Part shown: positions 1-64,000 of the stretch, piece after piece | Numbering within the stretch: the stretch's first letter is position 1 | How the letters are laid out: every line of letters starts with the position of its first letter | DNA from: Candidatus Gastranaerophilales bacterium | GTDB lineage: Bacteria > Cyanobacteriota > Vampirovibrionia > Gastranaerophilales > Gastranaerophilaceae | Direction of reading: 5' to 3' | NCBI GenBank assembly: GCA_944326115.1 | Contig: CALVCQ010000001.1 | Span: forward strand, 62,001-126,000 | DNA length: 64,000 nt | Notes under the pieces: generated by a model | Told to the model about the DNA's origin: nothing | Seen by the model: only the letters and a program-made list of their open reading frames with translations | Databases searched by the model: none | Made by a program: the position numbers and the translations under genes

Positions 1-213
1 TCCAGCCTGAATTCGGAACTTAACTGTATAATAGAACGTTCCATTCATAAACTTCCGGAATCTTTCAGACTGGCAATTGTATTAAGAGAGTTTCAGGGTC
101 TGAGTTATGAAGAAATTGCGGAAATAACAAAAACAAACGTAGGAACGGTGAAATCCCGTATCGCCAGAGCCAGAAATAAACTTCAGGAAGATTTAAAAGA
201 ATATATTGCATAG
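1..213 (+). CDS. ECF-type RNA polymerase sigma factor, C-terminal part (5' end outside window)
   Basis: The window opens inside this reading frame; about 70 residues are visible before a TAG stop. They form sigma-70 region 4: a LPESFRLAIVLREFQGLSYE segment, then the helix-turn-helix EIAEITKTNVGTVKSRIARA, which in this family contacts the promoter -35 element. It lies 23 bp upstream of a gene with a zinc-binding anti-sigma motif, the usual sigma/anti-sigma order, so the two probably form one operon. Region 2 and the start are missing, so its exact ECF group cannot be judged. Confidence 0.9.
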   Translation, partial: SSLNSELNCIIERSIHKLPESFRLAIVLREFQGLSYEEIAEITKTNVGTVKSRIARARNKLQEDLKEYIA

Positions 214-236
214 CATAACAAAGAGGTGTTGACAAA

Positions 237-917
237 ATGAAAGACAAGGCGGTTTGCAGAAAAGTGACATCTATGTTGTCTCTTTATATTGATGACAAAG
301 TTACGTTACAGGAAAAATCTTTTATAGAAGAGCATCTTGCAGCATGTGATGAGTGTCATCAAAAATATCTTTACCTGAAATCTCTTATTAAAAATTTGAA
401 AGATTCATACAAACAGGTACTGGAGCTGGCTGTAAAAAAACAAAAACAGGTGACTTTCAATATAAGAGAACATGAAAAATTTTTGAACAGAATATCTCCT
501 TACGTGGATAATGAACTTGATTCAAAAGAATGTTTTGACTTTAGAAAATATTTGATGAAATCGAAATCCGCACAAAAAGAGCTGAAAAAATTGTATACTT
601 TACAAAAAAAGTTAAAAAATTCATTTAATGAAACAAAAAAATTTGCACCAAAACGAATTACACATAATGTAATGAGAAAAATAACACCTGAAAAAACATT
701 TTTTGAGAGCACTATTATAGAGGGTATTTTTTCACAGAAGACAGCTAAAGCAGCCATTCTTGCAGGATTGATCCTGTTCGGCGCTTATGAATTCAAACAG
801 CTGGATACTCCCTTAAAAGAAAAAACCAAACAGATACTGTTAAAAGAAGTTCACAGAAGCATTGGACCTGCAAATACAAATACACCAAAAACAGACGATG
901 ATTTTATTAAGTTTTAA
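237..917 (+). CDS. Transmembrane anti-sigma factor with zf-HC2-like zinc motif
   Basis: This 226-residue protein starts after a gaggtgttgac ribosome site and follows the sigma gene directly. Near residue 34 is the ZAS/zf-HC2 signature H-x3-C-x2-C (EEHLAACDECHQKY), which in this family binds zinc and sequesters an ECF sigma factor. Residues about 80-130 look like a second copy of the same fold (HEKFLNRISPYVDNELDSKE) without the cysteine pair. A short hydrophobic segment (AAILAGLILFGAYEF, about 175-190) is probably a membrane anchor, leaving a short charged tail outside. It likely holds the upstream sigma factor at the membrane; the released signal is unknown. It converges with the next gene with no spacer or terminator. 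Confidence 0.8.
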   Translation: MKDKAVCRKVTSMLSLYIDDKVTLQEKSFIEEHLAACDECHQKYLYLKSLIKNLKDSYKQVLELAVKKQKQVTFNIREHEKFLNRISPYVDNELDSKECFDFRKYLMKSKSAQKELKKLYTLQKKLKNSFNETKKFAPKRITHNVMRKITPEKTFFESTIIEGIFSQKTAKAAILAGLILFGAYEFKQLDTPLKEKTKQILLKEVHRSIGPANTNTPKTDDDFIKF

Positions 918-1610
918 TTAATCGGTAAATCTGAATTTTAAAAGAGCCCATATTGCATGGAAACCGTCAATCCAGGTTATTTTTTTCCCTTCTGAATATT
1001 CTCTGCCGTAATAGGAGATAGGAAGTTCATAAAGTCTTGCATGTCTTTTCAGTACTTTTGCCGTAATCTCCGGCTCAAAATCGAACCTGTCAGATTTTAT
1101 TTCTATACCCTGTAAAAATTTTGTGTTAAAAGCTTTATAACATGTTTCCATATCTGAAAGAGTAGCTCCGTACAGGATGTTTGTTGTAAGAGTCAGAACT
1201 TTATTTCCGAGCCAGTGCGTAAACATAAACGAACGGGAAGGTTTTGCGCCAGTGAGTCTTGAACCGTATACAACATCAGCTTTGTCCTTTATGATAAGCC
1301 GTATGAGTTCTTCGTAATCATTCGGGTCGTACTCAAGGTCGGCATCTTGAATAACCATAATATCCCCTGTGATATGAGCCATTGCTGTTCTTATGGCAGC
1401 GCCTTTGCCCTGATTTTTCTCGTGGTAATAAATCTTGTATTTATTTTCAAGAGTCTTCAAATGTTCTCTTGTTCCGTCATAAGACATATCATCAACAAGT
1501 ACAATCTCCTTTTCCAACCCGCAAAACGGTGCCTGTTCTATTTTTTCAAGAATTGCATCTATTGTTTTTCTTTCATTATAAACAGGAACCACTATACTTA
1601 TTTTTTTCAT
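918..1610 (-). CDS. Family 2 glycosyltransferase, dolichyl/polyprenyl-phosphate mannosyltransferase-like
   Basis: A GT-A type family 2 glycosyltransferase of 230 residues. It opens with ISIVVPVYNERKTIDAILEK and has EIVLVDDMSYDGTREHL, GKGAAIRTAMAHITGD and the metal-binding IQDADLEYDP stretch, a pattern typical of DPM1-like enzymes that move a sugar from a nucleotide donor to a polyprenyl phosphate. There are no C-terminal membrane segments, so it resembles the soluble catalytic form rather than the two-TM GtrB type. It is monocistronic and convergent with the anti-sigma gene, sharing no spacer. Acceptor and sugar cannot be told from the sequence. Confidence 0.85.
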   Translation of the reverse strand: MKKISIVVPVYNERKTIDAILEKIEQAPFCGLEKEIVLVDDMSYDGTREHLKTLENKYKIYYHEKNQGKGAAIRTAMAHITGDIMVIQDADLEYDPNDYEELIRLIIKDKADVVYGSRLTGAKPSRSFMFTHWLGNKVLTLTTNILYGATLSDMETCYKAFNTKFLQGIEIKSDRFDFEPEITAKVLKRHARLYELPISYYGREYSEGKKITWIDGFHAIWALLKFRFTD

Positions 1611-1694
1611 GTTTCTCCCCGATATCGAGTATCTTTATTTATAAATTCTAAAAAATATTGTATAATTAAATAAAGATTATGTTAAGGGTGTTAT

Positions 1695-3446
1695 ATGGAA
1701 GATTTTATAAAATCCGTTTGTGTAGAAGATATAAACAATGCTCAAAATACGATGTTTTCTCTGTTTAAGACTTTAGAAACAGCCAGTCTCGGAAGTCTTT
1801 GCGCAAAAGCGGAAATGATTCATAACACTTTTCTCGTTAACAAATCTTATGAATTTATAGCTCAGAATCTTTCATTAATGGCTATTTTAAAATACAAAGC
1901 AGACAAATCCAACTATAAAATTGCATTGAATATGCTGGAGGATGCCAGATTTCTTGCGGAAAATTCTCAGAATAAAAATGCAATTAAAACAAACAGTTTT
2001 TGCTGGGGATATATTTATTTTTGTGAAAAAAATTATTCTCAGGCTCTTTCCGTTCTGAAACAGGCTCGAAATATTCCCTCTGACAACAGTGTTATAAATA
2101 TCAAAATTATGGATTTAATCAGCCGTATAGAAGCACTCGGAATAGATACTTCGGAAGTCCGGATAGAAAATGATATAGAAAAACCGCTTACTGCACTTTT
2201 GAATGTGGCAAGAACTCTTGCAGCAGAAACAAGTCTTGAATTATTGCTTAAAACAGTTGCAGAGGAGATAAAAAAAGTTCTTGATGCTGACAGATGCACG
2301 GTTTTTCTTTTAGATAAAAACAGAAATGAGCTTGTTTCTAAAATTGCACTTGGTATGGGCACACAGGAGCTAAGATTTCCAGCTGATAAAGGTCTTGCGG
2401 GATATGTTGCCCAATCAGGCGAAATTATTAATATAAAAGATGCATACAGTGATTCACGATTTAATCAGGATATAGACAAAGAAACCGGATACAGGACACA
2501 AACTATTCTTTGTATGCCTATATGGAATATGAAACACGAAATCCTCGGTGTTTTTCAGGTATTGAACAAACAGAACGGAACATTTTCAAAAGAAGATGAA
2601 GATGTACTTATTGCAATAGGTTCAAGCGCCGGCATTGCTATTGAAAATGCAAAACTTTTTGAATCACAGCAATATATGATTAATCAGCAAAAAGAGCTGT
2701 TTAAAAGTTTTATAGATACACTTGCCGCATCTATAGATGCAAGAGATAAAATAACAGCAGGTCATTCAAACCGTGTAAAAATGTATTCGGAGCTTATATG
2801 CGATGTAATGGGGGCTGATGAAAAAACAAAAGCAAATATTATACATGCTGCGGTATTGCATGATATAGGCAAAATCGGCATAAGAGATGCTGTTTTGCAA
2901 AAAAACGGCAAGCTTACGGATGATGAGTATAAACATATTCAAGAACATGTTAAAATTACTTATGATATTTTAAACAGAGTATACATTTCCGATGAATTCA
3001 AAGAAGTTGCTGAAATTGCCTCGAGTCATCATGAAAAATATGACGGCACCGGTTATTTCAGAAAACTAAAAGGCGAAGAAATACCTTTTGGAGGAAGAGT
3101 ACTTGCTGTAAGTGATGTATTTGATGCTATTACCTCTAAAAGACATTATCGTGACAAAATGCCGATAAAAAATGCTCTTGAAATCATTAAATCAGGTGCC
3201 TGGAAGCATTTTGACGGTAATATTGTAGAAGCATTTTTTAAGATACATTTAGACAGGCTCGTTGATGTATTTTTAAGCGAAGCAGATTCTGTCTTGTATG
3301 ATACAAAAGACAGAGAAATACTTGCAAAATATGATTTAGAGTATTTATATGAGATTTTATGCAAAGAACCTGATTTGCTTACACAGCAGGAGGGGGAATT
3401 GATTGAATTATTCAACAGATACTATAATTGCAAAGCAGGTAATTAA
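1695..3446 (+). CDS. GAF domain/HD-GYP-type phosphodiesterase-like protein with TPR-like N-terminus
   Basis: This 583-residue protein has a helical, TPR-like N-terminus (about 1-150), a GAF sensor domain (about 170-320, with DADRCTVFLLD and DKGLAGYVAQSGE), a short linker helix and an HD-GYP domain (about 335-500). The metal-binding pair H389-D390 is in AAVLHDIGKIG, followed by SSHHEKYDGTGYF and AVSDVFDAITSKRHYR. In the signature the third GYP residue is Phe (GYF, about 453-455). HD-GYP proteins hydrolyse cyclic di-GMP; all metal ligands visible to me are kept, so activity is plausible. It heads a plus-strand regulatory cluster with a TPR protein and two response regulators. Confidence 0.85.
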   Translation: MEDFIKSVCVEDINNAQNTMFSLFKTLETASLGSLCAKAEMIHNTFLVNKSYEFIAQNLSLMAILKYKADKSNYKIALNMLEDARFLAENSQNKNAIKTNSFCWGYIYFCEKNYSQALSVLKQARNIPSDNSVINIKIMDLISRIEALGIDTSEVRIENDIEKPLTALLNVARTLAAETSLELLLKTVAEEIKKVLDADRCTVFLLDKNRNELVSKIALGMGTQELRFPADKGLAGYVAQSGEIINIKDAYSDSRFNQDIDKETGYRTQTILCMPIWNMKHEILGVFQVLNKQNGTFSKEDEDVLIAIGSSAGIAIENAKLFESQQYMINQQKELFKSFIDTLAASIDARDKITAGHSNRVKMYSELICDVMGADEKTKANIIHAAVLHDIGKIGIRDAVLQKNGKLTDDEYKHIQEHVKITYDILNRVYISDEFKEVAEIASSHHEKYDGTGYFRKLKGEEIPFGGRVLAVSDVFDAITSKRHYRDKMPIKNALEIIKSGAWKHFDGNIVEAFFKIHLDRLVDVFLSEADSVLYDTKDREILAKYDLEYLYEILCKEPDLLTQQEGELIELFNRYYNCKAGN

Positions 3447-3479
3447 AAACTAATATAATTAAAGACTTAGGGATTTTTT

Positions 3480-5084
3480 ATGAAAAATAAATATTTTATA
3501 ATGACACTTGTTTTTATAACAACACTGGGCTTTTCATCAGCAGAATGTTTTTCGCATAATGCGAATAAAAATATTATAAAAACACCTGTTTCCACTTTTA
3601 ATAAAGAGAATTTGAAATTTATAAAAAATAATGAGCTGACAAATGATTTTTTGAAGATAATAACTTTTTCACAAAACGAAACAATACAGGCTGCGTCTGC
3701 TGCGGAGAAGATTAATTATTCAAAAAAATACACAGAAGCAAATGAAAAATTTGCACAGGGTAATATTACAGCCGCTTATAAAGATTACAAAGATGTACTT
3801 TCTGCAGCGGAGGATGATTTTGTAAATCTCGGACTGGCATATAAATTTGCAAATATAGGTCTTTTCTCACTTGCGCAGGAAGCAATTAACAATATTCAAG
3901 ACAGAGAAACGTACAATTATCAAATACAGCAGATTAAATCAAAACTTTTTCCTCAAATAATACTTTCTTATGATGATGAAATACGTCTTTGCCAGAATTA
4001 TACGGAAATTTACTATAACAATCTTGCTTTTGAAGTTGCGAGAGATATGGCGAAACTTCCGGAAAAGTACAAACGGTCCGATTATGCTCATTACATATTG
4101 TCTCAGGCGTATTACAATACAAAAGATTATTCAAAAGCAATAAGTGAAATCAATAAATCGTTATCAATAAATCCGGACAATTTAAATTATCTTAAATACA
4201 AGGCACAGATATTTTGTGAAACCAACAGATTATCCGATGCTGTGAATATCCTTGACAAAATGCTGGAGCAGGATACAAACATAATGGATTACAGAAATGA
4301 TCTTAAGGGTTTGAGATATTATACACTTGCAAAAGCTACGAAAGACAGAGTAAAATCTGGTTTTTATCTTGCAAATTACTTTTTGAAAGCCGGTGATGTT
4401 CAAAGAGCAATTAAAGAGTTAAATCAGAATATTTCTGCAGATAAAAAAGATTACAAATCAATGACATTGCTTGCAAATATTTATTTTAAGCAGAATAAGC
4501 TGGCAGATGCTATGGATTTATATGAAAGAGCATATAAAATCAAAAAAAATGATCCGGATAACTTAATAGGCATAGCAAACATGTATAAGTATAAAAAAGA
4601 CTACAAAAATGCTCTGGATTTTTATGTAAAAGCATCAAAAAAAGATAAACAAAATAAAGATGCGTTAATAAATGCTTCGTTGTGTTTTAAAATGCTTGGT
4701 ATGACTGATAAATCAGTGGAATATATAAACAAGGTTTTTGAAAAAGGAAATACTGACGCAAAAATTTATTACACCGCATCTAAAATTGATGACATAAAAA
4801 ATATACAGTATTTAAAAAAGACAGTCTCTGTTAATCCGTTATATGTTGACGCATGGCTGGATTTGGCAGATATTGCAATAAAAAATAACAGACCTCTTCT
4901 TGCACAAAATTATTTGAAGCCTGTAAATTATTTAAATGAAAAAGACGACAGATATTACTATTATACGGGACTTGTAAACAAACAGCTCGGAAATAAAGAA
5001 ACTGCAGTAAAAAACTTTAAAAAGTCTCTGGAGTTGAATCCTCTAAATGAAGCTGCATCAGAAGAATTGAAATCAAAGTTATAG
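3480..5084 (+). CDS. Exported TPR-repeat protein
   Basis: A 534-residue protein with a Sec-type signal peptide (KNKYFIMTLVFITTLGFSSA) followed by many tetratricopeptide repeats, clearest from about residue 200 onward (for example AHYILSQAYYNTKDYSKAIS and YYTGLVNKQLGNKETAVKNF). TPR arrays are protein-binding scaffolds, here probably in the periplasm or on the outer membrane. It lies 33 bp after the HD-GYP gene and 9 bp before a response regulator, so the three are probably co-transcribed. Its partner is unknown. Confidence 0.75.
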   Translation: MKNKYFIMTLVFITTLGFSSAECFSHNANKNIIKTPVSTFNKENLKFIKNNELTNDFLKIITFSQNETIQAASAAEKINYSKKYTEANEKFAQGNITAAYKDYKDVLSAAEDDFVNLGLAYKFANIGLFSLAQEAINNIQDRETYNYQIQQIKSKLFPQIILSYDDEIRLCQNYTEIYYNNLAFEVARDMAKLPEKYKRSDYAHYILSQAYYNTKDYSKAISEINKSLSINPDNLNYLKYKAQIFCETNRLSDAVNILDKMLEQDTNIMDYRNDLKGLRYYTLAKATKDRVKSGFYLANYFLKAGDVQRAIKELNQNISADKKDYKSMTLLANIYFKQNKLADAMDLYERAYKIKKNDPDNLIGIANMYKYKKDYKNALDFYVKASKKDKQNKDALINASLCFKMLGMTDKSVEYINKVFEKGNTDAKIYYTASKIDDIKNIQYLKKTVSVNPLYVDAWLDLADIAIKNNRPLLAQNYLKPVNYLNEKDDRYYYYTGLVNKQLGNKETAVKNFKKSLELNPLNEAASEELKSKL

Positions 5085-5093
5085 GAATATTAA

Positions 5094-5756
5094 ATGGCAA
5101 AATATAATCTTCTTATAATTGAAGACCATTCTCTTACTCGTTTCGGACTAAAAACAGCGTTCGAAAATGACAGCAGTTATGCCGGAATATATGAAGCTGC
5201 AAATGCTAAAGACGGTCTGGAAATTGCAGATAAAAAAAATATTGATATAATACTTATGGATCTGGGGCTCCCCGACATTAACGGTATAGAAGCGACAAAA
5301 ATAATAAAAGAAAAACATCCTGATATAAAAATTGTTATACTTTCTTCCCATGAAAAAAAAGAAGATGTAATAAGTTCGTTGAAAGCAGGCGCTGTTGCTT
5401 ATTGTACAAAAGATGTCGAACCGGAAAGACTTATAGAAATTGTATCGTCTGTGCTTCAAGGTGCGTCATGGTTTGATTCTAAAGTAGCACAGTTTGTTTT
5501 AAATGCAGCAGTTTCTCAAAATGAACTGACAGCAAATTCTGCTAAAACCCAAAACTCAACTGCAATAAATCTTACGACAAGAGAAAAACAGGTCCTTAAG
5601 CTTATTGCGCAAGGTCTTTCCAATAATGATATAGCGAAAAAACTTGATGTCAGTATTAATACAACAAAAGCACATGTATGCAGTATTCTGCAAAAAATGT
5701 CCGTAAATGACAGAACACAGGCGGCGATAAAAGCTATACGTGATAATATAATATAA
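5094..5756 (+). CDS. NarL/FixJ-type response regulator (REC-LuxR HTH)
   Basis: A 220-residue two-domain regulator. The receiver domain has the acidic pair at E10-D11, phospho-acceptor D56 in IILMDLGLPDINGIEA and the conserved K106. The C-terminal LuxR-type helix-turn-helix (LTTREKQVLKLIAQGLSNND, about 160-215) binds DNA. No histidine kinase is adjacent, so it is an orphan regulator. It starts 9 bp after the TPR gene. A second regulator of the same architecture follows after an intergenic palindrome. Confidence 0.92.
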   Translation: MAKYNLLIIEDHSLTRFGLKTAFENDSSYAGIYEAANAKDGLEIADKKNIDIILMDLGLPDINGIEATKIIKEKHPDIKIVILSSHEKKEDVISSLKAGAVAYCTKDVEPERLIEIVSSVLQGASWFDSKVAQFVLNAAVSQNELTANSAKTQNSTAINLTTREKQVLKLIAQGLSNNDIAKKLDVSINTTKAHVCSILQKMSVNDRTQAAIKAIRDNII

Positions 5757-5771
5757 ATAGATGAATTTGTC

Positions 5772-5813
5772 GTAATTTTAATTGATATTACGATAATTAT
5801 CAATTAAAATTAC
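5772..5813. promoter_or_regulatory. Perfect 16-bp inverted repeat between two response-regulator genes
   Basis: Left arm 5772-5787 (GTAATTTTAATTGATA) and right arm 5798-5813 are exact reverse complements around a 10-bp spacer. The arms are almost pure A/T and no T-run follows, so it is a poor intrinsic terminator. Its place 27 bp before the next start codon suggests an operator for a dimeric regulator, perhaps one of the flanking LuxR-type proteins. That role is inference. Confidence 0.6.
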
Positions 5814-5839
5814 AACTAAAGTACTGGAAAGAGACAAAA

Positions 5840-6469
5840 ATGGTAGCCATTGCAAAAATATTAATAATTGATGACAGTCCCAAATATCTTGCAGATGCAC
5901 TGCCTCTGTATGGATATGAAGTTGATGTTGCAACTGACGGAATGCAGGGGATAAAAAAGCTTACTTCTGAAAAAAACAGCTATGATATGGTTCTTCTGGA
6001 TGTAATGATGCCGAATATGGACGGATGGGAAACATTAAAAACAATAAGAACAAACAAAAAACTTGAAAATATACCGGTTATCATGATTACTGCATTGAAT
6101 GAAGAACAAAAAGAAATTTCCGGACTAAAATTCGGAGCGGATGATTATGTGGTAAAACCATTTATTTTGCCAAATCTTCTTGCAAGAATCGAAGCTTTGC
6201 TGCGCCGTTCTACCTGGCAAAAAGAAAAAGTCTCAAATGTTGACCTGAAATTTGTACAGGATGGAGAAATAGAGCCCTTAACGGCAAGAGAAAAAGAAAT
6301 ATTAAAAATGGTTTCTCAAGGGGCAAGCAACAATGATATTGCAGAAAAACTTTTTGTAAGAGAAGTTACCGTAAAAACCCATCTGAATAGTATATTTAAG
6401 AAACTGAAAGTAAAAAACAGAACACAGGCTGTTTTGTTGGCTATGCAAATGAGAATGATAGAAGATTAA
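5840..6469 (+). CDS. Response regulator (REC-LuxR HTH), second of a pair
   Basis: A 209-residue regulator. The receiver carries D11-D12, phospho-acceptor D54 in MVLLDVMMPNMDGWETLKTI, and K106 in DDYVVKPFILPNLLARIEAL. That receiver style (VKPF, LLARIEALLRR) is typical of OmpR-type proteins. The output domain is nevertheless a LuxR-type HTH (LTAREKEILKMVSQGASNND, about 142-200). REC-LuxR proteins of this kind are common in Cyanobacteria. No kinase is nearby. An AT-rich palindrome in its upstream region may control it. Confidence 0.92.
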   Translation: MVAIAKILIIDDSPKYLADALPLYGYEVDVATDGMQGIKKLTSEKNSYDMVLLDVMMPNMDGWETLKTIRTNKKLENIPVIMITALNEEQKEISGLKFGADDYVVKPFILPNLLARIEALLRRSTWQKEKVSNVDLKFVQDGEIEPLTAREKEILKMVSQGASNNDIAEKLFVREVTVKTHLNSIFKKLKVKNRTQAVLLAMQMRMIED

Positions 6470-6523
6470 AATAAAACAAATCAGGGAATTATAACAAAGT
6501 CAGTCAGCTAAGGAGAAAAACCA

Positions 6524-7054
6524 ATGGCAAATTATTCAAAAGAAGAAGTTTTTGATTTAATCTTGAAAAACCCGTCAGAGTTTGAAGATTACAGAAAGGC
6601 TAACGGTGAAATAGACCTTAGCGAACTTGATTTTTCAAATTTAACACTTGAAGGCATTGACCTTACAGGTGCGGATTTGTCAGGTGCAAGCTTTAATGAA
6701 GCAACATTTACTGAAGTGAATTTTTCTGACACTGATTTAACATCAGCAGATTTTTCAAGAGCAAATCTTGTTGAGTGCAATTTTACGGGTGCACTGCTAA
6801 ACGGTACGGATTACAGCTATGCGACTGTAAATTATTGCAATTTTACCGATGCCGATTTGGCCGGTGCTGTATTTAATGAAAGTGATCTGCAAAATTCTGA
6901 TTTTTCTGCAGCGGAAAATATGGATGCAGTAAGATTTGATGAATCCACAGTCTGGCCGGAAACAGATTTGCTACCCGAGGATTTTGATACAACATATACA
7001 AAAGATCTGTCATCTTTGGAAGATGACGATGACCATGCGGTTTCCGATTATTAA
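6524..7054 (+). CDS. Pentapeptide-repeat protein
   Basis: A strong AAGGAG site precedes the start. The 176-residue protein has runs of the A(D/N)LXX pentapeptide pattern from about residue 35 to 130 (for example LTGADLSGASFNEATFTEVN and DADLAGAVFNESDLQNSDFS), predicting a right-handed quadrilateral beta-helix. The N-terminal 30 residues form a charged helix and the C-terminus is acidic (SSLEDDDDH). There is no signal peptide. Pentapeptide proteins are frequent in Cyanobacteria and usually lack known roles. It ends at a bidirectional terminator. Confidence 0.85.
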   Translation: MANYSKEEVFDLILKNPSEFEDYRKANGEIDLSELDFSNLTLEGIDLTGADLSGASFNEATFTEVNFSDTDLTSADFSRANLVECNFTGALLNGTDYSYATVNYCNFTDADLAGAVFNESDLQNSDFSAAENMDAVRFDESTVWPETDLLPEDFDTTYTKDLSSLEDDDDHAVSDY

Positions 7055-7072
7055 GATTTTTGAAATAGATAC

Positions 7073-7101
7073 AAAAGCAGCCTTTTTAAAAGGCTGCTTT
7101 T
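7073..7101. terminator. Bidirectional intrinsic terminator
   Basis: A perfect 14-bp stem (AAAAGCAGCCTTTT against its complement) with a 1-nt centre carries a T-run on both strands. It lies between the converging pentapeptide gene and the 7113-7505 gene and can end transcription from both sides. Confidence 0.9.
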
Positions 7102-7112
7102 TGGTTATTCTT

Positions 7113-7505
7113 TTAGTCCTTCTTACCGCCCTTAAAGGCATCTACGATAGAATAAATCCAGGCACCGGTACCGGCAAGACCGGAAACAACACCGGCAGCT
7201 ATACCTGCAATTTTTGCATATTTATTCTTTGCAGCTAAACCAGCAGCGGCGCTTAATTTGCCTAATATGGTTAAACCGAGAACGGCACCGAGCTGTTTCA
7301 AGCCGTCAGCAGTTCTGCCTTGAAGAAACTGTCCTAAACCGGGCAGCGGCACAGAAGCAATTGCGTAACCCCAGCCGTCTTTTTTTTCTTTATTTTCAGA
7401 AACCGCATCTGTTTTTGGTGCCGGCTGAGTTTCACCAAAATTAACCTTTTTAGTCTTTGGTGCAGCATAAGTATTTACACCTGTACCCACTGTTTGAATA
7501 GACAT
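7113..7505 (-). CDS. Small membrane protein of unknown function (PGLGQ motif)
   Basis: I start at the ATG at 7505 because AAAGGG sits just upstream; the longer frame to 7544 has no ribosome site. The 130-residue product has a disordered N-terminus (PKTKKVNFGETQPAPKTDAV), then VPLPGLGQFLQGRTADGLKQ and two hydrophobic glycine/alanine-rich segments. The P-G-L-G-Q motif before a hairpin of membrane helices recalls TM2/DUF5683-like proteins, but I cannot assign a family. It may be general membrane-associated rather than part of a pathway. The 53698-54138 gene has a similar plan: short basic linker, one hydrophobic stretch, MSxxx start. Confidence 0.7.
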   Translation of the reverse strand: MSIQTVGTGVNTYAAPKTKKVNFGETQPAPKTDAVSENKEKKDGWGYAIASVPLPGLGQFLQGRTADGLKQLGAVLGLTILGKLSAAAGLAAKNKYAKIAGIAAGVVSGLAGTGAWIYSIVDAFKGGKKD

Positions 7506-7692
7506 GTCGAACCCTTTCTTATACTTGTTTTGATACTTCCACACTGTTATTAAAACAAAATATGCAAAAAAGTTGCTATTCTCTAAAACAAAAAAATTAA
7601 TATATTTTGTAATCAGGTATTATAAGCTGTTACAGATAAAGAATCAATGTTTATATTTTTTACAAAATTTTATAATGACATAATACAAGAAG

Positions 7693-8556
7693 TTATGCAC
7701 AACTGCACTCTTTTTTCCGTATTTTTATCTGTCCGTTACACGGCATTATAGCTTCTTCTTCTATAATACCTCCTACACTGTCTGCAATTATTATACCGGA
7801 CTTTGGATTTTTCACAGATTCAATGTGTCCTTTTACATCTGCATTTACTTCAGAATATTCAAATGCCAGATCAGTATTTTCCATTGTGCATTTTGTGAGT
7901 TTTAAATTTTTACAATAACATAGCGGCTGTGTTCCGATAATTTTACAGTTTACAAGTGTAAGGTTTTCAGAAAACCATCCGAGATATTCTCCTTTTACGA
8001 TTGAATTTTCTACGGTTACATTCTTGCTGTGCCAGAAAGCATCTTTTGTATCAAGTGTTGAATTTTTAATATGTACATTATTCATGTATTGAAAAGAATA
8101 TTTTCCCGACATTTTTAAATTGTTTATTTCAACATTATTCGTTTCAAAAAGGAAATAAACTGAATTGATTTTAGAACCAGTAATACTTATATCATCACAT
8201 TTCCAGCCAAATTCATCGGAATTAATAGAACAATTATTGATTTTAACATTTGATGATTCTCTGAGACATTTTATTCCGTTTATATTACATCCCGTAATCT
8301 TGCCGTCTTTGCAATACCACAGAGGTGCTCTTGTCATATCATCCATCAATGAATCAAATAATGTAAACCCGTAAGCGTGCCACATCGGGTATCTCAAAGA
8401 AAAAGTACAATTTTTTACCCTGTAGTTTCGACCTTCTTTTAAAACTGATTCTCCGTCGGCAGGACCGGCAAATGTACAATTTATAACATCTGTGTCTTTT
8501 ATGTTATAAAGAGCTCTTTCTTCATCAAAGGTTAAATTAGAAATGGATTTGCTCAT
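7693..8556 (-). CDS. DUF3737-type right-handed beta-helix protein
   Basis: A 287-residue protein starting after an AAAGGAGACC site. Repeating Asn/Cys-rich rungs (VINCTFAGPADGES, VKNCTFSLRYPMWHAYGF, VKINNCSINSDEFGWKCDD, VTVENSIVKGEYLGW) predict a parallel beta-helix. The order of motifs (INCTFAGPADGESVLKE near the start, LWYCKDGKI) matches the DUF3737 family, common in gut bacteria and of unknown function. There is no signal peptide. The patchy occurrence of the family suggests lateral transfer, which is inference. Confidence 0.8.
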   Translation of the reverse strand: MSKSISNLTFDEERALYNIKDTDVINCTFAGPADGESVLKEGRNYRVKNCTFSLRYPMWHAYGFTLFDSLMDDMTRAPLWYCKDGKITGCNINGIKCLRESSNVKINNCSINSDEFGWKCDDISITGSKINSVYFLFETNNVEINNLKMSGKYSFQYMNNVHIKNSTLDTKDAFWHSKNVTVENSIVKGEYLGWFSENLTLVNCKIIGTQPLCYCKNLKLTKCTMENTDLAFEYSEVNADVKGHIESVKNPKSGIIIADSVGGIIEEEAIMPCNGQIKIRKKECSCA

Positions 8557-8630
8557 AAAAGGTCTCCTTTGCAGAAAATATAAGTATGTGCTTATAAATT
8601 TTATATCATTATTATATGCTATATTTTCTC

Positions 8631-8648
8631 AAATAGCAAATACCTATA
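8631..8648. repeat. 18-bp direct repeat, left copy (flanks hydrolase gene)
   Basis: AAATAGCAAATACCTATA here recurs at 9919-9936 in the same orientation with one mismatch (C to T). The two copies bracket the single hydrolase gene and its flanks. Confidence 0.6.
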
Positions 8649-8677
8649 TCGGATAGTATGTTATGCTTTTTGGGTAT

Positions 8678-9553
8678 TTAGACGAATGAAAGAGTCATGT
8701 GTGTCTGCAAACAATCCAATATGCACGCAGCATATTCTTCATGTTTTCCGTAGAAAATATGAGACGCATCGGGAATAACAACTATTTTGTTTTTGTCGGG
8801 ATGTTTGCAGAAGGAATTTATTTTTTCCATAAATACTTTTGCATCTCCTGCAGTAAGGCTGTCTTTTTCTCCTATTACAAATGCACCGTTTATTTTAATA
8901 GAGTAAAGAGAGCCGGTTTCACCTTCACCGCTGATAGCGGGACAGTTTTTCAAGTTGTCAGCATTGTAAAAGCTCAATACCGTCTCGGCGCACATTGGCG
9001 AAAATCCGCCGAATAAAGCCGGAATAATATCTTTGTTGCGTCCTTCCTTAACAAATTCCTGCGCTTGCTTGAGGCATATATCAAGATTCGGCATTACAGT
9101 CCACCAGTAACTTAAATCTATAGGTGCACTTACGATAAAATAATCCACAAAATCATCATCTGTATTGCCGAGGTAATGAATAATTTTGTTCGAACCAAGA
9201 GAATGTCCGGCAAGTACAATTTTTTTAAAACCAAGTTCTTTTGCATACTTTACATAAGCTTCGACATCTTCATAAACAAGGCTGAAATCATCATATACAA
9301 CGCCTGTGTAAAGTTGTTTGCCGGTAGCAAAGTTTGAGTACGCAATGCATGAAAATGCATCCATAGCATGTCCCGCAATAAATGCAATATTGTTTGCACT
9401 CAATAATTCACCGGTTGCACACAACAAATCATTCTGGAATACATTACTGCAGATACCGCTCATCATTATCACTACGGTATCCATCGAATCGTTTCCGTAC
9501 ATGGCTCCTTTCAGTTCCAGCCCTCTGGGGGTATTTACCCGTATTATTTCCAT
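8678..9553 (-). CDS. Alpha/beta hydrolase
   Basis: A 291-residue serine hydrolase fold: strand/turn VVIMMSGICSNVFQNDLLCA near the N-terminus, nucleophile elbow G-H-S-L-G (IVLAGHSLGSNKIIHYLG, about residue 115), and a C-terminal PDASHIFYGKHEEYA holding the likely catalytic His. GAFVIGEKDSLTAGDAKVF carries a likely Asp. It has no signal peptide, so it probably acts in the cytoplasm on an ester or similar small substrate. It is flanked by 18-bp direct repeats and stands alone, so it may be an acquired gene. Confidence 0.8.
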   Translation of the reverse strand: MEIIRVNTPRGLELKGAMYGNDSMDTVVIMMSGICSNVFQNDLLCATGELLSANNIAFIAGHAMDAFSCIAYSNFATGKQLYTGVVYDDFSLVYEDVEAYVKYAKELGFKKIVLAGHSLGSNKIIHYLGNTDDDFVDYFIVSAPIDLSYWWTVMPNLDICLKQAQEFVKEGRNKDIIPALFGGFSPMCAETVLSFYNADNLKNCPAISGEGETGSLYSIKINGAFVIGEKDSLTAGDAKVFMEKINSFCKHPDKNKIVVIPDASHIFYGKHEEYAACILDCLQTHMTLSFV

Positions 9554-9989
9554 GGTGTGGCTCCTGTTTTTATTTAATTCTATTTCTTATGTGCTGCCGG
9601 CAATTATGTAGTGCTTGCTAAAACCGGAGCAGCAGTGAATTTTTACTACAAAATTTTTCAGGCAATTTAGTACCGGTCAAAAAGGCTTTTGCCTGTATCA
9701 ATCTATTTTCGGCTTTTTTGAAAAAAACCGGAAATTCTTTTCTGTATGAAAAAAGAATTTTTAAGCCATCCGATAATTTTTCGTTTTGCACCGTGAATAC
9801 AATTTTCCTATCAGCGGCAAGTCGCATCCGGCGTCTTTTATATTCGCAATAATTTTTTAGAATTCAAATTCATAAATTACCATTGCATTCTATATTTTTA
9901 TTATGAATCGTTATTGAGAAATAGCAAATACTTATAGTGTATATTCAGTTATAGAAATAAGGTATAATTTGTTTGCATGTAAATATTAT
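9554..9989. other. Intergenic region without a convincing gene
   Basis: A 436-bp gap. A minus-strand frame at 9618-9827 lacks a ribosome site and family features. The only structure I trust is the right copy of the 18-bp direct repeat at 9919-9936. Confidence 0.5.
9919..9936. repeat. 18-bp direct repeat, right copy
   Basis: AAATAGCAAATACTTATA, 17 of 18 bases identical to 8631-8648. It ends the roughly 1.3-kb segment carrying the alpha/beta hydrolase gene. Confidence 0.6.
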
Positions 9990-10679
9990 TCACTCAAGCC
10001 ACTCAATTAACGATTTTTTTTCACCAAATTCAAAATTATATTTTTTTTCAAAATCTGAATGAGTTAAAAATTCATAACTTATATTAAAACCAACCGGTTC
10101 CTGTTCAAGACCCAGTTCTTCGACTTTTTTCGAGGACAATTGATTTTTTTCTGCATCCAGTACATTGGAATAGTTTTGTCCTTCAAAGCAGCAAAACGGT
10201 ATTTTGGGGTTTTCGTCTTCTACATTGGCAATTAATCCGAATGTGCGGCAGACAATCCCCCTGTACGGGTAGACAGAACAGCTGTCATTTATTAAAAAGG
10301 GGCAGTCATAAAGAAATTTTTTTCTTGTGTTTTTTTTGCCGTCTGCGCTTTTTTCATTTTGCTGATTTAAATCTTTATTGTTGTTTGATTCAAATGAAGA
10401 TTGTAAAAAATCCTTTTTAGCTTTCAGTATTTTTGTAAGATTATTATTTATCTTTATTTTAGTTTCATCATCCAGCTGCAAGAATCCGTACAAAAGATAC
10501 TGTATTTCTCTGAACGAATACGGGAATTCTGCGTTTTTGCAGCATTTGGCACAGCCCTTTTTACAAAAAATGTAAGGCTTTTGCATCTCAAAAAAAGTTT
10601 CGAGCTTGTTATCCAAAAATTTAAGATAAGCAACATAGTTGTGCACGGGCACACTATTTCCCTGATATTCACCTATCAT
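9990..10679 (-). CDS. YkgJ-type cysteine cluster protein
   Basis: A 229-residue protein with the zinc/iron-chelating cysteine layout of the YkgJ family: FCKKGCAKCCKN (C-x3-C-x2-C-C) near residue 42, and later CPFLINDSCSVYPYRGIVCR, whose P-Y-R-P-like turn before the last Cys is typical. The middle (about 90-125) is lysine/asparagine-rich and looks like a loosely conserved insert. The family is thought to coordinate a metal cluster but its reaction is unknown. It appears monocistronic. Confidence 0.85.
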   Translation of the reverse strand: MIGEYQGNSVPVHNYVAYLKFLDNKLETFFEMQKPYIFCKKGCAKCCKNAEFPYSFREIQYLLYGFLQLDDETKIKINNNLTKILKAKKDFLQSSFESNNNKDLNQQNEKSADGKKNTRKKFLYDCPFLINDSCSVYPYRGIVCRTFGLIANVEDENPKIPFCCFEGQNYSNVLDAEKNQLSSKKVEELGLEQEPVGFNISYEFLTHSDFEKKYNFEFGEKKSLIEWLE

Positions 10680-11211
10680 TGTTGTTTTAAGACCTTTTGT
10701 AACCGTTTCTATTTTAATATTTTAAAATTAATTTGGCAAATAATATTTTATGTAACATATACAATTCAGAAGCCTGAATTTTGAGAGTTTGTCTTCAATC
10801 GTTTGTGTTCAGGAACTTATCAGCCTTGTTTGAGATTTTTATACCGGTAAATTATTTTAAACAGGTCGTATGTAAGATTCTGAAAAAGAACAGGATTTTT
10901 GCTGTTATATACCCGAATGTTTCGGAATAACATATACCTGATGCAGGGGCGTGCTGCCTGCTGCAGAAGTCATAAAATAAAGCAGGTGTCGATGTTTCTT
11001 TTTAGGTGCTTTTGGAGGAGGGAATCAGCAGGAAAAAAGAAATATCCTCTACCTTGCTTTAGAAATTGCAGAGCGTTTGATTTTGTTTGGATGCATTAGG
11101 TGTTTGCTTCAAAGTGACCCTGAAGGAGGTACGGCGAAATCGGAACGAAGAAGTAAATTCCTTATGTATCCTCCATTTTTATTCACTTTTTACATAATAA
11201 ATAGTATCAAT
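10680..11211. other. Intergenic region, no gene recognised
   Basis: About 530 bp before the first 178-bp repeat. It has no reading frame with a ribosome site. GGAGGTAC near 11125 and GTATCCTCC near 11166 form an imperfect inverted repeat. Several G-rich stretches (10940-11100) differ from the AT-rich surroundings and may be decayed coding or repeat sequence. Confidence 0.4.
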
Positions 11212-11389
11212 TTTTCATATTGTCAACTGACTCCGACTACTTGTTGAACCTGTGCAATAAGCAAGTTCAATATTTAACAATAAGTCCGGCACAGTCAACA
11301 AGCGCATGGGGTCACTTCCGTAAAATGCTAGACTCGGCGCCACTCGCACTCCGTGTACCACTCCTACAAGCGAGGTCCCACTCAGACAA
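11212..11389 (+). repeat. 178-bp dispersed repeat, copy A1
   Basis: Identical over its full 178 bp, in inverted orientation, to 55173-55350. It begins TTTTCATATTGTCAACTG and ends CCCACTCAGACAA, and flanking sequences differ at both copies. The 5' half folds into a 14-bp stem: 11240-11247 plus 11250-11255 pair with 11289-11302 around a 2-nt bulge. Related longer elements lie at 27054-27287 and 31165-31720. No transposase is encoded, so it looks like a non-autonomous mobile element. Confidence 0.85.
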
Positions 11390-11582
11390 TATTAAATTTG
11401 TCATTGAATTATGTGACATATACAGAAATAACGTTGGGACAGATACTTTATCCTTTCACAAAACGATACTTAATGGTTTTATTCGGCAGATTGCCCGGCA
11501 TGGCGCTATTTTAAAATTTTTGCGAAATTTGTTATATAAATCTTCAAGAATAGATTATAAACTGCAAAAATAAAATGTTTTA

Positions 11583-12941
11583 TTATTTCAAGATTGAATA
11601 TTCAACAAGCTTTGAAACATCTTTGTTCCAGTCATTTTCCCATTTATTTATTATAACATCTGCGGGTGTAATTCCTTTACAAACAAGTTCCCTTAAGGAT
11701 TCAAGAAGAATCTCCTCTGATTTTCCGTATGATTTAAGACTGTTATAGGATACTTTTACGATTTCTTTTGCAATATCTTTTAGGTGAATATTTTTTATTT
11801 CAAAATCAAGACCGTATTTCGGAGTTTGTTGTCGTAAATATTCAAAATCTTCGTATACAAATGATTTCAGCATGTTTTCAATTTCTTCCATTGCGCTGTC
11901 ATTGTATATAAGCCCTTTCCATAAAGCGGGAACAGCACATATCAGGTCGGATTTTTGATTGTCATGATTTCTTATTTCAATATAACTTTTAAATCTTACA
12001 TCAGTAAAATATAAACTAATATGGGTTTCCCAGTCTTGTTTATTTGCATAAAACCCCTGCCAGCCGTTTTTTAAAAACTGTCTGAAAGTGATATTATCCG
12101 TTTTTATTGCTGTGTTCTTTCCGTCAATATATCTTTCAATAAAAATCATCGGAACATCAAGAAGGACTTGAATATAATCAGCAAAAGAAAAATATGATTC
12201 AAAGACTTTTTTGCTGACAAGTCCGCATCTGTCATTATCTGTTTCCAGCCAGCTTGCCGCTCTGTTTGATTTGTAATTTGTGAGTCTGCCGTTTCTGACC
12301 GGTGAATTTGCAAACATTGCACTTACAATCGGAGATAATTTTAAAGCAAAGGAGAATTTTCTTATTGCGTCATGTTCTGATGAATAGTCAAAACTAGCCT
12401 GTATCCCTGCTGTTTCTCTCATCATAATAAGCGGTTTTTTTGCAACTGACGGAAGATATTTTGTCATATATTCGTATCTTTTTTTGGGGATAATATTTAT
12501 TTCATCATATGTTGAAACAGGCTGTATACCGTATCCTAGCCAGCATATGCCTGGTTTTTGCGCAGCCTCTGCGGTTTCTTTATTGTAAATATCGAGATAT
12601 TTTTTTACATCACAAAGATTTCCCGAAGGAAAAAGACTCAATTCCGTTTGAGAACCTGGTTCCAGTGAAATTATACCGTTTTTATTCGATAACCCCAGAA
12701 GCGCATTATTTTCATATACAGGCAGGGTATTATTTTTTTTATATAACTGTAAAAATTTTACTACATCATAATATGAAGCCGCTGTATAATCATATTTTAC
12801 CGGCAATTTTTCGAATTCAACCCCGGTTTGTTTTTTTGAAACGATTTCAGCTGTTTTTATTCCTGAAAAGAATACTTCAAACAGCTGTTGTTCGTTTGTA
12901 ATAATATTTTCCTGTAATTTTACTTTTGCGTGGTTTAGCAT
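11583..12941 (-). CDS. gshA: Glutamate-cysteine ligase (GCS2/plant-type)
   Basis: A 452-residue enzyme expected to join glutamate and cysteine using ATP, the first step of glutathione synthesis. Visible family features are LEPGSQTELSLFP, PGICWLGYGIQP, MMRETAGIQASFDYSSEHDA, MFANSPVRNGRLTNYKSNRA and the C-terminal RELVCKGITPADVI. This is the plant/proteobacterial GCS2-like type, also used by Cyanobacteria, rather than the E. coli GshA type. It lies 6 bp downstream of a gene resembling glutathione synthetase on the same strand, so both steps are in one operon. A glyoxalase gene faces the pair. Confidence 0.85.
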   Translation of the reverse strand: MLNHAKVKLQENIITNEQQLFEVFFSGIKTAEIVSKKQTGVEFEKLPVKYDYTAASYYDVVKFLQLYKKNNTLPVYENNALLGLSNKNGIISLEPGSQTELSLFPSGNLCDVKKYLDIYNKETAEAAQKPGICWLGYGIQPVSTYDEINIIPKKRYEYMTKYLPSVAKKPLIMMRETAGIQASFDYSSEHDAIRKFSFALKLSPIVSAMFANSPVRNGRLTNYKSNRAASWLETDNDRCGLVSKKVFESYFSFADYIQVLLDVPMIFIERYIDGKNTAIKTDNITFRQFLKNGWQGFYANKQDWETHISLYFTDVRFKSYIEIRNHDNQKSDLICAVPALWKGLIYNDSAMEEIENMLKSFVYEDFEYLRQQTPKYGLDFEIKNIHLKDIAKEIVKVSYNSLKSYGKSEEILLESLRELVCKGITPADVIINKWENDWNKDVSKLVEYSILK

Positions 12942-12947
12942 AATAAT

Positions 12948-13946
12948 TTAACACAACTGTGGTATATTTATTTTGCCCTGTTTCATCTCAATAAGATTAA
13001 TTAATTTTTCCATTAAAATATCCTGAAAACATTCATTATTGTGAGCATTTATTTCTCTGATAAAATAGCACGGACTTGTTACGTTTATTTCCATTATTTT
13101 TCCGTCTGCAACATCCAGCCCTGCCATATACAATTCTACAGCATTTAAATGTTTAGCAATATGCTGTGCCATTTCTTTTTCTTCCGGTGTAAGTTTTGCT
13201 GTTTTAAAATATTTGTCGGAATGCATACTGAATTTGAAATCATCTTTACCTGGAAGTTTTATTATGCATTCATCAAATACATGTTCCCCTGCTATTAATA
13301 TCCTTTTGTCTCCGTATTTTGCTCCCGACAGATACTCCTGAACCATAACCATTGTTCTGCCGTTATTTGTAAGATTTTTTATAATAGCGTTAACATTTTT
13401 TTCTTCTGTATCAAGATAATAAACACCACCGCCAAAACACTGATTTAAAGGTTTTATAATAGCTTTTTTATGTTCTCTTACAAAATCTTTTATATCGTCT
13501 GCATTTGCTGTTACGATATTTCTAGGGGCATATTCTTCAAAATAATTTAAGTGGAATTTTTCATTAAAATTTTTAATTGCAACAGGGTTGTTTATTAACA
13601 CAGTTCTTTCGGAATCCACAAAGTCAAATACGTTGCATGCGTTTATATAATCTATATCTACAGGCGGATCAGGTCGGAAAAATACTATATCAAAATGTTC
13701 TATAATATATTTTTTAGGAGTTTCTTTTCTGTAAAAAATATTATTGTCTTTCAAATATGCTTCATAACAAATTGAAAATGCTGTTTTTCCTTCTGTATAT
13801 AATCCGCTTTTTATTCCGATAAAAACTTCATATTTTCTTTGTAAAAATTCTTTTATAATCCAGAAGTTTGTAACAAGATCATTAAACTCAAAATATTTAA
13901 GTTCCAAATCATCAATAACAAAAAGAATAGATTGTTTTAAAGGCAT
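12948..13946 (-). CDS. gshB: Glutathione synthetase (ATP-grasp)
   Basis: A 332-residue ATP-grasp ligase expected to add glycine to gamma-glutamylcysteine. The N-terminal domain opens with ILFVIDDLELKYFEFNDLV and contains VFFRPDPPVDIDYINACNVF. Catalytic ATP-grasp features follow: IIKPLNQCFGGGVYYLD, VMVQEYLSGAKYGDKRILIA, and the metal site IMEINVTSPCYFIREIN near the end. The R-x-D-P-P and N-V-T-S-P motifs are characteristic of bacterial GshB. It is the first gene of the gshB-gshA operon and diverges from the glyoxalase gene across a 133-bp shared control region. Confidence 0.88.
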   Translation of the reverse strand: MPLKQSILFVIDDLELKYFEFNDLVTNFWIIKEFLQRKYEVFIGIKSGLYTEGKTAFSICYEAYLKDNNIFYRKETPKKYIIEHFDIVFFRPDPPVDIDYINACNVFDFVDSERTVLINNPVAIKNFNEKFHLNYFEEYAPRNIVTANADDIKDFVREHKKAIIKPLNQCFGGGVYYLDTEEKNVNAIIKNLTNNGRTMVMVQEYLSGAKYGDKRILIAGEHVFDECIIKLPGKDDFKFSMHSDKYFKTAKLTPEEKEMAQHIAKHLNAVELYMAGLDVADGKIMEINVTSPCYFIREINAHNNECFQDILMEKLINLIEMKQGKINIPQLC

Positions 13947-14023
13947 AAATTTGCTCCCTATAAAAATATACCAACTAAAGTAAAAATTACAATGATATAA
14001 TATGATTAAGACAAAAGATTATT

Positions 14024-14038
14024 CTCATAGTACATGAG
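14024..14038. promoter_or_regulatory. Small inverted repeat in the gshB/glyoxalase divergent region
   Basis: CTCAT-AGTAC-ATGAG is a perfect 5-bp inverted repeat within the intergenic region between gshB and the glyoxalase gene. It could be an operator acting on one or both genes, but arms this short occur by chance. Confidence 0.3.
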
Positions 14039-14079
14039 TATGAACCAATTTTATTTATTATTTGCAAAAAGGAGAGATT

Positions 14080-14460
14080 ATGAAAATATTACATGCAATG
14101 ATAAGAGTAAAAGATATAGATAAGTCTATGAAGTTTTATACAGAACTTTTGGGACTCAAAAAAACTCATGAAATCAAGCTCGAAGACAGCATTCTTCATT
14201 TTTTAAAAGGAGAAGATTCCGATTTTGAAATAGAACTTACTCAAAATTTTGAAAATCCTGAAAACGGTTATATAAACGGAAATGCCTTCGGTCATTTTGC
14301 TGTAGAAACAAAAGATATGGCGGAATTTGACAAAAAAATAAAAGATTTTGGCATCGAGTATTTGTATGAACCGTTTGTTATGAGTGAAGCTGATTCAAAA
14401 ATCGCTTTTATAAAAGACCCTGACGGCAACGAAATTGAAATTATACAAAAACTCGGATAG
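14080..14460 (+). CDS. gloA: Glyoxalase I (lactoylglutathione lyase)
   Basis: I use the ATG at 14080, preceded by AAAAGGAGAG, which gives 126 residues. This matches the single-domain bacterial enzyme that converts the methylglyoxal-glutathione adduct to lactoylglutathione. The expected metal ligands of the VOC fold are in place: H5 (KILHAMIRV), E52 (IELTQNF), H72 (AFGHFAVE) and E120 (NEIEIIQ). Facing gshB-gshA, it suggests a local glutathione-based methylglyoxal defence. A different VOC activity is possible, but the spacing of all four ligands favours GloA. Confidence 0.85.
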   Translation: MKILHAMIRVKDIDKSMKFYTELLGLKKTHEIKLEDSILHFLKGEDSDFEIELTQNFENPENGYINGNAFGHFAVETKDMAEFDKKIKDFGIEYLYEPFVMSEADSKIAFIKDPDGNEIEIIQKLG

Positions 14461-14609
14461 TTATTAGTACAGTATGGCAGGTGCACGTGGCAGAGTCTTT
14501 TCACAAATTTTCTCTGACAAATTATAAAAATACTATGATGACGAAAATTTTAACTACTCCTTAATGCATTCGGCTGATAGTTTTTATAAGGGTTTTATTT
14601 GTATGCAAG

Positions 14610-15734
14610 TTAAATATTCTCTTTAATAAACCCGCTGATTTTTTTCAGACCTTGCTGTAAAACCTGAGGATTTTTGCAGTATCCTATTCTGAAACAATTT
14701 TCTTCTTCAAAACAGAAACCGGGTGTTAAAAATACTCCTTTTTCTTTTGCAAGCCTGCAGCACAACTCTTTTGACGGAATATCATAATCATAGTCAATAA
14801 GGGCTGTTGTTCCTGCAGATGGTTGTATATAACTGAAATGAAATTCGTTTTTTACCCAGTCGTCAAGTATATAAAGACATTCTGTTATAATTTTTTTGTT
14901 TCGGTTTACAATCTTATCCGCATTTTTAACCGCAAGGGCAGCAATTGTTTCATCAGTTATAGAACAAGAAATCATATTGTATTCACGGTGATGAAAACAT
15001 TTTTCTATGATTTCTTTATTTTTTGATGCAATCCATCCCAGCCGCAAACCTGCAAGCGAAAATACTTTTGACATAGAACACACGCTGATTCCTCTGTCAT
15101 AAATATCCGCCATAGACGGTATTTCAATATCTCTTTGATTCAGACCCCTGTATACTTCATCACTTAGAACGTACACTCCTTTTTCATCGGCAATTTCTGC
15201 TATCCGCTCCAGCATATCAGACGGAATAACCGCACCTGTCGGATTATTCGGGTTGTTTATGCAAATAAGTTTTGTATTATCCGTAACAAGACTTTTCAAT
15301 TCGTTTATGTCCGGCAAAAAATTGTTTTCTCTGCGGAGTTTTAAAAGTTTTACTTTTGCACCGAATGAAGCAGGTATGGAATAGAGCTGTTGATATGTCG
15401 GAATGACGGAAACTACGCTGTCAGACGGTTCTATAAGCGAATAAAAAACCAGATGATTTGCACCGGCTGCACCTATTGTTGTAATAATATTCTCCGGCGG
15501 TATTGTATTATAAAATTTAGAAATACCTTCTCTTAGTTCCTGTGCCCCTTTTATATGACCGTATCCCTGCTTCTGTTTACACAAATTATTTATAAAATCA
15601 AATTTGTCCGTATCGCACAATGCAAAAAGCTCATTAAAAGATAAATTTTGCACCGTTGTATTTGCAAGATCATATATTGAGTATTTTTCATACTCATTCA
15701 TCCAATCTTCTACTTTAAATTGAGCAATATTCAT
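14610..15734 (-). CDS. PLP-dependent class I/II aminotransferase
   Basis: A 374-residue fold-type I enzyme. ICINNPNNPTGAVIP (about 157-171) binds the substrate carboxylate and cofactor, SDEVYR has the Asp that holds the PLP ring nitrogen (D192), and SMSKVFSLAGLRLGW has the Schiff-base lysine K223. The substrate cannot be read from the sequence. It starts 7 bp after the CoA-activase-like gene on the same strand, so the two are probably co-transcribed. That pairing hints at amino acid fermentation, but this is inference. Confidence 0.88.
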   Translation of the reverse strand: MNIAQFKVEDWMNEYEKYSIYDLANTTVQNLSFNELFALCDTDKFDFINNLCKQKQGYGHIKGAQELREGISKFYNTIPPENIITTIGAAGANHLVFYSLIEPSDSVVSVIPTYQQLYSIPASFGAKVKLLKLRRENNFLPDINELKSLVTDNTKLICINNPNNPTGAVIPSDMLERIAEIADEKGVYVLSDEVYRGLNQRDIEIPSMADIYDRGISVCSMSKVFSLAGLRLGWIASKNKEIIEKCFHHREYNMISCSITDETIAALAVKNADKIVNRNKKIITECLYILDDWVKNEFHFSYIQPSAGTTALIDYDYDIPSKELCCRLAKEKGVFLTPGFCFEEENCFRIGYCKNPQVLQQGLKKISGFIKENI

Positions 15735-15740
15735 ATAAAT

Positions 15741-16877
15741 TTATTTAGCAGAAGAAGCTGCAAGTTCCTGTTCTTTTTTTCTTTTGCGTCTTCTCATTAA
15801 ATCTACAAAAGCTTCAAGACGTGTAATATATCCTGCCTTTCCGGATTGCTCGTCCATTATCAACGGCAGTATCGGTATCTCACAATCCTCTCGCATTGCC
15901 GGAAAAAAGTTCTGCGACATAATCTCAGGCATACAGGTAAACGGGCTGATGTGTATAATTCCGTCTTTTCCTTTTTCGTTTGCATAAACAATGTCAGAAA
16001 CACATTCTAAAGAATCACCGCCGATATCTCTTGAAAGATACGGTTTTGCAAGTCTAAAAGCACGTTCCAGATGGGTTTCTCCTTTGACAAACATTTTTGG
16101 GATAATTGCATCACGCAAAAAGCTTGATACAGTCAAAGTTCTTCTTGTCTGTACTCCCATTTTGCCAAGTTCTCGTTCTATATTTTGATTTGAAAAAGGA
16201 TCCTGTACAAGATAAATTTCTCCCGTTAAATCCACCTGCAATACATCTCTTTTAGTATCAATTTCTACTTTTTGCATCATTGCTTTGGCTTCTTTTTCCG
16301 CCTTTTTTAGCTCACGGTAATGATTTGCTTCATAAATAAGTTTCATACCCCTTTTAAATGCTTTTTCAGCATCTCCGACCCTTATTTCTCTTGCTCTGTA
16401 ATATGAAAGCATTGTCTCCATTCTGTCTGTTGCAAAGACTTTTCTGAAAGCAAAAACAATTGCTCTGATTATTGTAATTGGATTTTTTACGCCTGTAAGC
16501 TGTGTAAGAAATCGAAACATTCCTTTTACGCCGTCATATAACTGCAATTCAATATAATTGGCATGATAGCCCATATCTTCAAGTGTATTCTGAATACCGG
16601 CTCCATATTCTCCAAGACGGCAAATACCAGGCGATGAAATCATTGCAACATAATCGGCTCCGCCCTCGATGGCTTCGATAAAATTGCCCAGTATTAGTTT
16701 ATATGGCAAACATATAGATTCAGGGCTGTTTTTTGTACCGAGAGACAATGTCCTTTTACTGGTATACGGCGGAATATAAGGTTCTACTCCCAACCTTCTT
16801 AAGGCTGAACCCCAGGCAACATAAATATTCCCCATGTGAGGAAATGCAACTTTAATTTTTTTCTTATTCTTTGACAT
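15741..16877 (-). CDS. Acyl-CoA dehydratase activase-related protein (DUF2229-like)
   Basis: The ATG at 16877 is chosen because AAGGGAG lies just upstream; the frame extends seven codons further without a site. The 378-residue protein has IKVAFPHMGNIYVAWGSALR, NSPESICLPYKLILGNFIEA and ISSPGICRLGEYGAGIQNTL, a pattern seen in proteins related to the 2-hydroxyglutaryl-CoA dehydratase activator and its companion subunit. Cysteines in ESICLPYK and PGICRLG could ligate an iron-sulfur cluster. It is the first gene of a pair with the aminotransferase. The exact reaction is unknown. Confidence 0.7.
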   Translation of the reverse strand: MSKNKKKIKVAFPHMGNIYVAWGSALRRLGVEPYIPPYTSKRTLSLGTKNSPESICLPYKLILGNFIEAIEGGADYVAMISSPGICRLGEYGAGIQNTLEDMGYHANYIELQLYDGVKGMFRFLTQLTGVKNPITIIRAIVFAFRKVFATDRMETMLSYYRAREIRVGDAEKAFKRGMKLIYEANHYRELKKAEKEAKAMMQKVEIDTKRDVLQVDLTGEIYLVQDPFSNQNIERELGKMGVQTRRTLTVSSFLRDAIIPKMFVKGETHLERAFRLAKPYLSRDIGGDSLECVSDIVYANEKGKDGIIHISPFTCMPEIMSQNFFPAMREDCEIPILPLIMDEQSGKAGYITRLEAFVDLMRRRKRKKEQELAASSAK

Positions 16878-17036
16878 AGTCTCCCTTTGCCTTTTCAAAT
16901 CTGTGTAAAATATTTTAAATACAGCTTAATATATTCAATTATATCCTAAAATAAATTGTTTGAAGAAAATTATTAAAGAAATTTAAGTCTGTTTTTATTT
17001 TTAGTGATATACTATATTTGTTGATTGTTTCCCTGC

Positions 17037-17108
17037 AGCGGCATCGTCTAGGGGTCAGGATAGCAGATTCTCATTCTGTTGACACGGGTTCAAATCCCGT
17101 TGCCGCCG
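17037..17108 (+). tRNA. tRNA-Glu (anticodon CTC)
   Basis: The segment folds as a tRNA: acceptor AGCGGCA with TGCCGCC, D-arm GTCT...GGAT, anticodon stem GCAGA/TCTGT with loop TTCTCAT (anticodon CTC, reads GAG), and T-arm ACGGG-TTCAAAT-CCCGT. The first acceptor pair would be A1-C72, a mismatch, while the other six pair. CCA is not encoded. A tandem array copying its 3' end and an inverted piece of its T-arm follows at once. Confidence 0.88.
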
Positions 17109-17376
17109 TGCTTTTAAAATATATTCATTTGAACCCGTGTCACACGGGCTAATCTGAAATCGCAAGCTGACGCTCGCTCAGTCCCGTTGCCGCCGTGTTT
17201 TTAAAATATATTCATTTGAACCCGTGTCACACGGACTAATCTGAAATCGCAAGCTGACGCTCGCTCAGTCCCGTTGCCGCCGTGCTTTTAAAATATATTC
17301 ATTTGAACCCGTGTCATACACGGACTAATCGGAAATCGCAAGCAGACGCTCGCTCAGTCCCGTTGCCGCCGTGTTT
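17096..17376 (+). repeat. Tandem array of 87-89 bp units attached to the 3' end of tRNA-Glu
   Basis: Units start at 17096, 17183 and 17270 (periods 87, 87, 89), with a partial fourth from 17359. Each begins with the last part of the tRNA (CCCGTTGCCGCCGTG), continues with an AT-rich stretch, then a 16-nt inverted copy of the tRNA T-arm (ATTTGAACCCGTGTCA, antisense to 17081-17096), a CCCGTG/CACGGG hairpin, and a palindromic block with GCAAGC...GCTCGC. Small differences between units (C/T, G/A, a 2-nt insertion) show the array is not freshly made. Confidence 0.9.
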
Positions 17377-17423
17377 TTAACTTTCGATTTGTCATATACA
17401 ATTATATAAAATTGGCATTCCTT

Positions 17424-18026
17424 CTAACACAGAGCAAACATAGAATTGCTTAAAAAAGATATATCCGGATTTTCCATATCAAGATATCCTAAATTTACAG
17501 AAGTTTTATACAAATCTGTAAGCAGATTTGTATTGTCTTTAATATATATTTTTAAATCATCGCTAAATTTTGATTTAAAAAATTTATTTATATTATTTAT
17601 ACAGTCGCAAACATTTGTATTGGCTTGAAAAAGTAAAACATCAGGAATCATTACAGGTCTGTAATAAGGTGACGAAACAGTTGCTATTGCATTTTGTTTT
17701 TTTTGTTCCAGTGTGGATACTATTGTCGTCAATTTTTTAAAATCGTGCGGGGATTTGAAATATTTACTTTCTGCCAACTCTCTAAAGGCAGGAGTTTGGA
17801 GATATTTTTGTACATAATACGCCTGATTTGAACCATCAATGCAATCTTGAACCGCTGCCAATTTGGCATATTCTTTTTGTCTAAGCAAGTCTGCTTCAGT
17901 TCTTTCATTATAAGAGCCGATATTTAAACTTTTAAGCAAATTATCAAGCGGATTTGGCAATTGCTGTACAGGTGTCATTATATAATTATTTTTACATTTA
18001 TTTGCTTGAATTGTTTGTATAAGCAT
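17424..18026 (-). CDS. Protein of unknown function
   Basis: A 200-residue protein with a good AGGAGG site just before its ATG. It has no signal peptide or membrane segment. It is mostly helical and hydrophilic, with ANTNVCDCINNINKFFKSKF holding two nearby cysteines. I recognise no family. It lies alone between the tRNA-Glu array and the U32-like gene, on the same strand as the latter but 85 bp away. Confidence 0.65.
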   Translation of the reverse strand: MLIQTIQANKCKNNYIMTPVQQLPNPLDNLLKSLNIGSYNERTEADLLRQKEYAKLAAVQDCIDGSNQAYYVQKYLQTPAFRELAESKYFKSPHDFKKLTTIVSTLEQKKQNAIATVSSPYYRPVMIPDVLLFQANTNVCDCINNINKFFKSKFSDDLKIYIKDNTNLLTDLYKTSVNLGYLDMENPDISFLSNSMFALC

Positions 18027-18111
18027 ATTAACCTCCTGCTATATTGTGCCTGACAATGTTATTAATGTAAGCCGATTTTTGATTATTTTCTCTGTTTAAT
18101 TTCAGATAATT

Positions 18112-19824
18112 TTATGACAAATCTGTAATGCAGTATTCATTTATTGCGTGAGTACAGGGCTTTTCAAAACCCGCAAGTGTATTAAGGAAATGGGTTAATA
18201 AAATACTTACATACTTGGGCGGTAAATCAGATAAATCCAGCACAAATTCGTTTATGCCTGTTTTTTCAAGTTTGGGAATATATTCATACAGATGAAGAAT
18301 ATAATCTTTAAACATGTGCATTCTGCAAAAACCGTCTACGACAAAAGGAAGAACTTTTTTTAAGGACGGATCCTTTAGTGCATAATTTCCGTTGTGACAT
18401 GGAGCTTTGCAGGACAGTCTGGATACAATGGCAGAATCATTATTTAACGGACACAGCCCGAGTGTAGGCACCCTGATATTTCCGGCAATTGTCAGTTTTT
18501 TGTTAGGTATAAGATTTTTTACTTTCTTTATGCAGTTTTTTATATTTGTAATATTTTCAAATGAACTGAAATCGATTGTGTCTATGGGGTGTAAGTTGTT
18601 AAGACATTTTATGGACATGCTGTTTAAAAGATTTATCCCCTGACCTATTTCAACAGGAATCCTGTGCAGTTCATCATCGTTTATGAATGCCCAGAGATAT
18701 CCTATATTATTTATAATTATAGAAGAGGGTATGGGTTCAATCAGACATAAATTTTTCACATATTCATATACTCTGTCAAAATCTCTTTCTATAAGTATTC
18801 TGGGAGTACTGAGCTGCAGTTTTATCCCGTTATTAAAACAAAATTTCTTTACTTTAGTAATAATTTGATGAAAACTGCTTTTTGATAAATCTGCGGTATT
18901 TAATATTTCTCCGTATTCAATTGAATAAACCGGATTAAAACCGACTTTTGCAATAAACTTTTTTAAATCATCAAGCTGTCCGATAGAAGAAAGACGTAAA
19001 TTTATACGGGGCAGTTCGATTTGTTTGTAATCAAAATCTTTTTTTAGTCTGGGGCGTTTGTTTTCCCATTCGAATTTTTGTATATTTCTTGAGAATTTAA
19101 AATTTGACCCCTGTGCACTCATCATTTCGCCGCAAAAATGATTTGTTTGATAAATACTTTTTCGAACATGCTTAAACGGAAGTTTTTGATTTTTAAAAAC
19201 CTTGGGCTTTGCAAGTATTTTTTCTACAAGCTCTATACCTTCAAGTATTTCTTCGGAGGTTGCAAATTTCCCCTTTATTACAACAGCATCAATTGCGTTC
19301 AATTTTTTTATATCTTCCGCACACCATGGCAGGTTGTCAGAATCTATTGCCAGAGATATATTTTTGTATTTTTTTATTTTTGCAATGTTTTTCAGGTAAA
19401 TTTCTTCCGTAATAATAACCTGATCAGCTTTGTGAAACATGTTTACAAAGTCAATTCCTGCAAGATTGTGTATATCAAAATATGAATCAATAATTACCTT
19501 AAAAGGCAGAGAATGAGTCTTTATCGCTTCGAGTATGGCAAAACTGTTTATAAAAATACCGTCAATTTTTGTCTGTTTTAAAAAGTTAATAAATTTTTTA
19601 ATTTCGATTAAGTCCTCTTCCGTAATATTGTGTTTAAAATTTACATAGATTTTGCAATTATTTTTATGCGCTGTATTAATAAATTCATTGACATAATCAA
19701 AACCAAGTTCGGAGTTTATAAATTTATGATGATATACATAAAAACTTCTGCATTTTACGTGCGGTAAAAAGGTTTCTATATCTTCCGGTTTTTTTATTGG
19801 AGCAGTTAATATAATTTCATTCAT
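18112..19824 (-). CDS. Peptidase U32-like protein
   Basis: A 570-residue protein with a TIM-barrel-like N-terminus: CKIYVNFKHNITEEDLIEIK, KIDGIFINSFAILEAI and FKVIIDSYFDIHNLAGIDFV follow the pattern of U32 family proteins such as the YhbU/RlhA group. A cysteine cluster near the C-terminus (GLCPLNNDSAIVSRLSCKAP, then CHNG and GFCRMHMF) resembles the U32 iron-sulfur/metal cysteines. Several U32 members are in fact RNA hydroxylation or cofactor-maturation proteins rather than proteases, so peptidase activity is not certain. Confidence 0.6.
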   Translation of the reverse strand: MNEIILTAPIKKPEDIETFLPHVKCRSFYVYHHKFINSELGFDYVNEFINTAHKNNCKIYVNFKHNITEEDLIEIKKFINFLKQTKIDGIFINSFAILEAIKTHSLPFKVIIDSYFDIHNLAGIDFVNMFHKADQVIITEEIYLKNIAKIKKYKNISLAIDSDNLPWCAEDIKKLNAIDAVVIKGKFATSEEILEGIELVEKILAKPKVFKNQKLPFKHVRKSIYQTNHFCGEMMSAQGSNFKFSRNIQKFEWENKRPRLKKDFDYKQIELPRINLRLSSIGQLDDLKKFIAKVGFNPVYSIEYGEILNTADLSKSSFHQIITKVKKFCFNNGIKLQLSTPRILIERDFDRVYEYVKNLCLIEPIPSSIIINNIGYLWAFINDDELHRIPVEIGQGINLLNSMSIKCLNNLHPIDTIDFSSFENITNIKNCIKKVKNLIPNKKLTIAGNIRVPTLGLCPLNNDSAIVSRLSCKAPCHNGNYALKDPSLKKVLPFVVDGFCRMHMFKDYILHLYEYIPKLEKTGINEFVLDLSDLPPKYVSILLTHFLNTLAGFEKPCTHAINEYCITDLS

Positions 19825-20124
19825 TCCTCCATTATATGGATTTTTTGAAAAAAAGTAGTTGTATGTAAATGTTTATTAAGCATAATATTAAAATAAGCTG
19901 TTAATAAATATTTAAAAATGCGGACAAAAGAGGAAAGCAAGCAGTATATATTATATATGTTTGCCAAAACCATCACAAAAATTACATTTAGTGGATTTTA
20001 TGCAAGTTATTTGCCATAATTTCAATAGTGTAATAAAATTATATTAAAATAGGCTGTTCGTATGTTAATTTTTAACATGGACGGTTATAGAATTAAGGTT
20101 ACAATTAGTATGAAGAGAGTGTAA
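19825..20124. other. Upstream region of the pilus/secretion operon
   Basis: 300 bp between two divergent genes. It holds a direct repeat, ATATTAAAATARGCTGTT, at about 19885-19902 and again at 20041-20057 (one mismatch), possibly two binding sites for a regulator or two promoter copies. I see no reading frame with a ribosome site. Confidence 0.4.
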
Positions 20125-21252
20125 ATGTTTGGAGAATTAGGAGATTCAGATATACTCGATAATGAACCGAATTACGGTTTTGACGAGTTTTACAGCGGAG
20201 ACGGAGACAGGCAGAATTCTTCACAGGATGATGATTTCTGGGATGCGGGTTCTTTCGATGCCGCACAACCTCAGAATACAGGTGCTCCGTCTGATTTTTA
20301 TCAGAATGAAGTTCCGCCGGTTAATCCACAGCCTCAGGTTATGCCGCAAGGGCAGCAAAATACAGACAATGAACAGAATGCTGCTCCTCAACAAAATACA
20401 GCTGTACAACAAGAGCCTCAAAAAAAATCAGGCACAATGTTTTTGTTAATATTGCTGCTTTTAGTTGCAGGTGCTGCAGGTATGTTTTATTACAAGAAAA
20501 ATATCTCGCCCGACTCTTCTGTTGCCGGACAAGCCGAAGGGGATTATTTCTATGATAAGGCTGCTGCTGATAATACAGATGCATTGCCTCAAAAGCCTCA
20601 AGAGCAAACAGCAACTGTTGATGTGAATTTGTCTGAACCTTCTGCAGGACAGCCTGCTGCAAAAGAAGCAGCAAAACAAGAGAATCCTGAAACTCAGGAT
20701 ACTGCAGCGGCAAGCGATGTTGACAAGCCGGTAAGTGCTCTGGAAAAGGCAATGCAGAAAAAGAAGAATGACGAGAAAAAAGAAAATCAGCTGGGGTTAT
20801 CTTCAAACCCTGTAATAGTGCCTGTTTCTGCTGGCGGAAGAGTAGATCCTTTTATGCCTTATCTGCAGCAAAATGCTGTTGCAAAACAGCCTAAGTTTGA
20901 GCTTATAGCACCGCCTACAGTTATTCCGGAACCTGATCCAGTAGTAGATGAACTTGTTCAGACAAAGATTTCCGGTATTATGTATGATCCTGCAAGACCA
21001 TCGGCTATTGTCAATTTTGGCGACAGCGATCAGCTTGTTCATAAAGGTGATACGGTCAAGGGTTATAAAATTGTAAACATTACAAAAAATAGTGTTGTAA
21101 TTAAGTATAAAAACAATATCTATCAGGCAACAGTCGGACAAAGTCTGGATGACGGTGTAAATCTCAATCCTGTTTCAGGTTTATCAAATCAGTTCGGCGG
21201 ATTGTATAACAAATCATCTAATGTAATTCAATTTAACAATACAAATAATTAA
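20125..21252 (+). CDS. Inner-membrane pilus/secretion assembly protein (PilP/GspC-like)
   Basis: A 375-residue bitopic protein. The cytoplasmic N-terminus (1-110) is acidic then Gln/Pro-rich, followed by one membrane segment (TMFLLILLLLVAGAAGMFYY, about 104-123) and a periplasmic part with Ala/Gln linkers. Residues about 225-360 hold a PilP/GspC-like domain: GGRVDPFMPYLQ, then ISGIMYDPARPSAIVNFGDS, VHKGDTVKGYKIVNITKNSV and VVIKYKNNIYQATVGQSL. This domain links the inner-membrane platform to the secretin. It is the first gene of the operon, 15 bp ahead of the secretin. Confidence 0.7.
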   Translation: MFGELGDSDILDNEPNYGFDEFYSGDGDRQNSSQDDDFWDAGSFDAAQPQNTGAPSDFYQNEVPPVNPQPQVMPQGQQNTDNEQNAAPQQNTAVQQEPQKKSGTMFLLILLLLVAGAAGMFYYKKNISPDSSVAGQAEGDYFYDKAAADNTDALPQKPQEQTATVDVNLSEPSAGQPAAKEAAKQENPETQDTAAASDVDKPVSALEKAMQKKKNDEKKENQLGLSSNPVIVPVSAGGRVDPFMPYLQQNAVAKQPKFELIAPPTVIPEPDPVVDELVQTKISGIMYDPARPSAIVNFGDSDQLVHKGDTVKGYKIVNITKNSVVIKYKNNIYQATVGQSLDDGVNLNPVSGLSNQFGGLYNKSSNVIQFNNTNN

Positions 21253-21267
21253 TAGGAGTCATCATAA

Positions 21268-23259
21268 ATGTTTAATGACAAGCAACAAAAAAATGGAAGA
21301 AAGTTCCCTGGGTTAGGGGTAGGGGCTGCTGCAATAGCATTGGCTGTTACATTTTCTTTTGCAACTAATGCTTATGCGCAAATTCAAGCATCAATTACAA
21401 AGCCGGCTTTGAGAACGGAATATAAAAGTGCCGGTAATATTAATCTGGACGGAGACGTTGATTTAAAAAACGGTGACAGAAGAATCAGTGTTTCTTTAAG
21501 AGATTCAGACTTGAAACAGGCATTGAGAATGATTGCTGATAAAGCAGGGTTAAATATAATTTTTCACAGTTCCGTAAGCGGTACAGTAACGCTTGATCTT
21601 GTTAATGTTACCTTAAATGATGCCTTTAAAATGATAATGCAGGCGAGTGATTTGTCTTTTATCATAGAAAAAGGCACATTGATAGTTATGACAAAAGACG
21701 CAAGCTTGAAGTCAGACATAGCTAAACAGAATATGATGACGGTTCCGGTAAAATATGCTGATGCTGCAAAGGTTGCGGACTTTTTAAACAGCAACATATT
21801 TTCAACAAACAGACCTGGTTTGTCGAATAATAAGATTGTTGTTACTAACCCTGCAACAAACGAGCTTATTATATTCGGTACAAAAAACGACTACTTGATG
21901 GCACAAAAAGTTGTATCAAAGATAGACATTGCTCCGAGAACTGTTTCTTACAGAGTTAATCATACAACTCCGAAAGAAATGGCTGCTCTTGTCTGCCAGT
22001 CATTGTTCCCTACTGCGAAACAGTATCTTGACCTGGGTGATTCCGAAGATTCTGACAACAGTGATTCATCTTCTTCTGATAAATCTAACTCATCAAATGA
22101 AAATGCTGCAGTAACAGGAGGAGCTGCTTCACTTGGCGGAAACAGCGGAAGTTCATCATCTTCCTCTTCAATTGGCGGTTCTTCCTCAAGCAGTTCTTCC
22201 AACAGTGATGCCGATGAAATATCGCTTGGTGAAGGCAGATTGGCATGTTCTATAAAGAATAATGTTGAGGCAAACTCATTGAAATCTCTTGACGGTTCAT
22301 CTTTGACGGTTACATATTTCCCTCAAAAGGGTACAATCAACGTAATCGGCGGTTCTGACGAACAGGCGGAAATGATTAAAAACTTTATAAAAGCAAATGA
22401 CAAAAAACAGCCTCAGGCTTATGTAGAAATGCAAATAGTGGAACTTTCCGAAGAAGGTTCAAAAACTTTTGATAATACATGGACATTGCTGACACCGTTT
22501 TTTGCCGGTCAATTTGACGGGGAGTCCACAAAAACTTATCAGAACACACAGATGTTCTTTACCGGCGGTCCTTACTCAGTTACTCAAACAACCACAGGAA
22601 GTAACGGTCAAGAAAACAGCAAGGACGTCACATATTCAAGATGGCATGGCAAAAAGACCCTTGCATGGTCAGTTGAATACCTTATAAACAACGGAAAAGG
22701 CAGACTGCTTGCTAACCCGAAACTTATGGTTACAAACGGTAAAAAATCAATTATTAACCTTACATCCGATTATGTAAAATCCACAGATGAAGAAATTATA
22801 ACAGCAGGTTACGGTACAACAACTACAGGTGTATCGAGAACTTATGAAATCGGTGATGATAATGGTATTTCAGTAGAAATGACACCTTTTATAAGTCCTG
22901 ACGGATACGTTACCATGAATTTGAAACCGAACTATGCAACAATAAAACCAAACGGTGAAATTCACAGTCTTGGTAACGGAGGCGGTGATATTATTGCTGC
23001 TACATTGCTTCAAAGAAGAAATTTAGAGTTGTCTAATATAAGAATAAAAGACGGTGAAACTCTTGTTCTTGGCGGTTTGATTCAGGAAGAAGAATCAAAG
23101 AATGTTGCTAAAATCCCGTTCCTTGGAGATTTGCCTTGGATTGGCTCGATTTTTAGCAGTACACGTACACAAAATACGAAAAGTGAACTGGTTATAATGA
23201 TAACACCTCACATTATTAAAGATACTGAGGATGTTGCATTAGACAGTGAAGATTTATAA
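21268..23259 (+). CDS. Secretin of type IV pilus/type II secretion system (PilQ/GspD family)
   Basis: A 663-residue outer-membrane channel. A signal peptide ends at NAYA (about residue 36). A secretin/TonB N-terminal short domain (VSLRDSDLKQALRMIADKAG) and N-domains follow, then a Ser/Asp-rich low-complexity linker at about 255-320 (runs of SSSSS), and the C-terminal secretin core (ILLANPKLMVTNGKKSIINL-like segment, VLGGLIQEEESKNVAKIPFL, SELVIMITPHIIKD). It implies an outer membrane. It sits between the PilP/GspC-like gene and PilB, with a hairpin in the 67-bp gap to PilB. Confidence 0.9.
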   Translation: MFNDKQQKNGRKFPGLGVGAAAIALAVTFSFATNAYAQIQASITKPALRTEYKSAGNINLDGDVDLKNGDRRISVSLRDSDLKQALRMIADKAGLNIIFHSSVSGTVTLDLVNVTLNDAFKMIMQASDLSFIIEKGTLIVMTKDASLKSDIAKQNMMTVPVKYADAAKVADFLNSNIFSTNRPGLSNNKIVVTNPATNELIIFGTKNDYLMAQKVVSKIDIAPRTVSYRVNHTTPKEMAALVCQSLFPTAKQYLDLGDSEDSDNSDSSSSDKSNSSNENAAVTGGAASLGGNSGSSSSSSSIGGSSSSSSSNSDADEISLGEGRLACSIKNNVEANSLKSLDGSSLTVTYFPQKGTINVIGGSDEQAEMIKNFIKANDKKQPQAYVEMQIVELSEEGSKTFDNTWTLLTPFFAGQFDGESTKTYQNTQMFFTGGPYSVTQTTTGSNGQENSKDVTYSRWHGKKTLAWSVEYLINNGKGRLLANPKLMVTNGKKSIINLTSDYVKSTDEEIITAGYGTTTTGVSRTYEIGDDNGISVEMTPFISPDGYVTMNLKPNYATIKPNGEIHSLGNGGGDIIAATLLQRRNLELSNIRIKDGETLVLGGLIQEEESKNVAKIPFLGDLPWIGSIFSSTRTQNTKSELVIMITPHIIKDTEDVALDSEDL

Positions 23260-23280
23260 TCCGAAGAATTATTAATTATT

Positions 23281-23313
23281 TCCTGCCGGTTAAAAATTAT
23301 ACAACCGGCAGGA
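23281..23313 (+). promoter_or_regulatory. Intergenic hairpin between secretin and pilB genes
   Basis: TCCTGCCGGTT pairs perfectly with AACCGGCAGGA (11 bp, 11-nt loop), with no T-run after it. It could adjust expression or mRNA stability between the secretin and ATPase genes; a leaky terminator is another possibility. Confidence 0.6.
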
Positions 23314-23326
23314 CTAATATAAAGAT

Positions 23327-25486
23327 ATGAATACAGATTTAATAAATAAAATTAAAAGTAGTATAAATCCTGAACTTGCATCGGTTTTTATAAAAGATGA
23401 TTTGTTGAAAAACAGTTTTATTCCGATAAACAAGCAAACCGGCTCCTTTTTTGTTGCTGTAAAAATCGGGGTAAATAAATCAGAAATATCAAAATTTATT
23501 TCCCGCTTTGTTTCAGATACCGTAAAATTTATTTCACTGGATGAAGAAAGTTATAAAGTACTCAGTGATTATTATTTTACAGAACTTTATAAAGATATTC
23601 AAACTGAACAAAAAACAGAAGCAAAGCCCGCAAGCGAAAATGATTCTGTTGTTCAGAATTCAAGTTTAGAACAGAATAAGGAAAATGCTGCTGCTTTTCC
23701 TCCTCAGCATATTGAAACAGGTCAGCCAGCAACATCACAGACAGCTGCTCAACAGGGCGATAAGCCCAAAAAAAGAATCGGTGAAATATTAATAGAAAGA
23801 GGCGAACTAACCGAAGACCAGCTGATTGAGGCTCTTACACAGTGTAAAAAAACAGGAACTCCTATTGGTTCCATGCTTGTTTCGATGGGGTTTATAACTG
23901 TTGACCAGCTCAAAGACGCTTTGACTGTGCAACAGGGGTTTCAGCACGTAACTTCACAACAGTTGAATATTTCTGAGGGAGTAATTAAGCTTTTACCTGA
24001 AGACTTTATCAAAGAAAATAAGCTTATTCCGCTTTACTCTGACGGAAAAGTTATAGATGTCGGTATGGTTAACCCCAGTAATAAAAAAGCTTTGAATGAG
24101 ATTGTATATCTGACCGGAATGCGTCCACGTGTTCTTTTGATGAGTTACATGGAATTCAAAAGCTGTATGACGAAATACTTCGGGCGTGCACGTAAAGAAA
24201 CAAAAGAGATTATCAAAAAAATAGAACAGGAAGCTCTCCAATTTGAAGTTGAGGAATCATTATGGGAACAGGTAGAAAGAGAGCTTGAAGACACGTCAGG
24301 TAACGTTGCAAACTTTGCAACAAAAATTATAACCGATGCTATTGATATGAAAGCTTCGGATATTCATATCGAACCACGTTTGGACTGCTATACTGTAAGA
24401 TACAGAATCGACGGCATTTTAAGACGTGTACTGGATTTGCCTCAAAAGGTTGAATCCTCTTTGATTGCCAGATTTAAAGTTCTTTCAAGAATGAATATAG
24501 CAGAGCACAGAAGAACACAGGATGGTACATTTACGGTTAAATATAACGGTGTATCATACGATTTTCGTATCAATACACTGCCCGTTGCCGGCAAAGAAAA
24601 GATGGTTATCCGTATACTGGCTCCTGCTGCAAGTATTAAAACAGAAGATAAAGTTATCAAACTTGTGGGCGGTACAGATGAGGATTTGGAAAGAATATAT
24701 AAAATGACCTCCGCTCCAAACGGTATAATACTCGCTGTTGGTCCTACAGGTTCAGGTAAAACGACGACTCTGTACTCGATTTTGAAGAGTTTGAATAATG
24801 AAGGCGTAAATATAACAACATTGGAAGATCCTGTCGAAATCAAAATTGACGGCTTAAATCAGTCTCAAATTAATCCCAAAGCAGGAATTACATTTGCAAG
24901 TTGTATGAAGGCTATTTTGAGACAGGACCCTGATATTATTCTTATCGGTGAGATTCGTGACTTTGAAACGTTAGAAACAGCTATCGCCGCTGCCCTGACA
25001 GGTCATCTTGTGTTGTCTACACTGCATACAAACTCTGCTGCTGCAACTGTTACACGTTTGATTCAGATGGGTGCTGCAGATTATCTTATTTCTTCTACCC
25101 TTACAGGTATCATTGCCCAGCGTCTTGTCAGACGTTTATGTCCGAAGTGTAAAGAAGCATACCATCCGACGCTTGAAGAAGCAAAACTGGTTATTGCAAA
25201 CCCTGAAGAGCAGCAAGAATTTATGAAACGGACCATTTATAAACCAAAAGGCTGTTTTGATTGTAACAATGAGGGGTATAAAGGACGTCTCGGCTGTTAT
25301 GAAGTTATGCTTATAAATAAAGAAATAAAGAAAATGATAGCGCATTCCGCACACGATGTAGAGCTGGAAGAAGCAGCAGTGGGTATGGGAATGAAGACAT
25401 TACAGACATCTTGCCTCGGTCATATATTAAGAGGAGAGACTACGATAAGCGAGTTTGTCCGTGTATTAGGTCCAGTTACTGAATAA
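23327..25486 (+). CDS. pilB: Pilus/secretion assembly ATPase (PilB/GspE family)
   Basis: A 719-residue traffic ATPase. After a variable, Gln-rich N-terminus it has an MshEN-type domain (IGEILIERGELTEDQLIEAL, about 150-205; cyclic di-GMP binding in some members), the N2 domain (ASDIHIEPRLDCYTVRYRID), Walker A GPTGSGKT (472-479), the Asp box, Walker B QDPDIILIGEIRD, and a tetracysteine zinc site (CPKC...CFDC). It powers pilin or pseudopilin assembly at the inner membrane. The HD-GYP protein and this MshEN domain in one window hint at cyclic di-GMP control, which is inference. Confidence 0.92.
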   Translation: MNTDLINKIKSSINPELASVFIKDDLLKNSFIPINKQTGSFFVAVKIGVNKSEISKFISRFVSDTVKFISLDEESYKVLSDYYFTELYKDIQTEQKTEAKPASENDSVVQNSSLEQNKENAAAFPPQHIETGQPATSQTAAQQGDKPKKRIGEILIERGELTEDQLIEALTQCKKTGTPIGSMLVSMGFITVDQLKDALTVQQGFQHVTSQQLNISEGVIKLLPEDFIKENKLIPLYSDGKVIDVGMVNPSNKKALNEIVYLTGMRPRVLLMSYMEFKSCMTKYFGRARKETKEIIKKIEQEALQFEVEESLWEQVERELEDTSGNVANFATKIITDAIDMKASDIHIEPRLDCYTVRYRIDGILRRVLDLPQKVESSLIARFKVLSRMNIAEHRRTQDGTFTVKYNGVSYDFRINTLPVAGKEKMVIRILAPAASIKTEDKVIKLVGGTDEDLERIYKMTSAPNGIILAVGPTGSGKTTTLYSILKSLNNEGVNITTLEDPVEIKIDGLNQSQINPKAGITFASCMKAILRQDPDIILIGEIRDFETLETAIAAALTGHLVLSTLHTNSAAATVTRLIQMGAADYLISSTLTGIIAQRLVRRLCPKCKEAYHPTLEEAKLVIANPEEQQEFMKRTIYKPKGCFDCNNEGYKGRLGCYEVMLINKEIKKMIAHSAHDVELEEAAVGMGMKTLQTSCLGHILRGETTISEFVRVLGPVTE

Positions 25487-25498
25487 GGTTAATACGAA

Positions 25499-26701
25499 AT
25501 GACAATATTTAATTATATAGCATTAAAAAACCAATCTGAAATTGTAAACGGTAAAATAGAAGCAGAAGATGTAAAAGCCGCAAGAGAAGCTATAAGAAAT
25601 CTCGGTTTAATCCCGACAAAAGTTTTTGCGGAGGGTAAAAAAGCAGCTGCACCCAAAGTAAGACTGAGTCCGTTGAATTTGCAGGAACTTATAGATTTTA
25701 CGGGAACATTCAGGACTTTGATAGGCACAGGTGTACCTATTATAGAAGGGCTTGTGTTTTTGGAAAAAGACGCTGTTTCTTCACGTATACGACTTCTTGC
25801 CAGAGAAATCAGAAAACAGGTTATTGCAGGGGCAACTTTTGCGGATACAGTTGCAAAATATCAGGAAATTTTTGGCAGTATATATGTAGGTTTGACAAAA
25901 GCCGGTGAAGATTCCGGTGAAATGGAAAAAACGCTTGATCGTTTATCTGAGCTTCTTAGAAAACAGGCTAATATCAGAGGAAAGGTCATAGGGACTCTCA
26001 TTTATCCGTGTTTCGTAATTTTGCTTGCAATTGTTGTTGTTACCGTTATGTTAATGTTTGTATTTCCTGCATTTAAAGAAATGTTTGATCAGTCCGGTGC
26101 AGCATTGCCAATGGTTACACAAGTTTGTATTAACCTCGGTAACTTTTTGAAGGAGTACTGGTATTTAACATTACTGGCTCCGTTTTTAATAGGCGGTTTA
26201 ATTTATACAGCCTTTAAAAATCCTGTATCAAGAAGAATTTTGGATGATTTCTTTTTAAAAGTTCCTTTGATTGGTGATATGCTGAAATATGCAAACTTTT
26301 CCAACTTTATAACAGTAATGTTTGTTGCTTATGAAGCAGGTATACCTATTGTAGATTGTTTACATCTGGGCAATTTAACTATTGACAACAAAACCATAAA
26401 AGATAAAATTACAGAAGCTATCGGTAAGGTGCAACAGGGTACACACCTTTCTACGGCATTGCGTTCTGCAAATATAATGCCGCCAATGGTGCTTTTTATG
26501 ATAGCAACAGGTGAGCAAACCGGTAAACTCGGCGAATTACTGCATCAAAGTGTAATATTTCTGGATAAGAAGCTTGATGATATCATTGAGGCTTTGACAA
26601 AAATGATAGAACCGTTTATGCTTATAGTTATCGGCAGTATAGTAATGTTTCTCGCTCTTGCTTTGTATCTGCCGTTGTTCCAATCTTATCAATTATCATA
26701 G
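25499..26701 (+). CDS. pilC: Pilus/secretion inner-membrane platform protein (PilC/GspF family)
   Basis: A 400-residue polytopic protein with two T2SSF domains. The first contains LIDFTGTFRTLIGTGVPIIE and VGLTKAGEDSGEMEKTLDRL; the second contains FITVMFVAYEAGIPIVDCLH and MIATGEQTGKLGELLHQSVI. Three hydrophobic membrane segments are seen, near 170-195, 215-240 and the C-terminus. It is the membrane base on which the PilB ATPase acts. It starts 12 bp after pilB. Confidence 0.92.
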   Translation: MTIFNYIALKNQSEIVNGKIEAEDVKAAREAIRNLGLIPTKVFAEGKKAAAPKVRLSPLNLQELIDFTGTFRTLIGTGVPIIEGLVFLEKDAVSSRIRLLAREIRKQVIAGATFADTVAKYQEIFGSIYVGLTKAGEDSGEMEKTLDRLSELLRKQANIRGKVIGTLIYPCFVILLAIVVVTVMLMFVFPAFKEMFDQSGAALPMVTQVCINLGNFLKEYWYLTLLAPFLIGGLIYTAFKNPVSRRILDDFFLKVPLIGDMLKYANFSNFITVMFVAYEAGIPIVDCLHLGNLTIDNKTIKDKITEAIGKVQQGTHLSTALRSANIMPPMVLFMIATGEQTGKLGELLHQSVIFLDKKLDDIIEALTKMIEPFMLIVIGSIVMFLALALYLPLFQSYQLS

Positions 26702-26722
26702 AAAAAATAAAAGGATATTTGC

Positions 26723-27037
26723 ATGAATACAGAAGAATTCGAACATTTTGAGATAGAAGAACTGGGGGATAATGATTTTACAAACGGCGTCTGGTCAGAA
26801 CGTGTGCTTGTAATCACTCAGGATTATGAGATAAAAGGTTCTGTATTTATGCCTAAAATCGGGAAAAGAAGCCGTGTTTTGTCTGATATATTGAACGGGA
26901 AGAAACGTTTTGTTGCTATAAAAGATTGTGAAGTATCCTACAGACAGCTCCCAAACAGACGTACAGAATTTCACGATTTTGTCCAGTTAAATATAAATTC
27001 TATAATTATTCTCAGACCGACAACGGATGAAGAATAA
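26723..27037 (+). CDS. Small conserved-looking protein downstream of pilC (DUF6812-like pattern)
   Basis: A 104-residue soluble protein 21 bp after pilC, with an AAAGGATA site. The pattern RVLVITQDYEIKGSVFMPKI, RSRVLSDILNGKKRFVAIKD and ending NSIIILRPT is reminiscent of the small DUF6812-type beta domain, but I recall this family only loosely. Its position at the end of the pilus operon suggests a role in pilus assembly or its control. A dispersed repeat begins right after it. Confidence 0.65.
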   Translation: MNTEEFEHFEIEELGDNDFTNGVWSERVLVITQDYEIKGSVFMPKIGKRSRVLSDILNGKKRFVAIKDCEVSYRQLPNRRTEFHDFVQLNINSIIILRPTTDEE

Positions 27038-27053
27038 ATTAAGAGTTTTTATG

Positions 27054-27287
27054 TTTCATATAGTCAACTGACTCTAACTATGTACTACTCCCAGCTTGAG
27101 TCAAAAACTAGATCGAGGTTTGACTAAATGTCAATTCGAGATAGAGACTTTACCGAATAAAAACGACTAAATGTTGCTTTTATGAGTGGAGCTAAGTCAG
27201 AAACCAGTTTCTGTGTGAAGTATAATGATTAGCATGCAACGTACGCATCAGGATGCTTCAGAGTGCACGAAAGGTCAACTCAGAAAT
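27054..27287 (+). repeat. Dispersed repeat element, member C (234 bp)
   Basis: It begins TTTCATATAGTCAACTG and ends GGTCAACTCAGAAAT, the same ends as the 178-bp repeats. Its inside matches 31165-31380 (opposite strand) along about 215 bp with many substitutions: for example TTGACTAAATGTCAA, TTTCTGTGTG, GTATAATGATTA and GTACGCATCAGGATGC are shared. Conserved hairpins (TTGAC/GTCAA, GCAT/ATGC) suggest folding. It ends 4 bp before the start codon of the next gene and so provides its leader. Confidence 0.8.
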
Positions 27288-27291
27288 ACTT

Positions 27292-28314
27292 ATGCAGGAT
27301 AAAATAAAAAATATTGATTTATTGACAAAACTTACTTCGCAGGAATTTATTGATTTTTGTAATAAAAAACTTATACCAAAGCTTTTACCTTTAGAAAACT
27401 ATAGAATTCAGCAAATAAAACACATGAAATTTCTTAAACTGTTGTTTGAAATTAGTCTTGTAGTTACTATTTTGAGCTTTGCTGCAAGTTTTATTATTTC
27501 AGTTGCTGCCGGCGTATGGATGGAAAGGGAAGATTCACCCGCACATATTTTTATGAAAGTTGGATACTCAGGATTAATATTTATAATGTTTTGCATTTGG
27601 CGTGCTTTCTCCCAGACTAAACCGTTTTATAAAAATTTAAAAGAAAATTTTTATAATCTTATTTTTTCTTTTCTTGGTAATTTTAAATATTACAACAGCG
27701 ACACAAACAGTTCCCTGTCAGAATCTTTACAGCATCAAATAAGCAGTATTAAGTTATTTCAAAATTTTAATATTTACCGTTGTGATGATATTATAGAAGG
27801 CAATTATAACGGATTAAATATTTTAGTTGCTGATTTATACTTAGGATATAAAGTCGTAAGCGGTAAAACGAGGATAACAAACACAGTATTTGACGGTATT
27901 TTGATTTATTTAAACTGTAATAAAAATTTCCGATCAACTACTGTAGTGAGAATAGACGGAGGATTTTTAGAGAATTTTCAAATTTCTGATTTAGAAAAAG
28001 TAAAGTTTGATGATCCTGTTTTTGAAAAAACATTTGAGGTATATTCAAATAATCAGATAGAAGCCAGAAATCTTTTGACTGCAGATTTTATGAACAAATT
28101 GTTGAAAGCGCAAAAAAGATTCAAAATGCCTGTCACATGTTCTTTTGAGGATGGGAAAATGTATATTGCTTTACATAACGTCAAAGACTGGTTTGATGTC
28201 CCTATTATGGATTGCTGCCTGACGGATATAAAAACTTTTCAAAAAATATTGATTGATTTAATTACAGTGTTGTCAGTACTCGAAACATTGCAAACAGATA
28301 AAATTGATTTATAA
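27292..28314 (+). CDS. Membrane protein, DUF3137-like
   Basis: I start at the ATG at 27292; the longer frame to 27253 lies within the repeat element. The 340-residue protein has two membrane segments (SLVVTILSFAASFIISVAAG and YSGLIFIMFCIWRAF, about 45-90) and a cytoplasmic beta-rich domain with FNIYRCDDIIEGNYNGLNIL, VFDGILIYLNCNKNF and KMYIALHNVKDWFDVP. This layout fits the DUF3137 family, of unknown function. The repeat element just upstream leaves only a distant AAAGG as ribosome site, so its translation may have been altered by the insertion. Confidence 0.75.
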   Translation: MQDKIKNIDLLTKLTSQEFIDFCNKKLIPKLLPLENYRIQQIKHMKFLKLLFEISLVVTILSFAASFIISVAAGVWMEREDSPAHIFMKVGYSGLIFIMFCIWRAFSQTKPFYKNLKENFYNLIFSFLGNFKYYNSDTNSSLSESLQHQISSIKLFQNFNIYRCDDIIEGNYNGLNILVADLYLGYKVVSGKTRITNTVFDGILIYLNCNKNFRSTTVVRIDGGFLENFQISDLEKVKFDDPVFEKTFEVYSNNQIEARNLLTADFMNKLLKAQKRFKMPVTCSFEDGKMYIALHNVKDWFDVPIMDCCLTDIKTFQKILIDLITVLSVLETLQTDKIDL

Positions 28315-28366
28315 ATTTATAATTGAGCAAATTATTTTTAACAAAAGTTGTGTTTGATAGAAAATT

Positions 28367-28390
28367 TCAAGTTTTTAATAAAAAACTTGA
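28367..28390 (+). terminator. AT-only hairpin after the DUF3137 gene
   Basis: TCAAGTTTTT and AAAAACTTGA form a perfect 10-bp stem with a 4-nt loop, 50 bp after the stop codon. Low G/C in the stem and a weak T-run make it a poor but possible terminator. Confidence 0.4.
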
Positions 28391-28500
28391 TTTCATATTA
28401 TGTCTATGATTCAATAAAAATACACGGTTCGGAGTCTTGTTAAAACAGGAATGCCGGCTGTACATGTAAACATTTAACTTTTAACGGTTGAAAAAATTGT

Positions 28501-28682
28501 GGGCTGCTAGCTCAGGTGGCCAGAAAGCAAGAGCTTTCGAAGTTAGATAAAGCACGATGCGTGCGCTCTAACACTGGGATGAAAAAATTGTGGGCTGCTA
28601 GCTCAGGTGGCCAGAAAGCAAGAGCTTTCGAAGTTAGATAAAGCACGATGCGTGCGCTCTAACACTGGGATGAAAAAATTGT
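28501..28682 (+). repeat. Two identical 91-bp units attached to the 5' end of tRNA-Ile
   Basis: Units 28501-28591 and 28592-28682 are identical, and the true tRNA follows in the same phase at 28683. Each has the first 19 nt of the tRNA (GGGCTGCTAGCTCAGGTGG), a unique stretch with hairpin GAAAGC-AAGA-GCTTTC, a 14-nt inverted copy of the tRNA D-arm/anticodon flank (GCGTGCGCTCTAAC, antisense to 28701-28714), and the leader TGAAAAAATTGT that also precedes the array. The partial copies cannot fold as tRNAs. Confidence 0.92.
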
Positions 28683-28756
<74 letters not shown>

Positions 28757-28767
28757 TATTTTACAAC

Positions 28768-28791
28768 AAGAGCCGAAAAGGCTCTTTTTTA
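28768..28791 (+). terminator. Intrinsic terminator of tRNA-Ile
   Basis: AAGAGCC and GGCTCTT form a stem around a GAAAA loop, followed by a run of T. Confidence 0.9.
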
Positions 28792-28873
28792 GTGTCTCTT
28801 CAAGTTCTAATCTGCGTTTCGGCGATTGAAAATTTTTAATCAAATTTTTAAAAATCACCAAAAGTCTTTAGTA

Positions 28874-29086
28874 CTAACTATTTTCAGAGTTCGAGTCCAT
28901 TTTGGCGTCTAATTCTTTACAAAAATCTGGTGAAAACACATTCTGTATAAACTCTACAGGGATTTCTTTTTCTGCAATTCTTGCAAATACTGAGTAAAGT
29001 CTAGCCCAAAGCAAACTTGTTTCTTCATATGAGTATTCTTTGTCATCAAATGTGATTATTACATTTACAACTTTTCTAATTTTCAT
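28874..29086 (-). CDS. Small hypothetical protein (70 residues)
   Basis: AAAAGGCGG lies just upstream of the ATG. The product begins MKIRKVVNVIITFDDKEYSY and continues with a helix containing EETSLLWARLYSVFARIAEK. It has no signal or membrane segment. No family recognised. The ribosome site and balanced composition make it a likely real gene. Confidence 0.6.
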   Translation of the reverse strand: MKIRKVVNVIITFDDKEYSYEETSLLWARLYSVFARIAEKEIPVEFIQNVFSPDFCKELDAKMDSNSENS

Positions 29087-29346
29087 AAAAACCGCCTTTT
29101 AAATTTGCGTGTTAACTATAAGCGTGCTGTCATACAGAATCTTGTTTCGAGAGCTTATCAGAAAGCAAGATAATGCCAATTTAGTAAGGCCCTGAAACAC
29201 AATGCAGGAGCATAAAATCACGTTTTACCACTCTGCTAAACGGATTTTGCAGCCGATTCATGATGAGAATAGCTTGAGTCAGTCATGTCGAATTTTTTCC
29301 TGGATAAACACTAAGGTTAGAACCCTCGAAACACGCATTATTTCTA

Positions 29347-29368
29347 ACAAAAAAGCCTCCGAAGAGGC
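29347..29368 (-). terminator. Intrinsic terminator of tRNA-His
   Basis: Read on the minus strand, GCCTC-TTCG-GAGGC is followed by a T-run (A-run on the plus strand at 29349-29354). It lies just beyond the 3' end of tRNA-His. Confidence 0.9.
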
Positions 29369-29380
29369 AGGCTTGATAAA

Positions 29381-29457
29381 TGGGGCGGGTAATGGGATTC
29401 GAACCCATGTATATCGGAACCACAATCCGAGGTCTTAACCACTTGACGATACCCGCC
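29381..29457 (-). tRNA. tRNA-His (anticodon GTG)
   Basis: On the minus strand: an extra G(-1) followed by acceptor GCGGGTA/TACCCGC, anticodon stem TCGGA/TCCGA with loop TTGTGGT (anticodon GTG), T-loop TTCGAAT and discriminator C, with CCA encoded at 29381-29383. The G(-1) opposite C73 is the histidine identity mark. Unlike the Glu and Ile tRNAs here, it carries no tandem array. Confidence 0.95.
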
Positions 29458-29527
29458 ACAATGAAAATTTTATCAATTGAATTTATATATTGTTGTATAG
29501 CCACTATATCAACAAAAAAAAAGTTTT

Positions 29528-29644
29528 TCAAGGTTTATTAAACTTTTTATATTTGCACAAACAATTACAGCTTGCTTTAATTGCAGTGTAATACTTGTGA
29601 GCAATATATATAAGAATCCCCGCAGATATAAACAGCGCTACCAT
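29528..29644 (-). CDS. 38-residue membrane protein with C-x-C-x2-C motif
   Basis: A short frame with a clear AAGGATAA site ahead of its ATG at 29644. The product has one membrane helix (MVALFISAGILIYIAHKYY) followed by a small cysteine cluster (KASCNCLCKYKK) and a basic tail. This plan resembles the FeoB-associated cysteine-rich small membrane proteins, though no feoAB is near. A metal-binding role is a guess. It is too short for most gene finders. Confidence 0.6.
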   Translation of the reverse strand: MVALFISAGILIYIAHKYYTAIKASCNCLCKYKKFNKP

Positions 29645-29743
29645 ATAGATTATCCTTATAAATTGTTAACAAAACGCCGTTATTATTGTTAATATATTCA
29701 TTTTTGTGTTAAGATTTTAAACATCAGAAAATGAGGACAATTT

Positions 29744-30301
29744 ATGATATCAGTAAATGACTTAAAAACAGGTTTAACACTTGAACTGGATAACGGTTTA
29801 TGGTCAGTAGTAGAATTTTTGCATGTAAAACCTGGCAAAGGAGCTGCATTTGTCAGAACAAAGCTAAAAAATGTTGAAACAGGCAACGTAGTTGAAAAAA
29901 CTTTCAGAGCCGGCGAAAAAGTAGCAAAAGCCACTCTTGACAAAAGAGAAATGCAATACCTTTATAAAGAAGGTGCAGACTATATTATGATGGACACTGA
30001 AACCTATGAACAGCTTGCGGTAACAGAAGATCACATAGGTGACGGCGTAAAATATTTAAAAGAAAATATGAACGTTAATATTCTGCTTCATGACGGCAGA
30101 ATTATAGGTTTGGATATGCCAAATCATGTTGAACTAGAGGTTGTTGATACACCTCCGTCAGAAAAAGGCAATACAGCTCAGGGCGGTACAAAACCGGCTA
30201 CTCTGGAAACAGGTGCGGTAGTAAATGTTCCGTTCTTTATTTCTAACGGCGATAAAATTCGTGTAGATACAAGAACTAACGAGTACCTCGACAGAGTATA
30301 G
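29744..30301 (+). CDS. efp: Translation elongation factor P
   Basis: A 185-residue protein with three EF-P beta domains: the KOW-like N-terminus with VKPGKGAAFVRTKLKN, whose lysine in PGKG is the site modified in many species, the middle domain with YLYKEGADYIMMDTETYEQL, and the C-terminal domain with GDKIRVDTRTNEYLDRV. EF-P relieves ribosome stalling at proline runs. In Cyanobacteria efp commonly precedes accB, as it does here about 400 bp ahead. A tandem repeat array begins at the last base of its TAG stop. Confidence 0.97.
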   Translation: MISVNDLKTGLTLELDNGLWSVVEFLHVKPGKGAAFVRTKLKNVETGNVVEKTFRAGEKVAKATLDKREMQYLYKEGADYIMMDTETYEQLAVTEDHIGDGVKYLKENMNVNILLHDGRIIGLDMPNHVELEVVDTPPSEKGNTAQGGTKPATLETGAVVNVPFFISNGDKIRVDTRTNEYLDRV

Positions 30302-30535
30302 CGGATTTCCGAACGGGCAAAGCCCGGGGAGCGAGACACGAAATGAGCAGAAGCGAAAGCGGAGCGAATGGGAGTGTCGAGCAGGAAGGAAATCCAAGAC
30401 AGCGGATTTCCGAACGGGCAAAGCCCGGGGAGCGAGACACGAAATGAGCAGAAGCGAAAGCGGAGCGAATGGGAGTGTCGAGCAGGAAGGAAATCCAAGA
30501 CAGCGGATTTCCGAACGGGTGAAACCCGGGGCGAG
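30301..30535 (+). repeat. 101-bp tandem repeat array at the efp stop codon
   Basis: Two near-identical units, 30301-30401 and 30402-30502, and a shortened third to about 30535. Each starts GCGGATTTCCGAACGGG, carries CAAAGCCCGGGG and a GCGA-rich core (AGCGAGACACGAAATGAGCA), and ends AAGGAAATCCAAGACA, so GGATTTCC and GGAAATCC form an inverted pair at the unit ends. The first base is the G of the efp stop codon. The family recurs after flgG and, decayed, after flgI. The third unit's tail (GCGAGCGTCAACTT) resembles the palindromic block of the tRNA-Glu array. Confidence 0.9.
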
Positions 30536-30696
30536 CGTCAACTTTGCTCAGCAAGCTATAAAATTGTTTCACAAAACTATCAATAGTTTTTACATGTATT
30601 ATTGATTAGTAAATAATTAAAAACAGACATAAAAAAGAAGCAATTTGCTTGATACCGGACAAAAGGAAAATTATCAGGTCATAAAAGGACAGAACT

Positions 30697-31155
30697 ATGA
30701 ATTTTGATTTAGAGTACATAGAAAAACTAGTAAAAATGGTTTCTGACAACGAGTTGACAGAACTTACACTTGAAGAAAAAGAATCAGCAATTGTTATCAG
30801 AAAAGAAAAAGAACTTGTACAGGCACAAACTATTATGCCGCAAGCAATTTCTGCCCCGCTAACAGCTCCTGCTGCTGCATCAATTACATCTGCGGAAGAA
30901 AAGAAAGAAGAAGCTCCAAAAGGAACGCCTATTACGTCTCCTATGGTCGGGACTTTTTATCTTGCATCTTCTCCTGGAGCAAAACCGTTTGTTGAAGTAG
31001 GACAAAGTGTTTCGGCAGGACAGGTAGTATGCATCATAGAAGCAATGAAGCTTATGAATGAAATAGAATCAGAAGTTTCAGGAAAAATTAAAGAAATCTG
31101 CGTAAAAGACGGTGAAGCCGTCGAATATGGACAGGTTTTGATGTACGTTGAATAA
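30697..31155 (+). CDS. accB: Biotin carboxyl carrier protein of acetyl-CoA carboxylase
   Basis: A 152-residue carrier protein. The N-terminal helix region (1-40) is followed by an Ala/Pro-rich linker (about 45-78) and a biotinyl domain with the EAMKLMNEI motif, whose K118 receives biotin. [20 protein letters not shown] starts the domain, as is typical. It shuttles carboxyl groups for malonyl-CoA and fatty acid synthesis in the cytoplasm. accC is not adjacent. A mobile repeat lies immediately downstream. Confidence 0.95.
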
Positions 31156-31432
31156 CAGTTGCAGATGTCTGAGCTGGACCTTGCTTGTGCACGGGGCATC
31201 CTGATGCGTACGGCGCATGTTAATCATTATACTGCACACAGAAACTGTGTCTCCGGCTTAGTTCTTCTTATAAAAACAACATTTAGTTTCTTATATCCGG
31301 CAGAGCCTCTATCTCAAATTGACATTTAGTCAATTCTCCACAGAGTTCTTGTCTCAAGCTGGAAGTGGTACATACTCTGCCAATAAACATACAGACGGAA
31401 TTACCACAAAAATAAAATAGTGAGAGGTAGCA

Positions 31433-31543
31433 ATGCCACTAACAGCTAAAAGTATAACATCAGGCTTTGCTCCGGCTCAGCAGATGTTGCAGCCAGTAAA
31501 GCCCCTAATCACTTGTTTTACGGCTCTGCCGAATAAAATATGA
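31433..31543 (+). CDS. 36-codon open frame inside repeat element B
   Basis: ATG preceded by GTGAGAGGTAGCA; the product begins MPLTAKSITSGFAPAQQMLQ and ends at TGA before a strong hairpin. The start resembles the disordered N-termini of other small proteins here, so it may be a fragment of a captured gene or a real peptide. No function can be assigned. Confidence 0.3.
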   Translation: MPLTAKSITSGFAPAQQMLQPVKPLITCFTALPNKI

Positions 31544-31570
31544 CATTCAGGCATGTTTTATTAGAGATTG

Positions 31571-31604
31571 CGCAGGTGCCGGCTGACCGCAGCCGGCACC
31601 TGCG
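31571..31604. other. GC-rich 15-bp hairpin inside repeat element B
   Basis: CGCAGGTGCCGGCTG and its exact complement around loop ACCG. It is by far the most GC-rich structure in this region and lacks a T-run on either strand. It may be a protected RNA end or a recombination structure rather than a terminator. Confidence 0.7.
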
Positions 31605-31740
31605 ACACTAGATTAGACAGACCCCATGTACTTGTTGCGGGTGCCCGGGTTATAATAAGATGGTAGAAGTTGGTTTATGCACCCGTTCAATAAGTTATCG
31701 GGGCAGTTGACTATATGAAATCTAAACGCTGGGAGAAAAA

Positions 31741-32661
31741 ATGAAAGACTATTTTGAAATTTCCGTAAAAATTAATCCGTGTGCAATAGAACTTGCCACT
31801 GAAATATTTTTTGAAAGGTTTGAATGTGAAGGAGTGGTACAGGCAGAAGAAAAATACAAAGATTTAGAGCTTGTTGAAACAACAAATAATATTGCTAAAG
31901 GCTATGTTCTTTTTGAAGAAGACGGGTGCAAACCATCGGAAATTCAGAAAATTTTTACGGAAGCAAAAGAAGAATTAAAAGAAGAAGGCTTTACGGACGA
32001 AGAACTCGGAGAATGGACTATTTCCGTAAAGAAAATAATCAATCAGGATTGGTCTCAAAAGTGGAAAGAGCATTGGAAACCGACAAAAGCATCAGAGCAT
32101 GTTATAATCTGCCCTTCCTGGGAAGAATGCGAAAGAAAAAAGGATGATATCCTGATTACCCTGGATCCCGGGTCTGCATTTGGCACGGGTACGCATGCAA
32201 CTACACAGCTTTGTATTCAAGCTATTGAAAAATATCTGAAAAAAGGCGATGAAGTTGCTGATATCGGTACCGGCTCTGGTATTCTTGCAATTACTGCAAT
32301 AAAATTCGGCGCCCGGCACGCTGTTGCAATTGACAATGACCCTCTTGTTATTGATGTTGCAAAAGACAATGCGCAGATGAATTGTGTTTATAACAAAATA
32401 GATTTTATGCATGCTACTGCAGATATGCTCACAGAACAGTATGATTTTGTGTGTGCAAATATACTTCACAATGTACTTGCAGAAATTATGGGCGATTTAA
32501 AAAATATTATGAACCCGTCAGGATATATGGTTCTAAGCGGAATCCTGAATGAAAAAAAGCCTGTTGTTCTTGACGCAATTGAAAAATACAACTTAAAACT
32601 GATTGAGACAATGCAGCAGGAACAGTGGATTGCCTTTGTTGTACAAAAAATCTCTGATTAA
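31741..32661 (+). CDS. prmA: Ribosomal protein L11 methyltransferase
   Basis: A 306-residue SAM-dependent methyltransferase of the usual length. The N-terminal substrate domain is followed by LDPGSAFGTGTHATTQLCI, SAM-binding DIGTGSGILAITAIKFGARH and acidic AIDNDP, and the catalytic-site NILHNVLAEIM segment. PrmA trimethylates lysines and the N-terminus of ribosomal protein L11. A GGGAG site precedes the ATG, just outside the repeat element. A TPR gene follows 17 bp later, probably co-transcribed. Confidence 0.93.
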   Translation: MKDYFEISVKINPCAIELATEIFFERFECEGVVQAEEKYKDLELVETTNNIAKGYVLFEEDGCKPSEIQKIFTEAKEELKEEGFTDEELGEWTISVKKIINQDWSQKWKEHWKPTKASEHVIICPSWEECERKKDDILITLDPGSAFGTGTHATTQLCIQAIEKYLKKGDEVADIGTGSGILAITAIKFGARHAVAIDNDPLVIDVAKDNAQMNCVYNKIDFMHATADMLTEQYDFVCANILHNVLAEIMGDLKNIMNPSGYMVLSGILNEKKPVVLDAIEKYNLKLIETMQQEQWIAFVVQKISD

Positions 32662-32678
32662 TTGAGGTCGATAAGTAT

Positions 32679-33167
32679 ATGAACGATTATAGATATTACC
32701 TGGACAACGGAATATTTGATATACAAAAAGGTAATTTTAAAAATGCCATAGATAATCTAAACAAATCGATTGAGATTAAAAATGATTTTGAAATAGCCTA
32801 TTTTTACAGAGCCGCTGCATATCAGGCTATGGAAAGATTTGATGAAGCTATGCTGGATTACACCAAAGCGATACAGATAAATGAGAAAATGACAGACGCA
32901 TACTACAACCGTGCAAGGATTGTTTTGTCAAGAAAAGATATAAAAAATCCTGATATATCATCTGCTGTTGAAGATCTGGAAAAAGCTCTTCAACTGGATG
33001 AAAAATTCATAGATGCTTTGTATGCAATGGCAGCTGCGCATAAAAAACTGGGAAATTATGCAACAGCACTTACATATCTTGAAAAACTTCTTGATATTGA
33101 ACCGGAAGCAATCAATGCAAGAGCATTCAAAAAACTATTATTGCAAAAATATCTTAAAAAGAATTAA
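32679..33167 (+). CDS. TPR-repeat protein
   Basis: A 162-residue protein made almost wholly of tetratricopeptide repeats: YYLDNGIFDIQKGNFKNAID, IAYFYRAAAYQAMERFDEAM, DAYYNRARIVLSRKD, and ALYAMAAAHKKLGNYATALT. It has no signal peptide, so it is likely cytoplasmic. It follows prmA by 17 bp. It overlaps the stop of the convergent gene by 4 bp. Confidence 0.8.
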   Translation: MNDYRYYLDNGIFDIQKGNFKNAIDNLNKSIEIKNDFEIAYFYRAAAYQAMERFDEAMLDYTKAIQINEKMTDAYYNRARIVLSRKDIKNPDISSAVEDLEKALQLDEKFIDALYAMAAAHKKLGNYATALTYLEKLLDIEPEAINARAFKKLLLQKYLKKN

Positions 33168-34297
33168 ACTTTTGTATCCCTATATTCCGGAACAGGCCAA
33201 ATTCTGTCAGGTATTGTATCTGATGTAACTTTATATTGTCCTGCACAGTATTGTTGTACAGCACGGCTTGTAAAACCTTTTACACGGCTCAATTTTCCTT
33301 TAAATGCCATTATACCGACTTCAACACCCAGAGAGACATCCGATTGTATAGCTTTATATAAATCTTCAGGCTCCGGATAAAGCATTTTTAATTCATTAAT
33401 ACGTGCGTCATCAGCTGCATAATGTTTGTGATCATAAGACACGGCATACTCATGCTTTGTAAGATTTTGTCCGTTTTCTTTCCAGGCATCGGGATCAGCA
33501 TACAGGCATTCTATTGTTGTGAAATCTACCTGCATTACGCCTTTGTACTTGCTTCCTTCATGAACCATTACATGATCAATAAACTGGTATCCTCCGGATT
33601 CTATATTTAATATACCTGCAACAATTTCAGGATCAACACCGTAGTTATCCGACAATGCAGAAATCATTTTTGTAACTCCTTCTACTTTTGCAGGATCTGC
33701 ATAGCCGCTGTTTTGCGCTGCCATATTCTTTCTTACATACTCTTTGACTATTTGATATTTTTGTTTGTCTTTCGGCTGGTAATCCTTATATGTTTCTAAA
33801 TAAGCTGTCTTTCCGTCCTGTAATTGCGCAGGTTCATCTTTTTCGGGTCTGGGAAGCGGCTCGCTTATCTTATCCTTCATTCTAAAAATTTCTGACAGAT
33901 TAAGTTTTTTTACATCGGCTTTTATTGCATCATTTCTTTCTTTTTCAAATGGTAAAACTTCTTTTTCTGAATTCTGTTCATTCATAAGTATCTCAAATTC
34001 ATTTCGAACTTGAGAATAAGTTTCAAAATCGTTGTTTGAAAGTAAATTACCAATAATCCGGCTGTCTATAATTCCGTTTTTTGAGGAATTTATTAAATCA
34101 TTTTTGAGCGCTTCAATTTCCGCTTTATCAAAAATGTTATTGTTATTCCCGCCCTTTTGACCGGAATTATATTGCGCCCATATATTACCTTTTACGTTTT
34201 GACCGATTAACTGATCCAGCAGATTTATATCAAAACTTTTCCCGTCAGAAAATACAATGTGATTACTATTGTTATTTACACCAGATGGTCCGGTCAT
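33164..34297 (-). CDS. Lytic transglycosylase-like (SLT-fold) protein
   Basis: A 377-residue protein with an AAGGTGAG site. The N-terminal 130 residues are Asn-rich and contain NNIFDKAEIEALKNDLINSS, an EF-hand-like or structural motif. Residues about 215-360 resemble a goose-lysozyme/SLT fold: ISALSDNYGVDPEIVAGILN, catalytic-type IESGG, YKGVMQVDFTTIE and LGVEVGIMAFKGKL. The IES-GG and G-x-MQ motifs are those of lytic transglycosylases that cut peptidoglycan. No classical signal peptide is seen, so export may be by a dedicated route. Confidence 0.6.
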   Translation of the reverse strand: MTGPSGVNNNSNHIVFSDGKSFDINLLDQLIGQNVKGNIWAQYNSGQKGGNNNNIFDKAEIEALKNDLINSSKNGIIDSRIIGNLLSNNDFETYSQVRNEFEILMNEQNSEKEVLPFEKERNDAIKADVKKLNLSEIFRMKDKISEPLPRPEKDEPAQLQDGKTAYLETYKDYQPKDKQKYQIVKEYVRKNMAAQNSGYADPAKVEGVTKMISALSDNYGVDPEIVAGILNIESGGYQFIDHVMVHEGSKYKGVMQVDFTTIECLYADPDAWKENGQNLTKHEYAVSYDHKHYAADDARINELKMLYPEPEDLYKAIQSDVSLGVEVGIMAFKGKLSRVKGFTSRAVQQYCAGQYKVTSDTIPDRIWPVPEYRDTKV

Positions 34298-34443
34298 GTA
34301 CTCACCTTCTTTGTATATATCTTCTGTTTATTTAATTCCACATATACATAAAGTTAAAACTCATAAACAAATTTCAATAAATAAAAAATTTTTTACAATT
34401 TTAACAAATATGCTACAATGTAGATATAATCAGGTATTTAAGA

Positions 34444-36738
34444 ATGAGCAAAAAATTATCTATTGCATTTATCTGGCACATGCACCAGCCGGTTTATAAA
34501 TTGGATAAAAACGGGATATATTTAATGCCCTGGGTCCGGTTAAGAGCAGTAAAAGACTATCTGGATATGCTTCTTATTATGGATAAATTTCCGGGGCTGA
34601 AATTGAATTTTAACCTTGTTCCTTTGCTTATCTCATCAATTTATGATTACGGATTTAAAGGAGCGCATGATATTTATTCACGTCTTACAATAACACCCGT
34701 AGAGGATTTGACCGATGATGAAAAGGAATTTATTTTAAATCACTTTTTTGACGTCAATTATCAAAATATGGTGCTTCCGAATCCTGAATATAAAAAACTT
34801 TATGACAAACGATTCCAAAATGCACAAATCAATATAAACGATTTTTCTTTGCAGGAATATTCCGATATTATGGCATGGTTTAATCTGGTATGGTTTGATC
34901 CTTTATTCAAAGAGAATGAAAACATTAAAAACTTATTTGCCAGAAAAAACGGAGAGTTTACTCTTGAGGATCGTATAAAAATTATTGATTTGCAAAGAGA
35001 TATTATCAAAAAAATTATTCCTGCATATAAAAAGTTTCAACAGGAATGCAAAATAGAAATTTCCACCAGTCCATATTTTCATCCGATTATGCCGGTCTTG
35101 CTTGATATGAAAGATGTTATATCGGCAAACCCGAATACAGACTATCCTGTGTTTAAATCTGATATGACAGAAGATGCAGAATTGAATATAAAAATTGCTC
35201 TGGATAAATTTGAAGAAATTTTTGAACAAAGACCCGCCGGAATATGGCCGTCTGAACAATGTATAAGCGAAAAGACACTGCAGCTGTTTCATAATATGGG
35301 AGTTAAGTGGACAGTTACGGATGAAGGAGTGCTTGAGCAAACACTAAAAAAAGAATTTATAAGAGATTTCAGGGGATATCTTGAAGATCCCTATGAAATC
35401 TGTCACAGCTACAGATACAAGCCGGACAATGTACGGGGATTTGAAAACGGCAATTATATCAGCGTACTTTTCAGGGACGCTGTAATTCCGAATTTAATCA
35501 GTTTTGAATATCCGCACCATGACCCTGTTAAAGCAGCAAATGATTTGTATGACCGTATAAAAACAATGCAAAAAAAATTGCAGACATCTCCTGATAAAAT
35601 GCATCTTTTAACTATTGCAATGGATGGTGAAAACTGCTGGGAATCATATAAAAACGACGGTCATGAGTTTTTGGAAACACTTTATAAACTTATTTTAGAA
35701 GATGATGGACTGGAGACAGTAAGAGTTTCAGATTACATTGATGAAGTTGATAAACTCGATTGGTCGTCAACACCGTTTGAACTGAAACATATACAGGCAG
35801 GCTCTTGGATAAACAGAGATTTTCTTCTGTGGATAGGCGAACCGACAAAAAACCTTGCATGGTCTTATATGGACAAAGCACGCTGCGAGCTTAAAGAATA
35901 TGAAAAACAACACCCTGACGACCCGAAACTGCTCGATGCTTGGAAAGAACTTTTAACAACCCAGAGCAGTGACTGGTACTGGTGGTACGGTGAACCGAAT
36001 GACTCCGGGCAGGATGATATTTTTGACCACCTGTTCAGAGAACATTTAAAAAATATCTACCAGATAATAGACAAGCCTGTTCCTTCTTATCTTGAAAAGC
36101 CTTTGTCAAATTTTGTGGAAGCTCATTCAAGATATCCTATGGCTCCTTTTGAAAAATTTGAATTGACTGGTAAAGATCCGTACGAAAAATGGGAATCCGG
36201 AGGCTGTATAGACATACCTGCACCTCCTACCATGCAGGAAAGACGATTCTTCAACAAAATATTCTTTGGCTACGATTATGACAATCTGTATCTGCGATTT
36301 GATATAAACAAATTTATACTTGATAAAAAAAACGGTTTTAAAGATTTTAACCAGATTTATATATATTTTAAAAATCACAGTGACAACAATATGTTTGCGT
36401 CCCCAATAAGGACAGTTAATAAAACAGAAACAATAATACCGCTTTTAAGAGACACATACAACACGGAAATAAAGTTCACGCTGTTTAAAAATTTTCATTT
36501 TAATGCACAGCTGGCACTGGCAACCAGAGACAATTTATGGGTACTGCAGCTTAAAAACAATATAGAACATGTTTTTGAAGATTTTCTTGAAATTCGTATA
36601 CCGTTTGCCGATTTAAGAGTCAATCCTGACGATATGGTGGAATTTTTTATAATTCAAGGACCGCTCGGTATTGTGGATGATTTTTATCCGCAAAACAGCC
36701 TGCTTCCCGTTATGCGTCCGCTAAAAATAAAAGTATAA
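34444..36738 (+). CDS. Glycoside hydrolase family 57 (alpha-glucan active)
   Basis: A 764-residue protein with the five GH57 regions visible. It begins IAFIWHMHQPVY; the likely nucleophile E271 is in AGIWPSEQCI, and the likely acid/base D394 is in IAMDGENCWESY. WSSTPFELKHIQAGSWINRD and SSDWYWWYGEPNDSGQDDIF are also typical of amylopullulanase-like members. A C-terminal beta domain (about 580-764) may bind glucan. There is no signal peptide, so it probably acts on internal glycogen or maltodextrin. A terminator follows. Confidence 0.9.
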   Translation: MSKKLSIAFIWHMHQPVYKLDKNGIYLMPWVRLRAVKDYLDMLLIMDKFPGLKLNFNLVPLLISSIYDYGFKGAHDIYSRLTITPVEDLTDDEKEFILNHFFDVNYQNMVLPNPEYKKLYDKRFQNAQININDFSLQEYSDIMAWFNLVWFDPLFKENENIKNLFARKNGEFTLEDRIKIIDLQRDIIKKIIPAYKKFQQECKIEISTSPYFHPIMPVLLDMKDVISANPNTDYPVFKSDMTEDAELNIKIALDKFEEIFEQRPAGIWPSEQCISEKTLQLFHNMGVKWTVTDEGVLEQTLKKEFIRDFRGYLEDPYEICHSYRYKPDNVRGFENGNYISVLFRDAVIPNLISFEYPHHDPVKAANDLYDRIKTMQKKLQTSPDKMHLLTIAMDGENCWESYKNDGHEFLETLYKLILEDDGLETVRVSDYIDEVDKLDWSSTPFELKHIQAGSWINRDFLLWIGEPTKNLAWSYMDKARCELKEYEKQHPDDPKLLDAWKELLTTQSSDWYWWYGEPNDSGQDDIFDHLFREHLKNIYQIIDKPVPSYLEKPLSNFVEAHSRYPMAPFEKFELTGKDPYEKWESGGCIDIPAPPTMQERRFFNKIFFGYDYDNLYLRFDINKFILDKKNGFKDFNQIYIYFKNHSDNNMFASPIRTVNKTETIIPLLRDTYNTEIKFTLFKNFHFNAQLALATRDNLWVLQLKNNIEHVFEDFLEIRIPFADLRVNPDDMVEFFIIQGPLGIVDDFYPQNSLLPVMRPLKIKV

Positions 36739-36749
36739 ATTCAGCAAAT

Positions 36750-36783
36750 AAAAAGACATCCTGAAAATTAAGGATGTCTTTTT
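36750..36783. terminator. Bidirectional intrinsic terminator
   Basis: AAAAAGACATCCT pairs perfectly with AGGATGTCTTTTT around an 8-nt loop. It sits between the GH57 gene and the convergent small gene and has T-runs on both strands. Confidence 0.9.
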
Positions 36784-36804
36784 ATTTTCATACCGGTATT
36801 CAAA

Positions 36805-36960
36805 CTACTTTTTTATTTCAATAGGAATAGTCGCATATCTTGCATAACGATACATAACTCTTTCATACGGAGTTTTCTGATTTTCATCATTCTTTTCTTG
36901 TGCAGTAAAATCATCTGCGTCCCGGCCTACCAAAAATCTCATAAATTGTGCACTATACAT
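36805..36960 (-). CDS. Small protein (51 residues), hypothetical
   Basis: The frame starts at ATG 36960 behind a GAAGGTG site and ends at TAG just before the terminator. The product begins MYSAQFMRFLVGRDADDF and ends YERVMYRYARYATIPIEIKK, with alternating Tyr/Arg near the end and no membrane segment. The site, spacing and following terminator support a real gene. No family recognised. Confidence 0.6.
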   Translation of the reverse strand: MYSAQFMRFLVGRDADDFTAQEKNDENQKTPYERVMYRYARYATIPIEIKK

Positions 36961-37142
36961 TAAATAACACCTTCACTTTCCTTACATATATATAAACACA
37001 AAAAGGAAATATTTATTTCAAAAAAACAGCATAATTTTTACAATGTTAACAAAATCGTTACAAACTACCACGATTGTAGCAGATATTGTGAAAATTTTCC
37101 CTATTAAAGCCCGAAGCTCTTACCACTCTTTTAACTATACCC

Positions 37143-37170
37143 TTGAATATTTAAATAAATTGTTTATAAT
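37143..37170 (+). promoter_or_regulatory. Sigma-70 type promoter before the structured intergenic RNA
   Basis: TTGAAT (37143-37148) and a perfect TATAAT (37165-37170) are separated by 16 bp. Transcription would start near 37177, exactly at the base of the first predicted stem. Confidence 0.7.
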
Positions 37171-37176
37171 AAAAAT

Positions 37177-37385
37177 ATAGGGAAAAGCCCTAAAGGTGGC
37201 TAGACCTTTAGAGCTTTCTTAACTCCCTATTTAGTGAAGATAAGTGCTATGATTATCAATAAGATAAGCCATAGCGCTTTTTCTGTTATACAGAATTTCA
37301 CTTTTCATCACCACCTTTCAGCCATTGTCCCTTAACTAGCGTGTGCCGAAAGATAGGTAAAACGGGAGCTTACCCCAAAGGTACA
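37177..37385 (+). ncRNA. Candidate structured non-coding RNA
   Basis: No protein frame fits this segment, but it is dense in stems. Stem 1: 37177-37183 with 37224-37230, enclosing CTAAAGGT/ACCTTTAG (37190-37197 with 37204-37211). Stem 2: GTGAA/TTCAC (37234-37238 with 37297-37301), enclosing a 10-bp hairpin (37242-37251 with 37270-37279) and TTCTGT/ACAGAA. Stem 3: GGTAA/TTACC (37356-37360 with 37370-37374). AAAGGTGG (37192-37199) can instead pair with CCACCTTT (37311-37318), excluding stem 1. Length and closing pairing recall 6S RNA, but I cannot assign a class. Confidence 0.5.
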
Positions 37386-37389
37386 AACG

Positions 37390-39879
37390 TTATTTAACCA
37401 CTATATTTACAAGTCTGCCCGGGACAACAATAGTTTTTATTATTTGTTTGCCCTCTATATTTTCTTTAATCTTTTCACTTTGCAGGGCAGCTTTTTCCAG
37501 TTCCTCTTTTGAAGATTCGGAATCAACTTCTATTTTATCTTTCACTTTGCCGTTGATTTGTACAACAAGCGTGATAGCAGAAGTTTTTGCAAGCTTTTCA
37601 TCATACTCCGGCCATTGAGTTTCGTGTATAGATTCTTGTCCGCCCATAGCATGATAGAGTTCTTCTGTCAGATGAACAGTAGTAGGCGCCATAAGCTTAA
37701 GCAATGTTACCATAGCAAAACTGAATACATTTTTATCTTCATCGGAAAATTCCGATTTTTTGCCTGCATAGTCATATATAGCATTCACAAATTCACGGTA
37801 CTTGGATATAACAGTGTTGAACTGAAACTCATTTGAAATATCCTGTGTAATACCTTTAATAGCGATATGAGTGGTTCTGACAAGGTCGTTGTTTTCCTTG
37901 GAAAGTGAAGAAACATCCTCGGGCAGTTTGTAATCCAGAATAAGATTTTGCTGCTGCGAAGCATACAATCTCCACACTCTGTTTAAAAATTTATAACAGC
38001 CTTCCACACCTGCATCAGACCAGTCAAAATCTCTTGCCGGAGGTGAATCAGAAAGGATAAACAATCTTGCTGTATCAGCCCCGTAGTTTTCAAATATTTC
38101 ATCAGGGTCAACCGTATTGCCTTTTGATTTTGACATTTTTGAACCGTCTTTTAGCACCATACCCTGTGTCAAAAGGTTTTTAAAAGGCTCGTCAAAATCC
38201 AGAAGCCCTAAATCCTTTAAAGCTTTGGTAAAGAACCTTGAATACAAAAGGTGTAAAATAGCATGTTCAATACCGCCTACGTACTGGTCAACAGGCAGCC
38301 ATTTGTTTACAAGTTCTTTGCTGAACGGTGCATTTGCATTTTTTGCATCTGCATATCTCAAATAATACCAGCTTGAACAAATAAATGTGTCCATGGTATC
38401 TGTTTCTCTTGTAGCTTTTCCGCCGCAAACAGGACATGTTGTTTCAAGGAAAGTTTTTGAAGTAAGAATAGGAGATTTTCCTACTACTTTAAAATCAACA
38501 TCCTCAGGCAGTTTTACAGGCAGCTGGTCTTCCGGTACCGGCTGCGGGCCGCATTTTTCACAATAAACAACAGGAATCGGAGCACCCCAGTACCTCTGAC
38601 GGGAAATCAACCAGTCACGGAGCCTGTATTGAGTTTTAAACTCGCCGTATCCGCCATCCACGGCCTTTTGTGTAATAGCTTTTTTAGCTTTTTCGTTTTC
38701 CATGCCATTAAATTCTTCTGAATTTACAAGCACGCCGGGTTCTGTATAAGCAGCGTCTTTGCAGTCAGACGGATTTTCCGGATTTTGGATTACCACCTTC
38801 ATCGGCAGATTATATTTTTTTGCAAAATCAAAATCTCTTTCATCGTGCGTAGGTACAGCCATTACAGCGCCTGTTCCGTATTCAACCAGTGCATAATCCG
38901 CAGTCCAGAGCGGGAACTCTTCGCCGTTAAAAGGATTTATAGCATGGGTGCCCAACGGAACACCTGTTTTTACACGTTCTGTTGAAAGTCTTTCGATTTC
39001 CGTCATTTTGCGTGCATTGGCACGGTAAGACTCAACAGCCTCTTTTTGTTCAGGCGTTGTAAGCTTTTCTATATCCTTGTATTCAGGTGCGACAACAAGG
39101 TATGTGATACCGTAAACAGTATCAGGTCTTGTTGTATAAACAGGGATTTCCAGCCCTTCTATTTCTTTTACTTTAAATTTTAAGATTGCGCCCTGAGATT
39201 TGCCAATCCAGTTTCTCTGCATTGTTTTTACACTGTCGGGCCAGCCTTCGAGCTTATCAATATCCTGCAACAGCTGTTCTGCGTAATCTGTAATTTTCAA
39301 AAACCATTGTGATAAATATTTTTTCTCAACAACGCTGTCGCATCTCCAGCATTTGCCGTCAATTACCTGCTCGTTTGCAAGAACCGTAGCGCATTTATCA
39401 CACCAGTTTACGGCTGCTTCTTTTTTATAGGCAAGACCTTTTTTATAAAGCTGTAAAAACAGCCACTGAGTCCATTTATAATAATCAGGCTTGCAGGTGG
39501 CAACTTCTCTGTCCCAGTCATACATAAGACCGAGTTTTTTAAGCTGCATTTTCATATAAGAAATATTTTCATCAGTCCATTTTTCGGGATTTTCATTGTG
39601 TTGAATTGCTGCATTTTCTGCAGGAAGCCCGAAACTATCCCATCCAATCGGATGCAGTACATTAAAACCATGCATTTTCTTAAAACGGGCAATTACATCC
39701 GTAATTGTGTAGTTTCTGACATGTCCCATATGCAGTTTGCCTGACGGGTACGGAAACATCGACAGTGCATAGTATTTGGGTCTGTCTGAATCATCGTAAG
39801 TTTTTCCAAACTTGTTGTCTTCCCAAACTTTTTGCCACTCTTTTTCAATTTCCTGAGGAAAATATTGTTCTTTTATCAC
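37390..39879 (-). CDS. leuS: Leucyl-tRNA synthetase
   Basis: A class I synthetase of 829 residues when started at the GTG at 39879, which follows AGGTGGAG; the frame reaches 39918 without a better site. The HIGH motif appears as HMGH (50-53, in YPSGKLHMGHVRNY) and KMSKS near residue 580 (DGSKMSKSKGN). The editing domain (TTRPDTVYGITYLVVAPEYK) and zinc-type CEKC/CPVC cysteines are present, and a C-terminal VQINGKVKDKIEV domain follows. It charges tRNA-Leu in the cytoplasm. It appears monocistronic. Confidence 0.97.
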   Translation of the reverse strand: MIKEQYFPQEIEKEWQKVWEDNKFGKTYDDSDRPKYYALSMFPYPSGKLHMGHVRNYTITDVIARFKKMHGFNVLHPIGWDSFGLPAENAAIQHNENPEKWTDENISYMKMQLKKLGLMYDWDREVATCKPDYYKWTQWLFLQLYKKGLAYKKEAAVNWCDKCATVLANEQVIDGKCWRCDSVVEKKYLSQWFLKITDYAEQLLQDIDKLEGWPDSVKTMQRNWIGKSQGAILKFKVKEIEGLEIPVYTTRPDTVYGITYLVVAPEYKDIEKLTTPEQKEAVESYRANARKMTEIERLSTERVKTGVPLGTHAINPFNGEEFPLWTADYALVEYGTGAVMAVPTHDERDFDFAKKYNLPMKVVIQNPENPSDCKDAAYTEPGVLVNSEEFNGMENEKAKKAITQKAVDGGYGEFKTQYRLRDWLISRQRYWGAPIPVVYCEKCGPQPVPEDQLPVKLPEDVDFKVVGKSPILTSKTFLETTCPVCGGKATRETDTMDTFICSSWYYLRYADAKNANAPFSKELVNKWLPVDQYVGGIEHAILHLLYSRFFTKALKDLGLLDFDEPFKNLLTQGMVLKDGSKMSKSKGNTVDPDEIFENYGADTARLFILSDSPPARDFDWSDAGVEGCYKFLNRVWRLYASQQQNLILDYKLPEDVSSLSKENNDLVRTTHIAIKGITQDISNEFQFNTVISKYREFVNAIYDYAGKKSEFSDEDKNVFSFAMVTLLKLMAPTTVHLTEELYHAMGGQESIHETQWPEYDEKLAKTSAITLVVQINGKVKDKIEVDSESSKEELEKAALQSEKIKENIEGKQIIKTIVVPGRLVNIVVK

Positions 39880-40008
39880 AGTTCTCCACCTATAATTAAA
39901 TGTACATTTGCAATTCAATTATAGTCAAAAAACAATACTGTGCCAATAAGTCTGATCACGATTTTATTTGAATATTCTCAAATATTCTTTTTTATATACA
40001 ATAAAATT

Positions 40009-41328
40009 ATGAAAGAAAATGTTACTAATATTGCTCTTGTAAATCACGGTTGTGCAAAAAATCTTGTTGATTCGGAGCTGATGCTGGGTATACTTGCGCA
40101 AAACGGATACAACATTACACTGAATGAAAAAGAAGCTGATATTGTTATTATAAATACCTGCTCTTTTATACATGATGCAGAAAAAGAATCAGTGCATTCG
40201 ATTATAGAAATGATTAATGAAGGCAAAAAAATAATAATTGCCGGATGTCTGCCTCAAAAACACAAAGATGAATTAAAAAAAGCCATACCTGAAGCCTGTG
40301 CAATGATAGGCACCGCCGATATTGCCGGTATTGCCGGTGTTGTAAAAGAAATTACACAGGGTTCAGGAAAGTATGTTTGCAAAATATCAGAAAATCCGGT
40401 TTATAAATATCCGGAACAAGCCTGCAGACAGCAAATAACCGTCGGCTCCAGCAGTTATATAAAAATTGCAGACGGTTGCAGCTATAAATGCGGATATTGC
40501 GTAATACCGCAATTAAGAGGACCTTATAGCTCCCGTCCTATAGAAAATATTCTGGAAGAAGCAAAAATGCTTGCAGATAAAGGAGTATCTGAAATTGTAC
40601 TCATTGCACAGGATACAACGGGTTATGGTATTGATTTATACAAAAAACCTTCTCTGGCAAGACTTTTAAGAGAATTAAACAAAATTGAAAACCTAAACTG
40701 GATACGTGTTATGTATACATATCCGTCTATGTTTGATGAAGAACTGATTGACACTTTTGCAGATTGTGAAAAAGTTGTAAAATATGCAGATATTCCGCTG
40801 CAGCATTCTCACCCTGAAATATTGAAAGCTATGAAACGCCCTGTTATGGATTACAGAGCTTTTATTGAAAAACTAAGAAGCCGGATTCCGGAAATTGCAA
40901 TAAGAACAACTTTTATTACCGGTTATCCCGGAGAAACAGAAGAAATGTTTGAAGATTTATATGAGTTCACAAAATGGGCAAAGTTTGACAAAATGGGTGC
41001 CTTTGAATTTTCACGTGAGAAAAATACTTATGCTTATTCTCTCCCGAATCAGGTTCCGGCTAAAATCAAAAAACAACGCAAAAATAAACTTATGAAACTG
41101 CAAAAACAGATTTCAAGAGAAATAAATGAATCGTTTATAGGCAGGCAAATTCCCTGTATAATAGAAACAGTTGCATCCGACGGCTCTGTTGTTGCACGGT
41201 CTTACAGAGATGCACCCGAAGTGGACGGTCTTGTTTATATAAATACACAAGAAACCCCAGTTCCGGGAGATATCGAAACCGTGACAATTACAGGCTGTGA
41301 TGATTACGATTTGTACGGCAGAATTTAG
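40009..41328 (+). CDS. rimO: Ribosomal protein S12 methylthiotransferase
   Basis: I start at ATG 40009, which matches the usual N-terminus; the frame runs upstream to 39940. The 439-residue radical-SAM enzyme has an N-terminal UPF0004 domain (LVNHGCAKNLVDSELMLG, the RimO rather than MiaB signature), the radical-SAM cluster C157-x3-C161-x2-C164 in GCSYKCGYCVIPQLRGPYSS, and a C-terminal TRAM domain (IPCIIETVASDG onward). RimO adds a methylthio group to an aspartate of ribosomal protein S12. It is divergent from leuS and convergent with the next gene by 4 bp. Confidence 0.94.
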   Translation: MKENVTNIALVNHGCAKNLVDSELMLGILAQNGYNITLNEKEADIVIINTCSFIHDAEKESVHSIIEMINEGKKIIIAGCLPQKHKDELKKAIPEACAMIGTADIAGIAGVVKEITQGSGKYVCKISENPVYKYPEQACRQQITVGSSSYIKIADGCSYKCGYCVIPQLRGPYSSRPIENILEEAKMLADKGVSEIVLIAQDTTGYGIDLYKKPSLARLLRELNKIENLNWIRVMYTYPSMFDEELIDTFADCEKVVKYADIPLQHSHPEILKAMKRPVMDYRAFIEKLRSRIPEIAIRTTFITGYPGETEEMFEDLYEFTKWAKFDKMGAFEFSREKNTYAYSLPNQVPAKIKKQRKNKLMKLQKQISREINESFIGRQIPCIIETVASDGSVVARSYRDAPEVDGLVYINTQETPVPGDIETVTITGCDDYDLYGRI

Positions 41329-41861
41329 CTCAAGAAGTCTCTTTCGCCTTCATTTTGAAAATCACCGTTGTACAAAGAAGGTTTTGCTTCTCCTCCGTAC
41401 AGCATAGGATTTGACACTGTTTCAGTATCCCGCTGTCCGTTTTTAATTCTGTACATTCTTTCGGAAATTGCATAATTCTGTTTTTGTGCCAGATACAATT
41501 TCTCTTCAAAAGACTTATCCAGTTTATTGTAATCCGCAAATGTAAACAAAGAATTCAACTGGTTCAACCCCTGCTGCATTTTTGCGGGGTCGTTTGTCTG
41601 TGAAAGATACAAACTTAAGATATCGTTATACTTTTTTTCAGCAATAGCTGTATTTTCTTTTTTAATCTTGAGCAGCAGCTGTGCTCTAAATTTCGCAATT
41701 CTTTCCCTGTAGGCATCAACAGATTCATACATACCCTGCGTTGTATCATAAGAATTCTGTCTTAGAAGTTCCAGCCGGCGCTCTAAGTTAAAGTTGTTAT
41801 TATATGTATTATTGCCTACTGATTGAGATATATTACTGGTTATTCCCGATTCAAAACCCAT
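41325..41861 (-). CDS. Hypothetical protein (178 residues)
   Basis: Starts after a GAGGAAGGACC site. The N-terminus is Asn/Ser-rich (GITSNISQSVGNNTYNNNF), followed by long helices (YRERIAKFRAQLLLKIKKEN) that may form a coiled coil. There is no signal or membrane segment. No family recognised. A 52-bp sequence upstream of it (41894-41945) is repeated upstream of the next minus-strand gene, suggesting both are controlled together. Confidence 0.65.
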   Translation of the reverse strand: MGFESGITSNISQSVGNNTYNNNFNLERRLELLRQNSYDTTQGMYESVDAYRERIAKFRAQLLLKIKKENTAIAEKKYNDILSLYLSQTNDPAKMQQGLNQLNSLFTFADYNKLDKSFEEKLYLAQKQNYAISERMYRIKNGQRDTETVSNPMLYGGEAKPSLYNGDFQNEGERDFLS

Positions 41862-41893
41862 GGTCCTTCCTCTATATAATTTCCCTTAAATAT

Positions 41894-41945
41894 ATAAAAA
41901 CATTTTGCTGAAAAAAATTGCCTGCCGGATTGATTAAAATTTAAA
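41894..41945. repeat. 52-bp direct repeat, copy 1
   Basis: ATAAAAACATTTTGCTG...TTAAAATTTAAA, identical to 42803-42854 except one base (A/T in the CCGG-WTTGATT part). This copy covers the end of the 41941-42777 gene and lies about 33 bp upstream of the 41325-41861 gene. Confidence 0.85.
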
Positions 41946-42777
41946 GATTTTTAAAAAGATCTTTGAAACATTTTTTTTGAATAGTATAAACTTCTATTTC
42001 TGTTTTTAATTTTTCTTTTTCCTGCGCATCAATATCTTTGCTTTTCAATTTTTTCTTTGCTTCATCAATCCTTTTATCCAGTTCATTTATATATTTAGCG
42101 GACATCGTATCTTTGTCGCTGCCGAAAATATTTTTCATGTTATTTTCAGACATTTTTTTGACCTCATCAACATTTTTTGCGTCTGATAAAGATGAAGATG
42201 AAGTATTGATAGAACCTAACAGCTCTGTAATCATTTCTGTCATAACGGAAATATCCGCACCGGTACCTTTCAACTGCATAACCGGTCCGATAAGATTTAA
42301 AACAGCATCGCTTAATTTTCCGATTGCATTTATCTTAGCTTCGCCCTCTTCAATAAGAGCCTCTTTTTTAGCGTTTATCAAAGCTATTTTAGATTCAATT
42401 TCTTCCTGAGAAAGATTTTTATTTTGAGATATTTGCTGGATTTCAGCGTCCAAAGATTTTAACGAGTTGCCAATGTTTGCAGCTATTGCCGTTGCTTTAT
42501 TTGTACAAGATCTGGCAGCCGGCTGCAGAGCAGTACATCCGACTTGCTTTATTGAAGCCTCATTCATTGCCATTTGGGTGACAGTATCATAAATAGCTGA
42601 CATATAATTAATATCTTCGCCATAGGTTGTTTCAATATACTCATCTTGATTATTAATCTTTTTTTCGTTGTTACAAAATAACTCTTCATTCAAGTTAAAT
42701 GTTTTTAAAGGATTAGAAGAATAATTTCCGGTTTTGTTAATAAAAAATATTTCTTTAGCGTTAAGACCGTTGACCAT
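41941..42777 (-). CDS. Hypothetical coiled-coil protein (278 residues)
   Basis: Starts after AAAAGGAGGATA, one of the strongest ribosome sites here. After a variable N-terminus (1-60) it is almost entirely helical, with heptad-like stretches (IESKIALINAKKEALIEEGE; KYINELDKRIDEAKKKLKSK) and a glycine/isoleucine-rich middle (DAVLNLIGPVMQLKGTGADI) that could insert into or lie on a membrane. No family recognised; the plan recalls secreted filament or translocator proteins, which is a guess. The gene is bracketed by 52-bp direct repeats. Confidence 0.65.
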   Translation of the reverse strand: MVNGLNAKEIFFINKTGNYSSNPLKTFNLNEELFCNNEKKINNQDEYIETTYGEDINYMSAIYDTVTQMAMNEASIKQVGCTALQPAARSCTNKATAIAANIGNSLKSLDAEIQQISQNKNLSQEEIESKIALINAKKEALIEEGEAKINAIGKLSDAVLNLIGPVMQLKGTGADISVMTEMITELLGSINTSSSSLSDAKNVDEVKKMSENNMKNIFGSDKDTMSAKYINELDKRIDEAKKKLKSKDIDAQEKEKLKTEIEVYTIQKKCFKDLFKNL

Positions 42778-42802
42778 TAATATCCTCCTTTTAACTATAT
42801 AA

Positions 42803-42854
42803 ATAAAAACATTTTGCTGAAAAAAATTGCCTGCCGGTTTGATTAAAATTTAAA
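42803..42854. repeat. 52-bp direct repeat, copy 2
   Basis: Second copy of the 41894-41945 sequence (51 of 52 bases equal), here about 26 bp upstream of the start of the 41941-42777 gene on the minus strand. It probably contains that gene's promoter or leader. Confidence 0.85.
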
Positions 42855-42950
42855 AACAAAAATAAAATTGTTTACAAATGTTACATTTTAATTCATTAAT
42901 GTTAAAAAAACTTATTCAGGTGTATTAATAGAATTAATAAAGAGGTAAAT

Positions 42951-43328
42951 ATGAATACAATTAGTCCGCAGATAATTTCATTCACAGCAAATCCGAAAGA
43001 TTTCCCGGCAATAAAAAAAGCGTGCGCTATCCTGTGTGACAATCTTGCCGCAAACAGTCTTCAACAGCATGTCCAGCCAGTTGATATTGCAGAGTTTAAC
43101 GGAAAAATTTATCTTTCCTCTTTGCAAAATAACGGCAAGCCGGTGTTAAAAGTGAGTTTGACAGACAAAAACGGTATAGACTCGTATACGCTTATTCAAA
43201 CAAAATCTTTGAAAAACTGTCAGGAATTTTTAAAATCAAAAAAAGCGCTTACCATATTTTCCGATATAATTGAAGCCTTAAAAAGTTCGGCAAAAAAAGC
43301 CTCGGAAAGTGAAGCATATCTCGGCTAA
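42951..43328 (+). CDS. Hypothetical protein (125 residues)
   Basis: Starts behind AAGAGGTAA. A small soluble protein beginning MNTISPQIISFTANPKDFPA, with LSSLQNNGKPVLKVSLTDKN and a lysine-rich C-terminus. No signal peptide, membrane segment or family recognised. It converges with the GHL10 gene with a 4-bp overlap of stops. Confidence 0.6.
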   Translation: MNTISPQIISFTANPKDFPAIKKACAILCDNLAANSLQQHVQPVDIAEFNGKIYLSSLQNNGKPVLKVSLTDKNGIDSYTLIQTKSLKNCQEFLKSKKALTIFSDIIEALKSSAKKASESEAYLG

Positions 43329-45298
43329 ATTTTTGAAGATACGGTTTTTGCAGTTTTTACGGAAGGAACAGGCACTTTTGTGAGGCTGCCTTTCTTTTTA
43401 AACAAACGGAATCGTTTTTTCTTTTTCTCCTGTTTTACTGTACTGCTCTGTGTCGAGAGTGTCGTCTGAGAAGGAGTTGCCGGAGTAAATGCATTTGTTA
43501 ACAATACATCGGTATATTTTTCATCCAGATGAGCAAAGTCAAATATAACTATCCCTGAGGTTTTCAATTTTCTGCTTTCATGAAGCTGGCGCAGCAGATC
43601 ATCCGGTTTTCCGTTCATAAAAGCAACAAAAAGTCCGGGATAAATTTTTGTATTTTGTTTAGAGTTCTGTCTTATATCGTTTATCAAATAAACGGCAGTA
43701 TCTTTATCGCACGTTAAAATAAGAGGAGTAAAAGCATCAACATAATTGTTGTCAGACCATGTTTTCCAATCCTGCATTTTTACTTCCATACTGTTTAATC
43801 TGTCCGGAAAGATTACCGCTGTTAAAGGTATATTGTATTTAGAAGTAATCTGTTTTGCTTTAAATACAAAACTGGTAACTTTATTCTGCCTGTATTTTGC
43901 CCACGCCTCCCACTGCGGTGTACCGTATTTTACATCTACGGGATCAACATTCATTGCTGATTTAAATTCGTTTCTGGCGTATTCCGTGTAACCCCAATTT
44001 GAAAGCTCATAACCTGCAAATTTTGCACTGATTGACTGAGGATATCTTATATAATCAAGATTTATTCCGTCAGGTTTATACCTTGTAATGATTTCTTCAA
44101 GCAGAGTCAGCAAATATTTTTGGACTTCCGGATTTGCAGGATCAAGAAAATATCCGTTGTGCTCTGATAAAGAAGAAACCGGCATTGGTGAATTATACTT
44201 CATTTTTGTTTTATTAGCCCATTTCGGATAAACAGATATTACATTCATCGGATTTTTAGCCGGATTTTCGGGACCTGCATAATAAGTTTCAAACCAGATA
44301 TAAATTTTCAGACCTCTTTTATGTGCTTCTTCTATCCAGATTTGTAAAGGATCAAAACCTATAAATTCGGGTCTTTGCGGTTGTACACCGTATTTTGCAA
44401 AAGTTTCTGAAGGAAAAATAGTTTTTCCCTGATAATAGGTTTCTAAAAATACAGTTTCTATACCGTATTTTTTCACCTTATTCAAAGTCTTTTCAATTTC
44501 ACCTCTTGATTTTTCAGTAGGACGGAGCCAAACGCCTTTAAACTCGTTTTTATAATAAGGAAGAGCATACTGCATGGCTTTGTTTGCCGAAGCTATTGCC
44601 ATTGAGGAATATTTTTGAGTATCATTCGGATTGCGGTTTGCTCTTTTGAGATTATCAAGCGCTTTGGTAATATAATCGTGCGCAACAGTGTCATCATAAT
44701 AGATGTCGTTGTCTTTGTAATAACGCATCATTTGATCAATCTCTTTTATTTTTTCTTTTGTTGCATAAATAAAGCTGTCATTTGTCAGATATGCATAAAG
44801 CGTCATTGTCCGATAATCGACATATATTTTTGTTCCTACCGTAAGGTTTTCATTCATCCAGGTTTTAGCTTTGCCGTGTCCGCTTATGACAATACCGTCT
44901 TTAGGTATTATAGAGTCAGCACCGCTTATCTGTACTACCGTGCCGTCAATTACTATAGCTTCTGCACCGAATTCGTTGGTACCTGTTCTCTGACCGTTTT
45001 TTTGTGTATATATTACAAGCTGATTTGCTCCTCTTCCTCCCGGATAAAAAATCCCGGACTGGCTGATTCCCATCATAGGATTAATCGCATTTATTTGAAA
45101 TGTAGATTGAGATAAAATCCCGTCAGGAATCGGAATAGCCGGAAGCCCGTAGTCTTCTTTCTCTGTTTTGACTGTTTCTGTTTTCTGGTCTTCAATTTTT
45201 ATTTTATCTTTTTTTCCGAACGCATTTGCACTAAGCCCTGTCATAAACAGGACAAATACAAAAAATACAACAGACAAGTTGATAAGATTTTTTTTCAT
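43325..45298 (-). CDS. Exported GHL10-type glycosyl hydrolase-like protein
   Basis: A 657-residue exported protein with signal peptide (LINLSVVFFVFVLFMTGLSA, then NAFG). The N-terminal 200 residues form a beta-rich domain. From about 250 the GHL10 (DUF187/YngK-like) barrel is seen: FKGVWLRPTEKSRGEIEKTL, YGIETVFLETYYQGKTIFPS, HKRGLKIYIWFETYYAGPEN, GYFLDPANPEVQKYLLTLLE and PDGINLDYIRYPQS. The C-terminus is basic with Thr/Ser repeats and could bind the cell wall. The family is expected to cleave a glycan; the substrate is unknown. Confidence 0.85.
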   Translation of the reverse strand: MKKNLINLSVVFFVFVLFMTGLSANAFGKKDKIKIEDQKTETVKTEKEDYGLPAIPIPDGILSQSTFQINAINPMMGISQSGIFYPGGRGANQLVIYTQKNGQRTGTNEFGAEAIVIDGTVVQISGADSIIPKDGIVISGHGKAKTWMNENLTVGTKIYVDYRTMTLYAYLTNDSFIYATKEKIKEIDQMMRYYKDNDIYYDDTVAHDYITKALDNLKRANRNPNDTQKYSSMAIASANKAMQYALPYYKNEFKGVWLRPTEKSRGEIEKTLNKVKKYGIETVFLETYYQGKTIFPSETFAKYGVQPQRPEFIGFDPLQIWIEEAHKRGLKIYIWFETYYAGPENPAKNPMNVISVYPKWANKTKMKYNSPMPVSSLSEHNGYFLDPANPEVQKYLLTLLEEIITRYKPDGINLDYIRYPQSISAKFAGYELSNWGYTEYARNEFKSAMNVDPVDVKYGTPQWEAWAKYRQNKVTSFVFKAKQITSKYNIPLTAVIFPDRLNSMEVKMQDWKTWSDNNYVDAFTPLILTCDKDTAVYLINDIRQNSKQNTKIYPGLFVAFMNGKPDDLLRQLHESRKLKTSGIVIFDFAHLDEKYTDVLLTNAFTPATPSQTTLSTQSSTVKQEKKKKRFRLFKKKGSLTKVPVPSVKTAKTVSSKI

Positions 45299-45445
45299 AA
45301 GCTTATTTAATGAAAACCATGTAAATTTACATGTATATTATCGGCTGATTTAAAAATAACTTTATTAATAAATAATTAAAATCAACTAAGTAGTGCATAT
45401 TTTGTTATAAAATGAAGATAGAAATAATGGAGCATATAACAATAT

Positions 45446-46513
45446 ATGGAATATAAAGATTATTATCAAATACTCGGAATAAAACGTGATGCCACACAGG
45501 CGGAAGTAAAATCCGCCTACCGTAAACTGGCAAAAAAGTATCACCCTGATGTGAATAAAACTCCGGAAGCGTCGGAAAAATTTAAAGATATAAATGAAGC
45601 ATTTGAAGTGCTCGGTGATAAAGATAAACGTGCCCGCTATGACAGTCTCGGGTCAAACTGGCAGGCCGGTGCGAACTACACTCCGCCTCCGGGATTTGAA
45701 AATTTCGGTTTTGGTGGAAACGGAGGCGCATACCAGTACAGCTCTTCCGGTATAAACTTTGATGATTTGGGCGGTTTTTCCGATTTCTTTAACAGTTTAT
45801 TCGGCGGTGGTTTTTCTGCTGGCGGAGCAAGCCGTTCTTCAAGAAAAACTTCTTCATTTTATGATGACTTCGGCGGAGGATTCTCTTCCCGTTCTGCCGG
45901 ATCTTCTTCACAAAGAGCACAAAAAACGCCGGTTGATTTGAATATTACAAATGATATAAAAGTCAGTGCCAAAGATATTTTTAATCAAAAACCCGTAAGT
46001 GTAAAAATCAATGACCTTGAAAAGTGCACAAACTGTTCAGGCGTAGGCTCTATGTGCAGTCAGTGCCACGGAACCGGATTTGTAACCTATTCAAAAACAT
46101 TGAATGTAAAAATTCCTCCGGAAGTTAAAGAAGGACAAAAAATCCGTTTAAAAGGCGAAGGCAAACTCGCTTCTGACGGGCGCAAAGGTGATCTGTTCCT
46201 TGTTGTTAAATTTGCGGACAAAGAATACACAATAAACGGCGCTGACCTTACAAAAACAATAAATGTTACACCTGCAGAAGCTGTTATCGGAACCAAAAAA
46301 GAACTTGTTACCCTGCATGGCAATATAAACATTAAAATTCCTCCGGAAACTACAGGCGGAAGTCTGTTACGTTTAAAGGGTCTTGGTTTACCGAAAAAAT
46401 CCGGAGGATACGGAAATTTGAATGTAAAAATTAATATTTCAATACCGAAAAATCTTTCACAAGAACAGATAAAACTCTACGAAAAATTATTAAACCTTGA
46501 ACACAACAGCTAA
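45446..46513 (+). CDS. J-domain co-chaperone with a reduced zinc finger
   Basis: A 355-residue Hsp40. The J-domain (residues 4-68) has the HPD triad in [12 protein letters not shown]; a Gly/Phe/Ser-rich region follows to about 160. Only two CxxC elements remain ([19 protein letters not shown]) where full DnaJ has four. The C-terminal substrate domain follows ([40 protein letters not shown]). It would stimulate DnaK's ATPase and hand over substrates. With one zinc centre at most it is intermediate between DnaJ and CbpA types. It overlaps the stop of the next gene by 4 bp. Confidence 0.88.
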
Positions 46514-49500
46514 ACTTTTATCTGATTAAGCTGGCAAAAAGCTTTAAACGAAGTAAGATTTTTATTAATATCTGCCTGAATATTAGGTATATCCATATTT
46601 GCTGTCATTGAAAGAGCTTTTTTGTAAGCCATAATTGCGTTATGTGCATAGTTTGATTTATTCTGCGGTTTTTTGGGAACCATTTCCTCAAGATATTTGG
46701 CATACAGTTGATAAACAGAAATTTTCAAAAGTTTCATGTCATATTGTTTTACAATCATCAAAGCTTTTTCTATATACATTTTTGCAGATTCCATATCGCC
46801 TTTAATAAGGAAAATTTCTGCAATAAGTTTTTTATATAGCACCATAAAGTAGTAATTAGAAATTTTAGGATTTTTGGAAACATCAAGCGCTTTCATTGCA
46901 ATATCAAGAGCTTTGTCACTGCCGTCTGTTACAAGAGTAAGTTTTGCTATGTAATACCAGCACAGCATTGCCCCTATTGCAATTTTTTCTTTTGCAAAAA
47001 TAGTCACCTGTTCGTTAAAAATATCCATTGCTTTTGCCAAATTGCCTTCTTCCTGCAATACTTTACCCAAAAAGACTTTAAGCATATTTTTAACAAGCAC
47101 GTCATTATAATTATTTGCAAAAGTAGCAACGGAATACATATCTTCTTTTATATTTGTCCAATCGTGTTTATAAATTTTATTCAATATGTTTATAAAATTC
47201 CACATTGAAATAATATCGGGCTCAAGTATTTCTTTAGTGGTTTCCTGACTAAAGGTGATAAGAATATCATCGGATTTTTTTATGTTTCCTAAAACACTGT
47301 TTGCAAGAGCTTTAGCCAAACGTACCCGCTGAAGGTAATTTTTGTTTGTAACATTATTCTTAGCAATTATTTCATCAATAACTTTTAATATAGAGAAGCA
47401 TTTGTTGTTACCCTGAGATATTAAAGACATTGCAACGGTAAGATTGCACTCAAGCCAGGTTTCGTAAATGATATCCATGGAAATGTTGTTATTCGGTATA
47501 AGCCCTGAAAGAGCCTGTTCAACAACGGGAATAATTTCCGTACTTGCAAGATTATAAATTTCTTCAGCATTACCGATACAGAACATTGCTTTAAGCTTTT
47601 TGTGTTTCACAAGTGCACATTCCAGCTTATTTTCCTGAGCTTCTATTATGCCAAGAACAGTATCGACTGCCTCTATTACACCGTTATAATTACCTGTAAG
47701 AGAGCAGCTCTTTGATAAATATCCTGAAAGTTCAATAATCTTAGGCTTGTTACCCAATTTTATTGCATTGTTTATTGCAGCTGATAAATAAGATATGGCT
47801 TCCGTTGGTTTGCTGGCATAAAGCAGTTTGCCCAGCCTTTCATAAATATTATTAATTATAATATTGTTATTTTCCGGATTTATTTCCTGTACTAGCTGCA
47901 GACACTGTTTTTGAGACAGAGTCCACAGATACTCATCACCGAGATATGAACACAGTTTAATATTTTCCGTCCATATATTTAAAGCGAGCAGTTTCTGATT
48001 AAGACTTTGTGCAACGAGTGCTTTTAATGCATTGCTGGAAAGCGTAAACACATTAATAATATCAAAGATTTTTTCATTCAACATCACAAAATCTTTGCTT
48101 GCTTTTGCTTTTTCGTATACAAATTTCCACAAAAGCGTATTTTTGAATTCATAAATATTATTGTTAAATTGTGTTACATAAGCAAATTCTGTTAACTGCT
48201 GCAAAACATTTTGAAATTCGTCGCTGTTTAGCTTCATTATAATTTCCAAAAGTTTTACATTAAACTTGTTGCCCATAATTGCTGCAGTACAAAGTGTTCT
48301 GAAACAAAGAGGAAATTTTTCCTGCAAATAATTTAATCTTAAAACAAGTATTTCATGTAAATTCTTAGGAAGATTGGCTTCCAGTGATGTTTCTCTGTAT
48401 TTTATACGGTTGGCTGAATTTATAAACGCTTTGTTTTCATTGAACAGAGCAAGCATTTGTTCAATATATGCACTGTTGCCGTTAGAATACTCGTATATCG
48501 TTTCAAAAACAGCTTCCGGCAAAGGATTATAACCGTTTAAATACAATTTAATAAGATTATCCGCATCGGAAAGGTTTAACGGCTGCATTCTCAAGTCTTC
48601 ATACTGATTCTGTGCAAGTTTTTCCGAATAAAAATATCCCTGTGTAAGACGGTTGTCTTTGTATGTAATTATTAATTTTATATTTTCACCGAGCAACCCT
48701 TTTTCTATAAAAGATGACAGAAATGCATAAGAAGCGCCGTCTATCATGTCAAAATCATCAATTACAATAATCAGTTTAGCTTTTTTAGAAATCTCAAGAA
48801 TAAGTTTTTCAATCAACGCAAATGTTCTATCTTTATTTACGAGAATCTCTTCAAAGTGAGCTGTAAATGAAGGATATAAAAAGTTAAACAAATCAGAAAC
48901 TTCTTCCTGAGTGAATGAAGTGAAGGTTTCTGACAGCATACGTTTTGCCTGTTTCAGAAAATCCTGTGACATATTAGAAAAATTCGGCATGTTAAAGAAA
49001 GTCAGAATCATTTCCTGAAAAATACCGTAAGGACTTATCTGCGAATTTGCACTGCATTCACCCCACAACCAGGCAAAATTTTGATGCATTAAATCTCCGA
49101 ACAGATATTTTAAAACCGTTGATTTACCGCTTCCCTCCGGTGCGCTTAAGCCTACAATAAGCTTGTGAGGGTTTCTGATTGCATCAACAATCTTATTTTT
49201 GCATTTCATTTGATCCAGTGCATTGACTTCAATTGCGGCAAAATTTTCTGTACCTGTATAATAATCCTGATTTGAATATGATTCTGTTTGCTGCTTTTCG
49301 GCAGTATTTTTTTGTGCTTCATTTTTGTGGACTTCACCATTATCAGACACCGGTGCCGCATCTTGGCTTTGTTTAAACTGTTCTTCTTGCGTCAAGTTGT
49401 CAGTTTTAAAATCATTTTCTTCTGCTAAAGATTCATAAGATGAATGTTCATCCTTCAAATTTTCATTTTGCAGTCTTTCTTCCATTAAATCAATATCATC

Positions 49501-50010
49501 GGATAAAGACACAAGATCATCCGTAATATCTTCGGAATTTTTTTTACAGGAGTCATGTTCATTGATATGGAGATTTTCACCAATAGCGCTAAAGTCATAA
49601 TCAGATACTTTTTCTACTTTCAAAGCCTCTTCTTCATCAGGTTTTGACGGGGAATATACAGTTTTATTATTAAAATTATATTTCTCTTCGGAAATAAAAT
49701 CTTTACCGGTATTTTCTGTTGTGTAAGTTTCTTTTTCAAAATAAGAATTATTTAAATCCGCAATTGTAACATCGCCCGGATTTACATCAAATGCCGTTTT
49801 ACATCTCCTGCAGACAGATGCATCCGCTAAATTTACACTGTGACAATGAGAGCAGTATTTTAACAGCTGCAGTCCGCAGCCCCCGCAGTACTCTGCTGTA
49901 ATTAAATTCATAGTACCGCACACCGGACAGACTGTCTGTACTTTTGTATGACAATAATTACATCTTAAAAGATTATCAGCTATTTCTTTTTTGCATTTTA
50001 AACAACGCAT
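46510..50010 (-). CDS. Large zinc-ribbon/P-loop ATPase/TPR-like regulatory protein (STAND-like)
   Basis: A 1166-residue protein. Residues 1-75 hold four zinc-ribbon knuckles (CLKCKK, CNYC, CPVC, CGGCG, CSHC, CRRC). An acidic linker follows to about 260. The NTPase has Walker [21 protein letters not shown] (about 285-297) and Walker [21 protein letters not shown] (about 410-420). The rest is helical and TPR-like ([20 protein letters not shown]). This recalls MalT/adenylate-cyclase-associated STAND proteins, signalling switches driven by ATP. No effector domain is recognised. It is the last gene of a minus-strand operon after a sigma factor and a TonB-tailed anti-sigma-like protein. Confidence 0.7.
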
Positions 50011-50112
50011 GTGATGATAACAACCGTTTGGCTAAACTAAGTAAGCATATTATATTACAAAGAGAAATAAATTACATAAAACATGTAATCAAAGCCAAAC
50101 TTGCTTTACAAA

Positions 50113-50709
50113 TTACATTCCAAAATGATTTTTCACAATTTTTGTAAGTGCAACCAATCTTTTGCTCACTTCTGATTGTGAAATATTAATTTCTTCAGCT
50201 ATTTCTTTTTGTTTATATTCTTTTATATATCTCAGATAAAAGATTCTCAAAAATTCCTGTGTGGGATCATTTTTTTGAGCAACAAGTATGATATCTACAA
50301 TCTTTTGCAATATATCTTTTCTTACAATTTTTTCTTCAAAAGAATCTTTAGGATCCGAAATATCATAAACAAAAGAACTTGCCGCAATCACAGGAGATTG
50401 TTTGTATTCTTCTTTGTTCACAGCAGCAACGGGATCTATAAGAATTTCCTTTGAGCTAACATATCTGTTAGCACGTCTGTGAATTCTTCCGCTGTCCTTT
50501 AGAACATGCAAAATAGCCGTATTTACTACTTTTGCAATATAATTTTCCAGATGTTCCACACCGGCTGTCTCAAGCAATGCGTATGATCTTTTGTATGTCT
50601 CGGAACAAAAATCTTCAATAAGATCTTCATTTCCCTTAAATTTACTGTTTGATTTAACAAGTCTCTCTATAAGATCTCTGTGTTCGTTTAATGTATTCAA
50701 TTTTATCAT
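50113..50709 (-). CDS. Sigma-70 family (ECF-like) sigma factor
   Basis: A 198-residue protein. A region-2-like helix set is at about 20-85 (EDLIEDFCSETYKRSYALLE; HLENYIAKVVNTAILHVLKD) and region 4 is at the C-terminus, with helix-turn-helix YKQKEIAEEINISQSEVSKR. The linker is longer than in typical ECF proteins. It lies 44 bp after the putative anti-sigma gene and about 100 bp before the zinc-ribbon ATPase gene, so the three are probably one operon. This order (anti-sigma first) is less usual. Confidence 0.75.
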   Translation of the reverse strand: MIKLNTLNEHRDLIERLVKSNSKFKGNEDLIEDFCSETYKRSYALLETAGVEHLENYIAKVVNTAILHVLKDSGRIHRRANRYVSSKEILIDPVAAVNKEEYKQSPVIAASSFVYDISDPKDSFEEKIVRKDILQKIVDIILVAQKNDPTQEFLRIFYLRYIKEYKQKEIAEEINISQSEVSKRLVALTKIVKNHFGM

Positions 50710-50753
50710 CCGTTTTGAAAATATAAATAACTTGATTATATCATATCATATAA

Positions 50754-53507
50754 TTAAAAATTTATTATTAACGTTAAGAAATAATCTGATTTATAATCTT
50801 TCAATTTAGGTACACTTACATATTTGAGTGTATTTTTAATACTTCTTAATATAGTGTCATCAATTTTATCAGAACCGCTGGATTCCAATACCTGCATACC
50901 TTTCATCGTATTGTCGGGAGCTATCACAAAAGACACTTTTACAATATTATTAAAGGCAACATCAGCAGAATTTGCCAGATCATTCTGTAAATTCATCTGA
51001 ATATTTTTGCCTGCAGTTTGTAAATATTCTTTAACAGATGCTTCTGCCGCCAATTTTTCGCTTACCTGCCATGACAGTTTTGTTATCGTAATAGCAGCCG
51101 GTTTGTCAGAGAAAGAATTTGTCATGGATTTATTTATGTCCTGTGGTATTGCAGGAGCTTCAGAGGCTTCCCCTTTGTTTTCAAAATCAAACAGTTCGTC
51201 TCCTTGATTTGAATTATCAGCAGTATTTTGTATTGATTTCTGGTGATTTAGATACAGTGTAGTACCGCCTGCAGCCATCATTACAACCAGCAGACCGGCA
51301 AGGACAGCCAGTTTCTTTGTTTTCTTAACGGTTTCAGCACTTACCGGCTCTTTAGCAAGTTCAAACGCAGGAGCTTCTCCGTCCTGCGGATGCGATTCTT
51401 CATTATTGTCAAACAAAGAACTTATTGTTTCATCCTGCCTGTCATCCGGACCTTCTTCAATAGTCTCTACAAAACCGTTTTCAAGAGACGGCTGATTGGA
51501 ATCCTCATCTGCAGGCTGTGTTATGAACTGATTTGTATTTGTATCTTCATCATCATACTGTTTACCGGCTTGTGTATTATTATCATCTTCTGACAAAATT
51601 GACATAAGATCGTTGTCCAAAAGATTTTGAATTTCTTCATCCTCTGCGGCATTTTCCATGCTGACCTCCTGATGGATATCATCTGCATGCAAATTATCAT
51701 CAAGTTGTTCATCAAAATTCATTTCATTTTGATTTGTATTTGTATCATTTGTTACCCCGTGTAAACTTTGTATATCTTCTTCTGTTGTTTCATCATCATA
51801 ATTCAACTCGACGGGTTCCTGCGGCTGATATGAAATAAGCTGCTCATCGCTGTTGTCTGCATCATTTTGTAATTGAATATTTTCATCGGAAAGTTCATCA
51901 ACAGGATTAATCTCCTGCACAAAGCTTGTTTCAGGTTCACTTAATTCATTGTCCGGAACTAAATTTTCTAAAGCTTCTGAATTATCAGTATCTATAGCCG
52001 GAATATCTTCTATTTTGATATCTTGAGTTAACAAATCATCTGCATTCTGTTCTTGCGGCTCATTTTCGATAAGAGGTACATCTGTTTCTTCCTCTTGAAG
52101 AGGTGGGATGGGTTCTTTATCGTCATCTTGTATTTCATCAACGGAAATATCCTCGGAAATCGCATCGATATCCTGTATTTCAAGATTTTCCGGTTCAGCG
52201 TTCAGCAAAATATCTTCCGTTAAATCTGTTTCATCTTTCTGAATACTTTCGTTTAATATTTCATCGTTATTTTCTGACTGTAAATCGATTAAAAGATTAT
52301 CATCCTGCATTTCATCAGACGACAACTGAGGCAGCTCGTCCTCAAGAATTTCTTCTCCTGTATTTTCTGCAGATGTTTGTTCTTCAATAAGACCTCCATC
52401 CGTGTCAGACAAATCTTCAACTGTTTGCGGTTGATTTTCCTGTGAATCTGATATTAATTCATTATTCTCAACAGAATCATCTTCTAAATTAAGATTGTCG
52501 TTATCCTGCAGATCAGGCAATACATCATCAGAGTCTTCTTCTAAAAGAATATCCGGACCGTTGTCTTCCTCCGGAAGATCAAGAGTTTCAATATTCTGAA
52601 TATCAGTATCAAGATTAATGTTATCTTGAATTTCCGGAACTTCTTCTGTATCAACAAGCTCCGGAAGCTCATCACTGTCAGCATCCACAATTAACTGTTC
52701 ATCGTCTTCCGTATTGTTTTCTGTATTCTCCTGTGCGTTTTCTACCAGGGAAAGATTGGCAACAAGCGCATCATTCAACTCCTGTTTGTTTCCGGATAAT
52801 ACACTTAAAGTACTGTCATTTAACAGCTCATTATAGTTTTTGACCTGTGCAGCAGTATTATCAAATTCTGAAAAATCACAAAACGTTTCTCTGCAAGCAG
52901 AACATGCTATTACATGTTTTATAAAAAATACTTTTTCGCTTTCCGAAATTTGTTCATCTACAAAACAGGCACATAGTTCTTGAATTTTTTCATGTATATC
53001 TGCAGAATAAGGAACTGTTTTTAGTGTTAAATTATTTATAAATTCACGCAATTTTTCTATCGGAGTCAGGATATCTGTTTTCAGTACATAATACGGCGAA
53101 TCTGTTCTTTCATATTCAATATTTTTTGTATCAACAAAACCGAGTATTTCAACCTGTTTTTTTGTTTTATCCATCTTTACAACAATATATGCATAAGGTA
53201 CGGCATCATATTTTTCATGAGTTTTTGGCACAGTAAAGATTTGTCCGTCAAATGTGATTCTTACATCAAATCTGAACCCGTCAATATAAATATCGGCAAG
53301 TTCAAAATTTTGCGCAAAAGATGAAATACGAAAAAGACTGTCTTTTGTCTGTGTAATAATACCTCTCCGGGTCAATGCCATTGCAGCTGCCTGTGCCGCA
53401 ATATTAAGAGCATAGGTCCTTATTCTGGTTTCTCTGTCATTTATTTTACAGGCAGTTACTGCTGCATTTTCTGTTATATTAGTATCAATATTTACAATTA
53501 AACTCAT
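50754..53507 (-). CDS. TonB-tailed transmembrane protein with zf-HC2-like anti-sigma motif
   Basis: A 917-residue protein behind an AAGGATT site. N-terminal domain (1-140, with ADIYIDGFRFDVRITFDGQI and VPYAYIVVKMDKTKKQ) recalls cyanobacterial DUF1822 proteins, which is a loose match. Then comes a zinc motif H198-x3-C202-x2-C205 (IKHVIACSACRETFCDF) of the anti-sigma type. A very acidic Asp/Glu/Asn-rich region spans about 230-700. One membrane helix (KLAVLAGLLVVMMAAGGTTL, about 729-748) precedes a TonB C-terminal domain (about 830-917, AFNNIVKVSFVIAPDNTMKG). It could couple an outer-membrane or periplasmic signal to the adjacent sigma factor. Confidence 0.75.
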   Translation of the reverse strand: MSLIVNIDTNITENAAVTACKINDRETRIRTYALNIAAQAAAMALTRRGIITQTKDSLFRISSFAQNFELADIYIDGFRFDVRITFDGQIFTVPKTHEKYDAVPYAYIVVKMDKTKKQVEILGFVDTKNIEYERTDSPYYVLKTDILTPIEKLREFINNLTLKTVPYSADIHEKIQELCACFVDEQISESEKVFFIKHVIACSACRETFCDFSEFDNTAAQVKNYNELLNDSTLSVLSGNKQELNDALVANLSLVENAQENTENNTEDDEQLIVDADSDELPELVDTEEVPEIQDNINLDTDIQNIETLDLPEEDNGPDILLEEDSDDVLPDLQDNDNLNLEDDSVENNELISDSQENQPQTVEDLSDTDGGLIEEQTSAENTGEEILEDELPQLSSDEMQDDNLLIDLQSENNDEILNESIQKDETDLTEDILLNAEPENLEIQDIDAISEDISVDEIQDDDKEPIPPLQEEETDVPLIENEPQEQNADDLLTQDIKIEDIPAIDTDNSEALENLVPDNELSEPETSFVQEINPVDELSDENIQLQNDADNSDEQLISYQPQEPVELNYDDETTEEDIQSLHGVTNDTNTNQNEMNFDEQLDDNLHADDIHQEVSMENAAEDEEIQNLLDNDLMSILSEDDNNTQAGKQYDDEDTNTNQFITQPADEDSNQPSLENGFVETIEEGPDDRQDETISSLFDNNEESHPQDGEAPAFELAKEPVSAETVKKTKKLAVLAGLLVVMMAAGGTTLYLNHQKSIQNTADNSNQGDELFDFENKGEASEAPAIPQDINKSMTNSFSDKPAAITITKLSWQVSEKLAAEASVKEYLQTAGKNIQMNLQNDLANSADVAFNNIVKVSFVIAPDNTMKGMQVLESSGSDKIDDTILRSIKNTLKYVSVPKLKDYKSDYFLTLIINF

Positions 53508-53697
53508 TATGTAATCCTTTTTAAATCTTCTGTTTATTTAGATTACAATTTTAAAAAAAATATTCCAAAACACATCAAAAAATGTTATAATGTAACAAAA
53601 TGTTTCATGTTTTCTCTGTATTATTAATCATGTGGCAATAAATTTTTTGTTTAAGTTTTGTATTTATATAAATTGTAAAAGATAGGAGTGTTAAAGT

Positions 53698-54138
53698 ATG
53701 TCAGTAGGTTTTTCTACAATCCGACCAATGAGTCAGGAAACAATTTCTAAGGCATCAGCTTATTCAGTAAACGGTCAGGCAGCACAGCAGCCCGCAGCAA
53801 ACAGCCCTATGGTTGGTCCTGCAGGCAGATATCAGCCCAAGAAAAAAAGCAACTGGTTTGCAAAAACTCTTGTAACACTTGCAGTTCTTGCAGCAGCAGT
53901 AGGTCTGGGCAGAAAATATATGCCTAACACATTCAATCCGGATGCAGTATTAAAAGACGGTGCAAATTTATTTGAAAAAGGTGCACATTATGTAACAAAA
54001 TACATAGGCAAAGCCGGTGAATTTATTAATACAAATGTTGCCAAAGCCTATAACTGGGTAACAAATTTGTTCAAAAAAGACGGTAAAGCCCAGAATATAG
54101 ATAATGTTGCAGAAGAACTTGTGGAAGTCGTCGGATAA
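53698..54138 (+). CDS. Small membrane-anchored hypothetical protein
   Basis: Starts after ATAGGAGTG. The 146-residue product has a Gln/Ala/Pro-rich N-terminus (VNGQAAQQPAANSPMVGPAG), a basic patch (RYQPKKKSNWFAK), one hydrophobic segment (TLVTLAVLAAAVGLG, about 60-76), and a helical C-terminus with repeated YVTKYIGKAGEFIN. No family recognised. It resembles the 7113-7505 product in layout. A terminator follows, so it is probably a single-gene unit. Confidence 0.65.
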   Translation: MSVGFSTIRPMSQETISKASAYSVNGQAAQQPAANSPMVGPAGRYQPKKKSNWFAKTLVTLAVLAAAVGLGRKYMPNTFNPDAVLKDGANLFEKGAHYVTKYIGKAGEFINTNVAKAYNWVTNLFKKDGKAQNIDNVAEELVEVVG

Positions 54139-54152
54139 TTTTATAATTATTG

Positions 54153-54187
54153 CAAAAAGCCTGAATCTAATTTGATTCAGGCTTTTT
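54153..54187. terminator. Bidirectional intrinsic terminator
   Basis: CAAAAAGCCTGAATC pairs perfectly with GATTCAGGCTTTTTG, with T-runs on both strands. It overlaps the last codons of the convergent EamA gene. Confidence 0.9.
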
Positions 54188-55073
54188 GTGTTTGAGAACG
54201 TTTTCTTGTAATTATTAAAAATACACCGGCAAGGATTAATCCGACTCCGGCACAGATTCTTAAAGTCAGTTGTTCATGAAAAAATACCACTCCGAAAAAT
54301 ATTGCAGTCAAAGGCTCCAGTGCTCCGAGGATGGCTGTTGTTGTGGAACCTATAAGTTTTATTGAAATTGTCAGTGTCTCAAGAGATATAATTGTAGGAA
54401 AAAGCGCCAGTGCCAATGCACACAGCCATAGTTTTGGCTCCGTAATAATCTGCAGCTGTGTACAAAATTTCAGATTATATACATACACAATCAATCCGAA
54501 CAGCATTACATAAAAGCTGAGTTTATCGGTTTTGATATGATTTACTGTTTTTATATTTTTAACCCCGACTATATACAGAGCATAAAGCAGCGCCGAAAGC
54601 AGCACAACAGAAACCCCGTGAATATTAAGCGGTGCTCCTGTCTTCCCGTGATACAACATGACGATTCCCGCAAATGTAAGTACTATAGAAAATATTACGG
54701 TTTTTGTAATCTTTTCTTTAAAAAAGATTGTCATAATTAGTGCTACAAGAAGAGGATATATGAACAATATTGTACAGGCAATACCTGCTTCAATATATTT
54801 AAATGCCTCAAAAAGAGTTAAAGATGAAAGTGAAAAAAACAGCCCGAGAAAAAACAGCGGAACAAATTCCCTAAACGTAATTTTCAACGAAACTTTCTTT
54901 ACAAATTTCAACCAAACCCCGTATATCAGCAAGGCAAAAGCGTATCTGTAAAATAGAACGGAGTTAACCCCGATGCCGCCGGCATACAGAGGAAGCGCAA
55001 ATAACGGGTTTGTACCATAACTGGCTGCGGCTATTGCTCCATTTAAAAATCCTATGGTGTTATGCTTTCTCAT
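54177..55073 (-). CDS. EamA/DMT-family transporter
   Basis: A 298-residue membrane protein with about ten hydrophobic segments forming two EamA repeats. The first (about 1-135) includes GFLNGAIAAASYGTNPLFAL and LFFLGLFFSLSSLTLFEAFK; the second (about 150-290) includes GVSVVLLSALLYALYIVGVK and LGALEPLTAIFFGVVFFHEQ, the latter a typical family end motif. DMT exporters move amino acids, nucleobases or other small metabolites; the substrate is unknown. The 178-bp repeat A2 lies 100 bp upstream of its start on the same strand. Confidence 0.88.
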   Translation of the reverse strand: MRKHNTIGFLNGAIAAASYGTNPLFALPLYAGGIGVNSVLFYRYAFALLIYGVWLKFVKKVSLKITFREFVPLFFLGLFFSLSSLTLFEAFKYIEAGIACTILFIYPLLVALIMTIFFKEKITKTVIFSIVLTFAGIVMLYHGKTGAPLNIHGVSVVLLSALLYALYIVGVKNIKTVNHIKTDKLSFYVMLFGLIVYVYNLKFCTQLQIITEPKLWLCALALALFPTIISLETLTISIKLIGSTTTAILGALEPLTAIFFGVVFFHEQLTLRICAGVGLILAGVFLIITRKRSQTQKA

Positions 55074-55172
55074 ACCTGTGTAATAAACCTAATTATAATT
55101 ATGGTTTTATTATTACACATGTTTGTTATAAAAACGAATAACCACAATATTGTCTCACAGAGCACCGTTATT

Positions 55173-55350
55173 TTGTCTGAGTGGGACCTCGCTTGTAGGA
55201 GTGGTACACGGAGTGCGAGTGGCGCCGAGTCTAGCATTTTACGGAAGTGACCCCATGCGCTTGTTGACTGTGCCGGACTTATTGTTAAATATTGAACTTG
55301 CTTATTGCACAGGTTCAACAAGTAGTCGGAGTCAGTTGACAATATGAAAA
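55173..55350 (-). repeat. 178-bp dispersed repeat, copy A2
   Basis: Exact reverse-complement match to 11212-11389 over all 178 bp. It carries the same 14-bp stem and the CTCGC/GCGAG hairpin. Flanking bases differ, with no obvious target duplication. It lies in the region upstream of the EamA gene. Confidence 0.85.
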
Positions 55351-55359
55351 TTTAACTAA

Positions 55360-55393
55360 AAAAAACGGCTTAATCATAATGATCAAGCCGTCG
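55360..55393 (-). terminator. Terminator-like hairpin (minus strand)
   Basis: ACGGCTTGATCAT/ATGATTAAGCCGT with one mismatch, followed by a run of T when read on the minus strand. No minus-strand gene lies just upstream of it, so its target transcript is unclear. Confidence 0.6.
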
Positions 55394-55424
55394 GAATGAA
55401 ATTGCTTTACATTCCTCGTCTAAT

Positions 55425-55475
55425 GTGAAGTGTGTGAAGTGTGAAGTAAATGAAGTAAGTAAGTGTGTATGTGGG
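55425..55475 (+). repeat. GTGAAGT low-complexity tract
   Basis: Three copies of GTGAAGT (55425, 55434, 55441) followed by TGAAGTAAGTAAGTGTGT. This short-period tract lies about 350 bp upstream of the flagellar operon. Confidence 0.6.
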
Positions 55476-55707
55476 TAAATCTATGAATCTCTAATGTGTT
55501 TATTTCTGTGGTTTGTTTAACCGATGTGGTTTTTGTTTCTCTCTTTAACTTTTCTCTGTCTCTTATATCTCTCGTACTTATATAAAAAATTCTTTTTATA
55601 AAAAATTGCCATAATGGAGTTATAAAAAGTATATATCTGTTACATTTCTTAATATCAACATTAAAAATGCCTTCAAATAAAGTCTTTCAGGCATATATTA
55701 AATTCCC

Positions 55708-55725
55708 ATTAACCACATGGTTAAT
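55708..55725. promoter_or_regulatory. Operator-like palindrome upstream of the flagellar operon
   Basis: ATTAACCA-CA-TGGTTAAT is a perfect 8-2-8 inverted repeat, about 100 bp before the first flagellar gene. Its size fits a homodimeric regulator; which one is unknown. Confidence 0.5.
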
Positions 55726-55764
55726 ATGCTATCTAAAAATTCAACCATCGGGATGATGAGAAAA

Positions 55765-55780
55765 TACTCTAGATAGAGTA
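55765..55780. promoter_or_regulatory. Second palindrome upstream of the flagellar operon
   Basis: TACTCTA-GA-TAGAGTA is a perfect 7-2-7 inverted repeat, 46 bp before the first start codon. It may bind a different regulator from the ATTAACCA site. Confidence 0.5.
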
Positions 55781-55826
55781 ATTTATAGATGAGGAGTAAT
55801 AGGAAAAATCTAGCTCTTCAGAATTA

Positions 55827-56465
55827 ATGGTAAGAAAACTTGGGCAGGAAAAAAGAATAGTGGAACTCACTGGATTAGATATCACTCTAAGACGCATGCA
55901 GGCTATTGAAAGCACTTTCAACAGCTTGGCTTCTTTTGGCATGGATAATACCCAATCCAATCAGGATTTTCAAAAAATTCTTGATTCTCAAAAATCCGCA
56001 AAAACACAAGACACACCATTTGCAGATAAAATTTTTTCCAGCAATCTTGCCTCCAAATCAGGCAGTAACGCCGATATAGACGCATTGATAGAAGAATATT
56101 CCGCAAAGAATGGTCTTGACAGCGCTTTTGTAAAAGCCGTAATAAAACAGGAATCCGGTTTTCAGCCTGATGTCACTTCTCACTGCGGTGCAATGGGTTT
56201 GATGCAGCTTATGCCGTCCACTGCAAGTTCTATGGGAGTAAAAAATGCTTATGATCCGGAACAAAACATTGCAGGCGGAACAAAATACTTAAAAGGTCTG
56301 TTGGACAGATTCGGCGGCAACAAATCACTTGCATTGGCAGCATATAATGCAGGTCCTAATGCTGTCGCAAAATATAACGGCATACCGCCTTATAAAGAAA
56401 CACAAAATTACGTTAAAAACATAATGAGCATGTATCAACAATATTCAGGAGGCTCGCAATTATGA
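55827..56465 (+). CDS. SLT-type lytic transglycosylase at the head of the flagellar operon
   Basis: A 212-residue protein. Residues about 85-205 form an SLT domain: LIEEYSAKNGLDSAFVKAVI, catalytic Glu in KQESGFQPDV, GAMGLMQLMPSTASSMG, NIAGGTKYLKGLLDRFGGNK and ALAAYNAGPNAVAKYNGIPP. No signal peptide is seen; flagellar export may deliver it to clear peptidoglycan for the rod. The start is uncertain: ATG 55827 has no close ribosome site, and the nearest GAGGAG is about 35 bp upstream. It overlaps flgF by 4 bp, so the two are translationally coupled. Confidence 0.85.
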   Translation: MVRKLGQEKRIVELTGLDITLRRMQAIESTFNSLASFGMDNTQSNQDFQKILDSQKSAKTQDTPFADKIFSSNLASKSGSNADIDALIEEYSAKNGLDSAFVKAVIKQESGFQPDVTSHCGAMGLMQLMPSTASSMGVKNAYDPEQNIAGGTKYLKGLLDRFGGNKSLALAAYNAGPNAVAKYNGIPPYKETQNYVKNIMSMYQQYSGGSQL

Positions 56466-57277
56466 TATCAAGAGGTATAGATATAGCAGCAAAAGGAATG
56501 ATGAGTCTCATTGATTTTCAGGATTCAATAGCAAACAATGTAGCAAACGTAAACACTGCCGGATATAAAAGAGAAGGTCTTTCTTTTAGAAATGTATACA
56601 ATGCGCTTGTTGAAGAACCTGTAGAAAGAAATAACCCAAAAAATCAAGACGGCAGGCTCGTAGGCGAAATCAGCATGGGGTCTGTTACTAATAAACTCGT
56701 ACATGAATTTTCGCAAGGCGTTCTCTCAAGAACAGAAAATCCTCTTGATTTAGGTATTGAGGGCGACGGCTTTTTTAAGCTCAGAACACCGGACGGAAAT
56801 TACACTTATACAAGAAACGGTGCTTTTTGCATAAATTCGCAGAACCTTTTGACAGACATGCAGGGCAATCTTGTTATGGATGACCAGAACCAGCCCATAA
56901 GATTGAATTTAACAGAATTAAACGTAAAATCATCAAAAGATATTATTGTGAATGAAGATGGTTCCATGGCTGCAATAAGAAATGAAAATGCAACTGCATT
57001 GCAGAGAATCGGTATTTTTGATTTTGCAAACAAGGATGAAATGATGGCTGTGGGTACTTCTATGTATGTACCGAAGGATATTACAACAAATCCTGAATTG
57101 AGAGCACAAAAGTTTTCCATTCAGCAGGGAGCCATTGAACTTTCAAACGCAAATATAATCCATGAAATGATTAATTCAATAAATGTTTCAAGAAACTATG
57201 AAACACTCAGTACACTGGTTAAAGAGAAATCAAACCAGCTGTCACAAACAATTACACTCGGCAGATTGAGTGTATAA
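56462..57277 (+). CDS. flgF: Flagellar basal-body rod protein FlgF
   Basis: A 271-residue rod/hook-family protein. The N-terminal motif is MISRGIDIAAKGMMSLIDFQ then DSIANNVANVNTAGYKRE, the middle has GIEGDGFFKLRTPDGNYTYT, and the C-terminus has the coiled NVSRNYETLSTLVKEKSNQL. It is the shorter-middle paralog of FlgG and is assigned FlgF because a clear FlgG follows. It forms the proximal part of the flagellar rod in the periplasm. It overlaps the transglycosylase gene by 4 bp. Confidence 0.85.
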   Translation: MISRGIDIAAKGMMSLIDFQDSIANNVANVNTAGYKREGLSFRNVYNALVEEPVERNNPKNQDGRLVGEISMGSVTNKLVHEFSQGVLSRTENPLDLGIEGDGFFKLRTPDGNYTYTRNGAFCINSQNLLTDMQGNLVMDDQNQPIRLNLTELNVKSSKDIIVNEDGSMAAIRNENATALQRIGIFDFANKDEMMAVGTSMYVPKDITTNPELRAQKFSIQQGAIELSNANIIHEMINSINVSRNYETLSTLVKEKSNQLSQTITLGRLSV

Positions 57278-57306
57278 AAAAATTAACCCGGGGAGGATAA
57301 AATAAA

Positions 57307-58095
57307 ATGTTAAGATCGCTAACGACAGCAGCAACAGGCATGATAGCACAACAGAACAATTTGGATGTTGTGGCTAACAATGTTGCAAACGTTAACACTT
57401 CAGGATTTAAAAAATCCAGAGCGGAATTTCAGGATTTATTATCTACTGCGGTAAGAACACCCGGTGCAATGATTACACAGGGTACATATCAGCCTGTCGG
57501 TGTTGAAATCGGTCTCGGTGTAAAAACTTCCGCAACAAGAAAAATTATGACAGGCGGTGTTATGCAAAGCACCGGTAACAAATATGATATGGCCATAGAA
57601 GGCGAGGGATTTTTCCAGATAGTGAGACCTGACGGTACTCTCGCTTACACAAGAGACGGGTCATTTGCTCCTGACGCAGTAGGTCAGCTTTGTACCTCTG
57701 ACGGATATCTTCTGCAGCCGCAGATTACAATTCCGCAAAACACGACAGAGGTCAATATCACTCCTGACGGTAATGTGTCAGTTAAAGTCGGAAATGACAA
57801 CACACAAACAATTGTCGGACAGATTCAGCTGGTAAGATTTCAGAATCCGGCAGGTTTGCTCTCTATCGGACATAACCTGTACGTAGAAACACCGGCATCA
57901 GGTACTCCTATTCCCGGGACTCCTGATCAAGACGGTCTCGGGTCTATTCAGCAGGCATTTTTGGAAGGTTCAAACGTTCAAATCGTGGATGAAATGATTA
58001 ACCTCATCAAAGCGGAAAGAGCTTTTGAAACCAACTCAAAAATCATAACGGCAGCTTCTGACATTCTCAGAACAACAAACCAGATAGTAACGTAG
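57307..58095 (+). CDS. flgG: Flagellar distal rod protein FlgG
   Basis: A 262-residue protein of typical FlgG length and ends: MLRSLTTAATGMIAQQNNLD with VVANNVANVNTSGFKKSRAE, the FlgG-specific FQDLLSTAVRTPGA, GEGFFQIVRPDGTLAYTRDG, and the C-terminus EMINLIKAERAFETNSKIIT. It builds the distal rod through the P and L rings. GGGGAGG lies upstream. A tandem repeat array begins at the G of its TAG stop. Confidence 0.95.
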   Translation: MLRSLTTAATGMIAQQNNLDVVANNVANVNTSGFKKSRAEFQDLLSTAVRTPGAMITQGTYQPVGVEIGLGVKTSATRKIMTGGVMQSTGNKYDMAIEGEGFFQIVRPDGTLAYTRDGSFAPDAVGQLCTSDGYLLQPQITIPQNTTEVNITPDGNVSVKVGNDNTQTIVGQIQLVRFQNPAGLLSIGHNLYVETPASGTPIPGTPDQDGLGSIQQAFLEGSNVQIVDEMINLIKAERAFETNSKIITAASDILRTTNQIVT

Positions 58096-58332
58096 CGAAT
58101 TTCCGGACGGACGCCGCGTGAGGCATAGCCGAACCCAGTCCGGGGAGCGAGACACGAAATGAGCAGAAGCGAAAGCGCAGCGAATGAAAGTGTCAAGCGA
58201 GAAGGAAATTCAAGACAGCGGATTTCCGGACGGACGCTGTGTGAGGCATAGCCGAACCCAGTCAGGATAGCGAGAACCGAAAATAACCAGTGAAAACAAA
58301 ATGAGCGACAGCTCGAGAGTGAAGAAAATCCA
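58095..58332 (+). repeat. Tandem repeat array at the flgG stop codon (same family as at efp)
   Basis: Unit 1, 58095-58217 (123 bp), shares the core AGCGAGACACGAAATGAGCA and the ends GCGAATTTCCGG / AAGGAAATTCAAGACA with the efp array. Unit 2, 58218 to about 58332, has diverged in its core but keeps GCGGATTTCCGGACGG and GAAAATCCA. Both contain an insert (GCATAGCCGAACCCAGTC) absent from the efp units. The array separates flgG from flgA within the operon. Confidence 0.88.
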
Positions 58333-58355
58333 GAACGAATTAACAGAAAGAATAA

Positions 58356-59087
58356 ATGAAAAACTTAGTTAAAACATTTTTAATAACAACACTACTTGCA
58401 GGCACAACCTGTGTTTTTTCAGGTGCAAAATGTTTTGCACAGACTCTTTCTGCTGAAAAATTTAAATCTATAGTCGCTGCTCAGGCTAAAAAAGATTTGC
58501 AAAAATACAATCTCGATGAGTGCGAAGTAACTGTCGGTCACATGCCGGTACAGAGTTTTACATTGCCTGAAGGTAAAGTTACTGTGGAAATAGTATCGAA
58601 CGGATACCAGAGTTTAACAGCAAAAGAATTCAAAAAAGTAAATATTAAAGTAAACGGTGCCTATGCCAGAACATACTATGTACCGCTTGAGACAAAAGCT
58701 TTTAAATATGTTGCAGTGGCAAAAGAAATGATACCGAGAGACAAGATTATTCCTCTTCAGGCTGTTGAATTTAAAAAGATGGATGTAATCGGCAACCTGG
58801 ATAATACGGTAAGTCTTGAAGATATTACAAAAGAGCTTGTTGCCACAAAGGCTTTTTATCCGGGCAATATGATTACAAAAAGATACACAATCGCAAAACC
58901 TGATGTAGTAAAAAATGCAATGGTAACAGTAAATTTCAGAACAGGTTCCGCAATAAATATCGCAGTGGAAGGTATAGCTCTTTCACAGGGAAACAAAGGC
59001 GATATGATACAAGTTAAGAATAAAAGATTTAACAAAATCTATACAGGCGAGGTTGTCGGTGTAAATCAGGTGCTTGTACAGATATAA
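58356..59087 (+). CDS. flgA: Flagella basal-body P-ring formation protein FlgA
   Basis: A 243-residue exported protein with signal peptide (LVKTFLITTLLAGTTCVFSG, AKCFA). The C-terminal SAF domain is seen from about 115 (KYVAVAKEMIPRDKIIPLQA; AFYPGNMITKRYTIAKPDVV; KGDMIQVKNKRFNKIYTGEV; final VGVNQVLVQI). FlgA is the periplasmic chaperone for assembly of the FlgI P ring. Its position between flgG and flgH fits this role. Confidence 0.9.
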   Translation: MKNLVKTFLITTLLAGTTCVFSGAKCFAQTLSAEKFKSIVAAQAKKDLQKYNLDECEVTVGHMPVQSFTLPEGKVTVEIVSNGYQSLTAKEFKKVNIKVNGAYARTYYVPLETKAFKYVAVAKEMIPRDKIIPLQAVEFKKMDVIGNLDNTVSLEDITKELVATKAFYPGNMITKRYTIAKPDVVKNAMVTVNFRTGSAINIAVEGIALSQGNKGDMIQVKNKRFNKIYTGEVVGVNQVLVQI

Positions 59088-59131
59088 GAAACTAAAATAA
59101 TTTTTAAATTTTGGGGTGAGATAAAATAAAA

Positions 59132-59779
59132 ATGGCAAAATTAAATAAAAAAGGATTAACAAAAACTCTGATAGTGCTGTCGGCTTTACTCTTGATAGCG
59201 CAGGGTGTGCAGAGTGCAAAAGCGGAATCTCTGTTTGTACTGGGTACATCTTCCTCTTTCTACGCAGAGCCAAAATCTCTCTTCGGCGCTGTTAGAGCCC
59301 GTTCTGTCGGAGATATTGTTACTATAGTTTTAAGTGAAAGCATCAACTTCAACGATTCATTGAATTACACTTCCGATCGTTCTTCTAATACCGTTGATAA
59401 TTTCACAAACTTCTTTAATAAAATTTTGCCGGGAACTCCTTTGAATAACCAGTTTAACAACTTTGGCGGTTCAAACTCTGTAGACAGCACAACTTCCAAC
59501 CAGAGAACAATGGGTATCAACGACTATGTAACAGTTCAGGTTGTACAGATGCTGCCTAACGGCAATCTCATGGTTCAGGGCAAAAAGACACTCGTTAACG
59601 GAGGTGAAAGAGTAGACCTTCTGGTTAGCGGTGTAGTTGACCCGAGATTTATAGACCAAAACGGTCAGGTTTATTCAAGAAATGTTGCTAACTTCCAGTT
59701 TGCACTTGCCGGCAAAGGTACTGTTACAAGAGCAGGCAACGAAGGTATCATAAACAGAGCGGTAAAATACCTGTTCTAA
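59132..59779 (+). CDS. flgH: Flagellar L-ring protein FlgH (without lipobox)
   Basis: A 215-residue exported protein. The core FlgH motifs are present: ARSVGDIVTIVLSESINFN and VQVVQMLPNGNLMVQGKKTL, with SGVVDPRFIDQNGQVYSRNV near the end. The N-terminus is a normal signal peptide ending near VQSAKAES, with no cysteine after the hydrophobic stretch, so it is not a lipoprotein as in most Proteobacteria. It forms the outer-membrane ring. Gene order flgA-flgH-flgI is standard. Confidence 0.9.
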   Translation: MAKLNKKGLTKTLIVLSALLLIAQGVQSAKAESLFVLGTSSSFYAEPKSLFGAVRARSVGDIVTIVLSESINFNDSLNYTSDRSSNTVDNFTNFFNKILPGTPLNNQFNNFGGSNSVDSTTSNQRTMGINDYVTVQVVQMLPNGNLMVQGKKTLVNGGERVDLLVSGVVDPRFIDQNGQVYSRNVANFQFALAGKGTVTRAGNEGIINRAVKYLF

Positions 59780-59808
59780 TACATAAATTCAATACGAAAG
59801 ACAAGGAT

Positions 59809-60912
59809 ATGAAAAAACTTTTAAAACTGATACTCATAATAACAATGATAACAGGCATGGTTTCCTCCGATGCATTGTCCACAATGGTGAGAATAAAAGA
59901 CATTGCGCACGTTAAAGGAGTAAGAAACAACCAGTTAGTCGGATACGGTGTTGTTGTGGGGCTGCCGGGTACGGGCGACAACTCACGTTCTACACAGATT
60001 ACAAACCAGATGTTACTTAAAAACCTCGGTACGGTAATCGAACAGTCAAACTATATCCAGAAAGGTTCTTCGGCAGCAGTACTGGTAACAGCTACAGTTC
60101 CGCCGTTTGCAAAAAACGGAGACCAGATTGATTTAACCGTTTCCACCATGGCTGATGCAAAGAGCCTTGAAGGCGGCGTGCTTGTTCAGACACAGTTAAG
60201 AGCACCTAACGGAGAAATTGTTGCAATCGGTCAGGGACCTGTATCAGTAGGAGGTATTTCAAAAGATTCCAACGGAACAAGCACAAGAACAGCAATTACA
60301 ACAACCGGAAGAATTCCTAACGGCGGTATTGTGGAAAGAGATATCAATACACAAATCGGTGATGAAAACACACTTACACTTCTGTTAGACAAATCAGATT
60401 ATACAATGGCAACCAGAGTTGCAAATACTATAAGCAGAAACGTTACCGCAGCAAAGGCAGAAGACGGTTCCAGCATAAGAGTTGCAATCCCTGCAAAATT
60501 TAACAATGACAGAATTGCGTTTCTTTCTATACTGGAAAATATGACTATCGATGCGGCAAGAGACAAAGCAAGAGTTGTTGTAAACGAAAGAACGGGAACA
60601 GTGGTAATAGGCAGCGAAGTAAAACTCCTTCCTGCAGCTGTTGCACATGGAAATATAACGGTGACAGTACAGACAACAAATCAGGTTTCACAGCCTGAAC
60701 CGTTTGCAGGCGGTACTACTACAGCTTTTGCAAACAGTGCTGTTTCTGTTAACAAAGGCTCGGGCAGCCTTGTTACAATGCCCGCAAACAGTACGCTTAA
60801 TGACCTTGTCAGAGCGCTTAATGCTATCGGCGTTGCACCGATTGACTTGATTTCAATCATGCAGGCATTGAGAGAAGCCGGCAGTCTGCAGGCGGAAATA
60901 CAGGTAATATAG
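59809..60912 (+). CDS. flgI: Flagellar P-ring protein FlgI
   Basis: A 367-residue exported protein of usual FlgI length, with a signal peptide (KKLLKLILIITMITGMVSSD). Conserved FlgI stretches: VRIKDIAHVKGVRNNQLVGY, GVVVGLPGTGDNSRSTQ, QSNYIQKGSSAAVLVTATVP, FAKNGDQIDLTVSTMADAKS and LNDLVRALNAIGVAPIDLIS. It forms the periplasmic ring in the peptidoglycan around the rod, assembled with the help of FlgA. Confidence 0.96.
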   Translation: MKKLLKLILIITMITGMVSSDALSTMVRIKDIAHVKGVRNNQLVGYGVVVGLPGTGDNSRSTQITNQMLLKNLGTVIEQSNYIQKGSSAAVLVTATVPPFAKNGDQIDLTVSTMADAKSLEGGVLVQTQLRAPNGEIVAIGQGPVSVGGISKDSNGTSTRTAITTTGRIPNGGIVERDINTQIGDENTLTLLLDKSDYTMATRVANTISRNVTAAKAEDGSSIRVAIPAKFNNDRIAFLSILENMTIDAARDKARVVVNERTGTVVIGSEVKLLPAAVAHGNITVTVQTTNQVSQPEPFAGGTTTAFANSAVSVNKGSGSLVTMPANSTLNDLVRALNAIGVAPIDLISIMQALREAGSLQAEIQVI

Positions 60913-61050
60913 TTCCAAGACAGCGAATTTGCCTTCTTTTCTTAGCGAGCTGAGGCGAGCTAAAGAAAATGGCGTCACGGAAAAACATTAAACAATAAAA
61001 TATATTAAATGTCTGTATATAGTGACCGGACGAAAAGAAAATTCAAAACC
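60913..61050 (+). repeat. Decayed member of the stop-codon repeat family after flgI
   Basis: Directly after the flgI stop, TTCCAAGACAGCGAATTTGCC matches the unit junction of the efp and flgG arrays in part, and GGACGAAAAGAAAATTCAAAA (shortened here) resembles the unit end. The core is replaced by AT-rich sequence with a TTAGCGAGCTGAGGCGAGCTAA palindrome. Confidence 0.6.
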
Positions 61051-61071
61051 AATAAATAACAAGAGGAAAAA

Positions 61072-61485
61072 ATGTCATATTCATCAATACAATCAAACGC
61101 ATTATCACCGGATATTATAAATACAAATGTCCAGACTCTTGACAATATAAAAAGATTACCCTCTCAAAGAGAACAGCTGAAAAAGGTATCTACAGAATTT
61201 GAAGCGATTTTTATAACAAAAATGCTGAATGAAATGGACAAAACAGTTGACAGAGAAGGCGGTATATTCGGCAGTGATGACAAATACATGGACAAATTTA
61301 AGTCCTTTATATTTGATGAAGTAGGACGTCAAATCGCTAAAAATCCAAATTCTACGGTCGGTTTTGCAAAACAGATTTATACACAAATGGAAAAAGCTCT
61401 GCCAAAAGAAGAACAGATTGTAAATGAAACGGCAAATACAGCATCAGCCGCAATGAAAAACATAAAAGTCGATAAGGAGATATAG
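61072..61485 (+). CDS. flgJ: FlgJ-type rod-binding protein (no muramidase domain)
   Basis: A 137-residue protein with the FlgJ N-terminal rod-binding domain only: LKKVSTEFEAIFITKMLNEM, VDREGGIFGSDDKYMDKFKS and RQIAKNPNSTVGFAKQIYTQ. It lacks the muramidase half found in E. coli FlgJ; the SLT-type enzyme at the head of this operon may supply that activity. It would act as the scaffold/cap for rod assembly. A strong GAGGAAAA site precedes it. Confidence 0.88.
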   Translation: MSYSSIQSNALSPDIINTNVQTLDNIKRLPSQREQLKKVSTEFEAIFITKMLNEMDKTVDREGGIFGSDDKYMDKFKSFIFDEVGRQIAKNPNSTVGFAKQIYTQMEKALPKEEQIVNETANTASAAMKNIKVDKEI

Positions 61486-61490
61486 TCTGA

Positions 61491-61781
61491 ATGTTAGGTA
61501 ACATAAATACAACACACACATCACATGTTAGTGCAATACAGCTTTTAAACGCAGCAAATGCTTTTAAAAATACATCAATAAAACCTGTAGAAACCATGCA
61601 GCCGGAAGTTGCTCATACAAGCAGCGGTGTGGATTTAAACGATGATTCAATTCTGCAGTCGCAGGATGTTGAAGAAATCAAAAAATTTGCACAAATGGCA
61701 GGAGAAAACGACCTTACAAATGATGATATCAAATACGGTCTAAGCTACGGCAGAAGCGTGATTGTAGAATACCTTGCATAA
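61491..61781 (+). CDS. Hypothetical protein in the flgM position
   Basis: A 96-residue protein with AAGGAGA overlapping the end of flgJ. It has a disordered N-terminus and a helical C-terminus (VEEIKKFAQMAGENDLTNDD, then YGRSVIVEYLA). FlgM, the anti-sigma-28 factor, is usually encoded just before flgN-flgK and has a similar disorder-then-helix plan. Sequence resemblance is too weak to name it, so FlgM is a positional guess. Confidence 0.55.
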   Translation: MLGNINTTHTSHVSAIQLLNAANAFKNTSIKPVETMQPEVAHTSSGVDLNDDSILQSQDVEEIKKFAQMAGENDLTNDDIKYGLSYGRSVIVEYLA

Positions 61782-61817
61782 AAATATTATTAAATAACCT
61801 CAAAGGGGGAGAAAATT

Positions 61818-62318
61818 ATGATAAAAGAACAGATTCAAGAACTCGAAAACATTGTAGACAAAGAGATTGACGGCTACAAAAATATCCGTAAGCTCTATTC
61901 TGACAAAAGAGAAATGCTAATCCACGGAAAAGTAAACGATTTGTTTGATATAGATGCAAGAATCAGTGATACTTACAAAAACATAAATGACTGTTCGGAA
62001 GCCAGAAAAAAAATGGCACAGACAATGGATATGAAAAACTTTTCTTTAACCGATATTATTAACAGAATAAAAACTCAAGATGAAGAAGCAGCAAAAAAAT
62101 TTGAAGCAAAAAAAGCAGAAGTCAGCGAACTTGCGCAGAATATATTTAAACTGGAGAAAGTAAACCTTGAGCTTTTAAAACACGGAATGCATGTTACAAA
62201 CAAAACCCTTGAAATTATTCTGAAAGGTATAAAACCCGTGACCGAGGAATACAATAAACAGGGTAAAAATATTACAAAAAAACAACTGGAAATGTCTTCT
62301 ATAGTGGAAGAAGCATAA
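61818..62318 (+). CDS. flgN: FlgN-type flagellar export chaperone
   Basis: A 166-residue, all-helical charged protein after a strong AAAGGGGGAGA site. The layout IQELENIVDKEIDGYKNIRK, DKREMLIHGKVNDLF and a C-terminal helix with LKHGMHVTNKTLEIILKGIK is that of FlgN, which protects hook-associated proteins FlgK and FlgL before export. It directly precedes flgK. Confidence 0.85.
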   Translation: MIKEQIQELENIVDKEIDGYKNIRKLYSDKREMLIHGKVNDLFDIDARISDTYKNINDCSEARKKMAQTMDMKNFSLTDIINRIKTQDEEAAKKFEAKKAEVSELAQNIFKLEKVNLELLKHGMHVTNKTLEIILKGIKPVTEEYNKQGKNITKKQLEMSSIVEEA

Positions 62319-62398
62319 AACAGCCTGAGATATATGGCAATATAAAAGCGTACACAGACAGAGTTAAACCGGTCTGAAAATAAAAAGGAAACTAATTA

Positions 62399-63949
62399 AT
62401 GTACACATTAAACGGAATAATGAGCATGGCACAGCAATCTGTAAATAATAACCAGATTGCACTTAATGTCGTAAGTAACAACATAGCAAACCTTAATACA
62501 ACAAATTACACAAGACAGACAGTAGATTTTGCGGCAATACCGCCAAATGACAGCTTTAGATGGTGTTCTACAAACGGCGATTTGTTAATCGGACAGGGTG
62601 CGGAAATAACGGGAATTTCCACAAAAAGATCTGAATGGCTGGACAATTATTACAGAGCTCAGAGCGCACCAAACGGTTATTATGACCAGATAGGCGGAAT
62701 GCTCAATAATATGGAAAACCTGCTCAATGACGAATTGAGTGCAAACGGTTTACAGCAAATGTTTTCCGACTTTTTTGCAGCATCGCAGACACTGAGCAGC
62801 GATCCGACAAATAATGCTTACAAAATAGCTTTCATAGACGCTGCACAGGATGTTGCCGATATGCTCAATAACATGTCCAAAACAGTTAACAGCTATATAA
62901 CACAGGCTGTAGGAACTTTCGGTGATGCTGACAGTTTTGAAGTTTCCATGATAAAAACAGAAACAGACAGTCTGGATGCCAAACTGCAGCAGCTTGCGGA
63001 ACTCAACAATCTTGTTGCACAGAATCCCGATTCCAATACCGTTCTTGACCAGAGAGACGCATTGCTTGATGAAATTTCAACAATGATTCCTCTCAATACA
63101 ACAAAGAACGAAAACGGCACGGTCAATGTAATTATTGACGGGCAGACAGTAGTAAAAGGCGGTGAAAAACGTCTTACTATAGAAGCTGTACAGGGTGATG
63201 ATGAAAATCACCCCGTAAAAATTCAGCTAGTGGATGCGGATGGCAATATCAAAAGCGAAGATATTTCGGATTCTTTAACAGATTGCGGTTTAAGTGCAAT
63301 ATTACAGGCTGGCGAAGGCGACAGTTTCGGCTACAAAACAATATTAAATGACTTAGACCAGCTCGCTTCGGCTTTTGCGCAAGAGATGAACAGAATCCAG
63401 ACTCAGGCTGACGCAAACGGTACACCTATGTATATAGGTCCTGACGGAACACTGGTAGAATCAACAACAGCTTTCTTTGTTACAAAAGACGGTTCTGCTG
63501 ATTTTACAGCCGGTAATATTACAATCAATCAGGCGCTGATTGACGACCCGACGCTGGTTGCAACAGCACGTCTTGACCCCAATGCAGCGGATTTTGATGA
63601 TAAAGCCGTAGGAAATACCGGCAATATGGAACAGTTTAACAATCTTGCAAAAGGCAAGCTTACAGGCTTGAGTCTTTCAGATCCGCCCGGAGAAGGAATG
63701 TCTATTATGGATTATCTGGCAAGCCTTGTTTCAAAAATAGGCTCCGGAGTAGCCTCCATCCAAAATGCCGCTGATGCGCAGGATGCTGTAATGCAGCAGG
63801 CTCAGGCTCAAAGAGATGAGCTTTACGGTGTGGATTTGAATGAAGAGCTTGCAGACTTAATCAAATACCAGAGAGCCTATGAGGCTTCCGCAAGACTATT
63901 TAATGCGGCAAATGAAATGATGCAGACAATAATTAATTTAGGTGCTTAG
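62399..63949 (+). CDS. flgK: Flagellar hook-associated protein FlgK
   Basis: A 516-residue protein with FlgK ends: N-terminus NGIMSMAQQSVNNNQIALNV and VSNNIANLNTTNYTRQTVDF, middle LNDELSANGLQQMFSDFFAA and DQRDALLDEISTMIPLNTTK, C-terminus LNEELADLIKYQRAYEASAR with LFNAANEMMQTIINLGA. It joins hook and filament at the cell surface. An AAGGAAACT site precedes it, and flgL follows. Confidence 0.96.
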   Translation: MYTLNGIMSMAQQSVNNNQIALNVVSNNIANLNTTNYTRQTVDFAAIPPNDSFRWCSTNGDLLIGQGAEITGISTKRSEWLDNYYRAQSAPNGYYDQIGGMLNNMENLLNDELSANGLQQMFSDFFAASQTLSSDPTNNAYKIAFIDAAQDVADMLNNMSKTVNSYITQAVGTFGDADSFEVSMIKTETDSLDAKLQQLAELNNLVAQNPDSNTVLDQRDALLDEISTMIPLNTTKNENGTVNVIIDGQTVVKGGEKRLTIEAVQGDDENHPVKIQLVDADGNIKSEDISDSLTDCGLSAILQAGEGDSFGYKTILNDLDQLASAFAQEMNRIQTQADANGTPMYIGPDGTLVESTTAFFVTKDGSADFTAGNITINQALIDDPTLVATARLDPNAADFDDKAVGNTGNMEQFNNLAKGKLTGLSLSDPPGEGMSIMDYLASLVSKIGSGVASIQNAADAQDAVMQQAQAQRDELYGVDLNEELADLIKYQRAYEASARLFNAANEMMQTIINLGA

Positions 63950-63990
63950 AAAATAAAGCTTTGAAAGCTTAGAAAAACTTAGAGGTAAAA

Positions 63991-64000
63991 ATGGCAATAG
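63991..64000 (+). CDS. Start of the next flagellar gene, probably flgL (cut by window end)
   Basis: ATGGCAATA follows AGAGGTAAAA, 41 bp after flgK. Only three codons are visible. Gene order suggests flgL (hook-filament junction). Confidence 0.5.

Follow-up and report, generated by a model that had tools for sequence, protein, structure and literature searches.

RtT repeats are known from a few Escherichia coli tRNA operons, and the 3' ends of tRNA genes are classical attachment sites. Each of the 178-bp tyrT/tyrV repeats of E. coli contained a direct copy of tRNA positions 67-85 (t67-85) and an inverted copy of t68-77. The lysQ/lysV units ran from a trailer with a terminator-like hairpin through GATTCGAACCTGC (inverted T-arm), GCAGGTTTGAG and an insert to ATCCTGCACGACCCACCA, and the insert core (C/G)CCGAAGGGCGA was common to the Tyr, Lys and Arg units. 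The RtT model of Rfam (RF00391) matched the Tyr and Lys units. RtT-like units with one common insert core were observed at lysT-lysQ, lysV and argV-argQ (loci L357, L360 and L361), and the lysQ unit was found at 80% or more of its length in 3205 of 5426 E. coli genomes. As to REP hairpins, TnpA-REP acts on single-stranded hairpins and recognises one strand only (PMC8266576).

In the literature that we have searched, mostly without subscription papers, arrays at tRNA ends were not described in Gastranaerophilales or in connection with REP/BIME. The present analysis widened the observation from a single locus to a class: the array that follows tRNA-Glu(CTC) belongs to a class of palindromic repeat arrays that occur at tRNA ends across the genome.

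The arrays at tRNA-Glu(CTC) and tRNA-Ile(GAT)

The window, that is the whole 64,000-nt stretch of Candidatus Gastranaerophilales DNA analysed here, carries the features listed in Table 1. TRF described the Glu array with a period of 87, 3.3 copies and 95% matches, the first repeat phase beginning within the tRNA-Glu(CTC) gene, and this bore out the three units and the partial one reported by the initial annotation. The units differed from each other by point changes, and no ORF of at least 120 aa was present between 16898 and 17424. The piece copied inverted in the units was TGACACGGGTTCAAAT, 16 nt of the T-arm region. It had been placed at 17081-17096, and the correct coordinates are 17080-17095. 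The copy was exact in all three units, and Glu arrays in five further species also held the inverted piece. The two palindromes claimed for each unit, CCCGTG-TCA-CACGGG and the hairpin ATCGCAAGC..GCTCGCTCAG, were both present. The argument that the inverted piece is not explained by a mere tandem duplication was upheld.

Table 1. Positions of the array features in the window (t, position in the tRNA)
Feature	Position	Strand	Basis or remark
tRNA-Glu(CTC), intact gene	17037..17108	+	Infernal with Rfam tRNA model, 55.5 bits; ARAGORN: 17036-17109
3' tandem array, 3.3 units of 87-89 bp	17095..17380	+	TRF; direct-repeat families D1/D2
Glu array unit 1	17095-17181		87 bp
Glu array unit 2	17182-17268		87 bp
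Glu array unit 3	17269-17357		89 bp
Glu array partial unit	17358-17380		
Second copy of tRNA-Glu 3' end (t59-72)	17182..17195	+	14-nt exact own-tRNA match at +74
Third copy of tRNA-Glu 3' end (t59-72)	17269..17282	+	own-tRNA match at +161
Fourth copy of tRNA-Glu 3' end, then native trailer	17358..17371	+	own-tRNA match at +250
Inverted T-arm piece (t44-59), Glu unit 1	17127..17142	-	16 nt, 100% complementary to 17080-17095
Inverted T-arm piece, Glu unit 2	17214..17229	-	100% complementary to 17080-17095
Inverted T-arm piece, Glu unit 3	17301..17316	-	100% complementary to 17080-17095
Insert hairpin E2, Glu unit 1, fused to T-stem 3' strand	17158..17182	+	strict E2 pattern
Insert hairpin E2, Glu unit 2	17245..17269	+	strict E2 pattern
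Insert hairpin E2, Glu unit 3	17334..17358	+	strict E2 pattern
tRNA-Ile(GAT), intact, with mirror-image 5' array	28683..28756	+	Rfam tRNA model, 65.3 bits
5' tandem array of tRNA-Ile, two 91-bp units	28489..28701	+	TRF, 100% matches; direct t1-19 at -182 and -91
Inverted t19-32 of tRNA-Ile, unit 1	28559..28572	-	inverted match at -124
Inverted t19-32 of tRNA-Ile, unit 2	28650..28663	-	inverted match at -33

The similar layout that had been noticed on the 5' side of tRNA-Ile was confirmed, with a 91-bp period, direct t1-19 and inverted t19-32. Each unit is made up of a 12-nt leader, t1-19 and a palindromic insert of ~60 nt.

Past the tRNA-Ile terminator, at 28880-28915, we have observed a tRNA T-arm-like remnant (GAGTTCGAGTCCATTTTGG), which together with the sequence following it is near-identical to a stretch past the terminator of tRNA-Ser(GGA) (locus L109). 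These remnants represent a second type of repeat module linked to tRNAs. A 101-bp tandem repeat at 30302-30541 directly follows the gene for elongation factor P; the family to which it belongs is dispersed, with ~25 other places in this genome.

Order of unit parts and orientation of the hairpin inserts

The 3' units followed one order, namely t~60-76, trailer, inverted t~45-60, T-stem 5' strand, hairpin insert and again t~60-76. The 5' units were their mirror image and ran from the leader through t1-~14, the hairpin insert, a D/anticodon-arm strand and its inverted copy back to the leader. Array units measured ~84-130 bp and contained no gene; not all parts were present everywhere, some units with the insert hairpin E1 having no inverted arm. 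For the 5' units that lack E1, 42 distances were measured across ten tRNA species of differing sequence, and 35 of them fell between 85 and 94 bp. Both the direct and the inverted parts agreed with the host's own tRNA: an A/G variant of tRNA-Glu was mirrored in every Glu array having an inverted arm, and the Phe units tracked the host acceptor variants GCCACGTT, GCCGCGTT and GCCGCAAT. The Phe 5' insert was homologous across three genera, a conservation that could possibly reflect selection for a function. A covariation check of the Phe units found no pair changed on both sides, which speaks neither for nor against a structure.

Hairpin inserts were common to different tRNAs. The hairpins of the family E1 (ACTCTGCCG-hairpin-GAGAGG) are dispersed; their ends stay constant and their inner arms covary. 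E1 occupied 63 places in this genome and 7-86 per genome over 23 genomes of the genus, with no match in the reversed-pattern control. In every fusion of E1 with tRNA pieces, it was the ACTCTGCC end that adjoined the tRNA-terminal strand. The 5'-side cases were all "+" (13/13) and the 3'-side cases all "-" (19/19), without exception over nine tRNA species (Lys, Met, Val, Pro, Thr, Arg, Glu, Gln and Phe), the 32 cases spanning related species and thus not being independent events. No fixed target tetranucleotide was seen before E1. With a strict pattern, E2, the insert of the Glu array, was recovered from six genomes of the genus, where the matches lay in Glu, Thr and Lys 3' units. In units of Glu, Thr, Lys and Pro it was joined to the 3' strand of the T-stem. 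A relaxed search returned 16 "+" hits on 3' sides, three "-" on 5' sides and two "-" on 3' sides; of the latter, one was part of a neighbouring tRNA-Thr array and the other a weak match. The head of E1 is ACTCTGCC and the end of E2 is GCTCAG, and neither has a conserved GTAG head.

This mirrored orientation rule concerns DNA strands; one RNA cannot meet it on both sides of a gene. Replication direction as the cause of insert orientation was set aside, since one tRNA can bear arrays on both sides (Phe in loci L151 and L157).

Distribution of the arrays and comparison with described systems

The genome analysed comprises 2.15 Mb in 92 contigs, is 96% complete and has 40 tRNA-like genes. We have counted as a self-match at least 11 nt shared with the own tRNA within 300 bp, the control being the flank compared with another tRNA. 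Such matches accompanied 22/40 tRNA-like genes, against 0-4 (mean 1.6) with swapped tRNAs, and inverted matches accompanied 10 of the 40, against 0-2. Chance is therefore excluded as the source of these self-derived repeats, as the initial annotation had argued from the two arrays of the window. The repeats derived either from the T-arm, on the 3' side, or in mirrored form from the D-arm, on the 5' side. In E. coli, which was sampled by regions (54 tRNA genes), direct self-matches were found at 11/54 and inverted ones at 6/54 genes, nearly all in the Tyr, Lys and Arg groups.

Exact matches to tRNA-Glu among named genomes came mostly from Candidatus Gastranaerophilales MAGs. In sister species, orthologous tRNAs showed the same layout, and units had been gained, lost or changed in number; at a given tRNA, related species either had the array or lacked it. 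Contig ends of this genome clustered at tRNA genes, 16/40 tRNA-like genes lying within 300 bp of one (1.0 expected), as if the arrays had broken the assembly, and unit counts from drafts are thus minimum values. The arrays provide a practical reason for assembly breaks at tRNA genes in Gastranaerophilales genomes. Some short contig stretches were made of array units, such as the tRNA-Phe units at C7:2270.

The RtT repeats are among the closest described systems. Like RtT, the Glu array consists of tandem units with the tRNA 3' end placed after the tRNA. As in E. coli, the units also contain a remnant of the T-arm, an inverted piece of that arm and a palindromic insert, which is joined on at the T-loop. 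The order of parts in the lysQ/lysV units was that of the Glu array. Unlike RtT, the Gastranaerophilales arrays had no sequence-family match: the RF00391 covariance model gave no match above the gathering score in the window or in nine array loci, and around the Glu array none came up even with E allowed to reach 5. Rfam as a whole returned only tRNA in the same sequences, besides weak chance matches. The E. coli insert core had 0 matches in Gastranaerophilales loci and none in phages. By analogy of layout, the arrays would thus work like RtT repeats, although by the sequence model they are not members of that family.

E1 resembles REP/BIME elements as a set of dispersed palindromes with conserved ends and covarying arms. 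The palindromes are likewise clustered in tandem, and RAYT genes with inverted GTAG REPs adjoin some arrays. The arrays differ in that E1 and E2 lack the GTAG (or CGTC) head tag, GTAG being present only on a separate REP beside RAYT, in that this genome has no cognate RAYT, and in that a tRNA arm belongs to the unit. With the tRNA fragments left by integrative elements they share partial tRNA 3' ends beside an intact tRNA, but the arrays occur also at 5' ends, possess inverted arms and hairpin inserts, and have no integrase or cargo.

The RtT-like grammar found here suggests that a DNA process driven by hairpins acts at tRNA genes far more generally than is known. We only tentatively propose that RtT repeats and Gastranaerophilales arrays may belong together in a single general class of bacterial mobile cassettes, palindromic, strand-symmetric and targeting tRNA arms, in which the inverted arm may guide the cassette to its own tRNA.

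Origin of the arrays and the candidate enzyme

We consider it somewhat probable that the arrays arise at the DNA level, by strand-specific insertion of palindromic cassettes into tRNA arms followed by tandem multiplication. A unit would be a second copy of one tRNA end (t~60-76 plus trailer on the 3' side, leader plus t1-~14 on the 5' side), with a hairpin cassette (E1, E2 or a related one) replacing or invading the loop region of its T-arm or D-arm. Next to the cassette, the inner strand of the arm would be present as an inverted copy, and the intact tRNA would be kept in place. Such non-autonomous, REP/BIME-like hairpin cassettes may enter tRNA arms single-stranded and in one fixed orientation, in a way resembling the action of HUH (Y1/RAYT-type) transposases on REP hairpins. 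Insertion would make or exploit a partial tRNA duplication of ~23-31 bp, whereby the tRNA gene would survive; snap-back in repair synthesis would leave the inverted arm; and the direct repeats would then permit tandem gain and clean loss of units. We infer the enzyme, the order of these events and the snap-back. We have reconstructed no insertion event next to a site that is empty and otherwise identical.

The main rival is template switching alone, which the initial annotation had listed among its explanations. Without any transposase, replication hairpins at the tRNA would cause polymerase slippage and a template switch at the T- or D-arm, and tandem expansion would follow. An inverted piece followed by a re-copied end is what snap-back and return to the template are expected to give, the pieces fit the host tRNA variant in the Glu arrays with an inverted arm and in the Phe arrays, and the mirror symmetry of 5' and 3' arrays suits hairpins on either side. 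This process may thus explain the inverted arm, but it does not account for the same foreign hairpins (E1, E2) occurring at fixed orientation in many tRNAs, nor for one insert core in the E. coli Tyr, Lys and Arg units, and we regard it as an unlikely explanation of the arrays as a whole.

A role at the RNA level, also suggested initially, appears more doubtful still. Here the array would be transcribed with the tRNA and its inverted arm would pair with it, as an attenuator, a sponge or a released small RNA, comparable to RtT, an Rfam family annotated as sRNA. In predicted folds of a read-through transcript of tRNA-Glu plus one unit, all cloverleaf pair probabilities dropped to ~0, and no terminator-like site was found between tRNA-Glu and its array. 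Pairing is thus chemically possible, and a regulatory effect would be so if read-through were common and folding were at equilibrium; the tracking of host tRNAs by the inverted arms also fits. Several observations weigh against such a role as the chief explanation. The 5' layout is mirrored with the inserts reversed, so that 5' and 3' arrays make no common RNA, the Gln, Phe and E. coli Lys units lie past a terminator-like hairpin, and close relatives can lack the array at the same tRNA. An antisense-RNA role is less likely because of this mirror symmetry and the position of several arrays beyond terminators.

Repeated integration at a tRNA 3' end was another initial proposal; taken as scars of phage or ICE integration by tyrosine integrases, it is a very improbable source. 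The 3' end of a tRNA, a classical attachment site, is indeed repeated in the Glu array, but no integrase-type element lies between tRNA-Glu and an attR, the units there being only 87-89 bp. Geneless units of ~84-130 bp, with inserts in the arms of partial copies, and an inverted arm and hairpin inserts foreign to attL/attR do not fit, and the mirrored 5' arrays largely refute this reading. Fragments of tRNA genes should accordingly not be read automatically as integrase scars. An assembly artefact has next to no likelihood: the 16 tRNA-like genes near contig ends indicate that unit numbers may have been collapsed or cut, yet assemblies made independently for many species show the same layout, as does the finished chromosome of E. 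coli, and the units vary by point changes.

For cassette insertion, the RAYT transposase is a candidate agent. One-strand recognition by TnpA-REP (PMC8266576) would fit the orientation rule of the inserts. RAYT is only a candidate because no RAYT/Y1 gene was found in 15/23 genomes of the genus, including this one (96% complete), because in other genera RAYT was close to a tRNA in only 1/27 loci, and because E1 and E2 lack the GTAG tag. RAYT beside tRNAs as a family-wide rule was accordingly unsupported outside the genus. The RAYT's own REPs (GTAGGTTGGG...) were unlike E1 and E2.

RAYT-type Y1 transposase genes (NCBIfam NF047646, E 4e-38) were present in 8/23 genomes of the genus. Five of these eight loci lay within 800 bp of a tRNA (Glu, Phe, Arg, Arg and Ser), and two further ones had tRNA-like fragments nearby. 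At locus L281 of genome G002, a RAYT gene flanked by inverted GTAG REPs sits inside the loop of an E1 hairpin, and this hairpin in turn occupies the T-loop of a tRNA-Phe 3' unit, the palindromes being nested in palindromes.

A longer dispersed repeat (AGTCAACTGAC...CCCACTCAGACAA; loci L251, L256, L280 and others) carried an identical E1 copy in many places, and in genome G012 it was observed on both sides of a RAYT gene.

Follow-up and report, generated by a model that had tools for sequence, protein, structure and literature searches.

The locus at positions 37143–37385 of the window, the 64,000-nt stretch of Candidatus Gastranaerophilales DNA analysed here, is very probably a chromosomal type I toxin-antitoxin module. 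Its plus-strand RNA most likely serves as antisense antitoxin against a very small membrane-toxin gene read from the other strand, and the module itself is most likely one of many copies of an undescribed type I toxin-antitoxin family of gut Melainabacteria (Table 1). We further judge it reasonably probable that, in this undescribed Gastranaerophilales family, the toxin codons double as the antitoxin terminator, RNA pairing constrains amino acids (paired changes FCIT/FSIT/FTIS/FAIS), and a conserved RNA scaffold takes up unrelated peptides in exchange for one another, including at the same leuS site and among the copies of a single tandem array. The locus would then be a clear case of two opposite-strand genes sharing one DNA stretch, in which the codons of a membrane helix also have to fold into an antisense terminator, and the shared stretch would serve as an example on which RNA-driven protein evolution and toxin swapping can be tested directly.

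Table 1. Features of the putative toxin-antitoxin module, in window coordinates.
Feature	Position	Strand	Remarks
Antisense (antitoxin) RNA promoter, TTGAAT-16-TATAAT	37143–37170	+	10/12; position conserved in relatives
Predicted antisense (antitoxin) RNA, ~109 nt	37177–37285	+	Start inferred from the -10 element, end from the U tract
Antisense RNA intrinsic terminator	37242–37282	+	Hairpin 37242–37279, T tract 37278–37282; inside toxin codons
Toxin mRNA terminator	37172–37218	-	Stem 37218–37183 plus T-rich tail
Post-stop GGGAGTT	37221–37227	-	Predicted partner AGCTCCC (37370–37364) near the mRNA 5' end; MFE fold of L001
Putative toxin ORF, 24 aa, MKFCITEKALWLILLIIIALIFTK	37227–37301	-	GTG at 37301 to TAG at 37227; homologous ORFs in relatives
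Hairpin I at ORF start, TTCTGT/ACAGAA	37281–37295	-	Compensatory changes
Toxin ORF Shine-Dalgarno site, AAAGGTGG	37311–37318	-	
5' UTR hairpin, predicted to mask the Shine-Dalgarno site	37311–37360	-	Unpaired probability of the site in the window copy 0.01
Candidate weak toxin mRNA promoter, in leuS 3' end	37400–37427	-	9/12; window scan at chance level

The original prediction described a near-consensus promoter leading into a free-standing, structured plus-strand RNA of about 200 nt that reached 37385 and contained no protein frame. The promoter is present at a position conserved in relatives; in a raw scan, such sites occur at chance level (6 found vs 5.7 expected). The plus strand folds strongly (37177–37400, −62.1 kcal/mol, z −4.44), with none of 200 shuffles being as good, and the complementary segments AAAGGTGG at 37192–37199 and CCACCTTT at 37311–37318 as well as the local hairpin at 37190–37211 were all located. 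There is good support for a structured RNA that is read from the plus strand and has a promoter of its own. The absence of a protein frame applies to the plus strand only, as the minus strand carries a 24-codon ORF with a Shine-Dalgarno site. The extent of the RNA also required revision: the hairpin and T tract of the antisense terminator delimit an RNA that most likely ends near 37285, and, instead of being free-standing, this RNA is read here as the antisense partner of the minus-strand mini-gene. It would overlap the 3' UTR and most (approximately 3/4) of the toxin ORF, leaving the Shine-Dalgarno site uncovered. At 37143–37385, all Rfam families stay below their gathering scores, and nothing relevant was found at the locus at either gathering or permissive thresholds. 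In agreement with the original prediction, neither covariance models nor ARAGORN gave a match to tmRNA, RNase P RNA, or SRP RNA at the locus.

The minus-strand Shine-Dalgarno site and the short hydrophobic ORF recur in copies from relatives. The best 15-residue hydropathy of the window peptide is 3.09, and a membrane segment (hydropathy of at least 1.6) is predicted in 151/152 class A and 30/31 other-class peptides. A Shine-Dalgarno site accompanies 143/152 class A and 30/31 other-class ORFs, which start with GTG, ATG, or TTG; these conservation figures arise partly by construction, as the ORF finder required open frames with at least 45% hydrophobic residues. The other-class peptides include the types MTKEIIKTIITVIITVLKIIIIWL, MKRQIIKSALVVLDALLKVLLIFI, and MIEQIKYKIKCALVIIGHILLIFASLL, and one probable false ORF of 32 aa (L199) is counted among their ORFs. 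Across 2623 pairs of similar segments, the differences at codon positions 1, 2, and 3 number 9252, 4034, and 11727, and the differing codons comprise 8981 synonymous and 10526 nonsynonymous ones, indicating that purifying selection on the peptide is visible, though not strong. Known type I toxin families include Hok, Fst, Ldr, TisB, and Ibs, and the peptides matched no curated profile of such families. Searches against Pfam, NCBIfam, and PHROGs gave no hit above cut-off, with weak similarities only, such as those to TatA and DUF6366.

Within the limits of sequence evidence, the relatives indicate that the antisense RNA exists. Among the 141 of 147 class A elements with enough flanking DNA, a sigma-70-type antisense promoter of at least 10/12 is present in 97%, vs 3% of dinucleotide shuffles and 7% for the opposite strand of that DNA, and one of at least 11/12 is present in 80%, vs 0.1% of shuffles. 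Of the 141 elements examined, 140 have a site of at least 9/12, and in 139 of these its distance to the toxin stop codon is 46–67 nt. The promoters on the toxin side are weaker yet enriched in the family (36% vs 5%). An antisense-facing intrinsic terminator is located inside the ORF in 143/152 class A and 29/31 other-class elements. After synonymous recoding at genome usage, 0.5 (class A) and 1.3 (others) such terminators remain; it is codon choice that creates the antisense terminator. The window ORF folds better than its synonymous versions (z −5.0 and −5.2).

Both hairpins within the ORF covary strongly. Among the 129 unique ORF segments, one pair of hairpin I is A-T in 80, T-A in 30, and G-C in 9, and the next pair is G-C in 99 and C-G in 16, while pairs of hairpin II include G-C 87 / A-T 36 and T-A 61 / G-C 45; the hairpin counts leave out 11 peptides lacking the EKAL-like anchor and one truncated copy. 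The Watson-Crick fraction, computed on selected variable pairs, is 0.832 in hairpin I and 0.859 in hairpin II, vs 0.686 (sd 0.016) and 0.625 (sd 0.013), respectively, under synonymous-codon shuffles among sequences. Alignment A4 comprises 117 of the 129 segments, without the 12 that lack the FxIT start. It contains 209 doubly changed cells vs 62.6 when shuffled and gives a covariation score of 0.243 vs 0.091 (0 of 500 shuffles), with no slid version coming near; these cells count sequences rather than events, and the copies are related. The original prediction would have been abandoned had relatives drifted without compensation, and compensatory changes were found instead. The toxin strand has G-U in just 6 of the 1290 cells of the lower stem of hairpin II (null 50.8), and A-C, which equals G-U in the antisense RNA, is kept more often, in 86 of 1290 (null 125.2). 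This wobble asymmetry suggests that selection on the stem acts on the antisense RNA. Hairpin I displays no such asymmetry (16 and 18).

To the toxin mRNA, folding of 132 elements (11 others were dropped for a missing 5' or 3' motif and the rest for missing flank) assigns a hidden Shine-Dalgarno site, of which 5.5 of 8 nt pair with the 5' UTR and 0.08 of 8 with the 3' UTR. The mean unpaired probability of the site is 0.30 over these predicted transcripts, and the value for the window copy is given in Table 1. In 170 of the 183 elements, the Shine-Dalgarno site was paired with its own anti-Shine-Dalgarno segment and with those of other elements; the own pairing is slightly better (−10.28 vs −9.40 kcal/mol), which lends weak support to the modelled 5' UTR hairpin. 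Pairing between the 5' and 3' ends of the mRNA gave no signal when own and cross duplexes were compared (−10.72 vs −10.81). As the end pairing is no better within than between elements, this step of the proposed mechanism is without covariation support.

The element belongs to a widespread set. A DNA search yielded matches in 30/99 related genomes, including the window's own, often with several in each. A sequence-only profile of class A yielded 166 matches, 149 of them distinct, with a short hydrophobic ORF in 147 and none in 2. One of the models (R2) lacks base pairs and therefore scores sequence only. The wider locus set consists of 183 short ORFs of shared anatomy, 152 of class A and 31 of other classes, in addition to 7 matches without an acceptable ORF. 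In L002, the start codon is lost (GTG to GTA), suggesting that the locus may be decaying in this lineage. L145 appears frameshifted, L191 has lost the start and part of the ORF, L039 has lost its 5' part, L043 continues in a longer frame, L014 is cut by the contig end, and one L042 copy was rejected by the ORF filter. The class A covariance model detected the element in 153/382 genomes of the class, 145 of which belong to the window's own family (Gastranaerophilaceae), and the other-class model in 160/382, a set that overlaps the former. Tandem copies approximately 300 bp apart are found in L034 (four) and in L110, L149, and L213 (three each), and the arrays of L091 and L111 mix peptide classes. 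Two exact patterns had 0 copies in viral contigs, and tblastn with the 24-aa peptide found none in plasmids and phages, a search in which so short a query has little power. The named records are mostly Candidatus Gastranaerophilales, Melainabacteria, or labelled only bacterium, with three labelled otherwise. These are the assemblies labelled Heliobacteriaceae, Fusobacterium, and Brachyspira (L160, L188, and L190), in which the matches are possibly mis-binned or mislabelled Melainabacteria DNA.

The site downstream of leuS was compared within the genus, where the leuS end was recovered in 21/23 genomes and the downstream DNA was judged by eye. Ten of the 21 carry an intact or decayed module and 11 carry none, and the modules at this site are of class A, of an MKRQ-like class, or decayed copies. 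At one empty site, the C-terminus of LeuS is identical to that of the window and the downstream small gene is present. Such patchiness, swapping, and decay are as expected of type I modules. A decayed hybrid downstream of leuS in G012 (L232 / L039) combines the remains of an MKRQ-class ORF with a class A type 3' end, which suggests recombination between modules. Downstream of the module in the window lies a 51-aa ORF on the minus strand (36960–36805), whose homologue, of the MYSPQFMRFLVGRDADDF type, is likewise found after leuS in several members of the genus that lack the module.

Among known type I systems, AapA/IsoA is a multi-copy family, and Ldr occurs in tandem repeats. Fst/RNA II and Ldr resemble the present module in their convergent transcripts and small membrane peptide, whereas the peptides here have no Pfam match. 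According to PMC6733600, a hallmark of type I loci is a primary toxin transcript that is untranslatable because its Shine-Dalgarno site is hidden, and membrane-associated type I toxins are described in PMC8309996 as generally hydrophobic, with a putative helix and fewer than 60 residues. The locus has an ORF for a hydrophobic peptide of fewer than 60 aa with a putative membrane helix; judged by sequence alone, it also has a gene for an antisense RNA that overlaps the toxin mRNA and is bounded by a promoter and a terminator of its own, and it is predicted to give a toxin mRNA with a hidden Shine-Dalgarno site. In PMC4147584, the antisense RNA of TxpA/RatA (Bacillus subtilis) likewise lies on the opposite strand and overlaps the 3' part of the mRNA of a small toxin (~75 nt) rather than the ribosome binding site; the toxin there has 59 aa and is unrelated to the 24-aa peptide, and RatA is described without coding-region overlap, whereas the antisense RNA here would cover about 3/4 of the ORF and end inside it. 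The same paper gives BsrG/SR4 (Bacillus subtilis) a 3'-overlapping antisense RNA (~120 nt of overlap) and a Shine-Dalgarno site within a stem; we found no sequence relation, and the antisense terminator here is embedded in toxin codons. It also gives Fst one shared bidirectional terminator and an overlap that stops short of the coding region, unlike the present arrangement. Strong mRNA folding hides the Shine-Dalgarno site in AapA/IsoA (Helicobacter pylori) as well, but, in PMC6733600, the full-length mRNA does so by a long-distance 5'-3' interaction, whereas a 5' UTR hairpin is predicted here, and the peptides differ. Unlike in these named systems, the terminator at which the predicted antitoxin ends is built into the codons of the toxin itself, an arrangement for which no description was found in the indexed open-access PMC literature. 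Titles and abstract openings in open-access PMC likewise gave nothing relevant on type I modules in Melainabacteria, Gastranaerophilales, or cyanobacteria, the terms toxin-antitoxin and Gastranaerophilales co-occurring only in work not on such modules.

Computation establishes the conserved ORF, its Shine-Dalgarno site, the antisense promoter and terminator, the covariation, and where the module is present or absent after leuS. We infer a mechanism in which both strands are transcribed and a toxic peptide acting at the membrane is repressed through an RNA duplex. The minus-strand mRNA would encode the 24-residue hydrophobic, probably membrane-inserted peptide, with its Shine-Dalgarno site hidden in the 5' UTR hairpin and its 5' end paired just after the stop codon. 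The antisense RNA, about 109 nt long, would start from the strong promoter that lies downstream of the toxin terminator and stop at the terminator written in the toxin codons; it may pair with the 3' UTR and the greater part of the ORF. The most likely outcome of such pairing would be cleavage by RNase III, a block of translation, or both, by analogy with TxpA/RatA and BsrG/SR4.

Several observations speak against the toxin-antitoxin reading. The window copy has only a weak toxin promoter, at chance level; no known toxin family matches; the nearest relative, L002, is without a start codon; and the modelled antisense RNA stops short of the Shine-Dalgarno site. The putative toxin peptides, which match no toxin family, could also be the product of a non-toxic small membrane protein gene under cis-antisense RNA regulation, with no toxin-antitoxin pair involved. 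We regard this as unlikely, because addiction-type modules, more than a house-keeping peptide, would be expected to occur in several copies per genome and in tandem arrays, to house unrelated peptide classes in a shared RNA scaffold, and to be patchily distributed and often decayed, all of which is seen here.

The original prediction favoured a free-standing plus-strand RNA acting as a riboswitch-like switch through alternative pairings of AAAGGTGG, which we consider very improbable. The strong fold and the real promoter agree with such an RNA, but the synonymous-codon nulls and the conserved 24-codon frame reveal a coding gene opposite. The downstream partner CCACCTTT is the complement of the toxin ORF's Shine-Dalgarno site and lies beyond the predicted end of the antisense RNA, and on the minus strand the AAAGGTGG/CCACCTTT pairing joins that site to a piece of the toxin terminator. 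The long-range pairing is not conserved either: an 8-nt Shine-Dalgarno complement follows the stop codon in 7/170 elements and is missing in 163, and CCACCTTT is absent in the closest relative, L002 (95% identical). The terminator loop of L002 is in reverse orientation relative to the window copy, and a comparison of L218 / L002 with window 37190–37211 shows opposite orientations of this loop in the two closest copies, as if a palindrome had flipped. The 6S RNA of the organism, another option raised by the original prediction, would suit a long, hairpin-rich RNA with its own promoter, but it can be set aside almost entirely, since the RF00013 covariance model has no match at the locus and the element has several copies in some genomes and none in many. 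The best 6S match of the genome lies elsewhere, outside the window at G000:C1:189671–189852; with 33.1 bits, it is below the Rfam cut-off, and it is plausibly a divergent 6S RNA of the lineage.
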